A DNA stretch of 64,000 nt from Rubellimicrobium roseum (GTDB taxonomy: Bacteria; Pseudomonadota; Alphaproteobacteria; Rhodobacterales; Rhodobacteraceae). Each line of letters begins with the position of its first letter. Position 1 is the stretch's first letter. The position numbers and the translations under genes are program-made. Below, piece after piece: positions 1 through 64,000 of the stretch. The notes below the pieces were generated by a model, which saw only the letters and a list, made by a program, of their open reading frames with translations, searched no databases and was not told where the DNA came from. Location: NCBI RefSeq assembly GCF_006152145.1, contig NZ_VDFV01000005.1, positions 124,001 to 188,000 on the forward strand, written 5' to 3'.

Positions 1-18
1 TGATTGACTCGTCAATCA
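1..18. promoter_or_regulatory. Putative BetI operator before choX
   Basis: The first 18 bases form a perfect inverted repeat with 8-base arms (TGATTGAC and GTCAATCA) around a 2-base centre. It lies 45 bases before choX. BetI, a TetR-family choline-sensing repressor, is known to bind TTGATTGA/TCAATCAA-like palindromes near bet and cho genes in alphaproteobacteria. The site would make the transporter choline-inducible. The betI gene itself is not in the window and may lie upstream. The palindrome is seen directly; the regulator is inferred. Confidence 0.6.
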
Positions 19-62
19 AGAAACGGCGGAACCAAACCGCCCGTCCATAGGGAGACTGCCAC

Positions 63-983
63 ATGAACCTTCGCTCGACGCTGAGCGCCCTCGCGCTGCT
101 CGCGGCCGCGACCCCGGCCCTTTCGCAGGAGGCCTGCACCGCGGTCAGCCTGTCCGACGTGGGCTGGACCGACATCACCGCCACCACTTCGGCCGCCAAG
201 CAGGTGCTCGAGGCACTGGGCTACGACGTGAACGTGCAGGTCCTCTCGGTCCCCGTGACCTTCCAGGCCCTGTCCTCAGGCGATCTCGACGTGTTCCTGG
301 GCAACTGGATGCCCTCGCAGCAGAGCGCCATCCAGCCCTACCTGGACGACGGCTCCATCGAGACGGTCGGCATCAACCTCGAAGGCACCAAGTACAACCT
401 CGCGGTGCCCACCTACCTCCACGAGCAGGGCCTCCAGACCTACGAGGACCTGGCCGAGTTCCGCGAGCAGCTGAACGGCGAGATCTACGGCATCGAGCCC
501 GGCAACGAGGCCAACAGCTACCTCATCGGCCTGACCGAAGCCGGCGGTGCGCTCGAAGGCTTCGAGATCGTCGAATCCTCCGAGCAGGGGATGCTCGCCC
601 AGGTCCGCCGCGCCGTGGACAACGAGGAGCCCGTGGTCTTCCTCGCCTGGGCGCCGCACCCGATGAACTCCAACTTCGACATCCAGTACGTCGAGGGCGG
701 CCAGGACTTCTTCGGCGGCGAGGGCAACGTCTACACCGTGACGCGCCAGGGCTTCGCCGAGGACTGCCCGAACGTGGCCACGCTTCTCCAGAACATGAAG
801 TTCACCCTGCCCATGGAGAACGAGATGATGGGCCTCATCCTCGACGACGGCATGGACCCCGACACGGCCGTGAAGCAGTGGCTGACCGAGCATCCCGAGA
901 CCTTCGACGCCTGGCTTGCGGGCGTGACGACGGTGGACGGCGGCGAGGGCCTGCCCGCCGTCAAGTCGGCCATGGGCCTCTGA
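63..983 (+). CDS. choX: Choline ABC transporter substrate-binding protein
   Basis: Periplasmic choline-binding protein of 306 residues, first gene of choXWV. A signal peptide covers about residues 1-21 (ends ALSQ). The mature part is an OpuAC-type type II binding fold. It has the aromatic positions expected for quaternary-amine binding: GWTD near residue 35, GNWMP near 80, KYN near 112 and AWAPHP near 197, which correspond by order to the Trp/Trp/Tyr/Trp box of ChoX. AGGGAGA lies just before the ATG. Gene order and operator support choline rather than proline betaine as ligand, although glycine betaine cannot be excluded from sequence alone. Confidence 0.9.
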   Translation: MNLRSTLSALALLAAATPALSQEACTAVSLSDVGWTDITATTSAAKQVLEALGYDVNVQVLSVPVTFQALSSGDLDVFLGNWMPSQQSAIQPYLDDGSIETVGINLEGTKYNLAVPTYLHEQGLQTYEDLAEFREQLNGEIYGIEPGNEANSYLIGLTEAGGALEGFEIVESSEQGMLAQVRRAVDNEEPVVFLAWAPHPMNSNFDIQYVEGGQDFFGGEGNVYTVTRQGFAEDCPNVATLLQNMKFTLPMENEMMGLILDDGMDPDTAVKQWLTEHPETFDAWLAGVTTVDGGEGLPAVKSAMGL

Positions 984-990
984 GGCCGGG

Positions 991-1018
991 CGGCCCCCGG
1001 ACCTGATCCCGGGGGCCG
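991..1018 (+). promoter_or_regulatory. Intercistronic hairpin between choX and choW
   Basis: A GC-only stem of about 10 base pairs (GGCCCCCGG against CCGGGGGCC plus one flanking pair) with an 8-base loop follows the choX stop. No T-run follows, so it is unlikely to be a full terminator. Such hairpins after binding-protein genes often stabilise the upstream mRNA or attenuate the rest of the operon. Confidence 0.5.
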
Positions 1019-1036
1019 GCCGCGCAGGTCGCGCGC

Positions 1037-1870
1037 ATGGAGTGGCTCACCCAGAAGATCCCCGTCGGGCGGCTGGCCGCCGACCTGTTCGATTGGCTCC
1101 AGGACAACGGGCAGGTCGTCTTCGACGGCATCGCCGACGTCATGAGCGGCCTCATCGACGCTATCCTGTGGGTGCTGCAGACGCCGCACCCCCTGTTCAT
1201 CATCGCGGTCTTCGTGGCCCTGACCTGGCTCCTCCAGCGGTCGTGGAAGACCTGCCTCCTCGTGCTGGTGGGCTTCCTCTTCATCCTCAACCAGGGCTAC
1301 TGGGAGGAGACGACCGAAAGCCTGACGCTGGTGCTCACCGCCTGCGCGGTCTGCATGGGGATCGGCGTGCCCATCGGCATCGCGGCGGCGCACCGGCCTC
1401 GGCTTCACCAGGCCATGGCGCCGGTGCTGGACCTGATGCAGACGCTGCCCACCTTCGTCTACCTGATCCCGGCCATCGTCTTCTTCGGCCTGGGCATGGT
1501 GCCGGGGCTCATTGCCACCGTCATCTTCGTCCTGCCCGCCCCCATCCGCCTCGCGCATCTGGGCATCTCCTCGACCCCCCCCGCGCTCCTCGAGGCCGCG
1601 CAGGCCTTCGGCGCCACCCCGCGCCAGACGCTCTGGAAGGTGGAGCTGCCCTACGCGCTCCCGCAGATCATGACCGGGCTGAACCAGGCGATCATGCTGT
1701 CGCTGTCGATGGTGGTGATCGCGGCGCTGGTGGGCGCCAACGGGCTCGGCGTGCCGGTGGTGCGGGCACTCAACTCCGTCAACACCGCGCTGGGCTTCGA
1801 GTCCGGCTTCATCATCGTCGTGGTCGCCATCATCCTCGACCGCATGCTTCGGGTGAGCCGACCGCAATGA
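1037..1870 (+). CDS. choW: Choline ABC transporter permease
   Basis: Inner-membrane permease of 277 residues, BinPdT family (OpuAB/ProW-like). An amphipathic N-terminus (EWLTQKIPVG) is followed by about six hydrophobic segments. The cytoplasmic EAA loop is visible around residues 175-200 (EAAQAFGATPRQTLWKVELP), which docks on the ATPase. Its stop codon overlaps the start of choV in ATGA, so the two are translationally coupled. The start is 53 bases after choX. Confidence 0.9.
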   Translation: MEWLTQKIPVGRLAADLFDWLQDNGQVVFDGIADVMSGLIDAILWVLQTPHPLFIIAVFVALTWLLQRSWKTCLLVLVGFLFILNQGYWEETTESLTLVLTACAVCMGIGVPIGIAAAHRPRLHQAMAPVLDLMQTLPTFVYLIPAIVFFGLGMVPGLIATVIFVLPAPIRLAHLGISSTPPALLEAAQAFGATPRQTLWKVELPYALPQIMTGLNQAIMLSLSMVVIAALVGANGLGVPVVRALNSVNTALGFESGFIIVVVAIILDRMLRVSRPQ

Positions 1871-2886
1871 CCGCCGTCCACTTCGACCACGTGAACATCG
1901 TCTTCGGCGACCGTCCCGACCGGGCGCTGCCCCTGATGGACGAAGGCCTCAGCCGCTCCGAGATCCAGGACCGCACCGGCCAGATCCTGGGCGTCCACGA
2001 CTGCACGCTGAAGGTGGCCGAGGGCGAGATCCTCGTCCTCATGGGCCTCTCGGGCTCGGGCAAGTCCACGCTCCTGCGGGCCGTCAACGGCCTCAACCCG
2101 GTGGTGCGGGGCGAGGTGAGGGTCCGCACCGACGGCGACATGGTCTCGGTCACCAAGGCCGACCCCGCCACGCTGCGCCGCATCCGCCAGCGCACCGTGG
2201 CCATGGTCTTCCAGCAGTTCGGCCTCCTGCCCTGGCGCACGGTGCGCGACAACGTCGGACTGGGGCTGGAGCTGCGCGGCCAGTCCAAGGCCGAGCGCGC
2301 CGCCCGCGTCGAGGAGGAGTTGAGGCTCGTCAACCTCCTTGAGCGCGCCGACGCGCTGGTGGGCCAGCTTTCGGGCGGGATGCAGCAGCGCGTGGGGCTC
2401 GCCCGCGCCTTCGCCACCGACGCGCCGGTGCTGCTGATGGACGAGCCCTTCTCGGCGCTCGACCCCCTGATCCGCAACCGCCTTCAGGACGAGCTCCTGG
2501 CGTTGCAGGCCAAGCGCAACCGCACGATCATCTTCGTCAGCCACGACCTCGACGAAGCCTTCAAGCTCGGCAACCGCATCGCCATCATGGAGGGCGGGCG
2601 CATCGTGCAGTGCGGCACCCCGCGCGAGATCTTCCGCGCCCCGGCCACGCCCTACGTCGCCGAGTTCGTGGCGCACATGAACCCGCTCGGGGTCCTTCGC
2701 GCCCGTGACGTGATGGTGGCGCCCAACGGACAGGCGCCGCATGGCGAGATCGCCGCCGACGCCGACATCCGCAACGTGATGGCCCAGCTCCGCGGCGGCC
2801 CCCTCGCCGTGCGCGAGAACGGGCAGACCCTCGGCCACATCACGTCCGACGGCGTGCTGGCGCGGCTCCTCGACCCGAGGGCGTGA
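1867..2886 (+). CDS. choV: Choline ABC transporter ATP-binding protein
   Basis: ATPase of 339 residues that powers choline uptake. Walker A (GLSGSGKST) is near residue 60, the Q-loop (VFQQFGLLPW) near 115, the signature LSGGMQQR near 170 and Walker B (VLLMDEPFSALD) near 190. The N-terminal extension before the P-loop and the C-terminal tail are typical of ProV/OpuAA/ChoV proteins; the tail is shorter than a paired CBS module. The ATG is set by the 4-base overlap with choW. A longer reading frame upstream in this phase is only an overlap artefact. Confidence 0.9.
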   Translation: MTAVHFDHVNIVFGDRPDRALPLMDEGLSRSEIQDRTGQILGVHDCTLKVAEGEILVLMGLSGSGKSTLLRAVNGLNPVVRGEVRVRTDGDMVSVTKADPATLRRIRQRTVAMVFQQFGLLPWRTVRDNVGLGLELRGQSKAERAARVEEELRLVNLLERADALVGQLSGGMQQRVGLARAFATDAPVLLMDEPFSALDPLIRNRLQDELLALQAKRNRTIIFVSHDLDEAFKLGNRIAIMEGGRIVQCGTPREIFRAPATPYVAEFVAHMNPLGVLRARDVMVAPNGQAPHGEIAADADIRNVMAQLRGGPLAVRENGQTLGHITSDGVLARLLDPRA

Positions 2887-2892
2887 GGGGGC

Positions 2893-3795
2893 CTACCCCT
2901 CCGCCGCCATCATCCGCCGCGCAACCGCCTCGCGCCACGAGATGAAGCTCACCGCCGCCATGATGATCGCGCCACCCGCGATCACCCAGGCGTCCACCGG
3001 CTCGCCAAAGGCCGCGGCCCCCAGCAGGACCGACCACAGGAGCTGAAGGAAGGTCGCGGGCTGCGTGGCCCCGGCCGGCGCGATGGCAAAGGCCCGCGTC
3101 ATCGCATAGTGCCCCCCCGTGGCGAAGCATGCCGTGGCGAAGAACCAGCCGATCTCGACCGGACCCACCGGCACCCAGACCGCCCAGGCAAAGGGCAGAA
3201 GGCCCAGCGTCACCGTGGCCGACAGCATCCCCACCACCACCGCGGCCGGCACCTGCCCCGACAGCCGCTTGGCCACCAGATAGCCCGCAGCGAGGAAGAG
3301 CGACGCCCCCAGCATGGCGACATGCCCCGGCTCGACCGCCCGCAGCCCCGGCCGCAGGATCACCAGCGCGCCCAGCAGCGCCGCCGCCACCGCGATCAGC
3401 CGCCGCGCCTCCCAGCGCTCGCCCAGGAACAGGCAGGCCCCCAGCGTGACATAGATCGGGTTGAGGTAGTTCATCGCCGTGACCTCCGCGAGCGGGATGC
3501 GCGTCATGGCGAAGAACCACAACAGCACGCCCAGCGTGTGCACGGCCCCGCGCGCCGCAAAGAGCCGCGCCTCCCCGGCCGAGAGCCCCCGCCGCCACAG
3601 CGGCCAGAGCATCGGCACCGCGAAGGGCAGCCCCAGGGCAAAGCGCAGGAAGGCGGACTGCGCGGCGGGCACGCCCGCGCCCACAAGCTTCACGGTGGCC
3701 GTCATGCCCACGAAGAAGAGCCCCGCCAGCACCATCCAGAGGATGCCGGCGAGGGGCCGGGCCGCGACGGCGGCGCCCGGCGCGACGGCGGTCAC
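2893..3795 (-). CDS. EamA/DMT-family transporter
   Basis: Integral membrane protein of 300 residues with about ten hydrophobic segments and two EamA repeats (roughly residues 15-145 and 160-290). The family exports amino acids, purines or other metabolites; the substrate is not predictable here. The start codon overlaps the stop of yebC by four bases, so it is co-translated with that gene. It ends only 7 bases from the convergent choV stop. Confidence 0.85.
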
Positions 3796-4541
3796 GACGC
3801 CGCGTAGGCGGCCATGGCCTCGTCCGAGGTCTCCATGTTGGTGGTGACCGACTGCACGTCGTCATCGTCCTCCAGCACCTCGATCAGCCGCATGAGCTTC
3901 TCGAAGGTCTCGCCCTCGACGGGCGTGGTCAGCTTCGGTCGCCAGACGAACTTCGCGGTCTCGGACTCGCCCAAGCTGCCCTCCAGCGCGGCCGAGACGG
4001 TGCCGAGGTCGTCCTCGCCGGTGGTGATCCAGTGGCCCTCGTCGTCGGACTCCACGTCCTCCGCGCCCGCATCCAGCGCCGCCATCATGACGGTGTCGGC
4101 GTCGCCCGCCGCGAGCTTGTAGAAGATCTCACCCTTGCGCTCGAACTGGAAGGCGACCGAGTTGGTCTCCCCGAGGTTGCCGCCGTTCTTGCCGAAGGTG
4201 GAGCGCACGTTCGACGCGGTGCGGTTCCGGTTGTCGGTCAGCGCCTCGACGATGACCGCCACGCCGCCGGGGCCATAGCCCTCGTAGCGGATGTTCTCAT
4301 AGGTGTCGGCGTCGCCGCCCTGCGACTTCTTGATCGCGCGGTCGATCACATCGCGCGGCATCGAACTCGAGCGCGCCTCCTTGACCGCCAGACGCAGGCG
4401 CGGGTTCTTGTCGGGGTCCGGGTCCCCCATCTTCGCCGCGACGGTGATCTCCTTGGCAAGCTTGGAGAAGAGCTTGGAGCGGATCGCGTCCTGCTTGCCC
4501 TTGCGGTGCTGGATGTTGGCCCATTTGGAATGGCCGGCCAT
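3792..4541 (-). CDS. yebC: YebC/PmpR family protein
   Basis: 249-residue member of the YebC/PmpR/TACO1 family. Members act as DNA-binding regulators or, as shown more recently, as translation factors that relieve ribosome stalling at polyproline. The N-terminus ([14 protein letters not shown]) is the family signature. The acidic C-terminal third ([11 protein letters not shown]) is also typical, and length is normal. ruvC, its frequent neighbour, is not adjacent; instead it is coupled to an EamA transporter. GGGAGACC just before the ATG is a plausible ribosome-binding site. Confidence 0.92.
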
Positions 4542-4620
4542 GGGCGTGGTCTCCCGAGAAATCCGAAGGCTGTTGACCGCGTTCCTCTACCGGGACCGCC
4601 CCCGCGCCGCAAGACCGGGG

Positions 4621-4706
4621 GGTGTTGCGCGACTCGGGGGAGGACCGTTCGGAGCCCCAAGGTTTCGTTAACCTTCGGCGGGCATCCTGGTCCCGAGCAT
4701 CAGGAG
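4621..4706 (+). repeat. Two-copy conserved intergenic element, copy A
   Basis: An 86-base stretch in the gap between yebC and the SLC13 gene. It starts GGTGTTGCGCG and contains GGGGGAGGACCGTTCGG, TTAACC, CATCCTG and ATCAGGAG in that order. The same modules occur on the minus strand at 26481-26568 with identical spacing from the first base to CATCCTG. It does not encode a convincing peptide. Copy A also holds the inverted repeat AAGGTT-N5-AACCTT around the TTAACC. It could be a promoter-leader, a small RNA or a protein-binding site; identity unknown. Confidence 0.6.
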
Positions 4707-4774
4707 ATCCCATGTCCGCAGGCACCCCCAGCCCCCTCGCCCCGCACGGCCGCCCGGCCAGGGCGGCGCCTGCG

Positions 4775-6553
4775 TCACAGGTCCCAGAACAGCGGGATCG
4801 TCAGGCTCGCCACGATCCCCGCCAGGATGTTGAGCGGGATGCCCACCTTCAGGAAGTCGCTGAACCTGTAGCCGCCCGGTCCATAGACCAGCAGGTTGCA
4901 CTGGTAGCCGATGGGCGTGGCGAAGCCGAAGGAGGCCCCCAGCATCACCGCGATCAGGACCGGGCGCGGATCGAGCCCCAGCGTCTGCGCGAGCCCGATG
5001 GCGACCGGAGTCACCACCACGGCGACCGCGTTGTTGCTCAGGAGCTCGGTCAGCAGCGAGCAGAGCGCATAAATGGCGAAGATGGTCAGCACCGGAGGCC
5101 AGCCGGCCATGACCGGCGCGATGCCATCCACGATCAGCTCGACCGCGCCCGACCGCTCCAGCGCCTCGCCCACCGCCAGCATCGCGAAGAGCATGGCCAG
5201 GAGCCGCCCGTCGATGAAGCCGAAGGCCTCGTCCGAGTCGATGCAGCGCGTGACCAGCACCACCGCGACGCCCAGAAGCGCCAGGATCTCGATGGGCGCG
5301 ACCTCGAAGGCCGACAGCCCCACCACCGCCGCCATGGTGGCGATCACGATGGGGGCGTGGCCCCGGCGATAGGCGCGGCTCGCGGGATGCGCGATGTCCA
5401 CAAGGTTCTGGTCCTGCGCCAGCCGCTGGATGTCCTCGGCCGTCCCTTCCAGAAGCAGCGTGTCGCCCGGCCGGACCACCACGTCGTCGAGGTTCGTGCC
5501 GAAGTTCTTGTCGCGCCGGTGGACGGCCAGCGGATAGACGCCGTAGCGGCGGCGCAGCCGCAGGTCGCCCAGGCGGCGTCCCACCATCCGGCAGTCGGCG
5601 GCGATCAGCGCCTCGACGGTCGTGGTCGGCACCGAGGAGAGCTGGTCCACGCGCCGCAGGGACTTGTCCTGCTGGAGCGAGAGCAGCTCGGTCATCGCCG
5701 TCCGCAGCACGATCCGGTCCCCGGCCTGAAGCGTGACGTGCTCGAAATCGCGTCGGAGCGAGGCGTCGCCCCGGATCACGTCCACGAGCCGCACCCCCTC
5801 GCGCTTGAAGAGCTGGACCCCCAGCACCTCGCGCCCGATCAGGTTGCTGCTCTCGGGGATGACGACCTCGGTGAAGAAGCGCATCTTCGAGCGGTCGGTC
5901 ACGAAATCCGCCATGCTCTTGCGGTCGGGCAGCAGCCGCGGCCCCAGCAGCGCGAGGTAGAGCGCCCCCGCGACGGCCACGGGCAGGCCCACGGAGGTCA
6001 TCTCGAAGATGTGGAAGGGCTCGAGCCCCGCGTCCCGCGCCACCCCCGCCACCACGAGGTTCGTCGAGGTGCCCAGGAGCGTCATGCACCCCCCCAGCAG
6101 CGTGAGGTAGCTGAGCGGGATCAGAAGCTTGGAGGGCGCGAGCTTCATCTGCCGGGCGAGCTGGATGAAGACCGGCAACATCACCACGACGATGGGCGTG
6201 TTGTTGATGAAGGCCGACCCGAGAACGATGCCCGCGCAGATGAGCCCGAGGGTGAGCCGCGGCCGCGCCTCCACGTGCCGCGACGCGAGGGCGCCGATGA
6301 AGCTCAGGCCCCCCGTCCGCACCAGCGCCCCCACGAGGATGAGCATGGCCACGATGGTCCAGGGCGCGCTGTTCGAGAACACGTCGAGCGCGCCGTCCAT
6401 GGGCAGGATGCCGGTCACCAGCAGCGCGGCGGCGCCCACGATGGCGACGACCTCCACGGGATAGCGCTCCCGCATGAAGGCCACGAACATCAGCAGCATG
6501 ACGACGATGGCCGCCCAGGGCTGCATCTCCGCCGGGATGGCAAGGCCGAACAT
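4775..6553 (-). CDS. SLC13-type permease with RCK_C domains
   Basis: 592-residue inner-membrane protein. The N-terminal half-transporter covers about residues 1-190, with motifs such as FSNSAPWTIVAMLILVGALV and FINNTPIVVVMLPV. Two RCK/TrkA-C-like regions follow at about 205-290 and 295-380 (GREVLGVQLF, GRRLGDLRLRRRYGV). The C-terminal half-transporter runs from about 395 to the end (ELLSNNAVAVVVTPVA). This architecture is that of the divalent anion:sodium symporter group (sulfate or dicarboxylate uptake). Substrate unknown. It stands alone on this strand and converges on element A. Confidence 0.85.
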   Translation of the reverse strand: MFGLAIPAEMQPWAAIVVMLLMFVAFMRERYPVEVVAIVGAAALLVTGILPMDGALDVFSNSAPWTIVAMLILVGALVRTGGLSFIGALASRHVEARPRLTLGLICAGIVLGSAFINNTPIVVVMLPVFIQLARQMKLAPSKLLIPLSYLTLLGGCMTLLGTSTNLVVAGVARDAGLEPFHIFEMTSVGLPVAVAGALYLALLGPRLLPDRKSMADFVTDRSKMRFFTEVVIPESSNLIGREVLGVQLFKREGVRLVDVIRGDASLRRDFEHVTLQAGDRIVLRTAMTELLSLQQDKSLRRVDQLSSVPTTTVEALIAADCRMVGRRLGDLRLRRRYGVYPLAVHRRDKNFGTNLDDVVVRPGDTLLLEGTAEDIQRLAQDQNLVDIAHPASRAYRRGHAPIVIATMAAVVGLSAFEVAPIEILALLGVAVVLVTRCIDSDEAFGFIDGRLLAMLFAMLAVGEALERSGAVELIVDGIAPVMAGWPPVLTIFAIYALCSLLTELLSNNAVAVVVTPVAIGLAQTLGLDPRPVLIAVMLGASFGFATPIGYQCNLLVYGPGGYRFSDFLKVGIPLNILAGIVASLTIPLFWDL

Positions 6554-6586
6554 GGTCAGGAACTCCCGCGCCGCGACGTCATGCCG

Positions 6587-7399
6587 TCAGGGCCGCGCCT
6601 CGGGCAGACGGCCCCCCAGGCGCACCGGCACGGCGCGCGTGGCGCGGCCCGTGCGGTCCTCGGTCTCGACGTAAAGGCCCGCCAGCGTGGCCTCGCCCAG
6701 CGCCGGGGTGAAGCGGTCGCGCCCCATGCCGGTGATGAAGCGGCGCATGGGCTCGTCCTTCTGCATCCCGATGATCGAGTCGTAGTCGCCGCACATGCCC
6801 GCGTCCGACTGGTAGGCGGTGCCACCCGAATGGATCACCACGTCGGCGGTGGGGACATGTGTATGGGTGCCGACGACGACGCTCGCCCGCCCGTCGCAGA
6901 AATGGCCCATGGCCATCTTCTCCGAGGTGGCCTCGGCGTGCATGTCGATCAGGGACGCCTGCACCAGCCCGCCGCGCGGATGCGCCCGCAGCACGCCATC
7001 CACGGCCGAGAAGGGGTCGTCGAAGGGCCGCTTCATGAACACCTGCCCCAAGACCTGCGCCACCAGCACCTTGCGCCCGCCCGGCGCGTCATAGACCCGG
7101 TGCCCGCGCCCCGGCGCGCTCTTGGCGAAGTTCAGGGGACGGACGATCTGCGGCTCCTGCTCGATGAACGGGACCATCTCCTTCTGGTCGAAGGCATGGT
7201 CGCCGAGCGTGAGCACGTCGGCCCCCGCGTTCAGCAGCACCCGCGCGTGCTCGGGCGTGAGGCCCATGCCGCCCGAGCAGTTCTCGGCATTGACGACCAC
7301 GAAGTCGAGCCGCCACTCCTTGCGCAGGGCCGGCAGCCGCTCGGCCACGGCAGCGCGGCCGGCTCGGCCCATCACATCGCCCAGGAACAGAAGTCTCAT
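6587..7399 (-). CDS. YmdB-family metallophosphoesterase
   Basis: 270 residues, TIGR00282/YmdB family, cytoplasmic. The calcineurin-like metal motifs are visible: LFLGDVMGR at the N-terminus, VNAENCSGG near residue 38, LGDHAFD near 67, DMHAEATSEK near 148, and GTHTHVPTAD near 178. YmdB proteins hydrolyse 2',3'-cAMP and influence RNA turnover and biofilm in Bacillus. The alphaproteobacterial role is not established. It lies 60 bases after the cyclo-ligase gene on the same strand, probably in the same operon. Confidence 0.85.
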   Translation of the reverse strand: MRLLFLGDVMGRAGRAAVAERLPALRKEWRLDFVVVNAENCSGGMGLTPEHARVLLNAGADVLTLGDHAFDQKEMVPFIEQEPQIVRPLNFAKSAPGRGHRVYDAPGGRKVLVAQVLGQVFMKRPFDDPFSAVDGVLRAHPRGGLVQASLIDMHAEATSEKMAMGHFCDGRASVVVGTHTHVPTADVVIHSGGTAYQSDAGMCGDYDSIIGMQKDEPMRRFITGMGRDRFTPALGEATLAGLYVETEDRTGRATRAVPVRLGGRLPEARP

Positions 7400-7459
7400 G
7401 CCCCCCGTCTAGGGGGGCGGAACGGTGCTGACAAGCCGGAGCCGATGGATCGTCCGCCC

Positions 7460-8017
7460 TCAGGGCCGGATGATCTCGCTCTCGGTCACGATGACATCGA
7501 GCGGCGCGTCGGTTTCCTCCAGGGGCAGGCCCTCGTCCTCCTGGGCGGCCCAGGCGAAGCCGATCGCGGTCATAGGCCCCTGCGCGCGCAGGGCGGCCAG
7601 GGTCCGGTCGTAGAAGCCGCCGCCATAGCCCAGCCGCCCGCCCTGGCGGTCGAAGGCGACGAGAGGGACGATCAGCACCTCGGGCGCAACCTCCTCGCCC
7701 GAGGCCGGGATCTGCGTCCCGAAGCCGCCGTCGAGCATCTCGCAGCCCGGGGTCCAGCGGCGGAAGGTGAGAGGCAGGCCGATGCGCGGCGTGACGGGCA
7801 CGCCCACCGGCCCGTGCCGGACGGCCTCGACCATGGCGGGCAGCGGGTCGATCTCGGTCCGCATGGGCAGGTAGCCGGCCAGGGGACGGCCCCGATGGGC
7901 CTCCAGCACCTGCATCAGGAGCCCCGCCTGCGCCGGGTGGCCCTGTCCCCAGGCATCCTTGCGGCGGGCAAAGGCGCGGGCGCGGGCATCGGCCTTGATG
8001 GAGGAAAGGTCGGTCAC
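7460..8017 (-). CDS. 5-formyltetrahydrofolate cyclo-ligase
   Basis: 185 residues. Converts 5-formyl-THF to 5,10-methenyl-THF with ATP, rescuing a dead-end folate. Family landmarks: GYLPMRTEIDP near residue 48, and the substrate/ATP loop GYGGGFYDR near 128-136. The GTG start at 8017 overlaps the mgtE stop as GTGA. This start gives normal family length; longer reading in the same frame runs inside mgtE. Rhodobacterales often keep this gene beside the YmdB-type phosphoesterase, as here. Confidence 0.88.
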   Translation of the reverse strand: MTDLSSIKADARARAFARRKDAWGQGHPAQAGLLMQVLEAHRGRPLAGYLPMRTEIDPLPAMVEAVRHGPVGVPVTPRIGLPLTFRRWTPGCEMLDGGFGTQIPASGEEVAPEVLIVPLVAFDRQGGRLGYGGGFYDRTLAALRAQGPMTAIGFAWAAQEDEGLPLEETDAPLDVIVTESEIIRP

Positions 8018-9405
8018 AGCAGCACCACCGTCGCAAGCCCAAGGAAGGAGAAGAAGCCGACAACGTCCGTGACCGTCGTCACGAAGGTGCCCGAGGCCAG
8101 GGCCGGGTCCACCCCGATCCGTTCGAGGAGGAGAGGCACGAAGACGCCCGCCAGCGCCGCCGCGAGCAGGTTGATGACCAGCGCCGCCGCGATCACGCCC
8201 CCCAGCGCCCAGGACCCGAACAGCAGCACCGTCAGCCCGCCCAGGACCAGGGCCAGGATGAGCCCGTTGAGAAGGCCCACCGCCGCCTCTCGCCGGATCA
8301 CCCGCCAGGCGTTCGAGCGGGTGAGGTCGCGCGTGGCCAGCGCCCTGACCGCCACGGTCAGCGACTGCGTGCCGGCGTTGCCCCCCATGGAGGCCACGAT
8401 CGGCATGAGCGCCGCCAGCGCCACCAGCGCCTGGATCGTCCCTTCGAAGCGCGAGATGACGAAGGCCGCGAGCCCCGCCGTCCCGAGGTTGACCACCAGC
8501 CAGGGCAGCCGTCCGCGGATGGTGTCGAGCACGCTGTCCGACAGCGCCCCTTCGCCCACGCCCGCGAGGCGCAGGATGTCCTCCTCGTGCTCCTCGTCCA
8601 GCACCGTCATGGCGTCGTCGATGGTGATGACGCCCACCAGCCGGTCGTCGTCGTCCACCACGGGGGCCGAGATCAGATGATACTTCTCGAAGGCCCGCGC
8701 GACGTCGCCCTGCTCGTCCTCGACATGAAAGGTGCGGAAGCTGTCCTCGCTGATGTCGCGCATCCGCGCGTCGCGGCGCGAGCTCAGGATGCGGCCCAGC
8801 GTCACGTAGCCCACGGGCTTCAGTCGCGGGTCCACCAACACGACGTGGTAGAACTGGTCGGGCAGCGTGATGCCCGACCGCAGAAAGTCGATCGCGTCCC
8901 CTACGGTCCAATGCGAGGGCGCGCGCACCACCTCGGACTGCATGAGACGGCCGGCGGAGTATTCGGGATAGGCGAGGGCCTTCTCGACCGCGATCCGGTC
9001 GGCGGCCGGCAGCGCCGCCAGAACCTCGGCCTGCCCCTCGGCGTCGAGATCCTCTACGAGGTCCACGACGTCGTCGGTCTCCAGGTCCTGCACCGCGAGC
9101 GCGAGCTCGCCGGGGCTCAGCGCCTCGATCACCTCTTCGCGCAGCGATTCGTCGAGTTCCGACAGGATTTCGCCGTCGACCCCGCCCTTCCAGAGCGCCA
9201 GAAGCGCCCGGCGCTCGTTCGGGGCGATCTGCTCCAGAAGGTCGGCGATATCGGCGGCGTGGAGCGGATCGAGCAGGGCGTCCAGCGCCAGCGGGTCACG
9301 CGCCGCAACGGCGTCCAGCACCTCGTCGACGAGGCGGGGCGCGAGGCCGAACTCGTCCTCCTCGTCCTCGGGCACGCGGGGGGTCACGCCGGATCGATCG
9401 TCCAT
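8014..9405 (-). CDS. mgtE: Magnesium transporter MgtE
   Basis: 463 residues. N-terminal superhelical MgtE_N domain (about 30-150, with LLEQIAPNERRALL). Two CBS domains follow (about 155-280, ending HLISAPVVDDDDRLVGVITIDD), then five membrane helices from about 300. The pore-lining motif is present (PIVASMGGNAGTQSLTV near 335-352). The CBS/N domains gate the channel by cytoplasmic Mg. Coupled by four bases to the downstream cyclo-ligase. Confidence 0.93.
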   Translation of the reverse strand: MDDRSGVTPRVPEDEEDEFGLAPRLVDEVLDAVAARDPLALDALLDPLHAADIADLLEQIAPNERRALLALWKGGVDGEILSELDESLREEVIEALSPGELALAVQDLETDDVVDLVEDLDAEGQAEVLAALPAADRIAVEKALAYPEYSAGRLMQSEVVRAPSHWTVGDAIDFLRSGITLPDQFYHVVLVDPRLKPVGYVTLGRILSSRRDARMRDISEDSFRTFHVEDEQGDVARAFEKYHLISAPVVDDDDRLVGVITIDDAMTVLDEEHEEDILRLAGVGEGALSDSVLDTIRGRLPWLVVNLGTAGLAAFVISRFEGTIQALVALAALMPIVASMGGNAGTQSLTVAVRALATRDLTRSNAWRVIRREAAVGLLNGLILALVLGGLTVLLFGSWALGGVIAAALVINLLAAALAGVFVPLLLERIGVDPALASGTFVTTVTDVVGFFSFLGLATVVLL

Positions 9406-9517
9406 CCGTTCCTCCCTGCGCTGGCCGGCCTCGTGGCGGACCCTAGCGATTTTCGGTGCGGGGGCAACCGGGAGCAGCCCGTTTGCAACCCGCCGGACGC
9501 CCTCCTAGGGTGGCGCC

Positions 9518-10819
9518 ATGACCACGCAGCTCCTTCTCGGCCAGACCCTGTCCTTCACCGGCGACCCTTTCCTCCAGCCCTGGACGGACTGCGTGAGCCA
9601 TCACGAGCGCGGGGGCGTGCTGATCGCGGATGGGCGCATCGCGGTGGTGGGCGACAGGGCGTCGCTGCAAGCGGCGCACCCGCAGGCCACCGTCACGGAC
9701 TATGGGCGCGACCTGATCCTGCCGGGCTTCGTGGACGCCCACATGCACTACCCCCAGACACGGATCATCGCCTCCTGGGGCAAGCGACTGATCGACTGGC
9801 TCAACACCTATACCTTTCCCGAGGAGATGCGCTTCGCCGACCCGGCCTATGCCAAGGCGGTAGCCGAAGAGACGCTCGACCTCGCGCTCCGGCACGGGAC
9901 GACGACGCTCTGCTCGTTCGGCACGATCCACGAGGGCTCGGCCGACGCGCTGTTCTCAGCGGCCGAGGCGCGCGGGATGCGGATCGTGGCAGGACGCACC
10001 TGCATGGACCGCGACACGGCGCCGCCCGGCCTCCGCGACACCGCGCAGTCGGCCTACGACGAGAGCGCGCGCCTGATCGAGCGCTGGCACGGCCGGGGGC
10101 GGGCGACCTATGCCATCACACCCCGCTTCTCGCCCACCTCGACCGAGGCGCAACTGGAGGCGCTGGGCGCGCTCTGGGCCGCGAACCCTACCTGCCTCAT
10201 GCAGACACACCTGAGCGAGCAGGTGGACGAGATCGCCTGGATGCGCGACCTCTATCCGCAGGCGCGCGACTATCTCGACACCTACGAGTCCTTCGGCCTT
10301 CTCGGCCCGCGCGGGCTCTATGGCCACGCGATCCATCTGGAGCCGCGCGAGATCGACCGACTGCAGGAGGTGGGCGCGGCGGTGGTCCATTGCCCGACCT
10401 CGAACACCTTCATCGGCTCGGGGCTGTTCGACCTCGTTGGCCTCAAGCGCCGCGGCCTCTCGGTGGGCCTGGCTACCGACACCGGGGGTGGGTCGTCCTT
10501 CTCGATGCTGCGGACGATGGCCGCGGCCTACGAGATCTCGCAGCTTCGCGGAACAGCGGTCCATCCGGCGCAACTCCTGTGGCTCGCGACCGAGGGCTCG
10601 GCGCGGGCGCTGCATCTGGATGGCTTGGTGGGACGCCTGGGGCCGGGGGCCGAGGCCGACCTGGTCGTGCTGGACCTTGCCTCCACCCCGGCGATCGCCC
10701 AGCGGGCGGCACGGGCCGAAGGGCTGTGGGACACGGTCTTCCCCACGATCATGATGGGCGACGACCGCGCGGTGCGCGCGACCTGGGTCGCCGGCCGTTC
10801 AGCGCCGCGGCCAGCCTGA
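9518..10819 (+). CDS. guaD: Guanine deaminase
   Basis: 433-residue amidohydrolase that converts guanine to xanthine and ammonia with one Zn. Visible features: GFVDAHMHYPQ (metal HxH), the guanine-deaminase-specific WLNTYTFPEE near residue 92, MQTHLSEQ (metal His), GHAIHLE, HCPTSN, and the late metal Asp in TDTGGG. Length and motifs match GuaD rather than other cyclic amidohydrolases. A second purine-type deaminase lies 600 bases away on the other strand. Confidence 0.92.
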   Translation: MTTQLLLGQTLSFTGDPFLQPWTDCVSHHERGGVLIADGRIAVVGDRASLQAAHPQATVTDYGRDLILPGFVDAHMHYPQTRIIASWGKRLIDWLNTYTFPEEMRFADPAYAKAVAEETLDLALRHGTTTLCSFGTIHEGSADALFSAAEARGMRIVAGRTCMDRDTAPPGLRDTAQSAYDESARLIERWHGRGRATYAITPRFSPTSTEAQLEALGALWAANPTCLMQTHLSEQVDEIAWMRDLYPQARDYLDTYESFGLLGPRGLYGHAIHLEPREIDRLQEVGAAVVHCPTSNTFIGSGLFDLVGLKRRGLSVGLATDTGGGSSFSMLRTMAAAYEISQLRGTAVHPAQLLWLATEGSARALHLDGLVGRLGPGAEADLVVLDLASTPAIAQRAARAEGLWDTVFPTIMMGDDRAVRATWVAGRSAPRPA

Positions 10820-10824
10820 CGCCT

Positions 10825-11313
10825 TCAGCAGCCGTCGGCGAACATCAGGACCCACATGCCGCCCGCCTGCCCCAGGCCATAGACCCCGTAGTTCGGTCCC
10901 AGCATGTTGGCCCGGTGCCCGGCCGAAGCCGACCAGCCCGCGAAGGTATCGCCTGCGCTGTCCTGTCCCCAGGCGATGTTCTCGGCGAAATAGCCCCTGC
11001 CCCGGCAACCCGCCCGCCGAGCACGGTCCACCACCGTCGAGCCATCGGGTCCGGTATGGGAATGGCTCCCGGTGCGGGCCATCTCCTCGGCATAGGCCTG
11101 GGCGGCGGCCTGCAGGATGCGGTCCTCGCGCAACGCGCCCAGCCCGTTCTGGGCCCGCATCGCGTTGAGCGCATCGCCAAAGCTCATCCGCGACGAGTTC
11201 GAATCCGACGAAGCGGAACCGCCTTCGGTCGAACCCGCGGCGGCTGGCCATGGGCCAGAGAGCAGAAGGCCGAAGGCCAGCAGCGTCGCCAGGAAGGCGG
11301 AAGGAAGTCGCAT
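10825..11313 (-). CDS. Secreted CAP-domain (SCP-like) protein
   Basis: 162 residues with a signal peptide of about 26 residues (hydrophobic stretch ending AAAG). CAP/SCP fold motifs follow: LNAMRAQNGLGAL, SHSHTGPDG (His), FAENIAWG and GHRANMLGPNYGVYGLGQ. Six cysteine-poor core segments and the terminal FADGC fit bacterial CAP proteins. The function of this family in bacteria is poorly known; lipid binding or protease-like activity has been proposed. It converges with guaD, with 5 bases between stops. Confidence 0.82.
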   Translation of the reverse strand: MRLPSAFLATLLAFGLLLSGPWPAAAGSTEGGSASSDSNSSRMSFGDALNAMRAQNGLGALREDRILQAAAQAYAEEMARTGSHSHTGPDGSTVVDRARRAGCRGRGYFAENIAWGQDSAGDTFAGWSASAGHRANMLGPNYGVYGLGQAGGMWVLMFADGC

Positions 11314-11415
11314 CGGTGTCGCTCGGGCATGGGATCAGACAGCCCCACTGTCCCGATTCAACCTGGCATTGCAGTGGCCGAGTTGCGTCACCTTTCAGGA
11401 ACGGCATCACATCGC

Positions 11416-12756
11416 TCAACAGTCGGCGAGGTTCCGCGCCAGCCGTCTCTGCCTCTCCAACACTGTCGGCAGATCGACGCTCACCAGATGGCCTCCGGCC
11501 ACGATGCGGCGGCCCTCGACCCAGAGATCGCGAACGCGGCTCGGCCCGGCAAGAAGAAGCGCAGCCGGATCCCAGCTTCCCGCCGCCTCGACACCCCGAA
11601 GGTCCCAAAGCGCAAGGTCCGCGCGCGCGCCGACGGCGATCCGCCCGCAGTCGGGACGGCCCAGCACCTCCGCCCCGCCCCGCGTCGCGATCCAAAGAGC
11701 CTCGCGCGCGCTCATGGCGTCGGCACCCTGTGCCACGCGCTGGAGAAGCATCGCCTGCCGCGCCTCCAGCATCAGGTTCCCCGCGTCATTGCTGGCCGAG
11801 CCGTCGACGCCCAGCCCGACCGGCACGCCTGCGTCCCGCATGGCCCGGAGCGGCGCGATCCCCGATCCCAACCGGCAGTTCGAGCAGGGGCAATGCGCGA
11901 CCCCCGTCCGGCTCCGGGCGAAGAGCCCGATCTCGGCCTCGTCGAGCCTGACGCAATGGGCATGCCAGACGTCGGGTCCGGTCCAACCCAGATCCTCGGC
12001 ATACTGGCCGGGGCGGCAGCCAAAGCGCTCCAGCGAATAAGCGACGTCCTCGTCGTTCTCGGCGAGGTGGGTGTGCAGCATGACCCCCTTGTCGCGGGCG
12101 AGGAGCGCCGCCTCGCGCATCAGGTCCCGGCTGACCGAGAAGGGCGAGCAGGGCGCGACGCCGACCCGCACCATCGCACCCTCGTCCGAGTCATGAAACG
12201 TGTCGATCACTCGGAGGCAGTCCTCCAGGATCGCCGCTTCGGCCTCGACCAGCGAATCGGGCGGCAGGCCGCCCGCGCTCTCGCCGATGCTCATCGCGCC
12301 GCGGGTCGGATGAAAGCGCAGGCCGACCTCCTGCGCCGCGGCGATCGTGTCGTCCAGACGCGCCCCGTTCGGGAACAGATAAAGATGGTCCGAGGTCAGC
12401 GTGCAGCCGGAGAGCGCCAGTTCCGCGAGACCTACTTGAACCGAGACGAACATCTCCTCGGGCCCGAACCGGGCCCAAATTGGGTAGAGCCGGCGCAGCC
12501 AGCCGAAAAGGAGTGCGTCCTGCGCCCCCGGTACGGCGCGGGTCAGCGTCTGGTAGAGGTGGTGGTGAGTGTTCACGAACCCCGGCGTGAGCAGGCATCC
12601 CGCGGCCTCGACCACCTCCGCTCCCGGCGCGTTCAGCCTTGGACCCACATCGGCGATCACCCCGCCTCGCACCAGAACGTCGCAGCCGGCAATCTCGCGC
12701 GAGGCGTCGTCCATCGTCAGGCACAGGTCGGCGTTGCGGATCAGCAGGTCGGGCAT
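11416..12756 (-). CDS. 8-Oxoguanine deaminase-like amidohydrolase
   Basis: 446 residues. Amidohydrolase of the AtzB/TrzN-like subgroup; the closest remembered match is 8-oxoguanine deaminase (8-oxoguanine to urate). Supporting motifs: NTHHHLYQTLTRA near residue 60 with AQDALLFGWL after it, TSDHLYLFPNG, GESAGGLPPDS, APCSPFSVS, LHTHLAEN, VAHCPCSNCRLGSGI and GLGVDGSASND. The ATG at 12756 is preceded by GGAGG at good spacing; an upstream ATG would add 13 residues without an SD. Hydroxyatrazine-type activity is the main alternative. Confidence 0.82.
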   Translation of the reverse strand: MPDLLIRNADLCLTMDDASREIAGCDVLVRGGVIADVGPRLNAPGAEVVEAAGCLLTPGFVNTHHHLYQTLTRAVPGAQDALLFGWLRRLYPIWARFGPEEMFVSVQVGLAELALSGCTLTSDHLYLFPNGARLDDTIAAAQEVGLRFHPTRGAMSIGESAGGLPPDSLVEAEAAILEDCLRVIDTFHDSDEGAMVRVGVAPCSPFSVSRDLMREAALLARDKGVMLHTHLAENDEDVAYSLERFGCRPGQYAEDLGWTGPDVWHAHCVRLDEAEIGLFARSRTGVAHCPCSNCRLGSGIAPLRAMRDAGVPVGLGVDGSASNDAGNLMLEARQAMLLQRVAQGADAMSAREALWIATRGGAEVLGRPDCGRIAVGARADLALWDLRGVEAAGSWDPAALLLAGPSRVRDLWVEGRRIVAGGHLVSVDLPTVLERQRRLARNLADC

Positions 12757-12843
12757 GGTGGCGTCCTCCGGGATTGCGGCCCCTGCCTGCCCCATCGGCC
12801 CGCTTCTGTCACGCCGACAGTCGCTTCCAGCACGGCATCCTGC

Positions 12844-13653
12844 CTATCCGGCCAGCAGCTCCATGGCCGCCGCATGGATCGCCGGGTTCGCCGCGGCGAG
12901 AAGGCGCCCGCCACCATGCGCGGGCCCTCCGTCCCAAGCCGTCGCCAGCCCGCCGGCCGCCGTCACCACAGCGATGGGGGCCTGCACGTCATAGGGCTGC
13001 AACCCCGCTTCGATGACCAGATCCACCTGCCCTGCCGCCAGCAGCGCATAGGCGTAACAATCCATCCCGTAGCGCACGAGTCGCGCGCAGTCGGCCACAC
13101 GCCGGAAGGCGGCGCGCTCGGCCTCGGTGCCGATTTCGGGAAAGGTCGTGAGGATCGTCGCCTCTTCCAGCCCTCGCACGGGCCCTACCCGCAGATCGGA
13201 TCGCCCCCGCGGCCCCTGCACGAACGCCCGCCCGAAGCCGCCTTCGAATCGTTCGCCGATATAGGGCTGGTCGATGAGACCGAAGAGCGGCCCCCATTCA
13301 TCGGCGACCGAGATGAGAACCCCCCAGGTGGGCGTGCCGCTGATGTAGCCGCGCGTGCCATCGATAGGGTCCAGAACCCAGGTCAGGCCGCTGGTGCCAG
13401 TCTTCGGCCCGTATTCCTCGCCCAGGATGGCGTCCTCGGGACGCTCGCGGGCCAGGACCTCGCGCATGGACCGCTCGGCCGCCCGGTCGGCTTCGGTCAC
13501 CGGATCGAAGCGCCCCCCGGCATTGGATCCCTTGTCGTCCGATGCGATGCCGGTGCGGAAATGGCGCAGCGTCACGGGCCGGGCTGCATCAGCCAAGGCA
13601 TGCGCCGTTCGGATCAGCTCCGCCTGCGTCTCGGATGTCAGGGTCTGGCGCAT
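12844..13653 (-). CDS. hisN: Histidinol-phosphatase, IMPase family
   Basis: 269 residues, Mg-dependent phosphatase of the inositol monophosphatase superfamily. Metal ligands are seen in LGEEYG near residue 98, LDPIDGTRGY near 118 and YDVQAP near 226. The GTRGYISGTPTWG stretch is characteristic of HisN-type histidinol phosphatases, whereas inositol phosphatases have DGTxNF. No other his genes are nearby, so the pathway rests on that motif. It is one of three IMPase-family genes in the window. Confidence 0.78.
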   Translation of the reverse strand: MRQTLTSETQAELIRTAHALADAARPVTLRHFRTGIASDDKGSNAGGRFDPVTEADRAAERSMREVLARERPEDAILGEEYGPKTGTSGLTWVLDPIDGTRGYISGTPTWGVLISVADEWGPLFGLIDQPYIGERFEGGFGRAFVQGPRGRSDLRVGPVRGLEEATILTTFPEIGTEAERAAFRRVADCARLVRYGMDCYAYALLAAGQVDLVIEAGLQPYDVQAPIAVVTAAGGLATAWDGGPAHGGGRLLAAANPAIHAAAMELLAG

Positions 13654-13713
13654 GGGGCTTGCTCCGCGTCCGCGATCGCCCGGAAGGTGATCGGGCGGAG
13701 GGACGCGGTCAAG

Positions 13714-14088
13714 TCAGGCGGCATCGCTCAGGACGCGGGCCAGGTCGAAGAGACGGCGACGCTGCGCCTCGGGGATTGCGTAGTAGGACCGCAGAAGTTC
13801 CAGCGCCTCGCGATCCGACAGGATGTCGTCGGGCATCGCGGGCCCTCCGGCCAGCTCGGGCCGGGCCTGACCATCCATGCCCTCGAAGAAGAAGGACACG
13901 GGAACACCAAGCGCCCCGGCGATGTCCCACAGCCGCGAGGCGCTGACACGGTTGGCCCCGGTCTCGTACTTTTGGATCTGCTGGAACTTGATGCCAACCT
14001 TGTCCGCCAGCTGCTGCTGGGTCGTTCCCAACGTCCAGCGGCGATGCCGGATACGCTTGCCGACATGCACATCGACCGGATGCTTCAT
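13714..14088 (-). CDS. XRE-family transcriptional regulator
   Basis: 124 residues. N-terminal Cro/CI helix-turn-helix: GTTQQQLADKVGIKFQQIQKYETG at about residues 25-48. The FFFEGM segment and a C-terminal helical part follow; this arrangement is common in alphaproteobacterial cell-physiology regulators. The ATG at 14088 follows AAGGAAGG; a start six codons earlier lacks an SD. The target is not evident; no operator-like repeat was recognised next to it. Confidence 0.82.
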   Translation of the reverse strand: MKHPVDVHVGKRIRHRRWTLGTTQQQLADKVGIKFQQIQKYETGANRVSASRLWDIAGALGVPVSFFFEGMDGQARPELAGGPAMPDDILSDREALELLRSYYAIPEAQRRRLFDLARVLSDAA

Positions 14089-14251
14089 AGTGACCTTCCT
14101 TGTCATGCATTCTTGTTCTGCCGGGGGCGACCGGTCAGCCCGAACGGCAGCGCCCGAATATAGTTCTGTACGCGCCCGCAGCAGAACACGGATAGGTTGA
14201 ACAAGTCACCTTTACCTTTTGGTCAGGTCGGGCACCGGCAAACATTCGCGA

Positions 14252-15151
14252 TCAGGCCAGGGTTTCGGCGAAGGTTTCGACACCCGGACGAGCCTTGGAA
14301 CCGGATGATGATCGAAGCTCCCGCCGGATCAACTCGACGAGATCCTCCTGTGCCGCGATACGGGCCGGCTCCCTCGCATAAAGGTTAATGTGGACCGACC
14401 ACAGATCTGGCAGGAGCCCGCCGTGCGCGACACGCTCCAAGTGCGGCGCCTGCGCGCCGTCGATCTGGACGAAGACGGCCAGATCGGCGCTCACAATGGC
14501 CTCGTTGGTGCGGGTGGACGACCCCTCGACCGCTGCCTCCCAAGGGATGCCCTCCCGGTCGAGCCGCCGCTGGACCCCCTTGCGGAAGATGCATTGAGAT
14601 TCGAGCGCAAGGCGCAGCGGGCGGCCTCGCCAGGCCTGGCCCCCCGGAGCCCCGATCCAAGTCAGCGAACGTTCGCCCAGGCACTCGGCAGCAGGAGCGT
14701 CCTCGGTGGTCAGGATCACGTCGATCTCGCCTTTCGCGAACTCCTCCTGGAGACGGAGCGTGAACGAGGACAGCAGGTTCACTTTCACCTTCGGATACTC
14801 GGCCGCGAAGCGCTGCAGCACCCGAGGGATCGCCGGGTAGACGATGTCGTGGGGCACGCCGAGCGTGATCTCGCCTTCCAGATCGGAGCGTGTGAGCCGC
14901 CCCCAAGCTTCGTCGTTGAGCGCGAGCATCCGCCGCGCGTAGCTGAGAAGTTGCTCGCCCATGGGGGTCAGGGCCACGCCCCGGCCGGAACGGTCGATCA
15001 GGGCGAGCCCCGTCGAGTCCTCCAGCCGCTTCAGTTGCATCGACACCGCCGATTGCGTGAGGTTCAGGAGCCCCGCCGCCCGGGTCACCCCGCCGGTATC
15101 GGCCACGGTGACGAAAGAGCGCAGGGCCGTCAGGTCCAAGTTCCGAGGCAT
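14252..15151 (-). CDS. LysR-family transcriptional regulator
   Basis: 299 residues. Winged HTH at residues 5-65 (LTALRSFVTVADTGGVTRAA then LLNLTQSAVSMQLKRLE) and a LysR effector domain from about 90. The ATG at 15151 is chosen because it sits at the usual distance from the HTH and AAGGA precedes it; another ATG 11 codons earlier lies inside the likely operator. Divergent from a DUF1127 gene with 138 bases between; LysR regulators often control such a neighbour. Ligand unknown. Confidence 0.85.
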   Translation of the reverse strand: MPRNLDLTALRSFVTVADTGGVTRAAGLLNLTQSAVSMQLKRLEDSTGLALIDRSGRGVALTPMGEQLLSYARRMLALNDEAWGRLTRSDLEGEITLGVPHDIVYPAIPRVLQRFAAEYPKVKVNLLSSFTLRLQEEFAKGEIDVILTTEDAPAAECLGERSLTWIGAPGGQAWRGRPLRLALESQCIFRKGVQRRLDREGIPWEAAVEGSSTRTNEAIVSADLAVFVQIDGAQAPHLERVAHGGLLPDLWSVHINLYAREPARIAAQEDLVELIRRELRSSSGSKARPGVETFAETLA

Positions 15152-15161
15152 ATCTCGATCC

Positions 15162-15222
15162 TTGATATCAGAGACATCAAACATTCATTTCACTTATGGA
15201 CTAGCCAGTATGATATATCAAG
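15162..15222. promoter_or_regulatory. Inverted repeats between lysR and DUF1127 gene
   Basis: The AT-rich intergenic stretch contains TTGAT-N9-ATCAA (15162-15180) and, further on, the palindrome TGATATATCA (15211-15220). CTTGATAT at 15161-15168 and ATATCAAG at 15215-15222 are exact inverted copies. This is the kind of arrangement LysR tetramers bind. Inferred operator and divergent promoter region. Confidence 0.45.
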
Positions 15223-15289
15223 CACCGGAATGCCTACACCTCCTTTCATCACTATCATTGACCGCACATCGATCAGCGGAGAGACTGCC

Positions 15290-15502
15290 ATGACCAGCTT
15301 ATCCATCTTTGCCGATACTATCTCGCGCCGCCCGATCATCAGCCTGTCACGGCTGCTGACCCGCCTCGCGCTCCAGCGGTCCCGGCGGAACCTGGGCTGT
15401 CTCGACGACCATCTCCTGCGCGACATCGGGCTCGACCGGACCGAGGCACGACGGGAGGCCGATCAGCCCATATGGAATGCGCCGCATCACTGGCTGCGCT
15501 AG
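15290..15502 (+). CDS. DUF1127 small protein
   Basis: 70 residues, ATG preceded by GGAGAGAC. The second half carries the DUF1127 (YjiS-like) helix: CLDDHLLRDIGLDRTEARRE. Such arginine-rich small proteins in Rhodobacter and relatives have been linked to RNA maturation, stress and phosphate responses; the precise role here is unknown. Divergent from the LysR gene, which probably regulates it. Confidence 0.82.
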   Translation: MTSLSIFADTISRRPIISLSRLLTRLALQRSRRNLGCLDDHLLRDIGLDRTEARREADQPIWNAPHHWLR

Positions 15503-15615
15503 GCGGCTGCAACGGGACGGACCGTCTTGAATTGAACTCTGGCTCCCCCAATATGCTGGCCCAAGGGTACTGCCGTTCAAAGCGGTGCCGTTGAATGCAA
15601 CTCAGGGGGGGTCAA

Positions 15616-16359
15616 ATGGCTGACTACACCACGATCCGCGCGACGACGGCCGGCGCCCGGGCCGCGCGGATCGACGAAGGGCTGCGCGCCCACATGAACA
15701 AGGTCTACGGCACGATGTCCGTGGGCATGCTGGTGACAGGTGCCGTCGCCTGGGCCGTGGGCTCGTCGCCCGTGCTCCTGTCGGCGTTCCGCGATCCGGC
15801 GACGCTGCAGCCCAACATCCTGGGCTGGATTGCCATGTTCGCGCCGCTCGCTTTCGTGTTCGTGATCGGCGGCATGGTGAACCGCGTTTCGGCGGCCGGC
15901 CTGCAGGGGCTTTTTTACGTCTTCGCCGCGTTGATGGGGCTGTCGATCGCCTGGATCTTCGCGGCCTTCACCGGCGTCTCCATCGCGCAGACGTTCCTCG
16001 TGACGGCTATTGCCTTCGCGGGCCTGTCGCTATGGGGCTACACCACCAAGCGCGACATCTCGGGCTGGGGCTCGTTCCTCATCATGGGCCTGATCGGGCT
16101 CATCGCGGCCTCGATCATCAACATCTTCCTGGGCTCGCCCGCCATCGCCTTTGCGGTGTCGATCATCGGCCTGCTGATCTTTGCCGGCCTGACCGCCTAT
16201 GACACGCAGCGCATCAAGGTCGACTACGTGCAGCACGCGACCTATGGCGACGCGGAATGGCTTGGCAAGTCGGCGATCCTCGGCGCGTTGAACCTGTACA
16301 TGAACTTCATCAACATCTTCATGTTCCTGCTCCAGTTCATGGGCAGCCAGCGCGAGTGA
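15616..16359 (+). CDS. Bax inhibitor-1/YccA family protein
   Basis: 247-residue membrane protein with seven hydrophobic segments; the BI-1 signature-like end (NLYMNFINIFMFLLQFMG) is present, as is TAYDTQRIK near residue 199. Bacterial members include YccA, which modulates FtsH, and pH-gated Ca leak proteins such as BsYetJ. The ATG at 15616 follows GGGGGG; an in-frame ATG seven codons earlier is less well placed. Followed directly by a terminator. Confidence 0.88.
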   Translation: MADYTTIRATTAGARAARIDEGLRAHMNKVYGTMSVGMLVTGAVAWAVGSSPVLLSAFRDPATLQPNILGWIAMFAPLAFVFVIGGMVNRVSAAGLQGLFYVFAALMGLSIAWIFAAFTGVSIAQTFLVTAIAFAGLSLWGYTTKRDISGWGSFLIMGLIGLIAASIINIFLGSPAIAFAVSIIGLLIFAGLTAYDTQRIKVDYVQHATYGDAEWLGKSAILGALNLYMNFINIFMFLLQFMGSQRE

Positions 16360-16383
16360 TGCGCGCGACATGACGACGACAGG

Positions 16384-16409
16384 GGGCCGGCGGCGACGCC
16401 GGCCCTTTT
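16384..16409 (+). terminator. Rho-independent terminator after BI-1 gene
   Basis: Stem GGGCCGGC/GCCGGCCC (8 pairs) with a 6-base loop, followed by TTTT. It lies 25 bases after the stop codon. Confidence 0.75.
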
Positions 16410-16414
16410 CGCAT

Positions 16415-16906
16415 TCAGAGATCGCACTCCATCTCGACGGCCGCGAATGGGGCGCCTCCGAAGGCGAGCGTCACCCGAGGCCCCTCGCGAAAGCCCAGGG
16501 CCGCATAGAAGGGAACGGCCGTGAGCGTGGACAGACAGGAGAGCCGCTCCATTCCGGCCCCCTTGGCCTCTTCGAGCACCCGTCCCATGATGGCTCGTCC
16601 GACGCCTCGGCGCGCCGCACGGGCGTCGGTCGCCACGTGCCGGACATGACCCAGCCCAGATACCGTCGCGCCGCCTCCAGGCGGCTCAATAGACCAGCCA
16701 CCCGACCCGAGGAGATGGCGGCCCTCTTCGGCCAGGAAGTAGCGGCCGAAACGGAAGAGCGCCGGCTGAGCCCGCGCCATGCGAGGCAACGCGAGCACCA
16801 GGGTCGAGGGCGGATAGTCCGCCCGCAGGAGCGGCCCATAGGATCGCGCCAGAAGCGCGTCGACGGCACTGATGTCCTCGGGCGTCGCGCGGCGGATCGT
16901 CAGCAT
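16415..16906 (-). CDS. GNAT-family N-acetyltransferase
   Basis: 163 residues. Acetyl-CoA binding motif A is visible (ARRGVGRAIMGRVLEEAK at about 96-113) and a downstream LGF (FYAALGFREGP) near residue 141. The N-terminus (LTIRRATPEDISAVDALLARSYG) is typical GNAT. Substrate unknown. ATG at 16906 chosen for AGGTG spacing. It is probably separated from rpmG by a terminator just upstream. Confidence 0.82.
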   Translation of the reverse strand: MLTIRRATPEDISAVDALLARSYGPLLRADYPPSTLVLALPRMARAQPALFRFGRYFLAEEGRHLLGSGGWSIEPPGGGATVSGLGHVRHVATDARAARRGVGRAIMGRVLEEAKGAGMERLSCLSTLTAVPFYAALGFREGPRVTLAFGGAPFAAVEMECDL

Positions 16907-16922
16907 GAGGCACCTCGGAACG

Positions 16923-16953
16923 AAAAGGGGCCGCGTGGTTCGCACGCGGCCCC
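16923..16953 (-). terminator. Rho-independent terminator of rpmG
   Basis: Read on the minus strand, an 11-pair stem (GGGGCCGCGTG/CACGCGGCCCC) with a 5-base loop ends in TTTT. It starts 25 bases after the rpmG stop. Confidence 0.85.
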
Positions 16954-16978
16954 GTCGAGTCGATCCGTGGAAGGCGGA

Positions 16979-17146
16979 TTACTTGATCTTGCCTTCCTTG
17001 TACTCGACGTGCTTGCGCACGACGGGGTCGTACTTCCGCACAGTCATCTTCTCGGTCATGGTACGGGCGTTCTTCTTGGTGACGTAGAAGTGCCCGGTCC
17101 CGGCCGTCGAGTTGAGGCGGATCTTGATGGTGGTCGGCTTGGCCAT
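16979..17146 (-). CDS. rpmG: 50S ribosomal protein L33
   Basis: 55 residues, small basic ribosomal protein of the large subunit. [18 protein letters not shown] and [11 protein letters not shown] are diagnostic. It lacks the CxxC zinc pairs, so it is the Zn-independent form. Monocistronic, with its own terminator. Confidence 0.95.
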
Positions 17147-17250
17147 GGTTATGCTCCCGTCGCGGGAGCGGGCCCGCGTGAATCTCGGATGAAGCCTGCC
17201 TTTTAGCCACGGGCCGCGCGTAGTCAACCCGAAAGCGGCAGGGGCGAGGA

Positions 17251-17652
17251 TGCGCGGATGGCCTGTAAGCCGGATTCTGTCCGGAGGATCGCTCCCCCTG
17301 GATGACCATTCCTCTTGGCCCGCCGTTGCCGACGCGCCTCTAGCTGCCAACCCGGACCCCTGGGCGGAAGCGCGCCTGCCGTTGCCGGCGCGGGGTCCCT
17401 ATTTGGCATTGCTCCCGGTGGGGCTTGCCGTGCCGGTCCGGTTGCCCGTCCCGCGGTGGGCTCTTACCCCACCGTTTCACCTTTTCCCGCCGGATGCTCC
17501 TTTGGCGAACCTCCGGTCCGACGGGTAGTCTGTTCTCTGTGGCGCTTTCCCTCGGGTTTCCCCGGCCGGGCGTTACCCGGCACCGTGCTTTCCGGAGTCC
17601 GGACTTTCCTCGTGGACCTTGCGGCCCCCGCGGTCATCCGGCCATCCGCGCG
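17251..17652 (-). ncRNA. rnpB: RNase P RNA, class A
   Basis: About 400 bases on the minus strand. The conserved 5' region GAGGAAAGTCCGGACTCC lies at about 17594-17613 and the 3' region AGAATCCGGCTTACAGG near 17263-17281. The ends close in a perfect 12-pair P1 helix (17640-17651 with 17252-17263). Ribozyme that matures tRNA 5' ends. Its 5' end is 10 bases past the stop of the amidase gene, so its promoter probably lies within that gene. Exact ends are inferred from P1. Confidence 0.93.
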
Positions 17653-17661
17653 AGGGCCCCT

Positions 17662-18276
17662 CTAGGCTTCGCCCGCCCGGCGGTCAACGGGAAAGCGGCG
17701 TGACAGGTCCAGCGCAGCTCCTGCGTCCCGAGGTGAGGCCGGGCCCGAGGCCCAGGGCCGGAAGCGCCACCGGAAGGCCGTCAGCAACACATCGACCGGC
17801 AGGGCCGGATCGTAGCCGAAGGAGCGCAACGAGGGCGAGAGCTCGGCCTCCTCGGCCTCGGCCTCCTCGGGCCAGACCGACAGCCCAGCGCGGGCCAGGC
17901 GGCGCCAATCGAACCGGGGACCGGGATCTAGCTTGCGGGCCGGCGCCATGTCGGAATGGCCGATCACCCGTTCCGGAGGAATCGTCCAGCGGGACAGAAG
18001 CCCGTCCAGCAGATGCTCCAAGGCCCGCATCTGCGGCTGCGCATAGGGATGCGTCCCCCGATTCGACAGTTCGATGCCGATGGAGCGGGAGTTGATGTCC
18101 CGGACCTCGCCCCAGCGTCCCGCCCCTGCATGCCAGGCTCGCCGCTCCTCGGGTACAAGCGCGATCACTTCGCCGTCCTCGGCGATAAGATAATGCGCCG
18201 AGACCTCGGCCACGGGGTCGCAGAGACGCGCCAAGGCCTCGCGAGTCGAGGCCATGGCGGTGTAGTGCAGCACCAC
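17662..18276 (-). CDS. N-acetylmuramoyl-L-alanine amidase, AmpD type
   Basis: 204 residues from the GTG used here. Amidase_2 zinc enzyme that cleaves the lactyl-amide bond in anhydro-muropeptides for wall recycling. Zn ligands: LHYTAM near the N-terminus, and GHSDMAPARKLDPG (His and Asp) near 108-121. RSIGIELSNRG also fits. The start is uncertain: the frame is open further and reads SPNHGERRG before the GTG, a conserved family N-terminus. That would need a CTG at 18330 overlapping the upstream stop, because no ATG, GTG or TTG lies between. Confidence 0.82.
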   Translation of the reverse strand: MVLHYTAMASTREALARLCDPVAEVSAHYLIAEDGEVIALVPEERRAWHAGAGRWGEVRDINSRSIGIELSNRGTHPYAQPQMRALEHLLDGLLSRWTIPPERVIGHSDMAPARKLDPGPRFDWRRLARAGLSVWPEEAEAEEAELSPSLRSFGYDPALPVDVLLTAFRWRFRPWASGPASPRDAGAALDLSRRFPVDRRAGEA

Positions 18277-18326
18277 GAGGTCGGGCCGGGCGTCGCCTCG
18301 CCGCTCGCCGTGGTTGGGCGAGAGAC

Positions 18327-19187
18327 TCAGTTCCGGCCCACCGCCGCGCGGAAGGGCGCCGGATCCCAGGCGCAGGCGAAGCCGTCCCCATCGGGATCGA
18401 GCCCACGCGCATCACGCTCGGGTCCGCCACGGGCCAGGAAGTCGCGCTGTGCGTCGTCCGGGGTCGCGTAGTCGGCGCAGTTGCGCAGCATGCGGTTCTC
18501 GCTCGAGAACAGGATGAAGCGCGAGTACCACTCCTGCCCCTTGGCGTTGGGCACGTTGAGCGCGTACTCGACGATGTTCGGGCCGGCGTTCGCGGGCGGC
18601 GGCGGCAGCGCCTGCGGCTGGACCACCTGATATTGCGCCGCCTGCGCCGCGCGGCGGGCGGCGTCGGACTCGATGGTCTCGCGTGAGGAGACGGCTTCGA
18701 AGTCCTGCTCGTCCGAGATACCGCCCGTCGAGGACGGAACCGTGGGATTCGCCACCGGCAGAGCCCCGACAAGCGTCGGCGCGGCGTTGCTGGGCGAAGC
18801 CTCGACGCCCGAGGCGCGCAGGGTGTTCACGTCGCCCGCGACGCCGCTCGACGCTACTGTGACAAGACCTCCGGGCGAGGAAGGCAGGGCCGCGCCCGGG
18901 GCGCCGAGCGGGGCGGAGGCCACGGGGACCACGCCAATCCCGGCCGCGGCAAGCGACGTGCTCGGGATGGCGCCGGCGGACGCGGGCGCCATGGGGGTGG
19001 CGAAGCCATAGGGCGAGGTCGGCACGGCTCCTGAAGACACGAAGCCGCCCATGGGCTGGCCGGTCAGGGAGGCCTCGCGCTGCGCGGCGTACTGGTCATA
19101 GGACCCGAAGCCCACGCCCGGATCCGGGGCCGGCGCCGCGCAGGCCGCGACAAGGGCCACGGGGCCGAGGACCAGGAAGGCGCGCAT
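18327..19187 (-). CDS. Excalibur-type lipoprotein
   Basis: 286 residues. Lipoprotein signal (hydrophobic stretch ending LVAAC) with Cys near residue 16. A long low-complexity Ala/Ser/Gly/Pro middle follows, then a C-terminal domain of about 80 residues with NCADYATPDDAQ and LDPDGDGFACAWDP, an Excalibur-like Ca-binding loop. Probably anchored in the outer membrane facing the periplasm or surface. Function unknown. ATG at 19187 preceded by GGAGAGAC. Upstream of the amidase on the same strand; stop and possible CTG start of the amidase overlap. Confidence 0.75.
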   Translation of the reverse strand: MRAFLVLGPVALVAACAAPAPDPGVGFGSYDQYAAQREASLTGQPMGGFVSSGAVPTSPYGFATPMAPASAGAIPSTSLAAAGIGVVPVASAPLGAPGAALPSSPGGLVTVASSGVAGDVNTLRASGVEASPSNAAPTLVGALPVANPTVPSSTGGISDEQDFEAVSSRETIESDAARRAAQAAQYQVVQPQALPPPPANAGPNIVEYALNVPNAKGQEWYSRFILFSSENRMLRNCADYATPDDAQRDFLARGGPERDARGLDPDGDGFACAWDPAPFRAAVGRN

Positions 19188-19204
19188 GTGTCTCTCCACG
19201 TCGT

Positions 19205-20692
19205 TCACCACCACTTACCGGGCTTCGCCTTGAAGCCCACTGCACGTTCCAGTGAATAGGCCAGGTTCAGGAGGTCGCCCTCCTCCCACGGCCGGCCGAT
19301 GAGTTGCAACCCGAGCGGCAGACCCTGCCCGTCGAGCCCGGCCGGCACCGAGATGCCCGGCAGCCCCGCAAGGTTCACCGTCACGGTGAACACGTCGTTC
19401 AGATACATCTGCACCGGGTCGGCGCTCGCCATCTCGCCCAGACCGAAGGCGGAGGACGGGGTGGCGGGGGTCAGGATCGCGTCGATGCCCTCCGCGAAGG
19501 CCCGCTCGAAGTCGCGCTTAATGAGCGTGCGCACCTTGCGGGCGCGGTTGTAGTAGGCGTCGTAGTAGCCGGCCGAAAGGACGTAGGTGCCGACCATGAC
19601 GCGGCGCTGCACCTCGGAGCCGAAGCCTTCGGCGCGGGTCTTCTCGTACATCTCGGTGATGCCGTCGCCCTGCGACAGCTTCGCGCGGCGGCCGAAGCGG
19701 ACGCCGTCGTAGCGGGCGAGGTTCGAGGAGGCCTCGGCGGGCGCGATCACGTAATAGGCGGGCAGCGCATATTTCGTGTGCGGCAGCGAGATGTCGCGGA
19801 TCTCGGCCCCGGCGTCGCGCAGCATCTCGGCGCCGCGATGCCAGAGCGTCTCGATCTCCCCAAGCATGCCGTCCATGCGGTATTCGCGGGGCAGGCCGAT
19901 GACCTTGCCGCGGATGTCGGCTGTCAGCATCGACTCGAAGTCCGGCACGGGCAGGTCGGCCGAGGTCGAGTCCTTGGGGTCATGCCCGCACATCGCGCGC
20001 AGCATGATGGCCGCGTCGCGCACGTCCTTGGTCATTGGGCCCGCCTGGTCGAGCGAGGAAGCGAAGGCGATGATGCCCCAACGCGACACGCGGCCATAGG
20101 TCGGCTTGATGCCCACGATGCCGGTGAAGGCCGCGGGCTGCCGGATCGAGCCGCCGGTGTCGGTGCCCGTGGCCGCCGCGCAGAGGTCCGCAGCCACCGC
20201 GGCCGCCGAGCCGCCCGAAGAGCCGCCGGGGGTCAGCGAAGTCGCGTCGCCCGCGCGTCGCCAGGGGTTCACGGCGTTGCCGTAGACGCTGGTCTCGTTG
20301 GACGAGCCCATCGCGAACTCATCCATGTTGAGCTTGCCCAGCATAACCGCACCCTGCTTGTGCAGTTGCTCGGTCACGGTGGAGTCGTAGGGCGGCCGGA
20401 ACCCGTCGAGGATGCGCGAGGCGGCCTGAGAGGGCACGCCCGTCGTGCAGAACAGGTCCTTGATGCCCAGCGGCACGCCGCAGAGGTCCGGCGCCATGCC
20501 CATCTTCAGTCGGGTCTGCGCGAACTCGGCCTGCCGGCGGGCGATCTCGGGCGTCTTGTGGACGAAGGCGTTGAGGGCGTCCGCCGCCTCGATCGCGCCA
20601 AGATAGGCGTCGGTCAGTTCGGGCGCGGTGAAGTCCTTGGCGCGCAGGCCGTCGCGGGCCTGGGCAAGCGTCAGTTTCGTCAGGTCCGTCAT
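19205..20692 (-). CDS. gatA: Asp/Glu-tRNA amidotransferase subunit A
   Basis: 495 residues. Amidase-signature enzyme that releases ammonia from glutamine for transamidation of Glu-tRNA(Gln) and Asp-tRNA(Asn). The catalytic Lys-cisSer-Ser region is visible: GIKDLFCT (Lys near 76) and [15 protein letters not shown] (near 150). ATG at 20692 overlaps the gatC stop, which fixes the start. gatB is not in this cluster; in many alphaproteobacteria it is elsewhere. Confidence 0.95.
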
Positions 20693-20976
20693 TCGACCAC
20701 CTTGGGAACGGCGAAGAAGCCCTCGCGCGCGTCGGGGGCGTTGAGCAGAACCTCGGCCTGCCGGTTGCCGTCGGTGACGACGTCCTGGCGGCGCTTGAGG
20801 CGCATCGGGGTGACGGAGGTCATGGGCTCCACGCCCGCCACGTCGACCTCGTTCAGCTGCTCGATAAAGCCCAGGATCGCGTCGAACTCGCGCGCGAGGG
20901 CGGGCAGGCGCTCCTCCTCGACGCGGATGCGGGCGAGGCGCGCCACTTTCCGGGCGGTGTCGGTGTCGATGGCCAT
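20689..20976 (-). CDS. gatC: Asp/Glu-tRNA amidotransferase subunit C
   Basis: 95 residues, the small clamp that holds GatA and GatB together. Family features: [17 protein letters not shown] at the N-terminus, [10 protein letters not shown] in the middle, and R-x-D-V in the [13 protein letters not shown] segment. Overlaps gatA by four bases. Confidence 0.93.
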
Positions 20977-21003
20977 CGAGGGTCCCCTGGGGTTTGCGGG
21001 GTG

Positions 21004-21656
21004 TTAGCGCCGGAGCGCCTCCCCCGCAAGGGCGCGACGGTGCCGGCCCAGGACCTCGATCATCCAACCCAGCATGACCGCGTTGAGGATGTGCCACAGG
21101 AAATGCGTGCCGAGCGGGACGGCGTGCAGACGGCCTCGTCGAGCGAGCGGAAGGTCAGCGAGACCGCCAGGATCGCGACTCCGGTCGCGAAGCCCCGCGC
21201 CGTGGCGGGGCTTCGCCGGCGCAGGAGCCAGGCGTGCAGAAGGATCAAGGTCGGCACCGGCCAGTAGAAGGACGAGGCCGCGAAGAAGGGCAGCGAGCCG
21301 AAGACGGGGGTGAGGACCGCGAGCCAGGGTATCGTCAGCCCCGCGAAGAGAAGCGAGGCCCAGACACCCTGCCCCCAGATCCGCCGGTGGGCGGCGAAGA
21401 CGTAAAGGAGGATGTAGCCCAGGATCGGCAGGGTGTCCGCCGCGGCGGCCCAGGGGGTCGCGAAGGTGTGGAACAGGAAGCTGCCGAGGCCGATCGCCCC
21501 CAACATCGCCGACAACGCCCGGCACAGAGGCTCGTCCGGCCAGCGGCGCCACGCGAGGGCCGCGACCAGGAGAAAGGCTGCGTTGGTGAGCGCGTTCACC
21601 GGCTCGGCCCAGAACCCGGGCCCCAGCCGCTCGCAATAGGCGTCGATCCGGTCCAT
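21004..21656 (-). pseudogene. Ceramidase-like membrane protein, frameshifted
   Basis: Alkaline-ceramidase/CREST-like membrane protein of about 215 residues in two frames. The first frame (start 21656) has FWAEPVNALTNAAFL, LGSFLFHTFATPW and ADTLPILGY, and runs to SLDEAVC. At about 21125 a shift of one frame is needed to continue into [24 protein letters not shown] and the stop at 21004. Without the shift the protein ends in an unrelated tail and lacks the HFLWH motif, the second half of the expected metal site. It could be a real mutation, or a base-calling error in a GC-rich run. Confidence 0.7.
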
Positions 21657-21813
21657 GCGCGCCAGCCTAGCCCGAGGCCACGCCGGGCGTCAGGTCTTTC
21701 GCGCGCCCCATCAACTTGACCCAAATACGCATTCCAGCCGTTGGATCAGGTGTTCCGCTTGGAGTCGGGCGCGAATGCCCTACCCTGCGGCTGACCCCCA
21801 TGGCGAGCCCCGC

Positions 21814-22563
21814 ATGTTCCCCATCCGTGACCACAACCCGTCCCAAGGCACGCCCTTCGTCACCTACGTGCTGATCCTCATCAACGTGGCGATCCACTTC
21901 TGGCAGGTGTCGAGCATCCAGAGCGAGGTGCAACTCTACCGGCTCTACGACGCCTATGCGATGATCCCGGCCGAGATCAGCGCGGGGCAGGATCTGCTGA
22001 CGCTCGTCACCTCGACCTTCCTGCACGGGGGCTGGATGCACCTGATCGGGAACATGCTGTTCCTCTGGATCTTCGGCGACAACCTCGAGGAAGCGCTAGG
22101 GCGGGCGGGCTTTCTGGCCTTCTATCTCTTGGGTGGGATCGGGGCGGGGCTCTGCCAGTGGGCGGGGGGACCGCAATCGCCCATCCCGACCGTGGGAGCC
22201 TCGGGCGCCATCGCGGCGGTGATGGGGGGCTACCTGCTCCTGTTCCCCAAGGCCAAGGTGGACGTGCTGATCTTCATCATCATCCTGATCCGGATCATCC
22301 CGATCCCGGCCTGGATCATGCTGGCGCTGTGGTTCGTGCTACAGGTCTTCGGCGGCTTCGCGGCCGATCCGCTGACCGGGGGCGTCGCCTACTGGGCCCA
22401 TGCGGGGGGCTTCGCCATCGGCTTCGTGATGATGGTGCCCGCCTGGCTGAAGCGCGGGGGCGCGGCGTGGTGGAGCCGCACCGACGGCCATCCGCCGCAC
22501 CCCGACGCCCAGTGGGGGGCGCTCACGCCGTCGCGGGTGCCGGAGGTCAGGCGCCGCCGCTAG
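21814..22563 (+). CDS. Rhomboid family intramembrane serine protease
   Basis: 249 residues with six or more membrane helices. Catalytic Ser in GASGAIAAVMGGY (near residue 130) and His in AHAGGFAIGF near 197. L1-loop HGGWMHLIGNMLFLWIFG is typical. C-terminal cytoplasmic tail rich in Arg and Pro. An ATG 13 codons earlier is possible. Converges with the phosphatase gene, with stop codons overlapping by four bases. Substrate unknown. Confidence 0.87.
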   Translation: MFPIRDHNPSQGTPFVTYVLILINVAIHFWQVSSIQSEVQLYRLYDAYAMIPAEISAGQDLLTLVTSTFLHGGWMHLIGNMLFLWIFGDNLEEALGRAGFLAFYLLGGIGAGLCQWAGGPQSPIPTVGASGAIAAVMGGYLLLFPKAKVDVLIFIIILIRIIPIPAWIMLALWFVLQVFGGFAADPLTGGVAYWAHAGGFAIGFVMMVPAWLKRGGAAWWSRTDGHPPHPDAQWGALTPSRVPEVRRRR

Positions 22564-23351
22564 GGGCGGGCGCGGACGACCTCGGCGAACTTCTCGAAGA
22601 TCGCGGGGTTGGCGGCGATGAGGTCGCCATGCTCCAGCGGCTTGTGGCCGTCGCGGATCGGGCCCACGAAGCCGCCGGCCTCGGCCACGATCAGCATCCC
22701 CGCCGCGATGTCCCAGGGAAAGGTCTCGCGCTCCCAGTAGCCGTCGATGCGGCCCGCCGCGACATAGGCGAGGTCGAGCGAGGCCGAGCCCAGCCGCCGC
22801 ACGCCCGCGCATTCCGGCATGAGCCGGGCGAGGTCCTGCAGCATCGCGGGCAGGGTCCGCTTGGCGCCAAAGGGGATGCCGGTGCCGAAGAGGCAGTCGA
22901 TGAGCCGCGAGCGGGCCGAGACGCGGATGCGGGTGTCGTTGAGCCAGGCGCCCTCGCCCTTCTCGGCCCAGAAGGTCTCGTCCTTCACGGGGTCGTGGAC
23001 GACGCCGGCGACGATGTTGCCCTTGTGTTCGAGCGCGATGGAGATCGCCCAGTGCGGCAGGCCGTGGAGGTAGTTCGTGGTTCCGTCGAGCGGATCGACG
23101 ATCCAGCGGCGCGTCGGGTCCTCGCCCGCCTTGGCGCCGCCTTCCTCGCCCAGGAAGCCGTAGGTGGGCCGCGCCTCCATCAGCATCTCGCGCACCGTCT
23201 GCTCGGCCTGGCGGTCGGCGCGGGACACGAAGTCGCCGGGCCCCTTCTGCGAGACCTGGAGCTGCTCGACCTCGGCGAAGTCCTTGAGGAGGCCCCGACC
23301 GGCCTTGCGCGCGGCCTTGATCATCACGTTCATGTTCGCGCTGCCGGCCAT
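22560..23351 (-). CDS. suhB: Inositol-1-monophosphatase (SuhB-like)
   Basis: 263 residues. IMPase motifs: FLGEEGG near 68, VDPLDGTTNYLHGLP near 83-97 and WDIAAGMLIVAEAGG near 211. Mg/Li-sensitive phosphatase; in enterobacteria SuhB also acts in rRNA antitermination. ATG at 23351 follows AAGGAGAG. The DGTTN signature separates it from the HisN-like paralogue at 12844. Confidence 0.9.
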   Translation of the reverse strand: MAGSANMNVMIKAARKAGRGLLKDFAEVEQLQVSQKGPGDFVSRADRQAEQTVREMLMEARPTYGFLGEEGGAKAGEDPTRRWIVDPLDGTTNYLHGLPHWAISIALEHKGNIVAGVVHDPVKDETFWAEKGEGAWLNDTRIRVSARSRLIDCLFGTGIPFGAKRTLPAMLQDLARLMPECAGVRRLGSASLDLAYVAAGRIDGYWERETFPWDIAAGMLIVAEAGGFVGPIRDGHKPLEHGDLIAANPAIFEKFAEVVRARP

Positions 23352-23413
23352 TCCCACTCTCTCCTTGCAGGTCAAGGCGCGCATATAGACCGGAGAACGT
23401 CCCCGTCACAAGG

Positions 23414-24328
23414 TCAGCCGCGCTGGAGCCGCACGGCCTCCTGCCGGGCGAGGCGGATCAGGTGGGCGACGAACGGGCGGGTCGCGTCCGCCGACCGGGT
23501 GGCCGCGTAAAGGCGCTTGACGATGGGCCGCCCGCTCCGGGTCAGAGGGCGCGTGACGATATCCATGTCGGCCCGCGCGGTGGAGCGCACGACCCAGTCG
23601 GGAAGCACCGCGATCCCGCGCCCTGAGGCGACAAGAAGGAGGATCATGGCGGTCAGCTCGACCGGCCGGAGGGCGGCGGGCTCCACGCGCTCGGGCGTGA
23701 GGAGCTCGGTGAAGACGTCGAGCCGGGTGCGGTCCACGGGATAGGTGATGAGCGTCTCGGGCGCGAAGTCGCGGGCCTCGATGGCGGGCTTGGCGGCGAG
23801 CGGGTGGCCGGCGGCGACCACCAGGACGGGCTCGTAGTCGAAGAGCGGATTGAAGAGAACGCCCGGCAGGTCCTCGGGGTCGGAGGAGACGACGAGGTCC
23901 ACCTCCTCTCGCCGCAGCGCCGGCATGGCGTCGAAGGCGAGGCCCGGGCGGATGTCGATGTCGACCTCGGGCCAGGCCTTGCGGAACTGGTTCATCACCG
24001 GGAGGAGCCATTCGAAGCAGGCGTGGCATTCGATGGCGACGTGCATCCGGCCCGCCCGCCCGGCCTCCAGGTTCGCGAACTCCGCCTCGAGCGCGGCGAC
24101 CTGCGGCAGGATCGCTTGCGCGGCGGCGAGAAGGCGCTGGCCCGCGGGCGAGAGGCGCAGGGGACGGGTCGCGCGGACGAACAGTTCCACGCCCGCCTGC
24201 TCCTCGATGCCGCGGATCTGGTGCGAGAGCGCCGACTGCGTGAGGCCCAGCAGGTCGGCCGCCCCGGCGAGGCTGCCCGTTTCGTGGATCGCCTGGATCG
24301 TGCGGAGGTGGCGGAACTCGATATGCAA
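23414..24328 (-). CDS. metR: MetR-like LysR regulator of metF
   Basis: 304 residues from TTG at 24328. LysR HTH: IEFRHLRTIQAIHETGSLAGAADLLGLTQSALSHQI at residues 3-38; the effector domain has HVAIECHACFEWLLPVM, the MetR-type homocysteine-responsive region. The TTG is preferred because a longer ATG start at 24370 would begin inside the palindrome likely to be its own operator; the ATG remains possible. Divergent from metF, a classic MetR target. Ends near the suhB start. Confidence 0.82.
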   Translation of the reverse strand: MHIEFRHLRTIQAIHETGSLAGAADLLGLTQSALSHQIRGIEEQAGVELFVRATRPLRLSPAGQRLLAAAQAILPQVAALEAEFANLEAGRAGRMHVAIECHACFEWLLPVMNQFRKAWPEVDIDIRPGLAFDAMPALRREEVDLVVSSDPEDLPGVLFNPLFDYEPVLVVAAGHPLAAKPAIEARDFAPETLITYPVDRTRLDVFTELLTPERVEPAALRPVELTAMILLLVASGRGIAVLPDWVVRSTARADMDIVTRPLTRSGRPIVKRLYAATRSADATRPFVAHLIRLARQEAVRLQRG

Positions 24329-24354
24329 ACGGAACTCATGTTGATGCTGAAGAT

Positions 24355-24371
24355 TATGAATTTGTCTCATA
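24355..24371. promoter_or_regulatory. Putative MetR binding site
   Basis: Perfect inverted repeat TATGA-N7-TCATA in the short gap between metR and metF. It fits the T-N11-A form of LysR boxes and lies about 46 bases before the metF ATG. Likely coordinates both genes in response to homocysteine. Inference from position. Confidence 0.5.
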
Positions 24372-24416
24372 ACCGCCCGCCGCCTACAACAAGCGTCAAC
24401 AGCGCAGGGAGCCGCC

Positions 24417-25277
24417 ATGCCGACCGTCAGCTTCGAATTCTTCCCGCCCAAGTCCCTGGAAGGGTCGTTCCGCCTCTGGGACTGCTGCAACGTGCTGGGG
24501 CCGATGGGGCCGGAGTTCGTGTCCGTCACCTACGGCGCGGGCGGGACCACGCGGGAGCTGACGCACGAGGCTGTGGGGACGATCCACAAGCACTACGGTC
24601 TGACGGTCGCGGCGCATCTGACCTGCGTGGACGCGAGCCGCGAAGAGACGCTGGCCATCGCGGACGCCTATGCCGCCGTGGGCGTGACCGAGATCGTGGC
24701 GCTGCGGGGCGATCCGCCCAAGGGAGCGGAGAGGTTCTCGGCGCATCCGCAGGGGTTCGCCTCGTCGGTGGAGCTGGTCGAGGCGCTGGCGCGCACGGGC
24801 AAGTTCACCATCCGCGTGGGCGCCTACCCGGAGAAGCACCCGGAGGCGGCGGACGCCAGGGCCGACATCGAGTTCCTGAAGCGCAAGATCGACGCGGGCG
24901 CCACATCGGCCATCACGCAGTTCTTCTTCCAGCCCGAGACGTTCTTCCGCTTCCGTGACGCCTGCGCCAAGGCCGGGATCACGGCGCCGATCCTGCCGGG
25001 CATCCTGCCGGTAGAAAGCTGGGCGGGGGTGAAGCGGCTGGCGGGGCGCTGCGGGACGCATATCCCCGAGACCACGGCCCATGCCTTCGAGAACGCGGAG
25101 CGGGACGGGACGACGGAGCTGCTGGCGGTGGCTGTGGCGACCTCGCTCTGCGACCGGCTGATCCAGGGCGGCGCGGAGCACCTGCACTTCTACACGCTGA
25201 ACAAGCCGGGCCTGACGCGGGACGTGTGCCTGGCGCTGGGGATCGCGCCCAAGGCGCGGCTGCAGGCAGTGGCCTGA
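24417..25277 (+). CDS. metF: 5,10-Methylenetetrahydrofolate reductase
   Basis: 286 residues. FAD enzyme that makes 5-methyl-THF for methionine synthesis. VSFEFFPPKS at the N-terminus, SVTYGAGG near 40, HLTCV near 65, GDPP near 99, and ITQFFFQPETF near 165 are all characteristic. GGAG precedes the ATG. Divergent from metR. Followed by a hairpin. Confidence 0.95.
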   Translation: MPTVSFEFFPPKSLEGSFRLWDCCNVLGPMGPEFVSVTYGAGGTTRELTHEAVGTIHKHYGLTVAAHLTCVDASREETLAIADAYAAVGVTEIVALRGDPPKGAERFSAHPQGFASSVELVEALARTGKFTIRVGAYPEKHPEAADARADIEFLKRKIDAGATSAITQFFFQPETFFRFRDACAKAGITAPILPGILPVESWAGVKRLAGRCGTHIPETTAHAFENAERDGTTELLAVAVATSLCDRLIQGGAEHLHFYTLNKPGLTRDVCLALGIAPKARLQAVA

Positions 25278-25285
25278 CGGAGGGG

Positions 25286-25313
25286 GGCGAAGGCGCGCGG
25301 ACGCGCCTTCGCC
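25286..25313. terminator. Hairpin between metF and the convergent gene
   Basis: Perfect 12-pair stem (GGCGAAGGCGCG/CGCGCCTTCGCC) with a CGGA loop, between two convergent stop codons. No T-run on either side, so termination may need Rho or the hairpin may serve as a bidirectional 3' stabiliser. Confidence 0.6.
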
Positions 25314-25324
25314 AAGGCGGCTGG

Positions 25325-25897
25325 TCAGCCGCCGCTGCTTTCGGTGCCGGTGGCCGCCGGGTCGGTGGTGCCGGTGGCGCCCATGCCGCCCTGGGCCTGC
25401 ATCATGGCGTCCATCACCATCATGCTGGGATCGCTGGAGCAGGCCGCCGCGATCTGGGTCATCATGTCGGTGGAGCCTGCCGCCCCGGCCGAGGTGTCGG
25501 CCGAGGTCATCTCGGTGTCGGTGACGGCGCCCGTGTCGGTGCCGGCGGCGGCGCCCGCATCCGCGGTGGCCGTGTCGGTGCCGGCCGCAGCCGTGTCGGT
25601 GCCGGTCGCGGCGGTGTCGGAGCCGGCGGCGGCCCCGGCGTCAGCGGTCGCCGTGTCGGTGCCCGCGGTCGCCGTGTCGGTGGTGGCGCCGGCCGCGGCC
25701 GTGTCGGTGCCGGTGGCCGCGCCGCCGGTCATGCCGCCCGAGGCCATCATCGAGTCGATGGCGCTTTGCTGCCCCGCGCTGTCCATGGCGGTGAAGTCGG
25801 CACAGGTCATCGTCGTCATGTCGGTGCTGGCGTCCTGCGCGAAGGCGGGGAGCGCGAGCGCAGTGGTGGCCAGGAACGTTCCGATCAGAATCTTCAT
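25325..25897 (-). CDS. Secreted HdeA/B-like protein with TDTA-rich insert
   Basis: 190 residues with a signal peptide (cleavage after PAFAQ, about residue 21). MTCADFTAMD near 30-39 and a second Cys at 152 (AAACSSDPSM) flank a low-complexity Thr/Asp/Ala/Gly insert at about residues 53-142. Removing the insert leaves about 80 residues with the two-cysteine layout of periplasmic HdeA/HdeB-like chaperones. GGGAGG precedes the ATG at 25897. A paralogue lies at 26585-27001. Assignment to HdeA/B is by pattern, not a full domain match. Confidence 0.65.
   Translation of the reverse strand: MKILIGTFLATTALALPAFAQDASTDMTTMTCADFTAMDSAGQQSAIDSMMASGGMTGGAATGTDTAAAGATTDTATAGTDTATADAGAAAGSDTAATGTDTAAAGTDTATADAGAAAGTDTGAVTDTEMTSADTSAGAAGSTDMMTQIAAACSSDPSMMVMDAMMQAQGGMGATGTTDPAATGTESSGG
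25541..25660 (-). repeat. Internal peptide repeat in the HdeA-like gene
   Basis: The 13-residue word TDTATADAGAAAG occurs twice with a 27-residue (81-base) period, surrounded by shorter TDTAAAG variants. Copy number may vary between strains by slippage. Confidence 0.7.
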
Positions 25898-26480
25898 CTT
25901 GGTCCTCCCGAGACTGCCGCGAAGGGCGGCTGCGGGACGAACACCCCAGCGGAAGATTTGTTCTCTCATCGTCGCATAAATCGGCACGATGCCGCCGATT
26001 GAAGCTGAAATTCAGAACAGCAGGAGCCTCATCAGGAGCCTGCCCGGATTGATCCTTTGCCCAGAGACCACGTGCCGGGAGGGGGTCTCCGGGGTCCGGG
26101 CCGTCACCCCGCGAACAGTCGCGCGACGGTCGTGCCCGGTGGCCGCGCCAGGGTTGCCAGGCCCACGGCGCGGGGGGCGCGTCCACGACGCGCGGCGGCT
26201 GGCCGGGGCGTTCAGGGGAACGCTGTGCCAGTGGGGCGCGGCGCCTGGCCGGACGGGAGCACCGGGATCCCCCCCCGGAGGTGCTGCCCCTCGTCCCGCC
26301 CCCCAAAGAGCGTCTCGCCCGGGGACGCCGGTCCCGGACCAGGAGGGGCTGGCGGCGAGCCGTCGCGGGCCGCCCGCCCTCCCGCGGCGGCCCGGAGGGG
26401 AGCGGCCTTCCCACGCCCCCGCCGCCCTGCCCCCGGTCCGGGTGGTCCCCGGGGCGGGCCAAGGGCCGGCGAGGGTGCCG
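25898..26480. other. 583-base very GC-rich gap
   Basis: No gene recognised. The part from about 26060 to 26480 is almost pure G+C with many mononucleotide runs. Open frames there are an effect of composition and read as Pro/Arg/Gly strings. About 25925-26060 is less GC-rich and should hold the promoter of the HdeA-like gene. Read on the minus strand, it is the long leader between element copy B and that gene. Confidence 0.5.
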
Positions 26481-26568
26481 CTCCTGATCTCGTCGCAGGC
26501 AGGATGGGCGGCAAAGGTTAAGGGGTCGTTACAGCACCGAACGGTCCTCCCCCGGTCCGCGCAACACC
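26481..26568 (-). repeat. Two-copy conserved intergenic element, copy B
   Basis: 88 bases on the minus strand matching copy A at 4621-4706. Shared blocks: GGTGTTGCGCG, GGGGGAGGACCGTTCGG, TTAACC exactly 47 bases from the first base in both, CATCCTG nine bases after, and ATCAGGAG 9 or 11 bases later. It lies 17 bases after the stop of the second HdeA-like gene and 583 bases before the first. No coding capacity is apparent. Function unknown. Confidence 0.6.
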
Positions 26569-26584
26569 CCTGGGAGCGTGGGGC

Positions 26585-27001
26585 CTACTCGTAGTCCGCG
26601 TGGGCCGCGCGCATGGCGTCCATGGCGAGCGTCGTGCTCGCGTTGGCGCAGGAGCTGCGGAGCGCGGACAGCTTGGGATCGGTGGCGACAGGCTGGGCGG
26701 CGGCGTCGGCGGCGGGGTCCGACGCGGCCTCGGCGGTCGCGGCGGCGCCGTCGAGGTCGTTGGCGGCCGCGGCGGTCGGCGCGTCGGTCGGGGCGTCGGC
26801 GGTCTCGCCTTCGGCCATGGGCAGGGGCTCGCCGTTCATCACGGCGCGCATGTCGAGCATGGCCTGCATCTGCGCGGCCTCGTCGAGGCCCGAGAACTCG
26901 GCGCAGGTCAGGGTGGCGTAGGCGGTCGTGGCATCGGTCCCGGCCTCCTGGGCCTGGGCCGGAAGCGCGGCGGCGAGCGCCGCGACGATGAACTGTCTCA
27001 T
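26585..27001 (-). CDS. Secreted HdeA/B-like protein, paralogue
   Basis: 138 residues. Signal peptide of about 18 residues (LPAQAQ). TLTCAEFSGLDEAAQMQAM near 30-48 parallels the neighbour's MTCADFTAMDSAGQQSAI. An Ala/Asp/Pro-rich insert covers about 60-107, and the second Cys is at 118 (RSSCANASTTLAMDAM), again matching the neighbour (Met-Asp-Ala-Met after it). Periplasmic; acid- or stress-chaperone role inferred only from the two-Cys pattern. Confidence 0.65.
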   Translation of the reverse strand: MRQFIVAALAAALPAQAQEAGTDATTAYATLTCAEFSGLDEAAQMQAMLDMRAVMNGEPLPMAEGETADAPTDAPTAAAANDLDGAAATAEAASDPAADAAAQPVATDPKLSALRSSCANASTTLAMDAMRAAHADYE

Positions 27002-27100
27002 GGTCTCCTCCCGTGACGGCCGCAGGGCGCGGCCTGCCCCGGGGCAGCTAGCGGGCCACGGGAGGATGCCAACGGGGGCCGGCGCAGGCCCCCGGGCAGG

Positions 27101-30100
27101 TCAGGCCAGCTCCGAGAGCCGGGCCAGCGCGGCGCGGAGCTGGGCCTCCTCGGCCTCGCGGGCGGCGAGGTTCTCGCGCGCCTCCTCGACCACCTCCTCG
27201 GCCGCCGACTGCACGAAGCGCGGGTTCGACAGGCGGCCCCGCAGCGCGGCGGCCTCCTTGGCGGCCTTGTCGGCGCCCTTGGTCATGCGCGCGATCTCGG
27301 CCTGGATGTCGATCAGGCCCTCCAGCGGCAGCGCGAAGGTCGCGCCGGGCGTGGCGACCGTGATCGAACCGCGCGGGGCCGCGCCCTCGGTGGGCGCCTC
27401 GATCCGGGCGAGGCGATAGATCAGCGCGCCGTTGCGGGCGAGCGCCTGCCGGGCGGGCACGTCGGCCTCGGTCATCACCACGGGGACGGTGAGGCCGGCG
27501 GGGACGTTGAGCTGCGCGCGGGCGGAGCGGACGCCCTCGATGAGGGCGATGGTCCAGCGCATCTCGGCTTCGGACCCGGCATCCACGAGGTCGATGGCCC
27601 GGTAGGTCGGCCAGTCGGCGTGGACGAGCATCTTCGCGCGGGCCGCGGTGGTGCCCCAGAGCTCCTCGGTGATGAAGGGCATGAAGGGGTGCATCAGGAT
27701 CAGGCACTGGTCGAGGACCCAGGCCATGACCTGCTGGGTTTCCCGCTTCAGGCCTTCGTCGCTGCCGGACAGGAGCGGTTTGGAGAACTCCACGTACCAG
27801 TCGCAGACCACGCCCCAGACGAAGGCGTGGAGCGCCTGAGCGGCCCCGTCGAAGCGGAACGAGTCGAGCGCGGCGTCCACTTCCTCGCGGATGCGGGCGG
27901 TTTCCCCGATGATCCAGCGGTTCACGGGGGCGGTGGCGGCGGGGATGCCCTCGGCGCGCGGGGCCTGGAACACGCCGTTCATCTCCGCGAAGCGGTGGGC
28001 GTTCCAGAGCTTGGTGCCGAAGTTGCGGTAGCCCGCGATCCGCGCGGTCGAGAGCTTGAGGTCGCGGCCCATCGCGGCCATCGCCGCGAGCGTGAAGCGC
28101 ACGGCGTCGGCGCCGTATTCGGCGATGAGGTCCAGGGGGTCGAGGACGTTGCCCAGCGACTTGGACATCTTCTTGCCCTTCTCGTCCCGGACGAGGGCGT
28201 GGACGTAGACGGTCCTGAAGGGCACCTCGTTCACCAGGGCGAGCTGCATCATCATCATGCGGGCGACCCAGAAGAAGATGATGTCGAAGCCGGTCACGAG
28301 GACGGAGGTCGGGAAGTACCTTTGCAGTTCGGGCGTGTCCTCGGGCCAGCCGAGGGTGCCGAGCGGCCAGAGGCCGGAGGAGAACCAGGTGTCGAGAACG
28401 TCGGGGTCGCGCCAGACGGGATAGACGAGCCGGGTCGGGTCCTGCGAGAGATTGTGGTCCGCGAGGCCCTGCGCGAAGGCCTGGGCGGCGGCGTGGCGGT
28501 CCTCCACCTCGACCACGCGGGCGTGGTTGAGCGGCGCGGGCAGCCCGGCGAGATCGCCCATGAAGGCGTCGCGGACGCCTTCGTAATCGACGGCGCAATG
28601 GTGGCGGGGCTCCTCGCCCACGAAGTCGCGCTGCGTGAGGAGGGTCAGGATCTCCACCTCGTCGAGCGCGTCGTCGCCCTCGTCGTCGGTGAACTGGCCC
28701 GCGTGCAGGTCGAGCCCATACCAGACCGGGATCTGGTGGCCCCACCAGAGCTGGCGCGAGATGCACCAGGGCTCGATGTTCTCCAGCCAGTGGAAGTAGA
28801 CCTTGGCGTCGCGCTCGGGGAGGATCCGGGTGCGTCCGTCGCGCACGGCGTCGAGGGCGGGGCCGACGATCCGGGCGGTGTCCACGAACCACTGGTCGGT
28901 CAGCATGGGCTCGATGACCACGTTGGAGCGGTCGCCGAAGGGCTGCATGATCTTCTTGGCCTCGACGAAGGGCACCGGCCCTTCGGCGCTGTCGGTCATG
29001 ACCGAGAGGCCCTCGGCTTCGATCTGGGAGACGACGAGACGGCGGGCCTCCAGCCGGTCGAGTCCGCGCATGTCCTCGGGGACGAGGTTGATCTGGGAGA
29101 CGTCGCCCGCCTCGCGCTCGCCCCGCGCGATCTGCCCGGCGAGGGTGGCGGATTCCTCGTAGGACAGGCCGTCGGAGCGCATCCGGGCCTTGGTGTCCAT
29201 CAGCGCGTAGAGCGGGATGCCGTTGCGCTGGGCAACCCCGTAGTCGTTGAAGTCGTGCGCGCCGGTGATCTTGACCGCGCCCGAGCCGAAGGTCGGATCG
29301 GGATACTCGTCGGCGATGATCGGGATGAGGCGGCGGTGCTCTTTGGGCCCGACCGGGATCTCGCAGAGTTGGCCGACGATGGGGGCGTAGCGGGCGTCGG
29401 AGGGGTGGACCGCGACGGCACCGTCGCCCAGCATCGTCTCGGGGCGCGTGGTGGCGATGGAGATGTAGTCGCGGACCTCGCGGAAGGTGACGTTCCCGTC
29501 GGCGTCCTTCTCGACGTAGTCGTAGGTCGCGCCGTTCGCGAGCGGGTACTTGAAGTGCCACATGTGGCCCGCGACCTCGCGGTTCTCCACCTCGAGGTCG
29601 GAGATCGCGGTCTCGAAATGCGGGTCCCAGTTCACGAGGCGCTTGCCCCGGTAGATCAGGCCCTCGTCGTACATCTTCACGAAGACCCCGAGCACCGCGC
29701 GCTGGAAGTGCGGGTCCATCGTGAAGGCCTCGCGCGAGTAGTCGCAGGAGGCGCCGAGGCGCCTGAGCTGGCCGATGATCGTGCCGCCGGACTGGGCCTT
29801 CCATTCCCAGACCTTTTCCAGGAACTTCTCGCGGCCCATCTCGCGGCGGCCGACATTGCCTTGCTTCGCCAGCTCGCGCTCGACCACCATCTGCGTGGCG
29901 ATGCCCGCGTGGTCGAGGCCGGGTTGCCAGAGGACGTCGTCGCCCTTCATGCGGTGCCAGCGCGTCAGGATGTCTTGGAGCGTGTTGTTGAAGGCGTGGC
30001 CCATGTGCAGCGAGCCCGTCACGTTGGGCGGCGGGATCACGATGGAAAACGGCGTGCCGCCCGGCCTGGCGTTCGCGCCCGCCTTGAAGGCGCCGGAGTC

Positions 30101-30157
30101 CTCCCACGCCTTCGCGATGCGCGCCTCGGCCTCGGCCGCCCCGAAGTTCTTGTCCAT
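27101..30157 (-). CDS. valS: Valine--tRNA ligase
   Basis: 1018 residues, class I synthetase. HIGH motif in [15 protein letters not shown] near 42-56 and KMSKS in [13 protein letters not shown] near 560. The CP1 editing domain and the C-terminal coiled-coil arm (about 945-1018, rich in Ala/Glu/Arg) are both present. ATG at 30157 follows GGAGGG; the upstream open stretch lacks family similarity. Confidence 0.96.
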
Positions 30158-30321
30158 CGCGTCACCCTCCATCATCCGGGGTCGGGGATTAGCGAAAGCC
30201 GGGCGCGGGGAAAAGGGCGCAAGGCGCGGGCGACAGGGAACTCGGGCCCGGCACGAAGTCGTTGCGATTCGGCAACCGGGGCGTGCTAGCATCGAGCCAT
30301 GCACCCCGGCGGAGGACGCCC

Positions 30322-31410
30322 GTGGATCGCAAGGAGGCCAGCGCGGGACGGGAAACGGAGGCGGCCGTGGACCGCCTGCTGGGCCTGTTCGACCGCCGCC
30401 CCCGGATCAAGGAGCGCCGCGCCCGCCACCGGGGGCCCGCGACCCATGTGGTGATCCTCGACGGGACCATGTCCTCGCTGGCGCCGGGGCACGAATCGAA
30501 CGCGGGGCTGACCTACAAGCTGCTGCGCGAGGTGGGCGCGCGGGCGAACCTGACGCTGTACTACGAGGCCGGGGTCCAGTGGCGCGACTGGAACGGCACG
30601 CTGCACGTCATGATGGGCAAGGGCATCAACCGGCAGATCGCGCGCGCCTATGGCTGGGTCGCCTCGCGCTACCGGCCCGGGGACGAGATCATCCTGGTGG
30701 GCTATTCCCGCGGGGCCTATGCCTGCCGGAGCCTTGCCGGGATCATCGATCAGGTGGGCCTCCTGCGCGCGGACGCGGCCACGGCGCGCAACGTGCGGAC
30801 GGCCTTCCGCCACTACCGGCTGGGCGCGCGGAGCGGGACGGTGGAGGCCTTCCGGCGGGTCCACTGCCACGACCGCGTGGAGATCGCGGCGCTGGGCTGC
30901 TGGGACACCGTCAAGGCGCTGGGCGTGCGGCTGCCGGTCCTGTGGCGCTGGGCCGAGGCGGCGACGGCCTTCCACAACCACGACGTGGGCCCGCATATCC
31001 GCCGCGCCTTTCACGCGCTGGCGCTGCACGAGACGCGGGCGGCTTTCGCGCCGGTGCTCTGGACCTCGCCCGCCGAGCGGCCGGGAGTCGTCGAGCAGGT
31101 CTGGTTCCCCGGCAGCCACGGCGACGTGGGCGGGCAGGTCTGCGGCCGGGCCGAGTGCCGCCCGCTGGCCAACATCCCGCTGGTCTGGATGCTGGCGCGG
31201 CTGGAGCGGGAGGGCCTGCCGCTGCCCGAGGGCTGGTCCGCGCGTTTTCCCTGCGACACCGGCGCGCCCTCGATCGGAACCTGGTGCGGCTGGGCCAAGA
31301 TCTTCCTGTCCCGCAGGCGGCGGATCGTGGGGCGGGACCCGTCCGAGCGCCTCCATGCGAGCGCCGAGCCGATGCGGAAGCGGCGGTGGCGGCACGTGCC
31401 GGCGGAGTGA
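30322..31410 (+). CDS. DUF2235 (T6SS-effector-like hydrolase) protein
   Basis: 362 residues with a GTG start preceded by GGAGGA. The DUF2235 alpha/beta-hydrolase-like domain spans about 45-310: [20 protein letters not shown], the nucleophile elbow [10 protein letters not shown] near 137, and GSHGDVGG near 271. DUF2235 includes phospholipase effectors (Tle1-like) and stand-alone proteins. No VgrG, Hcp or immunity-type neighbour, so a housekeeping role is more likely. Divergent from valS. Confidence 0.8.
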
Positions 31411-31517
31411 GGGGGCAGGGCTCGGAGATGTCCCGTCCCCCCGCGGGATAGGTAGGGCCGGGCAAGGGAGCGGGGCGGGCCTTGCTCCGGGGCGGCCGTC
31501 CCGCCACTCTGGGCCCC

Positions 31518-32630
31518 ATGACCGATCCGCGCCTCACGCCGCTTGCCGCCGCCCTGCCCGCGACCGTTCCCTTCACCGGCCCGGAGGCGCTGGAGCGGCG
31601 GCTCGGGCGGCCCTTCGCCGCGCGGCTGGGGGCCAACGAGAGCGGATGGGGGCCGTCGCCCCGCGCCGTCGAGGCCATGTCGCGGGCCGCGCGGGACGCC
31701 TGGATGTACGGCGACCCGGAGGTGAATGACCTGCGCGCGGCCATCGCGGCGCATCACGGCTGCGATCGGGCGCATGTGGTCGTGGGCGAGGGCATCGACG
31801 GGCTTCTGGGGCTGCTGGTGCGGCTGACCGTCGGGCCGGGGACGGCGGTGGCGACCTCGGTCGGCGCCTATCCGACCTTCAACTTCCATGTGGCGGGATT
31901 CGGAGGACGGCTCCTGACCGTGCCCTACCGGGACGACGCGGCGAACCCGGAGGCGCTGATGGGTCTGGCGCAGGAGGCGGGCGCGCGGCTGGTCTACATC
32001 GCGAACCCGGACAACCCGATGGGCGGGATGCATGGGCCGGAAACGATCCGGCGGATGGTCGAGGCGGTGCCGGACGGCGCGCTGCTGGTGCTGGACGAGG
32101 CCTATGCCGAGTTGGCCCCCGAGGGCAGCCTGCCGGAGATCGATCCTGCCGACCCGCGGGTGATCCGGTTCCGCACCTTCTCCAAGGCGCATGGGCTGGC
32201 GGGGCTGCGGGTGGGCTATGCGGTCGGGCCCGCGCCGCTGGTGGCGGCCTTCGACCGGGTGCGCAACCACTTTGGCCTGGGGCGGGTCGCGCAGGCGGGG
32301 GCGCTGGCGGCGATCGGGGACCGGGACTGGCCGCGCGAGGTCGCGGGGCGGGTGGCGGCGGCGCGGGAGGAGATCGGGCGCGCTGCGCGGGCGGCGGGGC
32401 TGAGGCCCCTGCCCTCCTGCACGAACTTCGTGGCGATCGACTGCGGGCGCGACGGGGCCTTCGCGCGGAGGGTGCTGGAGGGGCTGCTGGCGCGCGGGGT
32501 CTTCGTGCGGATGCCGGGGGTGGCGCCGCTGGACCGCTGCATCCGGGTGACGGCGGGACCGGAGACGGCGGTGGCCGCCTTCGCCACCGCCCTGCCCGAA
32601 GCGCTGGAGGAGGCGGGGCCGTCGGACTAG
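31518..32630 (+). CDS. Class I/II aminotransferase, HisC-like
   Basis: 370 residues, PLP enzyme. ANESGWGPSPRAVEAM near the N-terminus, IANPDNPMGG (near 165), VLDEAYAE (near 193), and the PLP-lysine loop RTFSKAHGLAGLRVGY near 220. Resembles histidinol-phosphate aminotransferases but with no his neighbours, so aromatic or other amino acids are possible substrates. Start at 31518 gives the usual N-terminus. Confidence 0.85.
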   Translation: MTDPRLTPLAAALPATVPFTGPEALERRLGRPFAARLGANESGWGPSPRAVEAMSRAARDAWMYGDPEVNDLRAAIAAHHGCDRAHVVVGEGIDGLLGLLVRLTVGPGTAVATSVGAYPTFNFHVAGFGGRLLTVPYRDDAANPEALMGLAQEAGARLVYIANPDNPMGGMHGPETIRRMVEAVPDGALLVLDEAYAELAPEGSLPEIDPADPRVIRFRTFSKAHGLAGLRVGYAVGPAPLVAAFDRVRNHFGLGRVAQAGALAAIGDRDWPREVAGRVAAAREEIGRAARAAGLRPLPSCTNFVAIDCGRDGAFARRVLEGLLARGVFVRMPGVAPLDRCIRVTAGPETAVAAFATALPEALEEAGPSD

Positions 32631-32663
32631 GTTCGGGGCATCAGCAGCCGGAAGGAGGCCAAG

Positions 32664-33179
32664 ATGATCCGTTCCACCACGTCCCTGATCCTTGCCCTGT
32701 CGCTCGCAGCCGGGGCGGCCTGGGCCCAGGAGGCGACCGAGGGCGAGACGAGCGGCGGCGCGGCCGCGCAGGCCACCGAGGACGCCGCAACGGCGGGCGC
32801 CGAGGCGATGATGGAGGGCCATGACATGGCCGGGATGGGCCACGGCATGATGATGTCGGACGACCCGGCGATGCAGGACCTCATGGCGCCGATGCACGAC
32901 ATGATGATCGGCATGCCCATGCAGTCCACGGGCGATCTCGACGCCGACTTCCTCCTCATGATGATCCCGCACCACCAGAGCGCCATCGACATGGCCCGCG
33001 TCGTGCTGGAGCAGGGCGACGATGAGGAGACCCGCGCCATGGCGCAGGCGATCGTCGACGCGCAGGAGGCCGAGATCGCCGAGATGCAGGCCATGCTGGA
33101 GCGGCTGGGCCAGGGCGGCGCGGCGGCCCCGGCCGAAGGCGAAGCGGCGCCGGCCGAGGGTGAGGCCGCGACGGAGTAG
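32664..33179 (+). CDS. Periplasmic DUF305 Met/His-rich protein
   Basis: 171 residues. Signal peptide of about 22 residues (GAAWAQ). A Met/His-rich stretch (GHDMAGMGHGMMM) near 52-64 and the DUF305 motif DADFLLMMIPHHQSAIDMARVVL near 94-116; Ala/Glu-rich tail with repeated AAPAEGE. DUF305 proteins include CopM, a periplasmic copper binder. Metal binding is likely but unproved. AAGGAGG precedes the ATG. Confidence 0.82.
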   Translation: MIRSTTSLILALSLAAGAAWAQEATEGETSGGAAAQATEDAATAGAEAMMEGHDMAGMGHGMMMSDDPAMQDLMAPMHDMMIGMPMQSTGDLDADFLLMMIPHHQSAIDMARVVLEQGDDEETRAMAQAIVDAQEAEIAEMQAMLERLGQGGAAAPAEGEAAPAEGEAATE

Positions 33180-33186
33180 GCCGGGC

Positions 33187-34365
33187 TCAGGCCCCGGCCA
33201 CGACCCGGGCGGCGGCGTCGAGCGCGCCGTCGCCGTGGGGGATGGCCAGCGCCTTGAGCCCCGCGTCGAGCGAGGCCAGCGCCCCCAGCACCATATGGGC
33301 GTTGACATGACCCATGTGGCCGATGCGGAAGAAGGCCGAGGCGGGCTCGCGCCCCAGGCCGATGCCGAGCGTGACGCCGGTGGTCGCCTTGGTCCAGCGG
33401 CGCAGGGCGTCGGCCTGCCCCTCCCCCAGTCCCAGCGCGGTGATGGCGTGGGAGCGCGCCTGCGGGTCGGGGACGTTGAGGCGGAGGGGACCGCCCTGCC
33501 CCCAGGCCTCGGCGGCGGCCCAGACAGCGCGGGCGAGCGTCGCGTGGCGCGCCCAGACGTTGGTCAAGCCCTCCTCTTCGATCATGTCGAGAGCCTCGCG
33601 CAGGCCGTAGAGCGCCTGGGCCGGCGCGGTGCCGAACCAGTGGCGCCAGAAGGCGTCGGGGTCGGCGCGGCCCACCCAGTCCCAGTAGGGGGTGACGAGG
33701 CTGGCTCGGGCGCGCGCCTGCGCCGCTCGGTCGTTGAACCACAGGAAGGCGAGGCCGGGCGGGCACATCAGGCCCTTCTGCGAGGCGGCGAGCGTCACGT
33801 CGGCGCCCCACGCATCCATCTCGAAGCGGTCGCAACCCAGGGAAGCCACGCAGTCGGCCATGAGGAGGGCCGGATGCCCCGCGGCGTCGAGCGCGGCGCG
33901 CGCCCCGGCGATGTCGCTGCGGACGGAGGTCGAAGTGTCGACGTGGACGGCCAAGACCGCCTTGATGCGGCGGTCGCGGTCGGCGCGCAGGGCCGCCTCG
34001 ATCCGGGCGGGGTCGAAGGGGGCGGAAGGGCCGAAGTCGATGGTCTCGACCTCCAGCCCCAGACCCTGCGCCACGCCCGCCCAGCCGCGCCCGAAATGGC
34101 CGCAAAGGGGCACGAGGACCCGGTCGCCACGCGAGAGGACGTTGACGAGCGAGGCCTCCCAGGCGGCGTGGCCGTTGCCGATGTAGATCGCCGCCTTGTG
34201 GCGCGTCGCCGCGACGGCGCGCAGGGACGGGATCAGGGTGGCGGTGAGGTCCACGATCTCGCCTTCGTAAATGTCGGGCGAAGCGCGGTGCATGGCGCGC
34301 AGCACCCGGTCGGGCACCACCGAGGGGCCGGGGATGGCGAGGTAGGAGCGGCCTTGGGCGAGCAT
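33187..34365 (-). CDS. Alanine/serine--glyoxylate aminotransferase family
   Basis: 392 residues, class V PLP aminotransferase. IPGPSVVPDRVLRAM at the N-terminus, GNGHAAWEASLVN near 65, HVDTSTSVRSDI near 143, and the PLP-lysine region ADVTLAASQKGLMCPPG near 190-206. Substrate could be serine, alanine, aspartate or ureidoglycine with glyoxylate; no neighbour decides. Converges with the DUF305 gene. Confidence 0.85.
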   Translation of the reverse strand: MLAQGRSYLAIPGPSVVPDRVLRAMHRASPDIYEGEIVDLTATLIPSLRAVAATRHKAAIYIGNGHAAWEASLVNVLSRGDRVLVPLCGHFGRGWAGVAQGLGLEVETIDFGPSAPFDPARIEAALRADRDRRIKAVLAVHVDTSTSVRSDIAGARAALDAAGHPALLMADCVASLGCDRFEMDAWGADVTLAASQKGLMCPPGLAFLWFNDRAAQARARASLVTPYWDWVGRADPDAFWRHWFGTAPAQALYGLREALDMIEEEGLTNVWARHATLARAVWAAAEAWGQGGPLRLNVPDPQARSHAITALGLGEGQADALRRWTKATTGVTLGIGLGREPASAFFRIGHMGHVNAHMVLGALASLDAGLKALAIPHGDGALDAAARVVAGA

Positions 34366-34485
34366 GGAACCTCCGGTGGTGCGGACCGCCCAGACCTAGC
34401 CGGGGCGGTGCGGCGGCGCCAGCGTCGCTTGTGGCGCGGCGCCGCCCGGCCTAGATGGCGCGGACAGGGACGAAGCGAGGGCGAC

Positions 34486-34881
34486 GTGGGCCGGATCGAG
34501 AGATTGCTGCGCGGCGCGCCGGACGCGGCGCTGGTCGGCGTCCGACGGGACGCCCACGCGGCCCCGTGCGCTGCAACGCTGCGGCAACTTCCTGAGGTCT
34601 TTCGCAGGCTGGAGCGGCCCTTCCTGCTCCACTGCAAGTCGGGGGCCGACCGCTCGGGGCTCGCGAGAGCGCTCTGTGTCCTCCACGAAGGGGCGGCGGT
34701 TGCCCAGGCGCGCCGGCACCTGTCGCTGCGCTACCTGCATATGTGCCGCGCCTCGGCGGGCGTGCTGGGGCGCGTGCTGGACCACCGCTCGCGGTGGCTC
34801 GAACAGGGGCCGTCAGGGATCGAGAATTGGGTCCGTTCGGGCTACGACCCCGAAGCCGCCCAGGCGGGGTTCGAACGGTGA
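34486..34881 (+). CDS. Short tyrosine-phosphatase-like protein
   Basis: 131 residues from GTG at 34486 after GCGAGGG. The phosphatase loop HCKSGADRSGLA is at residues 49-60 (Cys50, Arg56), and the C-terminal RYLHMC, GIENWVRSGYDP follows. Relatives in Rhodobacterales are roughly 80-100 residues longer at the N-terminus, with the LNLRG and substrate/acid-loop regions. Here that half is missing or not recognisable. The gene ends in GTGA, coupled to the ABC exporter. Confidence 0.65.
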   Translation: MGRIERLLRGAPDAALVGVRRDAHAAPCAATLRQLPEVFRRLERPFLLHCKSGADRSGLARALCVLHEGAAVAQARRHLSLRYLHMCRASAGVLGRVLDHRSRWLEQGPSGIENWVRSGYDPEAAQAGFER

Positions 34882-36644
34882 GCGGGACGCGCGGCGACTG
34901 GCGCTGGCTCTGGCGCGGCTACCTGCGGCCCCATTGGCCCTGGCTGGCGCTGGCCATCGTCCTGATGGCGGTGGAGGGCGCGTCGCTGGGGCTCTTCGCC
35001 CGCTTCATCGAGCCCATGTTCGACCGCGTCTTCGTGGCGCGCGAGGAAGGCGCGATCTGGACGGTGGGTCTGGCCATCGCCGGGATCTTCGTGCTGCGGG
35101 CCTTCACGGCGGCCGGGCACCGGGTGATCCTGGCGCGCGTGAACGAGCGCGCCTCGGCCGTGCTGCGCCGGGATCTCCTGGGGCACCTGATGGCGCTGGA
35201 TGCCGACTTCCACCAGGCGCATCCGCCCGGCGTTCTGATCGAGCGCGTGCAGGGCGACGTGCAGGCGCTGGGCGGGGTCTGGACCACGCTGGTGACGGGG
35301 CTGGCGCGGGACGCGGTGTCGCTCCTGTCGCTGCTGATCGTGGCGCTGACGGTGGATTGGGAATGGACGGTGGTGGCGCTGGTGGGGTTTCCGCTTTTGG
35401 TGCTGCCCTCGGTGCTGCTTCAGCGCTCGGTGCGACGGCGCGCGGGGGCGGCGCGCGAGGCGGCGGCGGACATGGCCACCCGGCTCGACGAGGTGTTCCA
35501 CGGGCTCGCCGCCATCAAGCTCAACGGGCTCGAGGGCTATCAGGCGCGGCGATTCGACGGCCTTCTCGCGCGGCGGGTCCGGGCGGAGGTGCGGGGCGCC
35601 GCGGCGCGGGCGACCATGCCCGCGCTCGTGGACATCATGTCGGGCGCGGCCTTCCTGGCGGTGCTGGTCTGGGGCGGCTCCGAGATCGTCGCGGGCGAGC
35701 GCACGGTGGGCGAGTTCATGGCCTTCTTCACCGCCATGTCGCTGGCCTTCGATCCGCTGCGGCGGCTGGCCAACCTGTCGGGGACCTGGAGCCAGGCGCA
35801 GGCCAGCGTGGAGCGGCTGCGCGGCGTTCTGGAAATCCGGCCGCGGCTCGTATCGCCCGCCCGGCCCGTGGCGCCGCCTCAGGGCGCGCCCGCGGTCGAG
35901 CTGCGCGACGTGCATCTGAGCTATGGCGGGCATCCGGTGCTGCGGGGACTGACCTTCACCGCCGAGGCCGGGCGGACCACGGCGCTGGTGGGCGCATCCG
36001 GCGCAGGCAAGAGCACGGTGTTCAACCTGCTCACCCGGCTCGTGGACCCCCAGCGGGGCGAGGTGCGGGTGGGCGGCGTGGACGTCGCGGCCATGGACCT
36101 GAGGGAGCTGCGGAGGCTGTTCAGCGTGGTGTCGCAGGACGCGCTGCTGTTCGACGAGACGGTGCGGGACAACATCCTGCTGGGGCGCGAGGGCGTGAGC
36201 GAGGCGCGGCTGCACGCCGCCCTGGACGCCGCGCACGTGGCCGACTTCCTTCCCTCGCTGGCCCGGGGGCTCGACAGCCCGGCGGGGCCGCGCGGCTCGG
36301 CGCTGTCGGGCGGTCAGCGGCAGCGGGTCGCCATTGCGCGGGCGCTGCTGCGCGACACTCCGGTGCTGCTTCTGGACGAGGCGACCTCGGCGCTCGACAC
36401 CCGGTCGGAGGCGCTGGTCCAGGACGCGCTGGAGCGGCTGTCGGCCGGGCGCACGACCCTGGTGATCGCGCACCGTCTGTCCACCGTGCGCGACGCCGAC
36501 AAGATCGTGGTGATCGACCGGGGCCAGATGGCCGACGAGGGCACGCACGAGGAGCTTCTGGCGCGCGGGGGGCTTTACGCGGAGCTTCACCGTCTCCAGT
36601 TCGGGGAGACGGAGGACGGGCCGTCCGCCTCCGTGGGATCGTAG
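34878..36644 (+). CDS. ABC exporter, MsbA-like
   Basis: 588 residues, half-transporter with six membrane helices (about 20-310) and an ATPase domain. Walker A GASGAGKST near 376, Q-loop VVSQDALLFDETV, signature LSGGQRQR near 478, Walker B VLLLDEATSALD, H-loop VIAHRLST. Likely lipid A/phospholipid flippase or multidrug exporter. GTG start overlaps the phosphatase stop as GTGA. A longer in-frame ORF upstream overlaps the phosphatase gene and is rejected. Confidence 0.88.
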   Translation: MSGTRGDWRWLWRGYLRPHWPWLALAIVLMAVEGASLGLFARFIEPMFDRVFVAREEGAIWTVGLAIAGIFVLRAFTAAGHRVILARVNERASAVLRRDLLGHLMALDADFHQAHPPGVLIERVQGDVQALGGVWTTLVTGLARDAVSLLSLLIVALTVDWEWTVVALVGFPLLVLPSVLLQRSVRRRAGAAREAAADMATRLDEVFHGLAAIKLNGLEGYQARRFDGLLARRVRAEVRGAAARATMPALVDIMSGAAFLAVLVWGGSEIVAGERTVGEFMAFFTAMSLAFDPLRRLANLSGTWSQAQASVERLRGVLEIRPRLVSPARPVAPPQGAPAVELRDVHLSYGGHPVLRGLTFTAEAGRTTALVGASGAGKSTVFNLLTRLVDPQRGEVRVGGVDVAAMDLRELRRLFSVVSQDALLFDETVRDNILLGREGVSEARLHAALDAAHVADFLPSLARGLDSPAGPRGSALSGGQRQRVAIARALLRDTPVLLLDEATSALDTRSEALVQDALERLSAGRTTLVIAHRLSTVRDADKIVVIDRGQMADEGTHEELLARGGLYAELHRLQFGETEDGPSASVGS

Positions 36645-36657
36645 GGGAGACGGGCGC

Positions 36658-37407
36658 ATGGACGGACGGGCGGTCATCGAGGTGACGGGCGCGGATCGGG
36701 AGGAATTCCTGCAGGGGCTCGTGACCAACAACCTGCGGGGGCTGAAGGACGGGCTCGTCTATGCGGCGCTGTTGACGCCGCAGGGCAAGTACCTTGCCGA
36801 CTTCCTCCTGAAGGCGGACGGGGACCGCATCCTGCTCGATGTGGCCGAGGGGCTGGCGGGGGGGCTTCTGCAGCGGCTGTCCATGTACCGGCTGCGGGCC
36901 GACGTGCGGCTGGCGCCCACGGACCTGAGGGTGCGGCGCGGCACCGGCCCTGCGCCCGAGGGCGCCCTGCCCGATCCGCGCCATTCGGCCCTGGGCTGGC
37001 GGCTCTATGGGGCCGAGGGGGGCGATGACGGGACGGACTGGGACGCGGTCCGGGTGGCCGGGGTGATTCCCGAGACCGGGATCGAGCTGACGCCCGAGAC
37101 CTACATCCTGGAGGCCGGGTTCGAGCGGCTCCACGGCGTGGACTTCCGCAAGGGCTGCTACGTGGGCCAGGAGGTCACGGCCCGGATGAAGCACAAGACC
37201 GAGTTGCGGAAGGGCCTGACCGGCGTCGCGGTGGAGGGCGAGGCGCCGGTGGGCACGCCCGTCCTGACGGCGGACGGGCGCGAGGCCGGGGTGCTTTACA
37301 CGCAGAGCGGCGGGCGCGGGATCGCCCACCTGCGCTTCGACCGGGCCGAGGGTCCGCTGACGGCGGGCGCGGCGAGGGTCCGCGTGGACGGTCAGAACAC
37401 CAGATAG
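36658..37407 (+). CDS. ygfZ: YgfZ/GcvT-like folate-binding protein
   Basis: 249 residues. Folate-dependent factor that helps assemble or repair some Fe-S proteins (IBA57/YgfZ family). N-terminal half resembles GcvT; the diagnostic motif KGCYVGQEVTARMKHK is near 165-180. It starts 13 bases after the ABC exporter and probably shares its operon. Its last 16 bases overlap the convergent RTX-like gene. Confidence 0.9.
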   Translation: MDGRAVIEVTGADREEFLQGLVTNNLRGLKDGLVYAALLTPQGKYLADFLLKADGDRILLDVAEGLAGGLLQRLSMYRLRADVRLAPTDLRVRRGTGPAPEGALPDPRHSALGWRLYGAEGGDDGTDWDAVRVAGVIPETGIELTPETYILEAGFERLHGVDFRKGCYVGQEVTARMKHKTELRKGLTGVAVEGEAPVGTPVLTADGREAGVLYTQSGGRGIAHLRFDRAEGPLTAGAARVRVDGQNTR

Positions 37408-38567
37408 GGCTCGACCGGCCCCAGGTAGCCCGCCAGCACCACCATTGCGCCGCCGTCGAGGTGGATGTGGGTGCCCTTATCGAACTGCAGGATCTCCACG
37501 TCGGCCATGCCGCCCGCGGCCTCGATCTCGATGCGATCGCCCCGGCGGCCGTTGAAGTCGAAGATGGTGTCCTCGCCGAAGGTGCCGGTGCGGAAGACAA
37601 AGCGGTCGGCCCCGCCGCCGCCCCAGGCGTGGTCATCGCCCCCCGACAGCACGAAGCGGTCGCGCCCGCTCAGCCCGAAGAAATCGTTGTTGCGCCGATC
37701 GTCGATCATGGTGTCGCGCCCTTCGGTCCCGACCGCGCCCTCGATTCCGACGAGCCGGTCGCGCGACCCGAACTCGTCGATGGCGAAGCCTTGGGCGAGG
37801 TTGGTGGTCGTGCGGGTTCCGGCCCCGGTGCGCCCGAGATACTCGACCATGTCGAACCCGTCCCTGCCTTCGATCCGATCCCGGCCCGCCCCGCCCCAGA
37901 AGCCTTGGTCGCCACCGGAGCCCCGCAGGGTGTCGGCCAGGAACGTACCCCCGATCGCCTCGATCGCGGACACGATGTCGACCCGGCCGTCGGGGCCACG
38001 CACGGTCCCGAGCCGCAGGTCGGCCACGATGCCCCTGGCGTCGGCCGGGTCCCGCCAAAGCCAAGGCTCGTAGCTCAGATAGTCCCAGCCGGTGCCGCCC
38101 ACGTAGCGGTCCGCCCCGCCCAGGTCGTAGATGGTGTCGTTGCCGCTCTGGGCGGAGACCGTATCGGCGAACTGGCTGGTCACGAGGTTGTCGCGGGTCT
38201 CATACTGGTCGTTGGACTGCCGTCCGCCAATCATGGTCAGGCCGGGCCGGGCGAGGCGCTGATAAAGGCCAGCGCCGCTGTTCTCCTCGACCATAAGCTG
38301 AAAGAGCGACGCGTCGAATGACAGCCCGCGGAGCTCGGCCGCGCGATGGCCGTCGTCGTCGCGGTACTCGAGCTTCGTGATCCGGTCGCCCGACAGGGTC
38401 ACGACGATGTCGGTGGCCTGCACCCCGGAGTCGAGCTGCCCGTTCTCGGCCGCGTCATATCTCATGCGCCACCGGGTCGGGCTCAGCTTGACAATGTCGT
38501 AGTCGGCCAGTTCATCCCATGCCCATATGGCACTGGCATGGGCTGCGTAGATCTGAAAGGTGGGCAC
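37392..38567 (-). CDS. RTX-like calcium-binding protein
   Basis: 391 residues from GTG after GGAGAC. N-terminal about 150 residues unassigned (FQIYAAHASAIWAW). Degenerate RTX nonapeptide repeats follow: SGNDTIYDLGGADRYVGGTG near 159-178, then FADTLRGSGGDQGFWGGAGRDRIEG, and SGGDDHAWGGGGADRFVF. No N-terminal signal peptide, and RTX proteins usually leave by type I secretion through a C-terminal signal. A secreted Ca-folded protein is inferred; no hydrolase domain recognised. Confidence 0.75.
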   Translation of the reverse strand: MPTFQIYAAHASAIWAWDELADYDIVKLSPTRWRMRYDAAENGQLDSGVQATDIVVTLSGDRITKLEYRDDDGHRAAELRGLSFDASLFQLMVEENSGAGLYQRLARPGLTMIGGRQSNDQYETRDNLVTSQFADTVSAQSGNDTIYDLGGADRYVGGTGWDYLSYEPWLWRDPADARGIVADLRLGTVRGPDGRVDIVSAIEAIGGTFLADTLRGSGGDQGFWGGAGRDRIEGRDGFDMVEYLGRTGAGTRTTTNLAQGFAIDEFGSRDRLVGIEGAVGTEGRDTMIDDRRNNDFFGLSGRDRFVLSGGDDHAWGGGGADRFVFRTGTFGEDTIFDFNGRRGDRIEIEAAGGMADVEILQFDKGTHIHLDGGAMVVLAGYLGPVEPYLVF

Positions 38568-38681
38568 GTCCTGTCTCCTCCGCCAATGCCCATTTCTTGG
38601 GCGTCGACAGAGTAGCACGTCGCAACTTCGACATTACTGTCGCAGATCAAGGCGCAATCATGCACCCGTGATCGGGGCGCG

Positions 38682-39521
38682 TCAGGTCAGGAACGCGAAG
38701 CGGCGGGCGAGGTCGTCCCAGGCGGCCTGCGAACCCGCGGCGAGGAGCACCCCGTCGATCCGGTTCGCGTCGTAGGGCTGCCCGTCAAGGAAGCGGGCGA
38801 CCCCGCCCGCCTGCTCGACCGCGAGGACGCCGGCGGCGTGGTCCCAGGGATGCGGCGTGGGGCCGGACAGGCAGAACTCGGCGTTACCTTGCGCGACCAT
38901 GCGGTATTCGTGCAGTGCGCAGCGCAGGCCGGTGATGCGCAGGAAGTCGGGGAAGACCTTCACGATCCGTTCGCGCGAGTCGCGCGGGAACAGGCCGAGC
39001 GGCATGTAGCCGGTGAGGTTCTCGGCGTTCGCCTCGACCGAGGTCGCGAGCGGGCGGACGACGCCCCGGGCGGTTTCGAAGCGCGTGGGCTCGCCCGGCG
39101 CCGCCTCGATCCAGTCGTCCATGACGGGATCGTAGAGCAGGCCCCAGACGGGGATGCCCCGGCGCAGGACGGCGAGGAGCACGCCGAAGACGGCGAGCCC
39201 CTTGGCGAAGTTCCATGTGCCGTCCACCGGGTCGATGACGACGCAGAGTTCGGCCGTGCTCATCTGCGCGCGCAGGGACTTGTCGGCGCTGACGGATTCC
39301 TCGCCCAAGACCACCGCCTCGGGCCAGGCGGCGCGGACGACGGCGGCGATCTGCGCCTCGGCCTCGGTGTCGGCCAGCGTCACGAGATCGGCGGGGCCGG
39401 TCTTGGTGGAGATGTCGGCAGGGTCGAGCGCGCGGAAGCGCGGCATGATGCGGTCGCGCGCGGCGTCGCGCACGGCCCGCAGGAGAAGGTCGCGCTGGGC
39501 GGCGGTGATGGGTTCAGGCAC
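38682..39521 (-). CDS. Inositol monophosphatase family protein
   Basis: 279 residues, third IMPase-family gene of the window. LGEESVS near 72, [14 protein letters not shown] near 97-110 and [16 protein letters not shown] near 224. The DGTWNF form fits sugar- or 3'-phosphoadenosine-type phosphatases as well as inositol phosphatase, so the substrate is open. Overlaps the efp stop by 8 bases, so co-transcribed. Confidence 0.82.
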
Positions 39522-40077
39522 GCTCGGAATACTCCATCGACTCGGTGTTGACGACGACGCGCTCGCCCTCGCCGATGAAGGGCGGCACGAGGATGCGCAG
39601 GCCGTTGTCGAGGATCGCGGGCTTGAAGCTGTTGGCGGCGGTCTGGCCGCGCTGCACGGGATCCGTCGAGGCGATGGTGCAGGTGACCTTGGGGGGAAGG
39701 GCCACGTTCAGCGCCTCCTCGCCCACGTATTCGATGCGGACGGTCATGCCGTCCTGAAGGAAGGGCCGGCGTTCGCCCAGGAGGTCGGCCGCAAGCTCGA
39801 TCTGCTCGAAGGTGGTGCTGTCCATGAAGGTCAACATCCCGTCCGTCTCGTAGAGGAACTGCTGGTCCTTCTTCTCCAGCTCGACGGTCTCGACCTTGTC
39901 GGCCGAGCGGAAGCGCTCGTTGAGCTTGCGGCCGTCGCGCAGGTTCTTGAGCTCCACCTGCGCGAAGGCCCCGCCCTTGCCGGGCTTGACGTGGTCGACC
40001 TTCACCGCCGCCCAGAGCCCGCCGTCGTGGTCGAGGATGGCGCCGGGACGGATCTCGTTGCCGTTGATACGGGGCAT
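39514..40077 (-). CDS. efp: Elongation factor P
   Basis: 187 residues. Relieves ribosome stalling at polyproline. Domain I contains [16 protein letters not shown] near 31-46; the modified Lys of E. coli-type EF-P corresponds to the K of PGKGG. C-terminal signature [12 protein letters not shown] and [13 protein letters not shown] at 40077 is standard; a longer ORF upstream lacks similarity. YebC, which has an overlapping function, is also in this window. Confidence 0.95.
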
Positions 40078-40310
40078 GGGCGAAACTCCGCTGACATGGG
40101 CGTGAGCGCGGTTGATCGCCGCGCCAGCGGTCCCATATCGCCGGGCGGCCCGCGTGGCAAGGCAAGCTCCTGCCCGCGTCAATGAACCCTTAAGCCATGC
40201 GTGAGTAGCATGGCAGTCATGTCGAGAAAGCACCCCTCCCCCAGACCCAGATGGGTAGTTTGCCCCGGGCGCACCGGGACGCAAGAGCCAATAACAAAAA
40301 AGGAAGCGAA

Positions 40311-40634
40311 ATGAAGGATTTCATCGACAGCACCGCCTACAACAACGAGCAGGGCAACCGCGCGCGCAAGCTGTTCGCGGCGGTCGTGCTGGCGGCGCTG
40401 GACGACGCCATCGCCGACGACAAGAAGTTCGGCAACGGTCCCGAGCAGATCGCCCGCTGGGCGCGGTCCAAGGACGGGCGCGAAGTCCTCACCTGCGCCG
40501 GCATCGACCCGAACGAGCGGGTCGTCCAGGGTCTGATGGATTTCGTGGGCAAGGGCGTGCGGACCTCCGTGGCTCTGTCGCGCGAGGAAAGCGAGCGTCG
40601 CCACGCCGCCGAGGAAGAAGCCAAGGCCGCCTGA
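40311..40634 (+). CDS. DUF6280-type conserved small protein
   Basis: 107 residues. N-terminus [21 protein letters not shown], core [18 protein letters not shown] and [18 protein letters not shown]-terminal charged helix. I recognise it as the Rhodobacterales-restricted DUF6280 family; function unknown. AAAAAAGGAAG precedes the ATG, an AT-rich leader unlike its surroundings, suggesting high expression. Has its own terminator. Confidence 0.78.
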
Positions 40635-40660
40635 TAAGGCATTCTCATTTCACTTCTATG

Positions 40661-40687
40661 ACGCGGGCCCCAGGGTCCGCGTTTTTT
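40661..40687 (+). terminator. Rho-independent terminator after DUF6280 gene
   Basis: Stem ACGCGGGC/GTCCGCGT (8 pairs, one G-U) with a CCCAGG loop and TTTTTT. Separates the gene from cobQ. Confidence 0.85.
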
Positions 40688-40719
40688 GTTGGACAGGGTT
40701 TGCTGGACGGGGGAGGTCC

Positions 40720-42168
40720 ATGGCCAAGGCCATCATGATCCAGGGCGCGGGCTCGAACGTGGGCAAGTCGCTGCTGGTCGCCGGGATTGCGCGGGCGTTC
40801 CGGCAGCGCGGGCTGCGCGTCGCGCCCTTCAAGCCGCAGAACATGTCGAACAACGCGGCCGTGACGGTGGATGGCGGCGAGATCGGCCGGGCGCAGGCGC
40901 TGCAGGCGCGCGCGGCGGGGCTGGAGCCCCACACCGACATGAATCCGGTGCTGCTAAAGCCCGAGACCGAGACCGGCGCGCAGGTGGTCGTGCAGGGCCG
41001 GCGCGTGGCGAGCGTCCGGGCACGAGATTATGCGAAGCTGAAGCCGTCCCTCATGGCCCCGGTGCTGGAAAGCTTCGGGCGGCTGGGCTCCGGGGCGGAC
41101 CTCGTGGTCGTCGAGGGCGCGGGCAGCCCCGCCGAGGTCAACCTGCGGGCGGGCGACATCGCCAACATGGGATTCGCGCGCGCGGCGAATGTGCCCGTGG
41201 TGCTGGTGGGCGACATCGACCGGGGTGGCGTGATCGCGCAGCTCGTGGGCACGCGGGAAGTGCTCGACCCCGAGGACGCGGCGATGATCCGCGGCTTTGC
41301 CGTGAACAAGTTCCGGGGGGACCCGAGCCTCTTCGACGACGGGTTCCGGCTCATCGCGGAGCGGACGGGCTGGGCGGGGCTGGGCGTCGTCCCGTGGTTC
41401 GAGGAGGCCTGGCGGCTGCCGGCCGAGGACGTGCTGGACCTCGCCGGGCGCGGCAGCCGGGGATCGGTCAAGGTCGCGGTGCCGCAGCTGCGGCGGATCG
41501 CCAACTTCGACGACCTCGACCCCTTGTCGGCCACGCCGGGGGTGGGCGTCGAGATCGTGCCGCCGGGCCGCGCCCTGCCGGGCGACGCGGACCTCGTGAT
41601 CCTGCCGGGGTCGAAGTCCACCATCGCCGACCTCGCCTTCCTGCGGGCGCAGGGTTGGGACATCGACCTCCTGGCCCATCGGCGGCGCGGCGGGCGCGTG
41701 CTGGGGATCTGCGGCGGCTTCCAGATGCTGGGCCGTCGAATCGAGGACCCCGAGGGACTGGAAGGGCCGCCCGGCGGCGTGGAGGGGCTGGGCCTCTTGG
41801 ACGTCACGACCGTGATGGGGCGCGAGAAGCGGCTGGCCCGCGTGGCGGGGACGCACCGGGCCACGGGAATGGCCGTGGCGGGCTACGAGATCCACCTGGG
41901 CCGCACGGAGGGGCCGGACCTCGCCCGGCCCTGGCTGGAGATCGACGGCCGCCCTGAGGGTGCGGAGAGCGCCGACGGGCGCGTCCGGGGCACCTATCTT
42001 CATGGGCTCTTCGGCGCGGACGCTTTCCGTGCGGCGATGCTCTCGGAGCTGGGCGCGGCCCCTGCCCCCTTCGACTGGGAAGGCGAGGTCGAGGCCACGC
42101 TCGATCGCCTGGCCGCGCATGTGGCGCGGCACCTCGACCTCGACGCGCTCTGGCGGCTGGCGGCCTGA
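40720..42168 (+). CDS. cobQ: Cobyric acid synthase
   Basis: 482 residues. Glutamine- and ATP-dependent amidation of adenosyl-cobyrinic acid a,c-diamide. N-terminal DTBS-like P-loop ([14 protein letters not shown], residues 5-18), KPQNMSNNA near 40, and a class I glutamine amidotransferase with catalytic Cys in [11 protein letters not shown] near 328 and His in GTYLHGLFG near 425. No other cob genes or visible cobalamin riboswitch in the short upstream gap. Confidence 0.95.
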
Positions 42169-42174
42169 GCCCTC

Positions 42175-42777
42175 TCAGGCGCCGTCGCGGGCGGCGCCGA
42201 GGGCCTGTAGCACCTCGCGCCGGACGAGCTTGCGAAGGTTGCGCGTCATCCGCTCGCCCAACTCGCCCTGAAGCTCCTCGCGGACCACCTGGGCGATGAG
42301 GGCGCGCAGCGCGGCCTCGTCGGCGGGCTGCGCGAGGGGCCGGGTCGGCGGCTCGACCGGCGGCATGGGCGGGTGCAGGCCGGCGCTGACGATGACAGCG
42401 GGCGCATCGACGCTGGACGAAGAAGGAGCGTCGGGCACCGGCGGAGGCACGAGCCGCGCGATGACGCTTGGCGCGGACAATGTCGAGGGCGGCGGCGTGG
42501 GCGGGGCGTCGGGGGTCGGCGGCACCGGGGCGGCTTCGGCCTGGGCTGCGGGCGGCACCGGGGCGGCTTCGGGCGAGGCCGGTGTGACGGGGCGACTCGG
42601 CGGGACCACGGGCGAGCGCAGGACCAGCGGCTCGGGAGCGGCCGCGGGCTCGGCCACACGGAGGTCGTCGCCCAGAACGAAGGGCGCAGGCGCGGGGCCG
42701 GGGCGGTTGTCGTCGATCAGGCGACGGATGGCCGAGAGGACGTCCTGGGCCTCGGCGTCATGGGGAGCTTGCGTCAT
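42175..42777 (-). CDS. Pro/Ala-rich PopZ-like protein
   Basis: 200 residues. A short N-terminal helix (DVLSAIRRLIDDN, residues 12-24) resembles the first helix of PopZ/DUF2497 proteins. A Pro/Ala-rich disordered centre covers about 28-150. A basic C-terminal helix (ALRALIAQVVREELQGELGERMTRNLRKLVRREV) ends it. The helix-disorder-helix plan matches polar scaffolds of alphaproteobacteria. Function inferred by layout only. Upstream of tolC on the opposite side of cobQ, same strand as tolC. Confidence 0.6.
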   Translation of the reverse strand: MTQAPHDAEAQDVLSAIRRLIDDNRPGPAPAPFVLGDDLRVAEPAAAPEPLVLRSPVVPPSRPVTPASPEAAPVPPAAQAEAAPVPPTPDAPPTPPPSTLSAPSVIARLVPPPVPDAPSSSSVDAPAVIVSAGLHPPMPPVEPPTRPLAQPADEAALRALIAQVVREELQGELGERMTRNLRKLVRREVLQALGAARDGA

Positions 42778-42842
42778 GGAACTTCCGTTCGCCGGGTGGA
42801 GCGGATCTTGGCCGGTCCGCGCCGTCCGGCCCGTCGCGGGGG

Positions 42843-44240
42843 TCAGTCCCCCGCGCCGATCGACTGGAGCACGCGGTCGAGCGCCCGGCCCTGCTCGGAG
42901 CCGCGGGCGGGGGCGTCGTCCACGAGGTTGTAATAGGCGGTGGGGTCGTAGACCGCCACGGCGAGCCCGAGGTTCTCCACCGTGAGCAGGCCTGCGGCCG
43001 AGAGCACCTGATAGCTGGCCAGCACCTCGTCGATCTCGGCCCCCGCGAGGTTGGTGCGGGCGTCGAGGAGGTCCTGCTCGGCCTCCAGCACGTCGAGCGT
43101 GGTGCGCGCGCCCAGGGTCGCCTCCTCGCGCACGCCCTCGAAGGCGGACTGCGCGGCGCGGACCTGCTCCTGGAAGGCGACGAGGGTGGCGCGGGCAACC
43201 TCCAGGTTGGAATAGGCGATGCTGACGCTCTGCACGATGTTGCGCGAGGTTTCGATGAGCTGGGCGCGGCTGGCGTCGCGGTCGGCCTGGGCCTGGCGGA
43301 TCTGCGAGGCGCGGGCCCCGCCCGAGTAGATCTCGCCGCCGGCGCTGAGGCCGATGGAGGCGCCCAGCGTGCTGCTGCCGCCATCCAGGCTGTTGTTGAT
43401 CGAGGGCCGCGCCTCGAGCTGCACCTGCGGCCGCAGGCTGGCCTCGGTGGACAGGATGGCGATCTCGTTGGCGGCGACCTGGTGCTGGGCCTGGCGCAGC
43501 GCCGGATGCGTGCGCAGGGCGATCTGCACGGCCTCGTCCAGCGTGGCGGGCACACGGGCGGGGGCGGCGGGCTGGAGCTGGCCGGGCGCGCGGCCCACGG
43601 CGGCGCGGAACGCCGCGACAGCCTGCGCGAGCCCGCCTTGGTCGGCCACGAGTTCGCTGCGCGCGGCGGCGAGCTGCGCCTCGGCGAGCGCCACGTCCGT
43701 GCGGGTGATCTCGCCCACCTCGAAGCGGTCGCGCGCGGCCTGCAGCTCCTGCCCGATGACGCGGACGTTGCTTTCGCGCAGGCTCACGAAGGCCGAGCGG
43801 CGGCGCACCTCCTGGTAGGCGGTGACGATCTGCTCGAGAACCTGGCGCTCGGTGTCGCGCAGCCCCTCGCGGGTGGCGAGTACCACCTCCTTCTGGAGGT
43901 CGATCGTCAAGCGGCGCTGGCCGCCGTCATAGAGCGTCAGCGAAGCCAGGAGCGACAGGGAGGCGCTGTCCGAAACGGTCGAGGTGTCGCCGGTCAGGTT
44001 CAGCCCGTCCTCGTTGCGGGTGAAGCTGCGGGCGAGCTCGGCCTGCCAGCTCAGGACCGGGCGCAGGCTGGCAACGGCCTGGGCCACGTCCTCGTCCGCG
44101 GCGCGCAGCACGGCGCGGTTCTGCTCGATGAGGCCGGAGCTCTCGTAGCCGAAGGCCAGCGTGTCGGCCAGCGTCTCGGCCCGGACCGCCGTGGATCCGA
44201 GCAGGAGAGCCATCAGGGCCCCGCGGATGATGTGTCGCAT
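42843..44240 (-). CDS. tolC: TolC-family outer-membrane efflux protein
   Basis: 465 residues with a signal peptide (about 22 residues, AVRA). Two TolC repeats of coiled-coil helices and beta strands: TLADTLAFGYESSGLIEQNRA, TDVALAEAQLAAARSEL near 200, LDEAVQIALRTHPALRQAQ near 248 and TTLDVLEAEQDLLDAR near 370. Outer-membrane duct for type I secretion or RND efflux. ATG at 44240 with GGGAGCGAC before it. Confidence 0.9.
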   Translation of the reverse strand: MRHIIRGALMALLLGSTAVRAETLADTLAFGYESSGLIEQNRAVLRAADEDVAQAVASLRPVLSWQAELARSFTRNEDGLNLTGDTSTVSDSASLSLLASLTLYDGGQRRLTIDLQKEVVLATREGLRDTERQVLEQIVTAYQEVRRRSAFVSLRESNVRVIGQELQAARDRFEVGEITRTDVALAEAQLAAARSELVADQGGLAQAVAAFRAAVGRAPGQLQPAAPARVPATLDEAVQIALRTHPALRQAQHQVAANEIAILSTEASLRPQVQLEARPSINNSLDGGSSTLGASIGLSAGGEIYSGGARASQIRQAQADRDASRAQLIETSRNIVQSVSIAYSNLEVARATLVAFQEQVRAAQSAFEGVREEATLGARTTLDVLEAEQDLLDARTNLAGAEIDEVLASYQVLSAAGLLTVENLGLAVAVYDPTAYYNLVDDAPARGSEQGRALDRVLQSIGAGD

Positions 44241-44280
44241 GTCGCTCCCTCCGCTCGTCCCGTTTGTGCCCCGCGCGCCG

Positions 44281-44934
44281 TCAGAGGACGAAGGCCGAGG
44301 CGCGACCGAAGCCGGGCAGCACGGGGGCCCCGGCATTGAAGGCGTAACGCCAGTGGACCTGGCCGCCTTCCTTGCGACCGATCCGGGCGGTGCCCAGGTT
44401 CTCTTCAGCGAAAAGGGCGGCGATGCGCCCGTCTTCGGCAAGCTGCGCGAGGAGCGCATCGGGAATCACCTCGACCGCGCCCTCGATCAGGATCACGTCG
44501 TATGGCGCCCCCGCGGGCGCCCCTTCGGCCAGGGGACCGACCTGGACGCGGGCCCGGGAGGCCCCCTGCCCGGCCAGCGCCGTCGAGGCGGCCTGCGCCA
44601 GGGCGGGGTCCTCCTCCAGGGCGATGACCTCGCCGCCCATCCGCGCGATCACGGCGGCGCCGTAGCCCAGGCCCGTGGCCAGGTCGAGCACGCGCTCGCC
44701 GGGGCGGATGTCGAGAGCTTCGAGGAACTTGCCCAGCGTCCGCGGCTCGAGCACCACGCGGCCGGGGGCGACAAGGAGGTTTTCGCCCAGGTAAGCGGCC
44801 TCGCGGCGCGATTCGGGCACGAACTCCTCGCGCGGGACGTGCAGCATGGCCTCGATAATCGGGAAGCGGGTCACCTCGGACGGGCGGACCTGCGTGTCCA
44901 CCATCATCGTGCGGCGGGTCTGGAAATCGGACAA
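44281..44934 (-). CDS. Protein-L-isoaspartate O-methyltransferase-like
   Basis: 217 residues from TTG at 44934. SAM-methyltransferase with [17 protein letters not shown]-terminus, PREEFVPES near 45, motif [19 protein letters not shown] near 88. In Rhodobacterales this PCMT-like protein typically precedes tolC. The first ATG (44907) would remove residues conserved in relatives (SDFQTRRT), so the TTG is preferred. The repair activity on isoaspartate is not certain for this subgroup. Confidence 0.8.
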
Positions 44935-45107
44935 GGGGGGAACGCTCCGGTGTCTCGGCTTGCGAGGAGTGATGGCACAGGGGCGCGGCCGGGGCAATCG
45001 GGGCCGCGCGCGCCTGCCCTTTAGGCCCGCGGACGCGTGGCGTCCATGTCATGCCCGAAGATCATTATGGATTTACGGCCCCGGCGGGAGAACCACGTCC
45101 CTGCGGC

Positions 45108-45180
45108 GGCGAGTTGGTGGAGAGCTTGTGCCGCGGATTGCAAGCCCGTGCCGACCGGGTCGACTTTGGCACTCGTCTCC
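45108..45180 (+). pseudogene. Decayed tRNA-Cys-like sequence
   Basis: This plus-strand stretch aligns without gaps to the intact minus-strand tRNA-Cys at 45450-45523, with 16 differences in 74 positions (about 78 percent identity). The acceptor stem still pairs (GGCGAGT/ACTCGTC) and the anticodon loop still reads TTGCAAG with GCA. The T-loop has lost its invariant TTC (now GTC), and the T-stem and anticodon stem each have a mismatch. The final CCA is lost (CCC). It is probably non-functional. Confidence 0.75.
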
Positions 45181-45449
45181 CTCACGCCCTAAGCCAAGGC
45201 GGGCCATGCCAATCACCGGCAGTTTCCGGAGATCACGCGGATTGGAGGGCGCCTCTAGGCCAAGGGGCGCGTCACGGTGCAGGATCCTGTCCGTCAGACG
45301 CCAAGGTCTGCATCTGTAACGCGATTGAGAGCCGCTTCTCGGCCCGCAGCACGGCCGGATCGGGCGCCTTGGTGACTCCTGAAGGATCAAGTCCAGATTG
45401 GCTACCAAAGCCAAGCGCTCGGCCGGATGGTCTGTTCTTCAAGGAGTAA

Positions 45450-45523
45450 TGGAGGCGAGTACCGGAATCGAACCGGTCTACACGGATTTGCAATCCGCTG
45501 CGTAACCTCTCCGCCAACTCGCC
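45450..45523 (-). tRNA. tRNA-Cys (GCA)
   Basis: 74 bases including encoded CCA. Acceptor GGCGAGT/ACTCGCC with discriminator T, anticodon loop TTGCAAA (GCA), T-arm ACCGG-TTCGATT-CCGGT. All arms pair. Discriminator U73 is the normal identity element for cysteine. Confidence 0.96.
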
Positions 45524-46129
45524 GTCGCCCTGCGGGGATTAAGGGTTAGGGTAGTACTGGTCAAGTGGCGATCCATCCGGGAGCCTGGTTGTCGTTACGT
45601 GCTCGCTCTGTTCAACGCGGCATCACGCGCGCTTAGCACTCTTGCATGATCTGCCGCAGCACAGCCGCGCGTTTGCTGACCGTTGCCTTGAACTGCAGCC
45701 CGCTTCACTTCGGTCAGGATGCGCGATCCGGACGAGTGATGGGCACGCAGGTGGAGCACGTCGTTCGACACCCTGCGGACCGACGAGCGAAGCCTTCGCC
45801 CTACCCGTCGTGGCAGACCCGGCGCGCTCGGTTGGTGCGGTTATGGCGCCGGACGCTCTGGCCGATTGGCTCATAGCCATCGCACGCGATCGCGTGGGCG
45901 CTGGCCGGCCGGTGCCTGCATACCCGGAAGCCCGAGCGGTTCCTCTCCAGCGACGGACCCAGCCGGGAGACCGAGCAGATCGCGTGGCCGGCCGATCTGG
46001 CTTCGGGGAACACCAGGTTTCGAGGCGAACGCACGCGCCTGGACCGTGGCATTCTGGAGAACGCCATCGTCCTCCTCACGGTGGTGCTGGCGTGAGATAG
46101 CCCACGCAGACAACTCGCCTTGCGCACCC
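45524..46129. other. Gap upstream of the IS3 relic
   Basis: About 600 bases without a gene I can support. Less GC-rich than the genome in places, with stops in all frames or short unrecognisable frames. It probably contains the tRNA-Cys promoter next to 45524 and further decayed mobile-element DNA. A plus-strand frame ending in ILENAIVLLTVVLA at about 46092 may be part of the degenerate transposase. Confidence 0.4.
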
Positions 46130-46365
46130 AGGAGCGCCGGTGCAGACGCGGCCGGGTCGAACGGCTCATGCGCGCCACCGCCGTATCCGGGCGCTCGCAG
46201 CGTGACACTGCCGGCCCTGCGCAATCAACCGCCGCCATCCTCTGTTGAGCGCCGACCCTGCTCGACCGACGGTTCCAAAGCGCCCCGGTTTGGGCGAGGC
46301 TGGACGGCCGACATCACGTGCCTCGCAACTGGCGAGGGTTGCCTCCACTTCGCCACCGTGTCCAG
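46130..46365 (+). pseudogene. IS3-family transposase (OrfB) relic
   Basis: Fragments of an IS3 OrfB in at least two plus-strand frames. GRVERLMRAT matches the region before the integrase core. A stop interrupts before APTLLDRRFQSAPVW. After one shift, GWTADITCLATGEGCLHFATV matches the start of the DDE domain (usual D-I-T-Y...GW/LY form, first catalytic Asp kept). The rest of the catalytic domain is absent. It abuts the thioredoxin remnant at about 46370. No terminal inverted repeats recognised. Confidence 0.7.
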
Positions 46366-46371
46366 CGAGCG

Positions 46372-46533
46372 GGCAAGCTCGCCCGGGTCATCGGTATCCA
46401 TATTGACGATGAAGCGGATGGCCTCGTAGGCCGGGGTCTCGTCGCGCCGCGCGTCGAGAACTCGCTCCTGCGCGCGGCTGGTGCTGAACTGCGGCGCCCG
46501 GAAGTCGAGGAGGATGACCTCGCCTTTGGCCAT
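46372..46533 (-). pseudogene. Thioredoxin-like gene remnant
   Basis: Reads MAKGEVILLDFRA then FSTSRAQERVLDARRD and ETPAYEAIRFIVNMDTDDP. This parallels the thioredoxin-domain proteins that follow CcdA, in which the second block is WCxxCRAQERV. Here both active-site cysteines are gone (QFSTS), and similarity stops near 46375 where the IS3 relic begins. Loss of the catalytic pair and of the C-terminal half indicates a dead gene. Confidence 0.7.
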
Positions 46534-46599
46534 GACCTACTCCGCAGGTTGGGGGCGTAGAACTGCCGCTTCGTCTCGGAGGCGGCCGGCAGGGCAAGC

Positions 46600-46985
46600 G
46601 GCAGGAGGGTGCGAGGGCGCTGTAGGCAAAAGCGAGGACGACCGCCGCCACGCCCAGCACGAAGGTGGACATGACGGCGCCGGCGCGCCCGAGGTTCTGC
46701 CCTTGGGCGGCAAGCACGATGGCCGCGCCGAGCGTCGGGCCGATGCGGGGATTCCAGACCGCACCCAGAAGCACGCCGCCATCCCGGCGAGCGCCGGTTC
46801 CACGCATCTACCCAGCGCAGGCAGGAGGAGCGCGAGTCCGACGGTTATCAAGACAAGCGCCACCGAGGCCCAGGACGACGACGAAAGCGCTTTGCCGGCC
46901 GCGAGCACGAGGGGTAGCACCGGCAGGATGCAAGGACAGATCAGGATCTGGAGCCCGCGCTGCGCTCCAAGGATCGGGTCCGCGC
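46600..46985 (-). pseudogene. CcdA-like cytochrome c biogenesis gene remnant
   Basis: Two pieces of a CcdA/DsbD-type membrane protein in different frames. The first (about 46985-46830) reads [19 protein letters not shown] and then GLALLLPAL. The second (about 46790-46610) reads LLGAVWNPRIGPTLGAAIVLAAQG and RAGAVMSTF, matching the usual GAVWSPCVGPTLG segment with the Cys replaced by Arg. The total is only about half the normal length, so an internal deletion as well as a frameshift is needed. It follows doxX and precedes the thioredoxin remnant. Confidence 0.7.
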
Positions 46986-47465
46986 TCCTGCGGTGACCGC
47001 CGGCGATCTCATGCGGCCATCCAGCCCCAGGAGCGCGTCGAGCGACAGGGCGCCGGGCCCGAAGCGGATGAGGGCAAGGAGGCAAGCCGCCCAGAGGCCA
47101 TGCGTCATCCAGGCCTCGGGATAGACGAAGGTCTGGATCACCAGCGTCATCGTCAGGAGCCCTAAGGCCGAGAGCCGTGTCATCAGCCCCAGCACGAGCG
47201 CCACCGACAGCAGGTGCTCGGCCAACGTGGCAAGGACAGCGGCGACGGCCGAAGGGATCAGAGGCAGGGCGTACTCGTGCTCGAAGAGGTACCAGGTCGA
47301 CTCGGCGATCTGCCAGCCGTCCACCTTGGTGCGGGCCGAGGCCCAGAACACCGCCGCAGGGAACAGCCGCAGTGCAAGGCCGACCGCCGCATAGGGCAGC
47401 CGGTCACCCCAGTTGTTGAACCGGCGGAGGAACTCGAGAGGGTCGCGGGACGCAGGGGTCATCAA
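46941..47465 (-). CDS. DoxX-family membrane protein of the bufferin operon
   Basis: 174 residues with four hydrophobic segments (for instance [19 protein letters not shown] and [24 protein letters not shown]). DoxX family; in bufferin-type operons it follows DUF2063, possibly a quinone-linked or redox partner. ATG overlaps the bufC stop by four bases. The last 25 residues (from about GLDGRM) look unlike the family and overlap the ccdA remnant, so the 3' end may have been altered by the deletion there. Confidence 0.8.
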
Positions 47466-48238
47466 GGATGATCCTTCATGGGCGGCAGGGCGGGCGCAAC
47501 GAGCACCCCGGCGCTAACGAGCCGCGCCAGCAGCGGCGCGGGATCGTGGCCGGGCTCGACGCTTGCGGCGGCTGCGAAGGCGAGGAGCGTGTCGCCGTCA
47601 CGCAACTGGGAAAGGAACGCCGCGTCTCCGGGCGAAATGGCCTGGGCGATCACGTCGAGGCGGCGGTCGCGCAGGACCAGGGCCGTCTCGGGGTTCACGG
47701 CGGCGACCGGCCGCGCCGGCGCGCCAGGCCGGTTGGCGCGCCAGATCGACACGATGGCGTAGCACGACGCGACGACCTGCACGGAGGGATGAAGCCCGAG
47801 CCGCGCCGTGTCGGGCTCCTGCGCGAGGCGGACAAGGTCGGCGGGGGAGAGGGGCTCGGCGTCGCCGGCGTGGTAGGCGAGGCCGAGGGCGGTTTCGAGC
47901 CGCGCCACATCGGGGAGGTAGGGGAGCGCGGTCGCTGGGGGGAATGCCTCAAGGAACTGGGGAAAGGCTCCGCCCCAGGCGAGCAGGACCGGAGATTCCG
48001 GCGGATGCGCCTGGGCGAAGGCGCGGGCCATCGCCGAGAAGAACCGCTCCCCCACCAGCCGCCGCACCACGGGGAAGCGGGTGGCCAGCGCCTCCGAGAG
48101 GCCATGTGCGACGTTGTTCCGATGGACGGCGAAGCGGCGGGCGGCCTCGGCGGGGTCGCGCGCGGTCACGCCCGGGGGCAGCGCCCCGGTCCAGACGCCG
48201 GATCGAAAGGCCGCGACGAGATCAGGATGCGAAGGCAA
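47462..48238 (-). CDS. bufC: DUF2063 protein, bufferin maturation partner
   Basis: 258 residues. N-terminal DUF2063 (HvfC/BufC) domain of about 95 residues: [48 protein letters not shown] and [16 protein letters not shown]. The C-terminal domain is a RiPP-recognition-like partner region. Works with the DUF692 enzyme to modify the precursor. Overlaps bufB by 17 bases and doxX by four. Confidence 0.87.
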
Positions 48239-49073
48239 GTAGGCCTCCCCGCGCGCGGTCGAGCGCCGCGCGCGCGCGCTCGGCCTCGCGCAGCAGCGTT
48301 GCGAAGGACGGCACGTCGTTGTCCCATTCGATCAGCGTGGGCCTGGGCCCTGTCCGCTCCAGTATGAAAGCGAAGAGATCCCAGACCGGATCGGCGACGG
48401 GGGTGCCATGAGCATCAATGAGGAGCGGCCCGGAGGGCAGCGCCTCCTCGAAGAAGCCGCCCAGGTGGATCTCGCCCACCGCATGGAGCGGGAAGGCGTC
48501 GAGGTAGGCGTGCGGGTCGGTCCGATGGTTCGTGGCCGAGACGAAGACGTTGTTGACGTCGAGGAGGAGCCCGCAGCTCGTGCGGCGCGCGACTTCGGCC
48601 AGGAACTCGGTCTCGGGAATCGTGGACTGGGCGAAGAGGACGTAGGTCGAGGGGTTCTCGAGGAGCATCCGCCGTCCGAGCGCGGCCTGCACCTCGTCCA
48701 CGTGGTCGCAGACGATCCCCAGCGTCTCCTCCGTATAGGGGAGCGGCAACAGATCGTTCAGGAAGGTACCCTCGTGGCTGGACCAGGCGAGGTGCTCGGA
48801 GAAGCTGTCGGGCTCGTAACGGTCGCAGAGCCGCCGCAGCCGCGCGAGGTGGGCGGCGTCGAGCCGCCCCGGCCCGCCGATCGACAGGCCCACGCCGTGG
48901 ATCGACATGGCGCAATCGTCGCGCAGCGCGGCGAGTTGCGCGTGCGGTCGTCCGCCTTCGCCCATGTAGTTCTCAGCGTGGACCTCCCAGAAGCCCAGGG
49001 CGGGCCGGCTGCTGACGATGTCGGCGAAGTGCTCGGCCTTGAAGCCCAGGCCGGGGGCGTCGGGAAGCGGCAT
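48222..49073 (-). CDS. bufB: DUF692 multinuclear iron enzyme, bufferin maturase
   Basis: 283 residues, TIM-barrel MNIO family (MbnB/BufB/HvfB). Likely iron ligands in order: EVHAENYMG near 30-38, [11 protein letters not shown] near 57, EHLAWSSH near 93, LLENPSTY near 136, [17 protein letters not shown] near 167, GEIHLGG near 200, DAHG near 218 and IEWDND near 248. Family members oxidise cysteines of a precursor peptide; bufferin enzymes make thiooxazole groups. The gene directly follows the precursor gene. Confidence 0.92.
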
Positions 49074-49127
49074 GGCGGGTCCTGTGCGGAAAAGGAGGGG
49101 GCGGCCCCGGGGACCGCCCCTGAGGCT

Positions 49128-49442
49128 TCAGGCCGAGGGCAGGTCGCGGTCGAGGGCCTCGAGGCTGCCCATACGGGCCGTGCCGTCGGCCTGCGCGGGT
49201 AGCTCGATGGTGGCGCAGGTCCCGGCGGGCACGAGGGTCCAGGCGTTGCCCTGGTAGTCCACCACAGACGTGCCGGCGCAGGTCGTGCCGGGGCCCGCGG
49301 CGCAGTCGTTCTCGCCGGCGAGCGACACGCCGAAACACTTTTCCATCTCGGCCTCCTCCTGGGCCTGGGCGGCGGAAGCGGCCATCGCAAGGGCCGTGGC
49401 AAGCGTGGCGGTGAGCTGGAGGGTGGTCGTCATTCGGGTCAT
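49128..49442 (-). CDS. bufA: DUF2282 bufferin-type RiPP precursor
   Basis: 104 residues. Signal peptide of about 27 residues (ASAAQAQ). The core holds four cysteines at 36, 47, 55 and 76 in [21 protein letters not shown] and VPAGTCA, with VDYQGNAW between the third and fourth, which is the class-defining DUF2282 pattern. In bufferins two cysteines become thiooxazoles and the peptide binds copper in the periplasm. A 28-residue tail follows the last Cys. ATG at 49442 is preceded by AGGGAGA. Confidence 0.9.
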
Positions 49443-49494
49443 CACGGTCTCCCTGAGGGATGGAAAGGACCTGTCGCGGTCCTCGGCAGGGCTT

Positions 49495-49520
49495 TTCGAG
49501 GAGCGTCCGGCTTCCGTTAC
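49495..49520 (-). promoter_or_regulatory. ECF promoter of the buf operon
   Basis: On the minus strand, GTAACG (49520-49515), 16 bases, then CGAA (49498-49495). The same architecture heads the sigma/anti-sigma pair on the other strand. It matches the GTAAC-N16-CGAA promoters I recall for Caulobacter sigma-F. Leader to the bufA ATG about 45 bases. Confidence 0.8.
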
Positions 49521-49578
49521 GCTGGTCACGACAGCGTGATGCCCGGATCATGGAAGCGCAGAAGGGTGGTTGCCGCCT

Positions 49579-49604
49579 GTAACATCGGGCCTGTTCCGGC
49601 CGAA
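49579..49604 (+). promoter_or_regulatory. ECF promoter of the sigma/anti-sigma pair
   Basis: GTAACA (49579-49584), 16 bases, then CGAA (49601-49604), followed 9 bases later by the ATG of the sigma gene. Transcription should start about 5-9 bases after CGAA, so the message would be nearly leaderless. The sigma factor would drive its own gene. Confidence 0.8.
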
Positions 49605-49613
49605 GGGACTGGC

Positions 49614-50162
49614 ATGATGCGGGACACAGAGAGCGATTGGGCCGCCCTCCTGCGGGCGGCGAAGGCGGGGGACGGGCGCGCCTACGCCCGCTTCCTGCGC
49701 GAGGTCGCCCCTGTCCTGAGGGGCATCGTCCGGGCCCGCGGCCAAGCGCTGCCGGTCCATCACCACGAGGACATCGTGCAAGAGGTTCTTCTCGCCATTC
49801 ACGCCAAGCGCCATACCTGGGACGCGGGTCGCCCGCTGCGCCCTTGGCTTTTCGCCATCGCGCGCCACAAGGTGGCCGACGCCTTCCGGGCTCGCGGCGC
49901 CCGGCTCCATCTTGACATCGCGGACCGCGCCGAGGTGCTCCCCGCCGAGCCGGGACCTGACCCGGACGCGGCGCGCGACGCCGCACGCCTGCTCGGGCGG
50001 CTCGATCCGCGCGCCGCCGAGATCGTCCGCTCGGCCCATCTCCACGACGAAGCGCCCGCCGAGATCGGGCGGCGGCTGTCCATGTCGGAGGGGGCGGTCC
50101 GAGTGGCGCTCCACCGGGCTCTCAAGCGCCTCGGCGCAATGACCCAGGGATCGCCGCGATGA
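49614..50162 (+). CDS. sigF: ECF sigma factor, SigF-like
   Basis: 182 residues from ATG at 49614 (49617 also possible). Region 2: DIVQEVLLAIHAKRHTWDAGRPLRPWLFAIARHKVADAFR at about 62-101. Region 4: DEAPAEIGRRLSMSEGAVRVALHRALKRL at about 144-172. Together with the downstream DUF1109 gene this is the metal-stress SigF/NrsF module. A longer start at 49536 would place the promoter inside the gene, so it is rejected. Confidence 0.87.
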   Translation: MMRDTESDWAALLRAAKAGDGRAYARFLREVAPVLRGIVRARGQALPVHHHEDIVQEVLLAIHAKRHTWDAGRPLRPWLFAIARHKVADAFRARGARLHLDIADRAEVLPAEPGPDPDAARDAARLLGRLDPRAAEIVRSAHLHDEAPAEIGRRLSMSEGAVRVALHRALKRLGAMTQGSPR

Positions 50163-50794
50163 GAACCGAGGACCTGATCGAGCGCCTCGCCCGGGAGGAG
50201 GAATCCGCCGTGTCGGTCCGATCGGGCGTCGTGGCCGCCTGGACGCCGGCGTTTCTCGCCACGCTGGTCATCATGCTTGTCGGCTGGGGCCTGCGGTCCG
50301 GGCTCGGGCTGGCGCTCGCCGACCCGCTCGTGTTGGCTAAAATCGCCCTGCCCATGCTCGCGGCTGCGATGGCGCTGGCCGGCGGCTTGGAGCTGTCGCG
50401 CCCCGAGGGCCACGCCACGCGGGCGTTGCCGGGACTTGGAGCCCTTGGCGTCGCATGGCTGGGCCTGCTGACCCTCGACCTCGCCATTACCCCGCCCGAG
50501 ACCTGGGACGAAGCCCTGCGCGGCCAGACGCGGCTCGCCTGCCTGCTCTCGATCCTGGCGCTGGCCGTGCTGCCGACCGCCGCCCTGCTCGCCGCCCTGC
50601 GCCGCGGCGCCAGTCCCCGCCCTGCGCTCTCCGGCGCCCTTGCCGGTCTGGCCGGCGGGGCGGGCGCGGCCGCAATCTACGCCTTTCACTGCCCCGAGGA
50701 CGCCCCGCTGTTCTACGTCACTTGGTATGGCACGGGGATCGTGATCGCTTCCGCGGCGGGCGCCGTCCTAGGATCGCGCTGGCTACGCTGGTGA
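50159..50794 (+). CDS. nrsF: NrsF-like (DUF1109) anti-sigma factor
   Basis: 211 residues. N-terminal cytoplasmic stretch of about 40 residues (MRTEDLIERLAREE), then six hydrophobic segments: TLVIMLVGWGLRSGL region, then several Ala/Leu-rich helices, ending with YFVTWYGTG-like YVTWYGTGIVIAS and GSRWLRW. DUF1109 proteins hold SigF-type sigma factors at the membrane and release them on heavy-metal stress, reportedly through periplasmic cysteines. Cys near residues 124 and 178 (ACLLS, FHCPED) are candidates. Overlaps the sigma gene by four bases. Confidence 0.87.
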   Translation: MRTEDLIERLAREEESAVSVRSGVVAAWTPAFLATLVIMLVGWGLRSGLGLALADPLVLAKIALPMLAAAMALAGGLELSRPEGHATRALPGLGALGVAWLGLLTLDLAITPPETWDEALRGQTRLACLLSILALAVLPTAALLAALRRGASPRPALSGALAGLAGGAGAAAIYAFHCPEDAPLFYVTWYGTGIVIASAAGAVLGSRWLRW

Positions 50795-51373
50795 TGGCGT
50801 ATCAGGTCGGTCCACCGACAGAGCCATATGACCTAGGTCTTCTGTCCCTAGATGGCTGGGCCTCAACCGTCCGCCGATAGTCTCCGGGAGGCGGCGTACG
50901 GCTTGATCGCCGTCGAGGTCCGGCAGCGGGTTCAGGATCTCTATGGCAAGCACCGCCCACGCGTCGCTCGACCGCGATGTTCCTTCGGGCCGGTTCGCCG
51001 TCTCGGGCTCCCAATTCTCCTTCCTCGACATGGTCGACGCAGTCAGGGCCGCCCACCGACCAGTCGCTTCAGCTCGAGTCGCTAGGTCCGGTCGAGGAAC
51101 CGCGCCGGTAGATGGAGGACACCACCGCCCGTAACTCCAGCCCCTACGAGCGCTACCAGCCCTTCATGCTGACCATGCCGCCGCTGCACAACATCCAGAG
51201 CGACCGTCACGATGGGCTGCGGCACGAGCCCTTTCACGATTTCGCGCCATGCGCGTTTCAGGAGGTCTGGCACGACCCACCGCATCCTCGTCGCCAGCTC
51301 CCAAGGCGGGGTTGCCCTGCGAAAGCTTCTGCGCTGCCCTGGCCCGTGTGGGGCCGCCGTTTGTCTGGGATTT
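50795..51373. other. 579-base gap between nrsF and the kdp operon
   Basis: No gene recognised on either strand. Contains two CTAG-bearing words near 50833 and 50850 and unassignable short frames. Probably old insertion or island debris ending at the tRNA-like fragment that follows. Confidence 0.4.
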
Positions 51374-51397
51374 GGTTGCGGGGGCAGGGTTTGAACT
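51374..51397 (-). other. tRNA-fMet 3'-end-like fragment
   Basis: On the minus strand it reads TTCAAAC, CCTGC, CCCCGC and AACCA, which is the T-loop, T-stem and acceptor end with CCA of initiator tRNA-Met. The rest of a tRNA is missing (no CAT anticodon arm upstream). tRNA 3' ends are the usual targets of tyrosine integrases, so it may be an old attachment-site remnant. Its last 13 bases recur at 59798-59810 in the same orientation. Confidence 0.6.
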
Positions 51398-51466
51398 CTG
51401 GCGAACGGAACCGATGGTCTGGTCAGGCTGCGTGCGCCGGCTCGGCCGCTGGTCACGTCCGACCCA

Positions 51467-52171
51467 TCAGATGTGATCTGGTCCCTGCGAGCGAAACCTG
51501 TAGCCCACCCCTGGCTCGGTGAAGATGTAGCGCGGGTCCGACGCGTCGTCGCCGATCTTGGCCCGAAGCTGCCGCACATAGACACGAAGGTACTGGCTGT
51601 CCTCGGCATGAGCCGGGCCCCACAGCGTCCGCAGGATCTGTCCCTGGGTGACCAGCCGCCCGGCATGGCTCGCGAGGAGCCAAAGGAGGTCGAACTCCCG
51701 CCGAGTGAGCCTGACCGGCTCGCTGGCTTTGGTCACCGTATGCGCGGCCGCGTCGATCCGCAGGTCTCCGATCTCCAGCACCGAGGGGCTTGGGGAGGGC
51801 TCGCCCCTGTCCCGCAGCAACGCACGCAGGCGGGCCAAGAACTCCCTGGTGCCGAAGGGCTTGGTGACGTAATCCTGCGCGCCTGCGTCCAGCGCCGCGA
51901 CCTTTCCGCCCTCGTCCGAGCGGACCGATAGGACCAGAACGGGCATCTGCGACCATTCGCGGATCCCTCTCAGCACGGCCAGGCCATCAGCATCCGGGAG
52001 CCCGAGGTCGAGGATCACGGCCGCGGGCTGCTCGTGGGCGGCGGCGCGGATGCCGTCGCGGGCGGTGCCGGCCTCCACCACCTCGTAGCCCTCGGACTCC
52101 AGCGCGATGCGCAGGAAGCGACGGATCGGCGCCTCGTCGTCCACGATCAGAATGCGCGCAGCTGAGGTCAC
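51467..52171 (-). CDS. kdpE: Response regulator KdpE
   Basis: 234 residues, OmpR family. Receiver: ILIVDDEAPIRRF, phospho-Asp in VILDLGLPDADG near 55, Thr/Lys pattern VLSVR and YVTKPFG. Winged-helix DNA-binding domain at about 130-228 (LTRREFDLLWLLASHAGR, RVYVRQLRAKIGDD, PRYIFTEPGVGYRF). Activates kdpFABC under K limitation or osmotic stress. Overlaps kdpD by four bases. Confidence 0.93.
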   Translation of the reverse strand: MTSAARILIVDDEAPIRRFLRIALESEGYEVVEAGTARDGIRAAAHEQPAAVILDLGLPDADGLAVLRGIREWSQMPVLVLSVRSDEGGKVAALDAGAQDYVTKPFGTREFLARLRALLRDRGEPSPSPSVLEIGDLRIDAAAHTVTKASEPVRLTRREFDLLWLLASHAGRLVTQGQILRTLWGPAHAEDSQYLRVYVRQLRAKIGDDASDPRYIFTEPGVGYRFRSQGPDHI

Positions 52172-54864
52172 GAGGTCAGGTCTTCCTGAAATGTTGGCAG
52201 AGCCAGCACCATGCGCGTGCCCGTCCCGTCCTCCCGCACGGCCTCGGCGTGGATCGTGCCACCCTGGGCCTCGATGAACCCTCGGGCGATGGCGAGGCCC
52301 AGGCCTGTCCCGGCCCGGTGGCGGTCGCTGTCCTCGAGCCGCACGAACATCCCGAAGACGCGCTCGCGTTGCTCGGGCGGGATGCCGGGCCCGTCGTCGC
52401 TGACCGACAGCTCGACTTCGGAACCCAGCGTTCGCGCGGCGATCCGGATGGGGCGTCCCTCGGGTCCGTACTTGGCGGCGTTGTCGAGAAGGTTCACCAG
52501 CACCTGCTCCGTCAGGGTGAGATCGACATCCACCATCGGCAGGTCCGCAGGCAGGTCGACCTCTATGGGGTACCGCTCCAGAGCCCGCCGGAGCCGATGC
52601 CGAGCCTGCCCGACGAGATCGGCCACGTCGACCGCAATCGGTCTTGGCCGCAGGGCCCCGTGCTCAAGTCGCGTCATGTCGAGGAGGTTCTGGACGTAGC
52701 GATCGAGCCGCTGCCCTTCCTCGCGGATTGTCTCCGCCAAAGTGAGCCGCGCCTCCGGCGCGAGGGAGCCCGCGTCCTCGGCGAGGCTGTCGGCCGCTCC
52801 GATGATGGTGACGAGCGGCGTCCGCAGGTCGTGGCTCACCGAGGACAGGAGCGCGGTCCGGAGCCGCTCGGTCTCGGAGGCCAGCTGCGTCCTCGAGAGC
52901 TCCTCGGCGAGCCGCACCCGTTCGAGCGCCAGGGCGACCTGGTCGGCCAGGGAATCGATCAGCGGCCGGTCGAGAAGCGCAAGCCGCGCATCGTCCCCTA
53001 GCCGCAGGCCCAGGACCGCAAGGCGGCGGTCGCCTGCGCGGACAGGTAGGAAGTACCAGTCGGCCGTGGGCAGTGTCCCGGTCCCTCTTCCTGTGGCCTC
53101 GCCCTTGTCCCAGGCGAAGCGCGCGGCGGTCATGTCGCGGGTCTCGATGCGATCCTCGGGCGGGAAGCCTCCCACGACCGCGAGACCCCCGTCGTCGTCC
53201 GGAGCCAGGAGCAGCGTGTCGCAGCCGAGCGTCCCGGCCACATTGCTGACAATCGCCCAGACCACGTCGTCACGCGTGGCCCCCGAGGCCACGCGGCGGC
53301 CGAAGTCGTGGAGCTTGCCCAGCCGGTCCACGATCGCTCGTTGCGCCTGCACCCGGGCGCGAAGTTGGGCAGCGAGGTTTCCAGTGACGGTCGAGGCCAC
53401 CAGGAAGAGAAGAAGGGTAAGAAGCTCTCCCCGTTCGGCGACCGTGAAGGTGTGGCGCGGCTCGACGAAGAAGAAGTTGTGGGCCAGGAAGCCCAGGGCG
53501 GCGGCCAGGACCGCAGGTCCGATGCCCCGGATTGCCGCCACCGCAACCACCGCCGTCATGTAGATGAGCGACAAGCTCGGTGCGGGGATCAGGGTGTCGA
53601 TCGCCCAGGCGGCCGACGTGGCCAACGCGATCGCGAGCGGGGCCGCGGCATAGACGCCAAGGCCTTCGCGGGTCCGCCTCGGCGGCCACTCGGTCCGTCG
53701 ACCCGGCCTGGGTGCGCTGCCCGATGCGATGGTGATCTCGAAGTCGCGCCCTTGCCTTAGCAGGTCGCGCGCGAGGGTCCCGGCTCCAGCCCAGCGGCCC
53801 AGCCGTTCCAACCACGTCTGTGCCCCTGGGCGGCCGAGGACGATCCGGCGCACGTTGTGACGGCGGGCAAAGCTCAGCACCTCGGCGACGGCATCGTGTT
53901 CGGCCTCGATCGTGGCCAGCTCGGCCCCCAGGCGCTCGGCGAGCCGGAGGAAGTCGGCAATGCGGTCCTTGGCCTCGGAGGTCAGGCGCTCGGCTTGCGA
54001 GGACAGGACCGAGAGGGCGATCCACTCGGTCCGGGCGCGGTCGGCGGAGCGCTTGGCCACGCGGATCGCATCGCGCGTCACGGGATCCTCGGTCACCACG
54101 ACGAGAAGACGATCCTGCGCGGGCCAAGGGCCGGGGATCGCGTGCGCGGCCATGTGCTCGCGCAGTTCCGCGTCCACCCGGTCGGCGGCGGCCCGCAAGG
54201 ACAGCTCCCGCAGGGCCACCAGGTTGCCTTTCGCGAAGAAGGCCCGCACGGCGCGCGCCGCTTGGTCCTGCACGTAGACCTTCCCCGCGTGCAGGCGCTG
54301 AAGCAGCTCCTCGGGTGGCAGGTCGATGAGCTCGATCTCGTCGGCCTCGTCCAGCATGCGGTCGGGCACGGTCTCGCGCACGCGGATGCCGGTGATGCGG
54401 GCCACTGTCTCGTTCAGCGTCTCGACGTGCTGGACGTTCAGTGTCGTGTAGACGTCGATCCCGGCCGCCAGCACCTCCTCGACATCCTGCCAGCGCTTCT
54501 CGTGGCGGCTGCCCTCGACGTTCGTGTGGGCGAGCTCGTCGATCAGCGCGAGGTCGGGGCGTCGGGCGAGCAGCCCGTCGAGATCCATCTCGGTCAGGAT
54601 GCGGCCCTTGTAGACCAATGGCCGGCGCGGCAGCACGGGCAGGTCACGGAGCATCGCCTCGGTCTCGTGGCGACCATGGGTCTCGACCACGGCCGCCGCC
54701 ACATCCACGCCCTCGCGCTGACGCGCCTGTGCTGCCTCCAGCATGGCGTAGGTCTTGCCGACGCCCGGGGCCGCACCCAGGAACACCTTGAGCCGTCCCC
54801 GCCCCTCCCGCGCCGCGGAGGCGAGGAGCGCGTCGGGTTCGGGGCGCAGCATAGGGTCGGCCAT
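52168..54864 (-). CDS. kdpD: Osmosensitive K+ sensor kinase KdpD
   Basis: 898 residues. KdpD N-terminal domain with Walker-type GAAPGVGKTYAM near 31-42, a USP-like domain (about 250-370), four membrane helices (about 400-500), a GAF-like region, the H-box SVSHDLRTPLVT near 670, and an HATPase end (NLLDNAAKYGPEG, DDGPGIPPEQR, GTGLGLAIARG). Full length. ATGA overlap with kdpE. Confidence 0.95.
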   Translation of the reverse strand: MADPMLRPEPDALLASAAREGRGRLKVFLGAAPGVGKTYAMLEAAQARQREGVDVAAAVVETHGRHETEAMLRDLPVLPRRPLVYKGRILTEMDLDGLLARRPDLALIDELAHTNVEGSRHEKRWQDVEEVLAAGIDVYTTLNVQHVETLNETVARITGIRVRETVPDRMLDEADEIELIDLPPEELLQRLHAGKVYVQDQAARAVRAFFAKGNLVALRELSLRAAADRVDAELREHMAAHAIPGPWPAQDRLLVVVTEDPVTRDAIRVAKRSADRARTEWIALSVLSSQAERLTSEAKDRIADFLRLAERLGAELATIEAEHDAVAEVLSFARRHNVRRIVLGRPGAQTWLERLGRWAGAGTLARDLLRQGRDFEITIASGSAPRPGRRTEWPPRRTREGLGVYAAAPLAIALATSAAWAIDTLIPAPSLSLIYMTAVVAVAAIRGIGPAVLAAALGFLAHNFFFVEPRHTFTVAERGELLTLLLFLVASTVTGNLAAQLRARVQAQRAIVDRLGKLHDFGRRVASGATRDDVVWAIVSNVAGTLGCDTLLLAPDDDGGLAVVGGFPPEDRIETRDMTAARFAWDKGEATGRGTGTLPTADWYFLPVRAGDRRLAVLGLRLGDDARLALLDRPLIDSLADQVALALERVRLAEELSRTQLASETERLRTALLSSVSHDLRTPLVTIIGAADSLAEDAGSLAPEARLTLAETIREEGQRLDRYVQNLLDMTRLEHGALRPRPIAVDVADLVGQARHRLRRALERYPIEVDLPADLPMVDVDLTLTEQVLVNLLDNAAKYGPEGRPIRIAARTLGSEVELSVSDDGPGIPPEQRERVFGMFVRLEDSDRHRAGTGLGLAIARGFIEAQGGTIHAEAVREDGTGTRMVLALPTFQEDLTS

Positions 54865-54873
54865 GGCCGGACC

Positions 54874-55464
54874 TTAGTTCGAGGCCAGGCCGGCGGCGAG
54901 CGGGAAGGCTTGGTCGAGCGCCAGGTTCGTCAGGAGAACGTTGACGCGCGGCTCGCCGTAGAGGCCGAGCCAGCGGCCCTCGACGTGATCCGCGATCAGC
55001 GCCCGCACGTCCGTCGGGTCGGCGCGTCGGGCTGCGGCGATCCGCTCCGCCTGACCCAGCGCGTTCGCGGGCGAGACATCGGGATCGAGGCCGGAGCCGG
55101 ACGTGGTGACCGCGTCGATAGGCACCTCGTCCGGGTTCAGGCCGTTCTCGGCGGCGAAGGCCTCCCGCCGGGCCTGCACATCGGCCACAAGCTGCGCCGA
55201 GGTCGGCCCGAGGTTCGTGGCCCCGGTCCCGGCCGCATTCCAGTCCGAGGCCGACGCACGCGGATGGAGGTAGGCCGTGCCCACGAATGACTGGCCGATG
55301 AGCGAGGAGCCGATGACGACACCGTCGCGCTCGAGGAGCGAGCCGCGGGCGGCGGACGGGGCGACTGCCCCCATGATCCCGGTCAGGGTAAGGGGATAGA
55401 TGAGGCCAGTCAGGAGCGTGAAGAAGACCATCATCATGATGGCTGGACGGAGTTGGGCGAGCAT
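54874..55464 (-). CDS. kdpC: Potassium-transporting ATPase subunit KdpC
   Basis: 196 residues. One N-terminal membrane helix (MMMVFFTLLTGLIYPLTLTGIMG region) and a periplasmic domain with GSSLIGQSF, RASASDWNAAGTG, DAVTTSGSGLDPDVSP and HVEGRWLGLYGEPRVNVL motifs. Stabilises the KdpA-KdpB complex. Confidence 0.95.
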   Translation of the reverse strand: MLAQLRPAIMMMVFFTLLTGLIYPLTLTGIMGAVAPSAARGSLLERDGVVIGSSLIGQSFVGTAYLHPRASASDWNAAGTGATNLGPTSAQLVADVQARREAFAAENGLNPDEVPIDAVTTSGSGLDPDVSPANALGQAERIAAARRADPTDVRALIADHVEGRWLGLYGEPRVNVLLTNLALDQAFPLAAGLASN

Positions 55465-55473
55465 GGTGGCCTC

Positions 55474-57513
55474 TCAGGCGAGGTGGAGGGCGACAAGGAC
55501 GAGGTCGATGGCCTTGATGCCAACGAAGGGCACGACCAGGCCTCCGAGCCCGTAGACGAGCATGTTGCGCCGCAGGAGCGCGGCGGCCGACGCGGGCCGG
55601 TAGCTCACGCCCCGGAGCGCGAGCGGCACGAGCGCGACGAGGATGAGCGCGTTGAAGATGACCGCCGACAGCACCGCCGACTGGGGGCTCGCAAGCCGCA
55701 TCACGTTGAGCGCGCCCAGGCCCGGATAGGCCGCGACGAAGATCGCGGGCAGGATGGCGAAGTACTTGGCCACGTCGTTGGCGATGGAGAAGGTGGTGAG
55801 CGCGCCGCGCGAGATCAGGAGCTCCTTGCCGACCATCACCACCTCGATGAGCTTGGTGGGGTCGCTGTCGAGGTCGATGAGGTTCCCGGCCTCCTTGGCG
55901 GCGGGCGTCCCGGAGTTCATCGCCACGCCCACATCGGCCTGCGCGAGCGCGGGCGCGTCGTTCGATCCGTCGCCGCACATGGCGACCAGCCGGCCGCCGG
56001 CCTGCTCCTTGCGGATCAGCTCGAGCTTCATCTCGGGCGTCGCCTCGGCCAGGTAGTCGTCCACCCCGGCCTCGGCGGCGATGGCGGCGGCGGTGAGCGG
56101 GTTGTCCCCCGTGATCATCACCGTGCGGATGCCCATGGCGCGGAGTTCCGCGAAGCGCTCGCGCATGCCGGGCTTGAGCACGTCCTTGAGATGCACCGCG
56201 CCCAGGATCGCCGCGCCATCCGCCACCAGCAGCGGCGTGCCGCCCGATCGGGCGATGGCCTCCACTTGGCCCGCGAGCGCAGGAGCAGGCGCCTGGCCGG
56301 TAAAGCGGACCACCGCATCCGCCGCGCCCTTTCGGACCTGCCGCCCATCCGCGAGGTCAATCCCTGAGAGGCGCGTCTGCGCCGTGAACGGGACCGGCAC
56401 CCCGCCTGCGGTCGCGGCGAGGTCGCGGCCCAGCAGCTCGCGGGCCTTCTCCACGAGGCTCTTGCCCTCGGGCGTCTCGTCGGCGAGCGAGGCGAGGAGC
56501 GCGGCCTCCGCAAGGCGGCGCAGATCGACGCCCGGAGCGGGGATAAGTGCGTCGGCCATGCGGTTGCCGAAGGTGATCGTCCCTGTCTTGTCGAGGAGCA
56601 GCGTGTCCACGTCGCCTGCGGCCTCTACCGCGCGGCCCGACTTGGCGATGATGTTGGCCTTCACCAGCCGGTCCATGCCGGCGATGCCGATGGCCGACAG
56701 AAGCCCGCCGATGGTCGTCGGGATCAGCGTGACGAAGAGCGCGCCCAGGATCACCACGGGAATCGTCAGCCCCGCGTAGCTCGCAAAGGGCTGGAGCGTC
56801 ACCACCACGACGAGGAAGATGAGCGTGAGACCCGCCAGCAGGATGTTGAGGGCGACCTCGTTGGGGGTCTTCTGCCGCTCGGCTCCTTCCACGAGCGCGA
56901 TCATGCGGTCGAGGAAGCTCTTGCCCGGCTCGGCGGTGACGCGGATCACCAGCCAGTCGGAGACCACGCGCGTGCCGCCCGTGACCGAGGAGCGGTCGCC
57001 GCCCGACTCGCGGATGACGGGGGCGGACTCGCCGGTGATGGCGCTCTCGTCCACGCTCGCCACCCCGCGCGCCACCTCTCCGTCCGTGGGGATGAGGCTG
57101 CCCGCCGGGACGAACAGGAGGTCGCCCTGCCGGAGCCGCGACGATGGCTTGGGCGTCCCGAGGCGCGGGTCGTCGTCGGCGCCGTCGAGGACGTTCACCA
57201 TCGTCTCGGCCTTGGTGGCGCGCAACGTGTCGGCGCGGGCGCGGCCCCGGCCCTCGGCCAGCGCCTCGGCGAAGTTGGCGAAGAGGACGCAGAGCCAGAG
57301 CCAGGCCGAGAGGTGGAGGGCGACCCAGCCGCCTTGCGTCCCAGCCGCAATGTCACGGAGCGAGAGGATGGTGGTGAGGAGCGCCACGACAGCGGTGACG
57401 AAGATGACCGGATTGCGAGACAGGGCGCGCGGGTCCAGCTTGGCGAAAGTGGCGCGGAGGGAACTGGTATAGAGGCCATCGAGGGCCGGCGAGACTAGGG
57501 GATTCTTGAACAT
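55474..57513 (-). CDS. kdpB: Potassium-transporting ATPase subunit KdpB
   Basis: 679 residues, type IA P-type ATPase. Phosphorylation motif [12 protein letters not shown] near 304-315, actuator [14 protein letters not shown] in AITGESAP near 159, hinge [18 protein letters not shown] near 512. Seven membrane helices. Couples ATP hydrolysis to K movement through KdpA. Confidence 0.96.
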
Positions 57514-57544
57514 GGCTTTCGTGCCTTGAGAGTGATGGCGCCGG

Positions 57545-59230
57545 TCAGAAGGTCTGGCCGGCGAGGCGCACGGTCTCCTCGGCGATGGGGCCGAGGGCGA
57601 GCACGGGGAAGAAGGTGAGGGCGCCGAGGATCACCACGCTCAGCACGAGGAGCGTCACGAAGAGCGGCCCGTGCGTCGGGAACGTGCCGGCGGTGGCGGC
57701 GGCCTTGGGCTTGCGGATCAGGCTCCCGGCGATGGCCAGCATCGGCACGATGAAGGCGAAGCGCGTGAGGATCATGATGATCCCGAGCGCGGTGGTGTGC
57801 CAGGGCAGCGCCGCCCCGAAGCCGCCGAAGGCCGAGCCGTTGTTCCCCGCCGCCGAGGTGTAGGCGTAGAGGAGCTCGGAGAAGCCGTGAGGTCCTGCCT
57901 CCTGCACAGCGGTCACGGCCTGCGGGGCGACGACCGCGACGGCGCCGCCGATCAGGAGGCCCACTGGCGTGGCCAGGAAAGCGAGGACCGCCAGCGTGAC
58001 CTCGCGCCGTTCGATCTTGCGGCCGAGGTACTCTGGGGTACGGCCGACCATGAGGCCCGCGAGGAACACCGCGAGCACCACGTAGAGGAGCATCCCGTAG
58101 AGACCCGAGCCCACGCCGCCGAAGATCACCTCGCCGGTGGCCATGTTCGCCATCTGCACAAGTCCGGATAGCGGCATGAAGCTGTCGTGCATGGCGTTGA
58201 CCGAGCCGTTCGACGCCGCCGTGGTCAGGACCGACCACATGGCCGAGAGCGTCGCGTCGAAGCGCTGCTCCTTGCCCTCCATGTTGGTGCCCGGCCCGAG
58301 GAGCGGATTGCCGGCCGCTTCGTAGAGCTGGACCACCAAGAGGCCGGTCACGAGCAGGACGCCCATGGCGGCGAAGATGGCCCAGCCCTGCCGCCGGTCC
58401 CCAACCATCCGGCCGAACAGGAACGGGAAGGCTACGGGAATGAGCAGGATCGACAGGGCCTGCACCATGTTCGACAGGATCGTCGGGTTCTCGAACGGAT
58501 GCGCCGAGTTCACGCCGAAGAAGCCGCCGCCGTTGGTGCCGAGTTGCTTGATGGCGATCTGGCTGGCCGCCGGGCCCCGCGCGATCACCTGGGTCGCCCC
58601 CTCCAGGCCGGTGGCGGTGACGTGGCCCAGGAGCGTCTGCGGCACGCCCTGGAGGACTAGCACGAGGGCCACGATGATCGAGAGAGGCAGCAGCACGTAG
58701 AGGATGGAGCGGGTCAGGTCGACCCAGAAGTTGCCCAACGTCCAGCCCTTCGGCCGCGCAAAGCCCCGGATCACCGCCACAGCCACGGCCATGCCGGTCG
58801 CGGCGGAGACGAAGTTCTGGACCGTCAGGCCGAGCATCTGGCTGAAATAGCTGGCCTGCGCCTCGCCCGAGTAGGCCTGCCAGTTCGTGTTCGACACGAA
58901 GCTCGTGGCCGTGTTGAAGGCCAGGTCCGGCGACATCGGACCGAGGCCGTCAGGGTTGAAGGGCAGCACGTGCTGGAGCCGCAGGATCGCGTAAAGGATG
59001 GCAAAGCCCACCGCATTACAAGCGAGGCACGCCAAGGCGTAGGCGCCCCAGGACTGCTCCCGGTCGGGGTCGATGCCGGAGAGGCGGTAGATGCCACGCT
59101 CGATGGGCGCGAGGACGGGCGAGAACCAGGTCCGCCCGCCCTCGTAGACGCGGATCATGTAGTCGGCGAGCAGCCAGCCCCCGCCCGTCAGGGTGCCCAG
59201 GAAGAGGATGTAGCCGAGAAGGTCGCGCAT
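57545..59230 (-). CDS. kdpA: Potassium-transporting ATPase subunit KdpA
   Basis: 561 residues, ten helices, K channel-like subunit. Four selectivity loops: [17 protein letters not shown] near 105-121, [21 protein letters not shown] near 227, the [14 protein letters not shown] region near 340 and the [13 protein letters not shown] region near 460. Confidence 0.96.
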
Positions 59231-59240
59231 CGAGTCCTCC

Positions 59241-59327
59241 TCAGAACCGGTCGGGGCGCAGCAGCGCCACGACGAGGTAGATGAGGAGCCCCGCCGCCGT
59301 GGCGAGGCCGAAGACGAGGTCGAGCAT
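59241..59327 (-). CDS. kdpF: KdpF small membrane subunit
   Basis: 28 residues: one membrane helix ([18 protein letters not shown]) and the family ending RPDRF. Stabilises the Kdp complex. The ATG lies 5 bases after the preceding small ORF's stop. Too short for standard gene calls. Confidence 0.88.
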
Positions 59328-59332
59328 GGCCG

Positions 59333-59416
59333 TCACCCCCGCTCGAGGACGCGCACGAGCGCGGCAAAGAGGAGGAAGCCCCCTATGCCGAGGGCCAGAA
59401 AGAGAAGGTCGAGCAT
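59333..59416 (-). CDS. 27-residue membrane ORF before kdpF
   Basis: Encodes MLDLLFLALGIGGFLLFAAL followed by VRVLERG: one hydrophobic helix and a short basic tail. CGGAG lies at SD distance before the ATG. Similar tiny ORFs precede kdpF in some proteobacteria, to my recollection; not the same as KdpF (no RPDRF end). Probably a membrane microprotein of the Kdp complex or a leader peptide. Confidence 0.65.
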   Translation of the reverse strand: MLDLLFLALGIGGFLLFAALVRVLERG

Positions 59417-59460
59417 GATGATCTCCGAAAGTCGTCGCTAGCGGAGATGGGTTCGGGCGC

Positions 59461-59512
59461 CGTAAGGGCGCCATGTGGAACCTGGGCGCCACGCGTAAAG
59501 CAAGCGTAAAGC
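59461..59512 (-). promoter_or_regulatory. Putative KdpE-binding direct repeats
   Basis: On the minus strand GCTTTACG occurs twice with an 11-base period (59512-59505 and 59501-59494), and a weaker related word CCTTACG lies 33 bases from the second. OmpR-family regulators bind head-to-tail repeats with a spacing of 10 or 11 bases. It sits about 80-95 bases before the first ORF of the kdp operon, as expected for an activator site. Confidence 0.5.
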
Positions 59513-59856
59513 GCCGGTGACTCTCTGGCCGAGGGAGAGCAGCGTTGTGGCACACTGATCGAGCGTAGCGCCCAAGCTTCTCCGATCGTTACGCCCGCAA
59601 TTCATGGCTGTCGGACCGCAACCCCGCATCAGCGTCCTGCCGAGATCGCTGTCGTACATCCAACCACTGGGCCTTAAGCGAACGATCCGGTTGTCGCACC
59701 AACGAGGGCTCAGCGGACCTGAGGATCAGTTCAACTCGGACCTGATCTCACGTGATGGGTATCGAACCGCCGCGACACACTGTGACGGAGGTTCTAATGG
59801 TTGCGGGGGCCCGAAACCACCGAGAGTTGATGCAGGCTATACGGCGTCGCGCAATG
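59513..59856. other. 344-base gap with a 13-base repeat
   Basis: No gene recognised. Contains TGGTTGCGGGGGC at 59798-59810, identical to the tRNA-fMet-like end at 51374-51386 on the other side of the kdp operon. Also GGTATCGAACCGCC near 59758, which resembles a T-arm but not a foldable tRNA. GC content is lower than in the flanking genes. Confidence 0.45.
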
Positions 59857-60600
59857 TTACGTGCTCATCCGACGCAGCAGCGATCCACAGACCGCATCTA
59901 CAAGGTAGTGCAAGCTCAACGTGATCAGAACGAGCACGATGAGGGCGGCGAACATCAGGTCGATCCTGGCGCGTCCGTTGGCGAGCAGCATGAGATAGCC
60001 CAGCCCCTGGGCAGCGCCGACCCATTCACCGATCACCGCACCGATGGGCGCGTAGACGGCCGCGAGCCTCAGGCCCGAGGCGAGGCCGGGCAGCGCCGCT
60101 GGAATGCGGAGATGCAAGAGAACCGCAGCGGGCCGCGCTCCCATGACCCGGGCCAGGCCGACCCAGTCGGCCGGCGTGCGGACCAGGGCGTCAAAGAAGG
60201 CCGAGGTCACGGGGAAGTAGATGATCAGAAGCGCCATGGCGACCTTGGACCAGAAGCCATAGCCCAACCACAGGGTCAGGAGGGGAGCTAAGGCGAAGAC
60301 GGGGATCGCCTGGCTCAGCACCAGCATGGGGCGCAGGGCCGACCGGGCCAGGGGCGAGGCGGCGAGCAGGATGGCCGAGAGCCCACCCAGGATCGCGCCG
60401 AGCACGAGTCCGGTCAGAATCTCCGCCAGCGTGACGACTGCATGGCCGGCAATCAGGAGAACGTTGGCCCAAAGAGCCTGAGCCACCCGTATCGGTCCGG
60501 GCAGGATGAACGGCGGCAGGTCGCCAAGCGCGATCAGGGCCTGCCAGGCCAGCAATCCCGCGACCGCCCCGGCCAGACCGTTGAGCCATCGCCTCATCAC
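59857..60600 (-). CDS. thiX: ThiX-like ABC permease
   Basis: 247 residues, six helices, BPD_transp_1 family. EAA-type loop with VGLARVMGARPAAVLLHLRIPAALP near 146-170. Adjacent to an ATPase and an HMP-type binding protein within thiamine genes, so uptake of a thiamine pyrimidine precursor is likely. ATG overlaps the ATPase stop by four bases. Confidence 0.83.
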   Translation of the reverse strand: MMRRWLNGLAGAVAGLLAWQALIALGDLPPFILPGPIRVAQALWANVLLIAGHAVVTLAEILTGLVLGAILGGLSAILLAASPLARSALRPMLVLSQAIPVFALAPLLTLWLGYGFWSKVAMALLIIYFPVTSAFFDALVRTPADWVGLARVMGARPAAVLLHLRIPAALPGLASGLRLAAVYAPIGAVIGEWVGAAQGLGYLMLLANGRARIDLMFAALIVLVLITLSLHYLVDAVCGSLLRRMST

Positions 60601-61385
60601 ACCTCCAGCAGCCGACGTAGAAGCCGTCCCTGGAAGACGAGCGTGTCCGGCGCGTCAAAAGCGCGCGGCGGACTGGTCGCGGGCGGCTCCACGCGTGAGA
60701 GGCCGGAGCGCGTCAGGAGCAGGACCTCCTGCCCCAGGCGCGCCGCTTCGGCCGGATCGTGGGTGACTTGAAGGACGGTCCGTCCAGCGAGCACCTTGGC
60801 GGCGAGATCCTGCATGCGGGCGCGCGTGCCGGCGTCTAGGGCCGAGAACGGCTCGTCGAGGAGCACCACGGGCCGGTCCTCCATGAGCGTCCGCGCGAGC
60901 GCCACGCGCTGGCGCTGACCGCCGGACAGGGTTGCCGGCCGAGCCTTCGCAAGGTCCGCCAGCCCCACCCGGTCCAGCACCTGTCGCGCGCGCATCATAT
61001 CCGCCCGCTCTCCCCGCAGCCGGGCACCCAGGGTCACGTTGTCCAAGACGTTCAACCACGGCAGGAGAAGGTCGCTCTGGGCCATCAGAGCGACCCGCCC
61101 GGCCAGGGGCGCGTCGTCCCCGGCCCGCTGGTCGCCCTCAAGACTGACATGATCGCCCACACCCGCCAGGAGCGCGAGCAGCGTGGACTTGCCCACGCCG
61201 GACGGACCCAGCAGGCAGGTCCAGCACCCGCCCCTGACCTCCAGAGCAACCGGTCCGACGATGGTGGCCGACCCGATCTTCACCCGCCCCGACAGGAGAA
61301 GAGAGGGAGCCGGCTGTCCCGGGAAGCATGAGCCCGGCTCCTCGTCCCGCGTTCGGGCGAATGCTCTCCGGCTCCACGCGGTCAC
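60597..61385 (-). CDS. thiZ: ThiZ-like ABC ATPase
   Basis: 262 residues from a GTG that overlaps the stop of the binding-protein gene. Walker A GPSGVGKST near 61, signature LSGGQRQR near 151, Walker B VVLLDEPFSALDAG near 174. The N-terminal about 25 residues are not ABC-like, so the true start might be later. Energises the ThiXYZ transporter. Confidence 0.83.
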   Translation of the reverse strand: MTAWSRRAFARTRDEEPGSCFPGQPAPSLLLSGRVKIGSATIVGPVALEVRGGCWTCLLGPSGVGKSTLLALLAGVGDHVSLEGDQRAGDDAPLAGRVALMAQSDLLLPWLNVLDNVTLGARLRGERADMMRARQVLDRVGLADLAKARPATLSGGQRQRVALARTLMEDRPVVLLDEPFSALDAGTRARMQDLAAKVLAGRTVLQVTHDPAEAARLGQEVLLLTRSGLSRVEPPATSPPRAFDAPDTLVFQGRLLRRLLEV

Positions 61386-62317
61386 CGCGCCTCCAGATCG
61401 ACGGCGAGGGTTCCAACTGGCTGCTCCTTGTTGATCAGGCCCGCATCGCGGAGGAACTCGGCGAACCGGATGTAGCGGTCCTCGTCCAGCTTGCCCGGAT
61501 GGGCGGCGAACATCGGGACCGTGTCGGCCCAGGCGCGCCAGTTCAGCTCGTCGGCGAGCTCGGCCGAGCTGCCTGCGAAGACGGCCCAACTCTCCTCCGA
61601 GTGAGCCTGGATGAACTGCACGGCCCTCTCGGTGGCAGAGAGGAAGCGGCGCACCACCTCAGGGTCCAGCCGTTCGGGGTTGGCCACATAGATCAGCTCG
61701 TCATAGGCGGGCACGCCCTCGTCCTCGGGATTGAAGCACCGGCCTGCGATGCCTTCGATCTCCATCTGATTCAGCTCGAAGTTGCGAAAGGCGCCGATCA
61801 CGGCGTCCACCTGCCCCGACATGACCGAGGGTGAGAGAGACCAGCCGACATTGACGAGTTCCACGTCATCGAGGGTCAGGCCGTTGTGCCGGAGCATCTG
61901 CGCCAGCAGAGCCTCCTGCACGCCAGGAACCGCGAAGCCGACCTGTCGGCCCTGGAGGTCCGCGACGTCCTGCACGGGGCCGTCCCGCAGGGCCAGCAGA
62001 CAGGTCAGGGGTGCGTCGATTAACGTGCCCACGCGGACCAGCGGCATCCCCTCGGCCACCTGGAGATGAAGCTGCGGCTGGTAGGACACGGCGAGGTCGG
62101 CTCGTCCCGCCGCGACCATCTTGGGCGGATCGGCGGGATCGGCGGGGGCGATCACCTCGACCTCCAGCCCGGCCTCGGCGAAGTAGCCCTTCTCCTGCGC
62201 AATCACGATGGGGCCGTGGTCGGGGTTCACGAACCAGTCCAGCATCAGCGTCAGCCTGTCCTGCGCGAAAGCGGGTGAGGCCGCGGTGAGCGCCAGCGTG
62301 ACCAGAATGGATCTCAT
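61382..62317 (-). CDS. thiY: ThiY-like pyrimidine-precursor binding protein
   Basis: 311 residues, signal peptide of 19 residues (SPAFAQ). NMT1/THI5-like fold: LMLDWFVNPDHGPIVIAQEKGYF near 24-46 is the hallmark of ThiY/THI5 proteins; APADPADPPKMVAAGRADLAVSYQPQ follows. Binds formylaminopyrimidine or HMP in the periplasm. ATG preceded by GGAGGACTGAC. Confidence 0.85.
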   Translation of the reverse strand: MRSILVTLALTAASPAFAQDRLTLMLDWFVNPDHGPIVIAQEKGYFAEAGLEVEVIAPADPADPPKMVAAGRADLAVSYQPQLHLQVAEGMPLVRVGTLIDAPLTCLLALRDGPVQDVADLQGRQVGFAVPGVQEALLAQMLRHNGLTLDDVELVNVGWSLSPSVMSGQVDAVIGAFRNFELNQMEIEGIAGRCFNPEDEGVPAYDELIYVANPERLDPEVVRRFLSATERAVQFIQAHSEESWAVFAGSSAELADELNWRAWADTVPMFAAHPGKLDEDRYIRFAEFLRDAGLINKEQPVGTLAVDLEAR

Positions 62318-62318
62318 G

Positions 62319-63293
62319 TCAGTCCTCCGGGTCGCCCAATGCGACCAATGCGATCTCTCCGTCCCAGACCTCCGCCAGCCGCTCCGCGGCCTGCCAGGCG
62401 CGGAGGCCCGAACGGCAGCAGAGAACGGCCCGCTGGCCCGGCTCAGGCCCGGGCCCATGAGGGCCGAAGGCGGCCACCGGCAGGCGGAGCGCGTCCGGCC
62501 GGACCAGGGGGGCCTCGTGCTCGCCCCGCAGGTCCACGACGAAGTCGGCGGGGCTAATGGCGTCTGGGGCGATGAAGGTGGAACGGCGTTCAGGCTCGGG
62601 GGCGCCGTCAAAGCGGAAGCCGCCGAAGCGGAAGCCCCGCGCGTCGAAGGTGACGAGCTGACCTAGGGGCGACGCGTGCAGTCGCGCCAGAAGGGCCAAG
62701 GCCATCTGCGCTTGGATGGTACCAATCACACCCACGACCGGGCCCAGCACGCCCTCCTCGGCGCAGGTGCCGGCGCGCCCTGGAAGGTCGGGGAACACCG
62801 CCCGGAGACTTGGGGCATCCCCGCAGAACGCGCCGACATAGCCTTCGACGCCGATGACCGAAGCGCTGACGAGAGGGATGCCCTGGTCGCGGCAGGTGTC
62901 GGAAAGGATGTAGCTCGCGGCAAAGCTGTCGGCGCAGTCGAGCACGAGGTCCACCCCGGCACAGAGAGCAACGGCGTTGCCGGGATCGAGGCGGCACTGG
63001 ACAGGCTCGACCCGGCAGTCGGGATTGAGCTCTGCAAGACGCGCCGCTGCGGCGTGGACCTTGGGCCGCCCCACATCGGACTCGGTGAACAGCGTCTGCC
63101 GGTGGAGGTTCGACAGGTCTACCCGGTCGGGATCGACTAGCCGGATCTGCCCCACCCCGGCCCCGGCCAGATACGGGAGGACGGGAGCGGCGAGCCCCCC
63201 GGCCCCGACCACGAGCACCCTTGCGGCTCGGAAGCGCTCCTGCCCCTCGGACCCCAGTTCAGGCACAGCGATCTGGCGAGCGTAGCGGCTCAT
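62319..63293 (-). CDS. thiF: ThiF-type adenylyltransferase with rhodanese domain
   Basis: 324 residues. E1-like domain at about 5-240: [76 protein letters not shown]-terminal rhodanese domain (about 245-324) has VVDLRGEHE and the active loop LCCRSGLRA. Adenylates the ThiS C-terminus; the fused rhodanese may supply the sulfur. MoeB-like activity is an alternative. Overlaps thiE by four bases. Confidence 0.87.
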
Positions 63294-63886
63294 CGGGTGG
63301 CCTCGATCCAGGCGCGGACGCGGGCTTCGGGGTCGGCGTGGAGCGTGATGTCCGTGACCGCCGAGACGATGTTGGCCCCCGCCGCGAAGGCCCCTGGGGC
63401 GCGCTCGATGTTCATCCCACCGATGGCGACCAGGGGGATGTTGCCGACGAGGCGCTTCCATTCGGTCACGCGCTCCAGGCCCTGCCGCTCCCACCTCATC
63501 TTCTTGAGGATGGTCGGGTAGACCGGCCCCAGCGCCACGTAGTCGGGCGCGAGCGACAGGGCGCGGTCCAGCTCCGCATGATCGTGCGTGCTGATCCCCA
63601 GCCGCAGTCCGGCCCGCCGGATCGCAGCCAGATCGGCGGTGTCGAGGTCTTCCTGGCCCAGATGGACCCAGTCGCAGCCCGCCTCGATGGCGAGCCGCCA
63701 GTGGTCGTTCACGACCAGCACCGAATTGTGACTCCGGCAGAGGGCCTGCGCTTGTTCGACGGCCTGACGCAGCTCGGACTCGGGTCGGTCCTTGATGCGG
63801 AGCTGCACGAGGCGCACGCTCAAGGGCAGCGTCCGCTGGAGCCATTCGACACTGTCGAAGATGGGATAGAAGCGGTCGAGCGTCAT
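63290..63886 (-). CDS. thiE: Thiamine phosphate synthase
   Basis: 198 residues, TIM barrel joining HMP-PP and thiazole phosphate. [10 protein letters not shown] near 24, VVNDHW near 58, [12 protein letters not shown] near 69, [12 protein letters not shown] near 113, and [10 protein letters not shown] near 147 are typical. Overlaps thiG by four bases. Confidence 0.92.
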
Positions 63887-64000
63887 GCGAGGAACGCCCG
63901 GCCAAGAACAGGCGTGGAGGGCGCAGCCATGTCGCGTGGCTCCATCGGATCGGCCTCAAAGGCCAGCCGCCCGGCCTCGACCGCCCGGGCGAAGCCCTCG
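63883..64000 (-). CDS. thiG: Thiazole synthase ThiG, C-terminal end
   Basis: The last 38 codons of a gene that enters from the right edge. It reads [28 protein letters not shown] and [10 protein letters not shown] before the stop, the conserved end of ThiG. Forms the thiazole moiety from DXP, dehydroglycine and ThiS-thiocarboxylate. Stop overlaps the thiE start. Confidence 0.88.

Follow-up and report, generated by a model that had tools for sequence, protein, structure and literature searches.

Gene content and promoters of the locus

The window, i.e. the whole stretch of 64 kb of Rubellimicrobium roseum DNA that was analysed, carries the genes bufA, bufB, bufC and doxX contiguously on the minus strand, facing a sigF-nrsF pair (Table 1). 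Coordinates and Pfam matches bear out the presence of all six genes in this arrangement, as proposed in a preliminary description of the DNA. The encoded proteins all score above the curated Pfam cut-offs, that is, BufA against DUF2282 (85.9 bits, cut-off 22.4; queried without its last residue), BufB against MNIO (349.9 bits, cut-off 25), BufC against DUF2063 (87.4 bits, cut-off 27.2), the DoxX-family protein (57.9 bits, cut-off 23.6), SigF against sigma-70 region 2 (39.6 bits, cut-off 24) and region 4 (38 bits, cut-off 25.7), and NrsF against its family (152.4 bits, cut-off 26.8). The assignment of BufA as a four-cysteine DUF2282 precursor is confirmed. Comparison with NCBIfam models placed BufB above the cut-off of the bufferin maturase MNIO_BufB (380.8 vs. 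310 bits), while BufC (57.6 vs. 142, HvfC), DoxX (47.7 vs. 80, HvfX) and NrsF (67.7 vs. 300, own model) stayed below theirs. BufA scored 19.3 with the BufA2 model (cut-off 60), the outcome for a Buf1 protein. The motifs of BufB were aligned with PDB 3BWW. The genes had also been described as overlapping, which holds for bufB and bufC (17 nt), for doxX and the bufC stop codon (1 nt) and for sigF and nrsF (4 nt), where the ECF sigma factor gene is followed by nrsF in one operon, but not for bufA and bufB, which are 54 nt apart.

Table 1. Features of the bufferin locus (positions within the window)
Feature	Position	Strand	Description
bufA	49128..49442	-	104 aa; Buf1 (DUF2282) bufferin precursor; Cys 36/47/55/76; 28 residues past last Cys
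bufB	48222..49073	-	283 aa; MNIO (DUF692) maturase; Pfam and NCBIfam MNIO_BufB above cut-off
bufC	47462..48238	-	TTG start; DUF2063 partner protein of BufB; Pfam
doxX	46941..47462	-	ATG start; DoxX-family membrane protein; Pfam
sigF	49614..50162	+	ECF sigma factor; sigma-70 region 2 and region 4
nrsF	50159..50794	+	NrsF-family anti-sigma factor; conserved Cys128 and Cys178
Promoter of bufABCD	49495..49520	-	sigma-F type, GTAAC-N17-CGAA; 52 nt to bufA ATG
Promoter of sigF-nrsF	49579..49604	+	sigma-F type, GTAAC-N17-CGAA; 9 nt to first sigF ATG
ccdA remnant	46622..46953	-	decayed (DsbD transmembrane family); two frames; comparison with relatives; first piece a weak match
Thioredoxin remnant	46363..46602	-	decayed; in-frame stop; CxxC motif lost

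Exact matches to GTAAC-N14..18-CGAA occur only twice in the 64 kb (0.25 expected; 2 of 100 shuffles reach two), and both sites sit in correct orientation in the 171 nt between bufA and sigF. The strict motif (N16-18) is directed toward bufA in 39, toward sigF in 44 and both ways in 32 of the 63 relatives whose sigF-nrsF pair is divergent. Relaxation of the -10 element to CG[AT] raises these numbers to 56, 63 and 56, respectively, with 1 strict and 17 relaxed matches in the remaining 507,350 bases of the same loci. Genome-wide, four exact matches stand against 11 for the reversed control, and thus the motif alone predicts nothing outside this locus. The idea that the sigma-F regulon extends to other parts of the genome was discarded: the two other exact matches lie in a resolvase frame and in an M20-peptidase frame (other strand) and resemble chance occurrences.

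In all, 110 loci (L001, L006-L114) were compared; two were dropped, one for lack of a bufA match (L093) and one for a broken bufA frame (L043), which leaves a set of 108 precursors including that of the window, i.e. 107 others. Named relatives were limited to the best 80 of 541 and hence form a set chosen by likeness to BufB; the complete layout recurs in 60 of these 80, which argues against a chance arrangement.

The precursor and the sigma-F/NrsF switch

The N-terminus of BufA resembles a signal peptide by eye, with a hydrophobic stretch and an Ala-rich end ahead of the first cysteine. In an alignment of the window protein with 45 hand-picked sequences out of the 107 other precursors, the four cysteine columns are invariant (46 of 46 rows), and so are one glycine and one leucine common to long and short tails. 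The 28-residue tail had been suggested to distinguish this precursor. Comparison among the relatives does not support it as a mark of distinction, since 27 to 28 residues follow the fourth cysteine in 22 of the 107 other precursors.

In a 73-row alignment of NrsF, all 71 rows with a residue at the position of Cys128 have a cysteine there, as do all 72 rows with a residue at that of Cys178. Genes, layout, promoter sites and conserved residues are observed directly in the DNA. The earlier proposal, a Buf1 bufferin operon switched by SigF/NrsF, is well supported by the protein families, the gene arrangement, the two promoter sites and the conservation of the NrsF cysteines. We are highly confident that this is a Buf1 bufferin operon of the ordinary kind known from Alphaproteobacteria, controlled by a sigma-F/NrsF switch like that of Caulobacter.

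The closest parallel is Caulobacter crescentus CC3254-CC3257, described as a single transcript with the order DUF2282, DUF692, DUF2063 and DoxX and adjoined by sigF-nrsF (CC3253-CC3252), with GTAAC...CGAA promoters and two NrsF cysteines (PMC3511200). From the gene numbers, we infer that the two transcripts diverge there. By position and family, Cys128 and Cys178 appear equivalent to C131 and C181. Unlike Caulobacter, the R. roseum genome holds a single DUF2282 gene and hence no second bufferin operon, and remnants of ccdA and trx lie behind doxX; the length listed for the Caulobacter precursor is 93 residues, compared with 104 in R. roseum. Buf1 clusters with sigma factor and NrsF genes are a recognised type, and the core of precursor, MNIO, DUF2063 and DoxX matches that given by Antoine et al. 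2025 (PMC12452194); CcdA, DsbD and thioredoxin, in contrast, go unmentioned in the main text of that paper. The EGKCG-type captophorins (fontiphorin, oxazolin, gonophorin) likewise employ an MNIO enzyme and a DUF2063 partner, described as installing thiooxazoles on precursor cysteines, but have repeat precursors with Lys-Cys motifs instead of DUF2282 (PMC13097082). The system is thus not new but an ordinary additional member of a published kind, because the gene set, the promoter motif (GTAACC-N16-CGAA), the anti-sigma cysteines and the induction by chromate, cadmium and copper have been reported for Caulobacter (PMC3511200, PMC8224329). Only the wrecked redox genes at the operon end and the mixed ancestry of the parts look unusual.

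Decayed redox genes and ancestry of the parts

Directly behind doxX lie the remnants of ccdA and trx. Pfam assigned no family to the frames in this region, and the remnants became visible only by comparison with relatives, which have WSPCIGP where the cysteine of the second ccdA motif is lost. Intact copies of both genes occupy this position in operons of Tabrizicola (L055), a member of the Rhodobacterales (L068) and Paracoccus saliphilus (L071), all with the order bufABCD-ccdA-trx-sigF-nrsF. These operons share the long-tailed BufA with the window but differ from it in that sigF-nrsF is located downstream on the same strand. We found no description of ccdA-trx behind doxX or of a mixed grouping of precursor and maturases; the terms thioredoxin, CcdA and DsbD are absent from the two main papers searched for them.

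These features raise the question whether two operon types have been combined in a hybrid locus, one of the Frigidibacter/Gemmobacter kind with divergent sigF-nrsF and short-tailed BufA, the other of the bufABCD-ccdA-trx-sigF-nrsF kind with long-tailed BufA, the window having kept the long-tailed precursor and the ccdA-trx wreck, while its maturases and sigma switch are those of the Frigidibacter/Gemmobacter kind. We consider the chances of this reading to be even; it adds to the main explanation and does not replace it. The joint tree and the BufA tree were built from the window and 30 hand-picked members of the 63 divergent-sigF relatives, i.e. 31 rows, which limits their weight; doxX did not enter the joint tree. 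Tail labels were fixed before these trees were made, while the group of five neighbours was picked after the BufB tree had been seen. The joint BufB, BufC, SigF and NrsF tree puts the window among short-tail rows and a grouping with the long-tail clade is rejected (p-AU 3e-5), whereas the BufA tree groups it with long-tail rows (98/87), and placement of BufA with the five BufB neighbours is rejected on core plus tail (p-AU 0.0036). However, the 41-residue BufA core by itself is marginal (p-AU 0.077 for the five neighbours, 0.046 for all short rows), and core plus tail does not reject a grouping with the whole set of short rows (p-AU 0.25). A tree made from BufB only places the window without starred support (84). 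The position of the remnants speaks for a hybrid, but the decayed pieces resemble bufferin-linked ccdA-trx copies no more closely than others, and a search with the open frames of nine loci (E 1e-3) yielded no downstream sigF remnant in 43000-46400 or 50790-52200. Taken together, the sequences suggest separate affinities, with the precursor falling among operons of one type and BufB, BufC, SigF and NrsF among those of another; the placement of the precursor is the weak side of this result.

Proposed working and significance

Modification, export, copper binding and induction can be outlined from homology for the Buf1 operon under its sigma-F/NrsF switch. In the periplasm, a metal, most likely copper, would act on the two NrsF cysteines, and NrsF would then release sigma-F to transcribe bufABCD as well as its own operon from the two facing promoters. 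Self-amplification is the least certain step, because in Caulobacter sigF reportedly shows no strong self-regulation under metal stress and is controlled in part by another regulator (PMC3511200). BufB, with BufC, would modify BufA, probably by converting the two central cysteines (47 and 55) to thiooxazoles; a disulphide probably links the first and last (36 and 76). BufA would be exported by Sec and may bind copper in the periplasm, with DoxX as a core but unexplained membrane partner.

It is improbable that the operon mainly serves another metal or stress, such as gold, silver, chromate, cadmium or sulphur stress. Caulobacter sigma-F does respond to chromate and cadmium (PMC3511200), and the related gig clusters react not only to copper but also to gold and silver (PMC8224329). 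However, copper also induces the Caulobacter sigma-F regulon, a sigF mutant is copper-sensitive, and loss of sigF is reported to impair growth with copper, unlike with chromate and cadmium (PMC8224329); moreover, bufferins are said to chelate copper (PMC12452194). Less probable still is that the operon is decaying and no longer works, as the wreck of ccdA and trx and the overrunning C-terminus of DoxX, longer than that of seven homologues compared, could suggest. The 3' end of doxX is altered beside the wrecked genes, and doxX might be impaired, but all six genes are open and pass the family models, with the BufA cysteines and promoter sites intact. Furthermore, 77 of the 80 named loci (best 80 of 541; some contigs end early) have no ccdA-trx behind doxX, so that its loss need not matter.

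Tentatively, the metal switch of some Paracoccaceae bufferin operons may also govern a dedicated pair for thiol reduction in the periplasm, CcdA and thioredoxin, encoded between doxX and sigF, and this pair might keep the bufferin cysteines or copper in a state for binding or hand-over. The window would then descend from such an operon, having lost the pair, and would combine a precursor of that type with maturases of the other, so that precursor and maturase would be exchangeable between operons. We think this scenario rather unlikely to hold as a whole, and the redox-equipped bufferin operon is a modest lead; should the pair be part of how bufferins work, it would hint at the way in which a thiooxazole peptide keeps its thiols reduced in the periplasm. 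The locus itself adds one well-formed instance of a copper-buffering system already in the literature, whose promoter logic is kept across many Alphaproteobacteria.

The bufferin locus and its precursor

All six reading frames of the preliminary description were found in their places and exceed the curated Pfam cut-offs, i.e. bufA for the bufferin precursor, bufB for the MNIO (DUF692) maturase, bufC for its DUF2063 partner, doxX for a DoxX-family membrane protein, and sigF and nrsF for an ECF sigma factor and its putative anti-sigma factor. They had been called contiguous and overlapping, which holds for bufB/bufC (17 nt, with a TTG start of bufC) and bufC/doxX (1 nt at the bufC stop); bufA and bufB are 54 nt apart. 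On the strand opposite to bufABCD, sigF and nrsF overlap by 4 nt. BufB passes the NCBIfam bufferin-maturase model (380.8 bits; cut-off 310), and alignment with the solved MNIO 3BWW matches up its IHG, DLLP, EN, LDVNN, IHxxG, DxHG and E-x-D stretches, several of which presumably bind iron. The C-terminus of DoxX is longer than in seven homologues compared and perhaps runs into the former start of ccdA. A tRNA-Ala call by ARAGORN within bufC, on the opposite strand, is probably spurious.

Features of the window
Feature	Position	Strand	Remarks
Decayed ccdA and thioredoxin remnants	46363-46953	-	pieces in different frames, directly behind doxX
DoxX C-terminal extension	46941-47030	-	
tRNA-Ala call	48117-48209	+	within bufC
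bufA	49442 down to 49128	-	104 aa; Cys 36/47/55/76; 28 residues past last Cys
kdpE-, kdpD-, kdpC-, kdpB-, kdpA-like potassium-uptake genes	51467-59230	-	beyond nrsF

The locus is an ordinary representative of a system already published: copper induces the same genes in Caulobacter, where loss of sigF renders the cells copper-sensitive, according to the available part of PMC8224329. Its chemistry and metal response are predicted by homology.

The BufA tail behind the fourth cysteine had been thought to distinguish this precursor, which comparison with relatives does not bear out. Tails range from 9 to 70 residues in 108 four-cysteine precursors including that of the window (a misread row of 104 residues, L025, set aside); 17 residues is the commonest length (33/108), and 27–28 residues occur in 23, the window among them. 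An RD-x-P type end is present in 42 of the 108, again including the window, and all 46 aligned rows, long and short forms alike, share a tail Gly and Leu (positions 66 and 68 of the aligned piece). Judged from its sequence, the tail is a variable stretch of a shared element rather than a new domain. Far longer tails, of 61–70 residues, were seen in three relatives (L074, L087, L034), and in another (L114, upstream of 3686) a second DUF2282-like frame seems, by eye, to be present between sigF and the matched bufA.

The predicted sigma-F switch and its distribution

Exact GTAAC-N14..18-CGAA sites occur twice in the window as compared to 0.25 expected, a number reached in 2 of 100 shuffles, and both sit in the 171-nt gap between bufA and sigF, one facing each direction. 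Their spacing is that of the Caulobacter sigma-F motif, GTAACC-N16-CGAA, and the 52 nt from motif to ATG of bufA fit the transcription start mapped at -61 for the corresponding Caulobacter gene (both from the available part of PMC3511200). For sigF this distance is just 9 nt, which would leave almost no leader on its transcript unless a later codon serves as the start. In 63 related loci whose sigF-nrsF pair is divergent, the strict motif (N16-18) was found toward bufA in 39, toward sigF in 44 and in both directions in 32; the relaxed form, with CG[AT] as -10 element, gave 56, 63 and 56, respectively. The remaining 507,350 bases of these loci contain one strict and 17 relaxed matches. Elsewhere in the genome the motif is without predictive force, since the whole genome contains four exact N17 sites as compared to 11 in a reversed control; the two of these four that lie outside the locus are within a resolvase and an M20-peptidase frame.

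Cys128 of NrsF is conserved in 71/71 and Cys178 in 72/72 rows with a residue there (73 aligned rows, window included). In Caulobacter, mutation of both conserved cysteines increases regulon expression. Against a simple self-regulating loop, sigF of that species is reportedly not under strong control of its own product during metal stress and answers in part to another regulator (PMC3511200, as far as available).

A BufB scan of named genomes yielded at least 541 stretches encoding a relative, the closest among the matches listed being from Frigidibacter, Gemmobacter and Paracoccus, so that the host probably belongs to the Rhodobacteraceae/Paracoccaceae. Within the best 80 of at least 541, where several contigs stop inside the locus, 60 carry bufABCD with divergent sigF-nrsF, eight bufABCD with sigF placed elsewhere or nrsF undetected, six bufABCD with sigF undetected, three sigF-nrsF with bufABCD detected incompletely, and three neither set complete. 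In 61 genomes including the window's own (E 1e-3; some incomplete), DUF2282 was detected in 32 and NrsF in 10. Nine of the ten NrsF genomes possess DUF2282, and NrsF was not detected in 23 of the 32 bufferin genomes, some being incomplete; the switch is thus optional for bufferin operons. This agrees with the sigma and NrsF genes found among Buf1 clusters in the available part of PMC12452194. Within the genus, 2/8 genomes, its own included, contain a bufferin gene.

Decayed ccdA-thioredoxin genes and possible mixed ancestry

The remnants behind doxX match CcdA-like (DsbD transmembrane family) and thioredoxin-like proteins whose genes are intact behind doxX in Tabrizicola (L055), a Rhodobacterales member (L068) and Paracoccus saliphilus (L071), in the order bufABCD-ccdA-trx-sigF-nrsF. 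Queried with the L071 proteins, the window matches CcdA at 64% across 61 residues (E 6e-17) and, interrupted by an in-frame stop, thioredoxin at 48% (E 6e-11); the match of the first CcdA piece is weak (43%, E 2e-4). The first CcdA motif still has its Cys, the second has lost it, and the thioredoxin piece no longer has its CxxC. The pair follows doxX in only these three of the best 80 of at least 541 loci; in L072 a distant ccdA match is present elsewhere.

The thioredoxin was found in 110 of 295 genomes of the family and was absent from the window's own genome in this search (E 1e-12). ccdA adjoins it in all of the best 30 loci, three of which (L118-L120) hold the pair in a bufferin operon and may belong to the species of the three loci named above or to near relatives. 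In L121, one of the other 27, the pair adjoins genes for cbb3-oxidase subunit III (FixP) and a 4Fe-4S membrane protein. The words thioredoxin, CcdA and DsbD are missing from the main texts of Antoine et al. (PMC12452194) and Gadgil et al. In a literature search joining CcdA, DUF692, DUF2282, bufferins and MNIO, covering few subscription journals, CcdA occurred once each in three of the papers among the matches listed, and none of these is by its title on bufferins; no priority is claimed for the bufferin-linked pair.

With rows labelled by tail length before tree building, a joint tree of BufB, BufC, SigF and NrsF (31 rows) places the window among short-tail rows, and forcing it to the long-tail rows was rejected (p-AU 3e-5); in the BufB-only tree its place lacks starred support. 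The BufA tree places it with long-tail rows (98/87). Grouping the window's BufA with five BufB neighbours was rejected on core plus tail (p-AU 0.0036) and not on the core alone (0.077); grouping it with all short rows gave 0.25 and 0.046, respectively. The decayed pieces are no nearer to bufferin-linked copies than to other copies. Taken together, the differing placements and the ccdA-trx remnants suggest, with the chances about evenly balanced, that the locus is a hybrid of two bufferin operon types. A genome of the same genus (G001) encodes a long-tailed BufA with NrsF ~3 kb off on the same strand and gave no match to ccdA-trx; thus, the arrangement varies even inside the genus.
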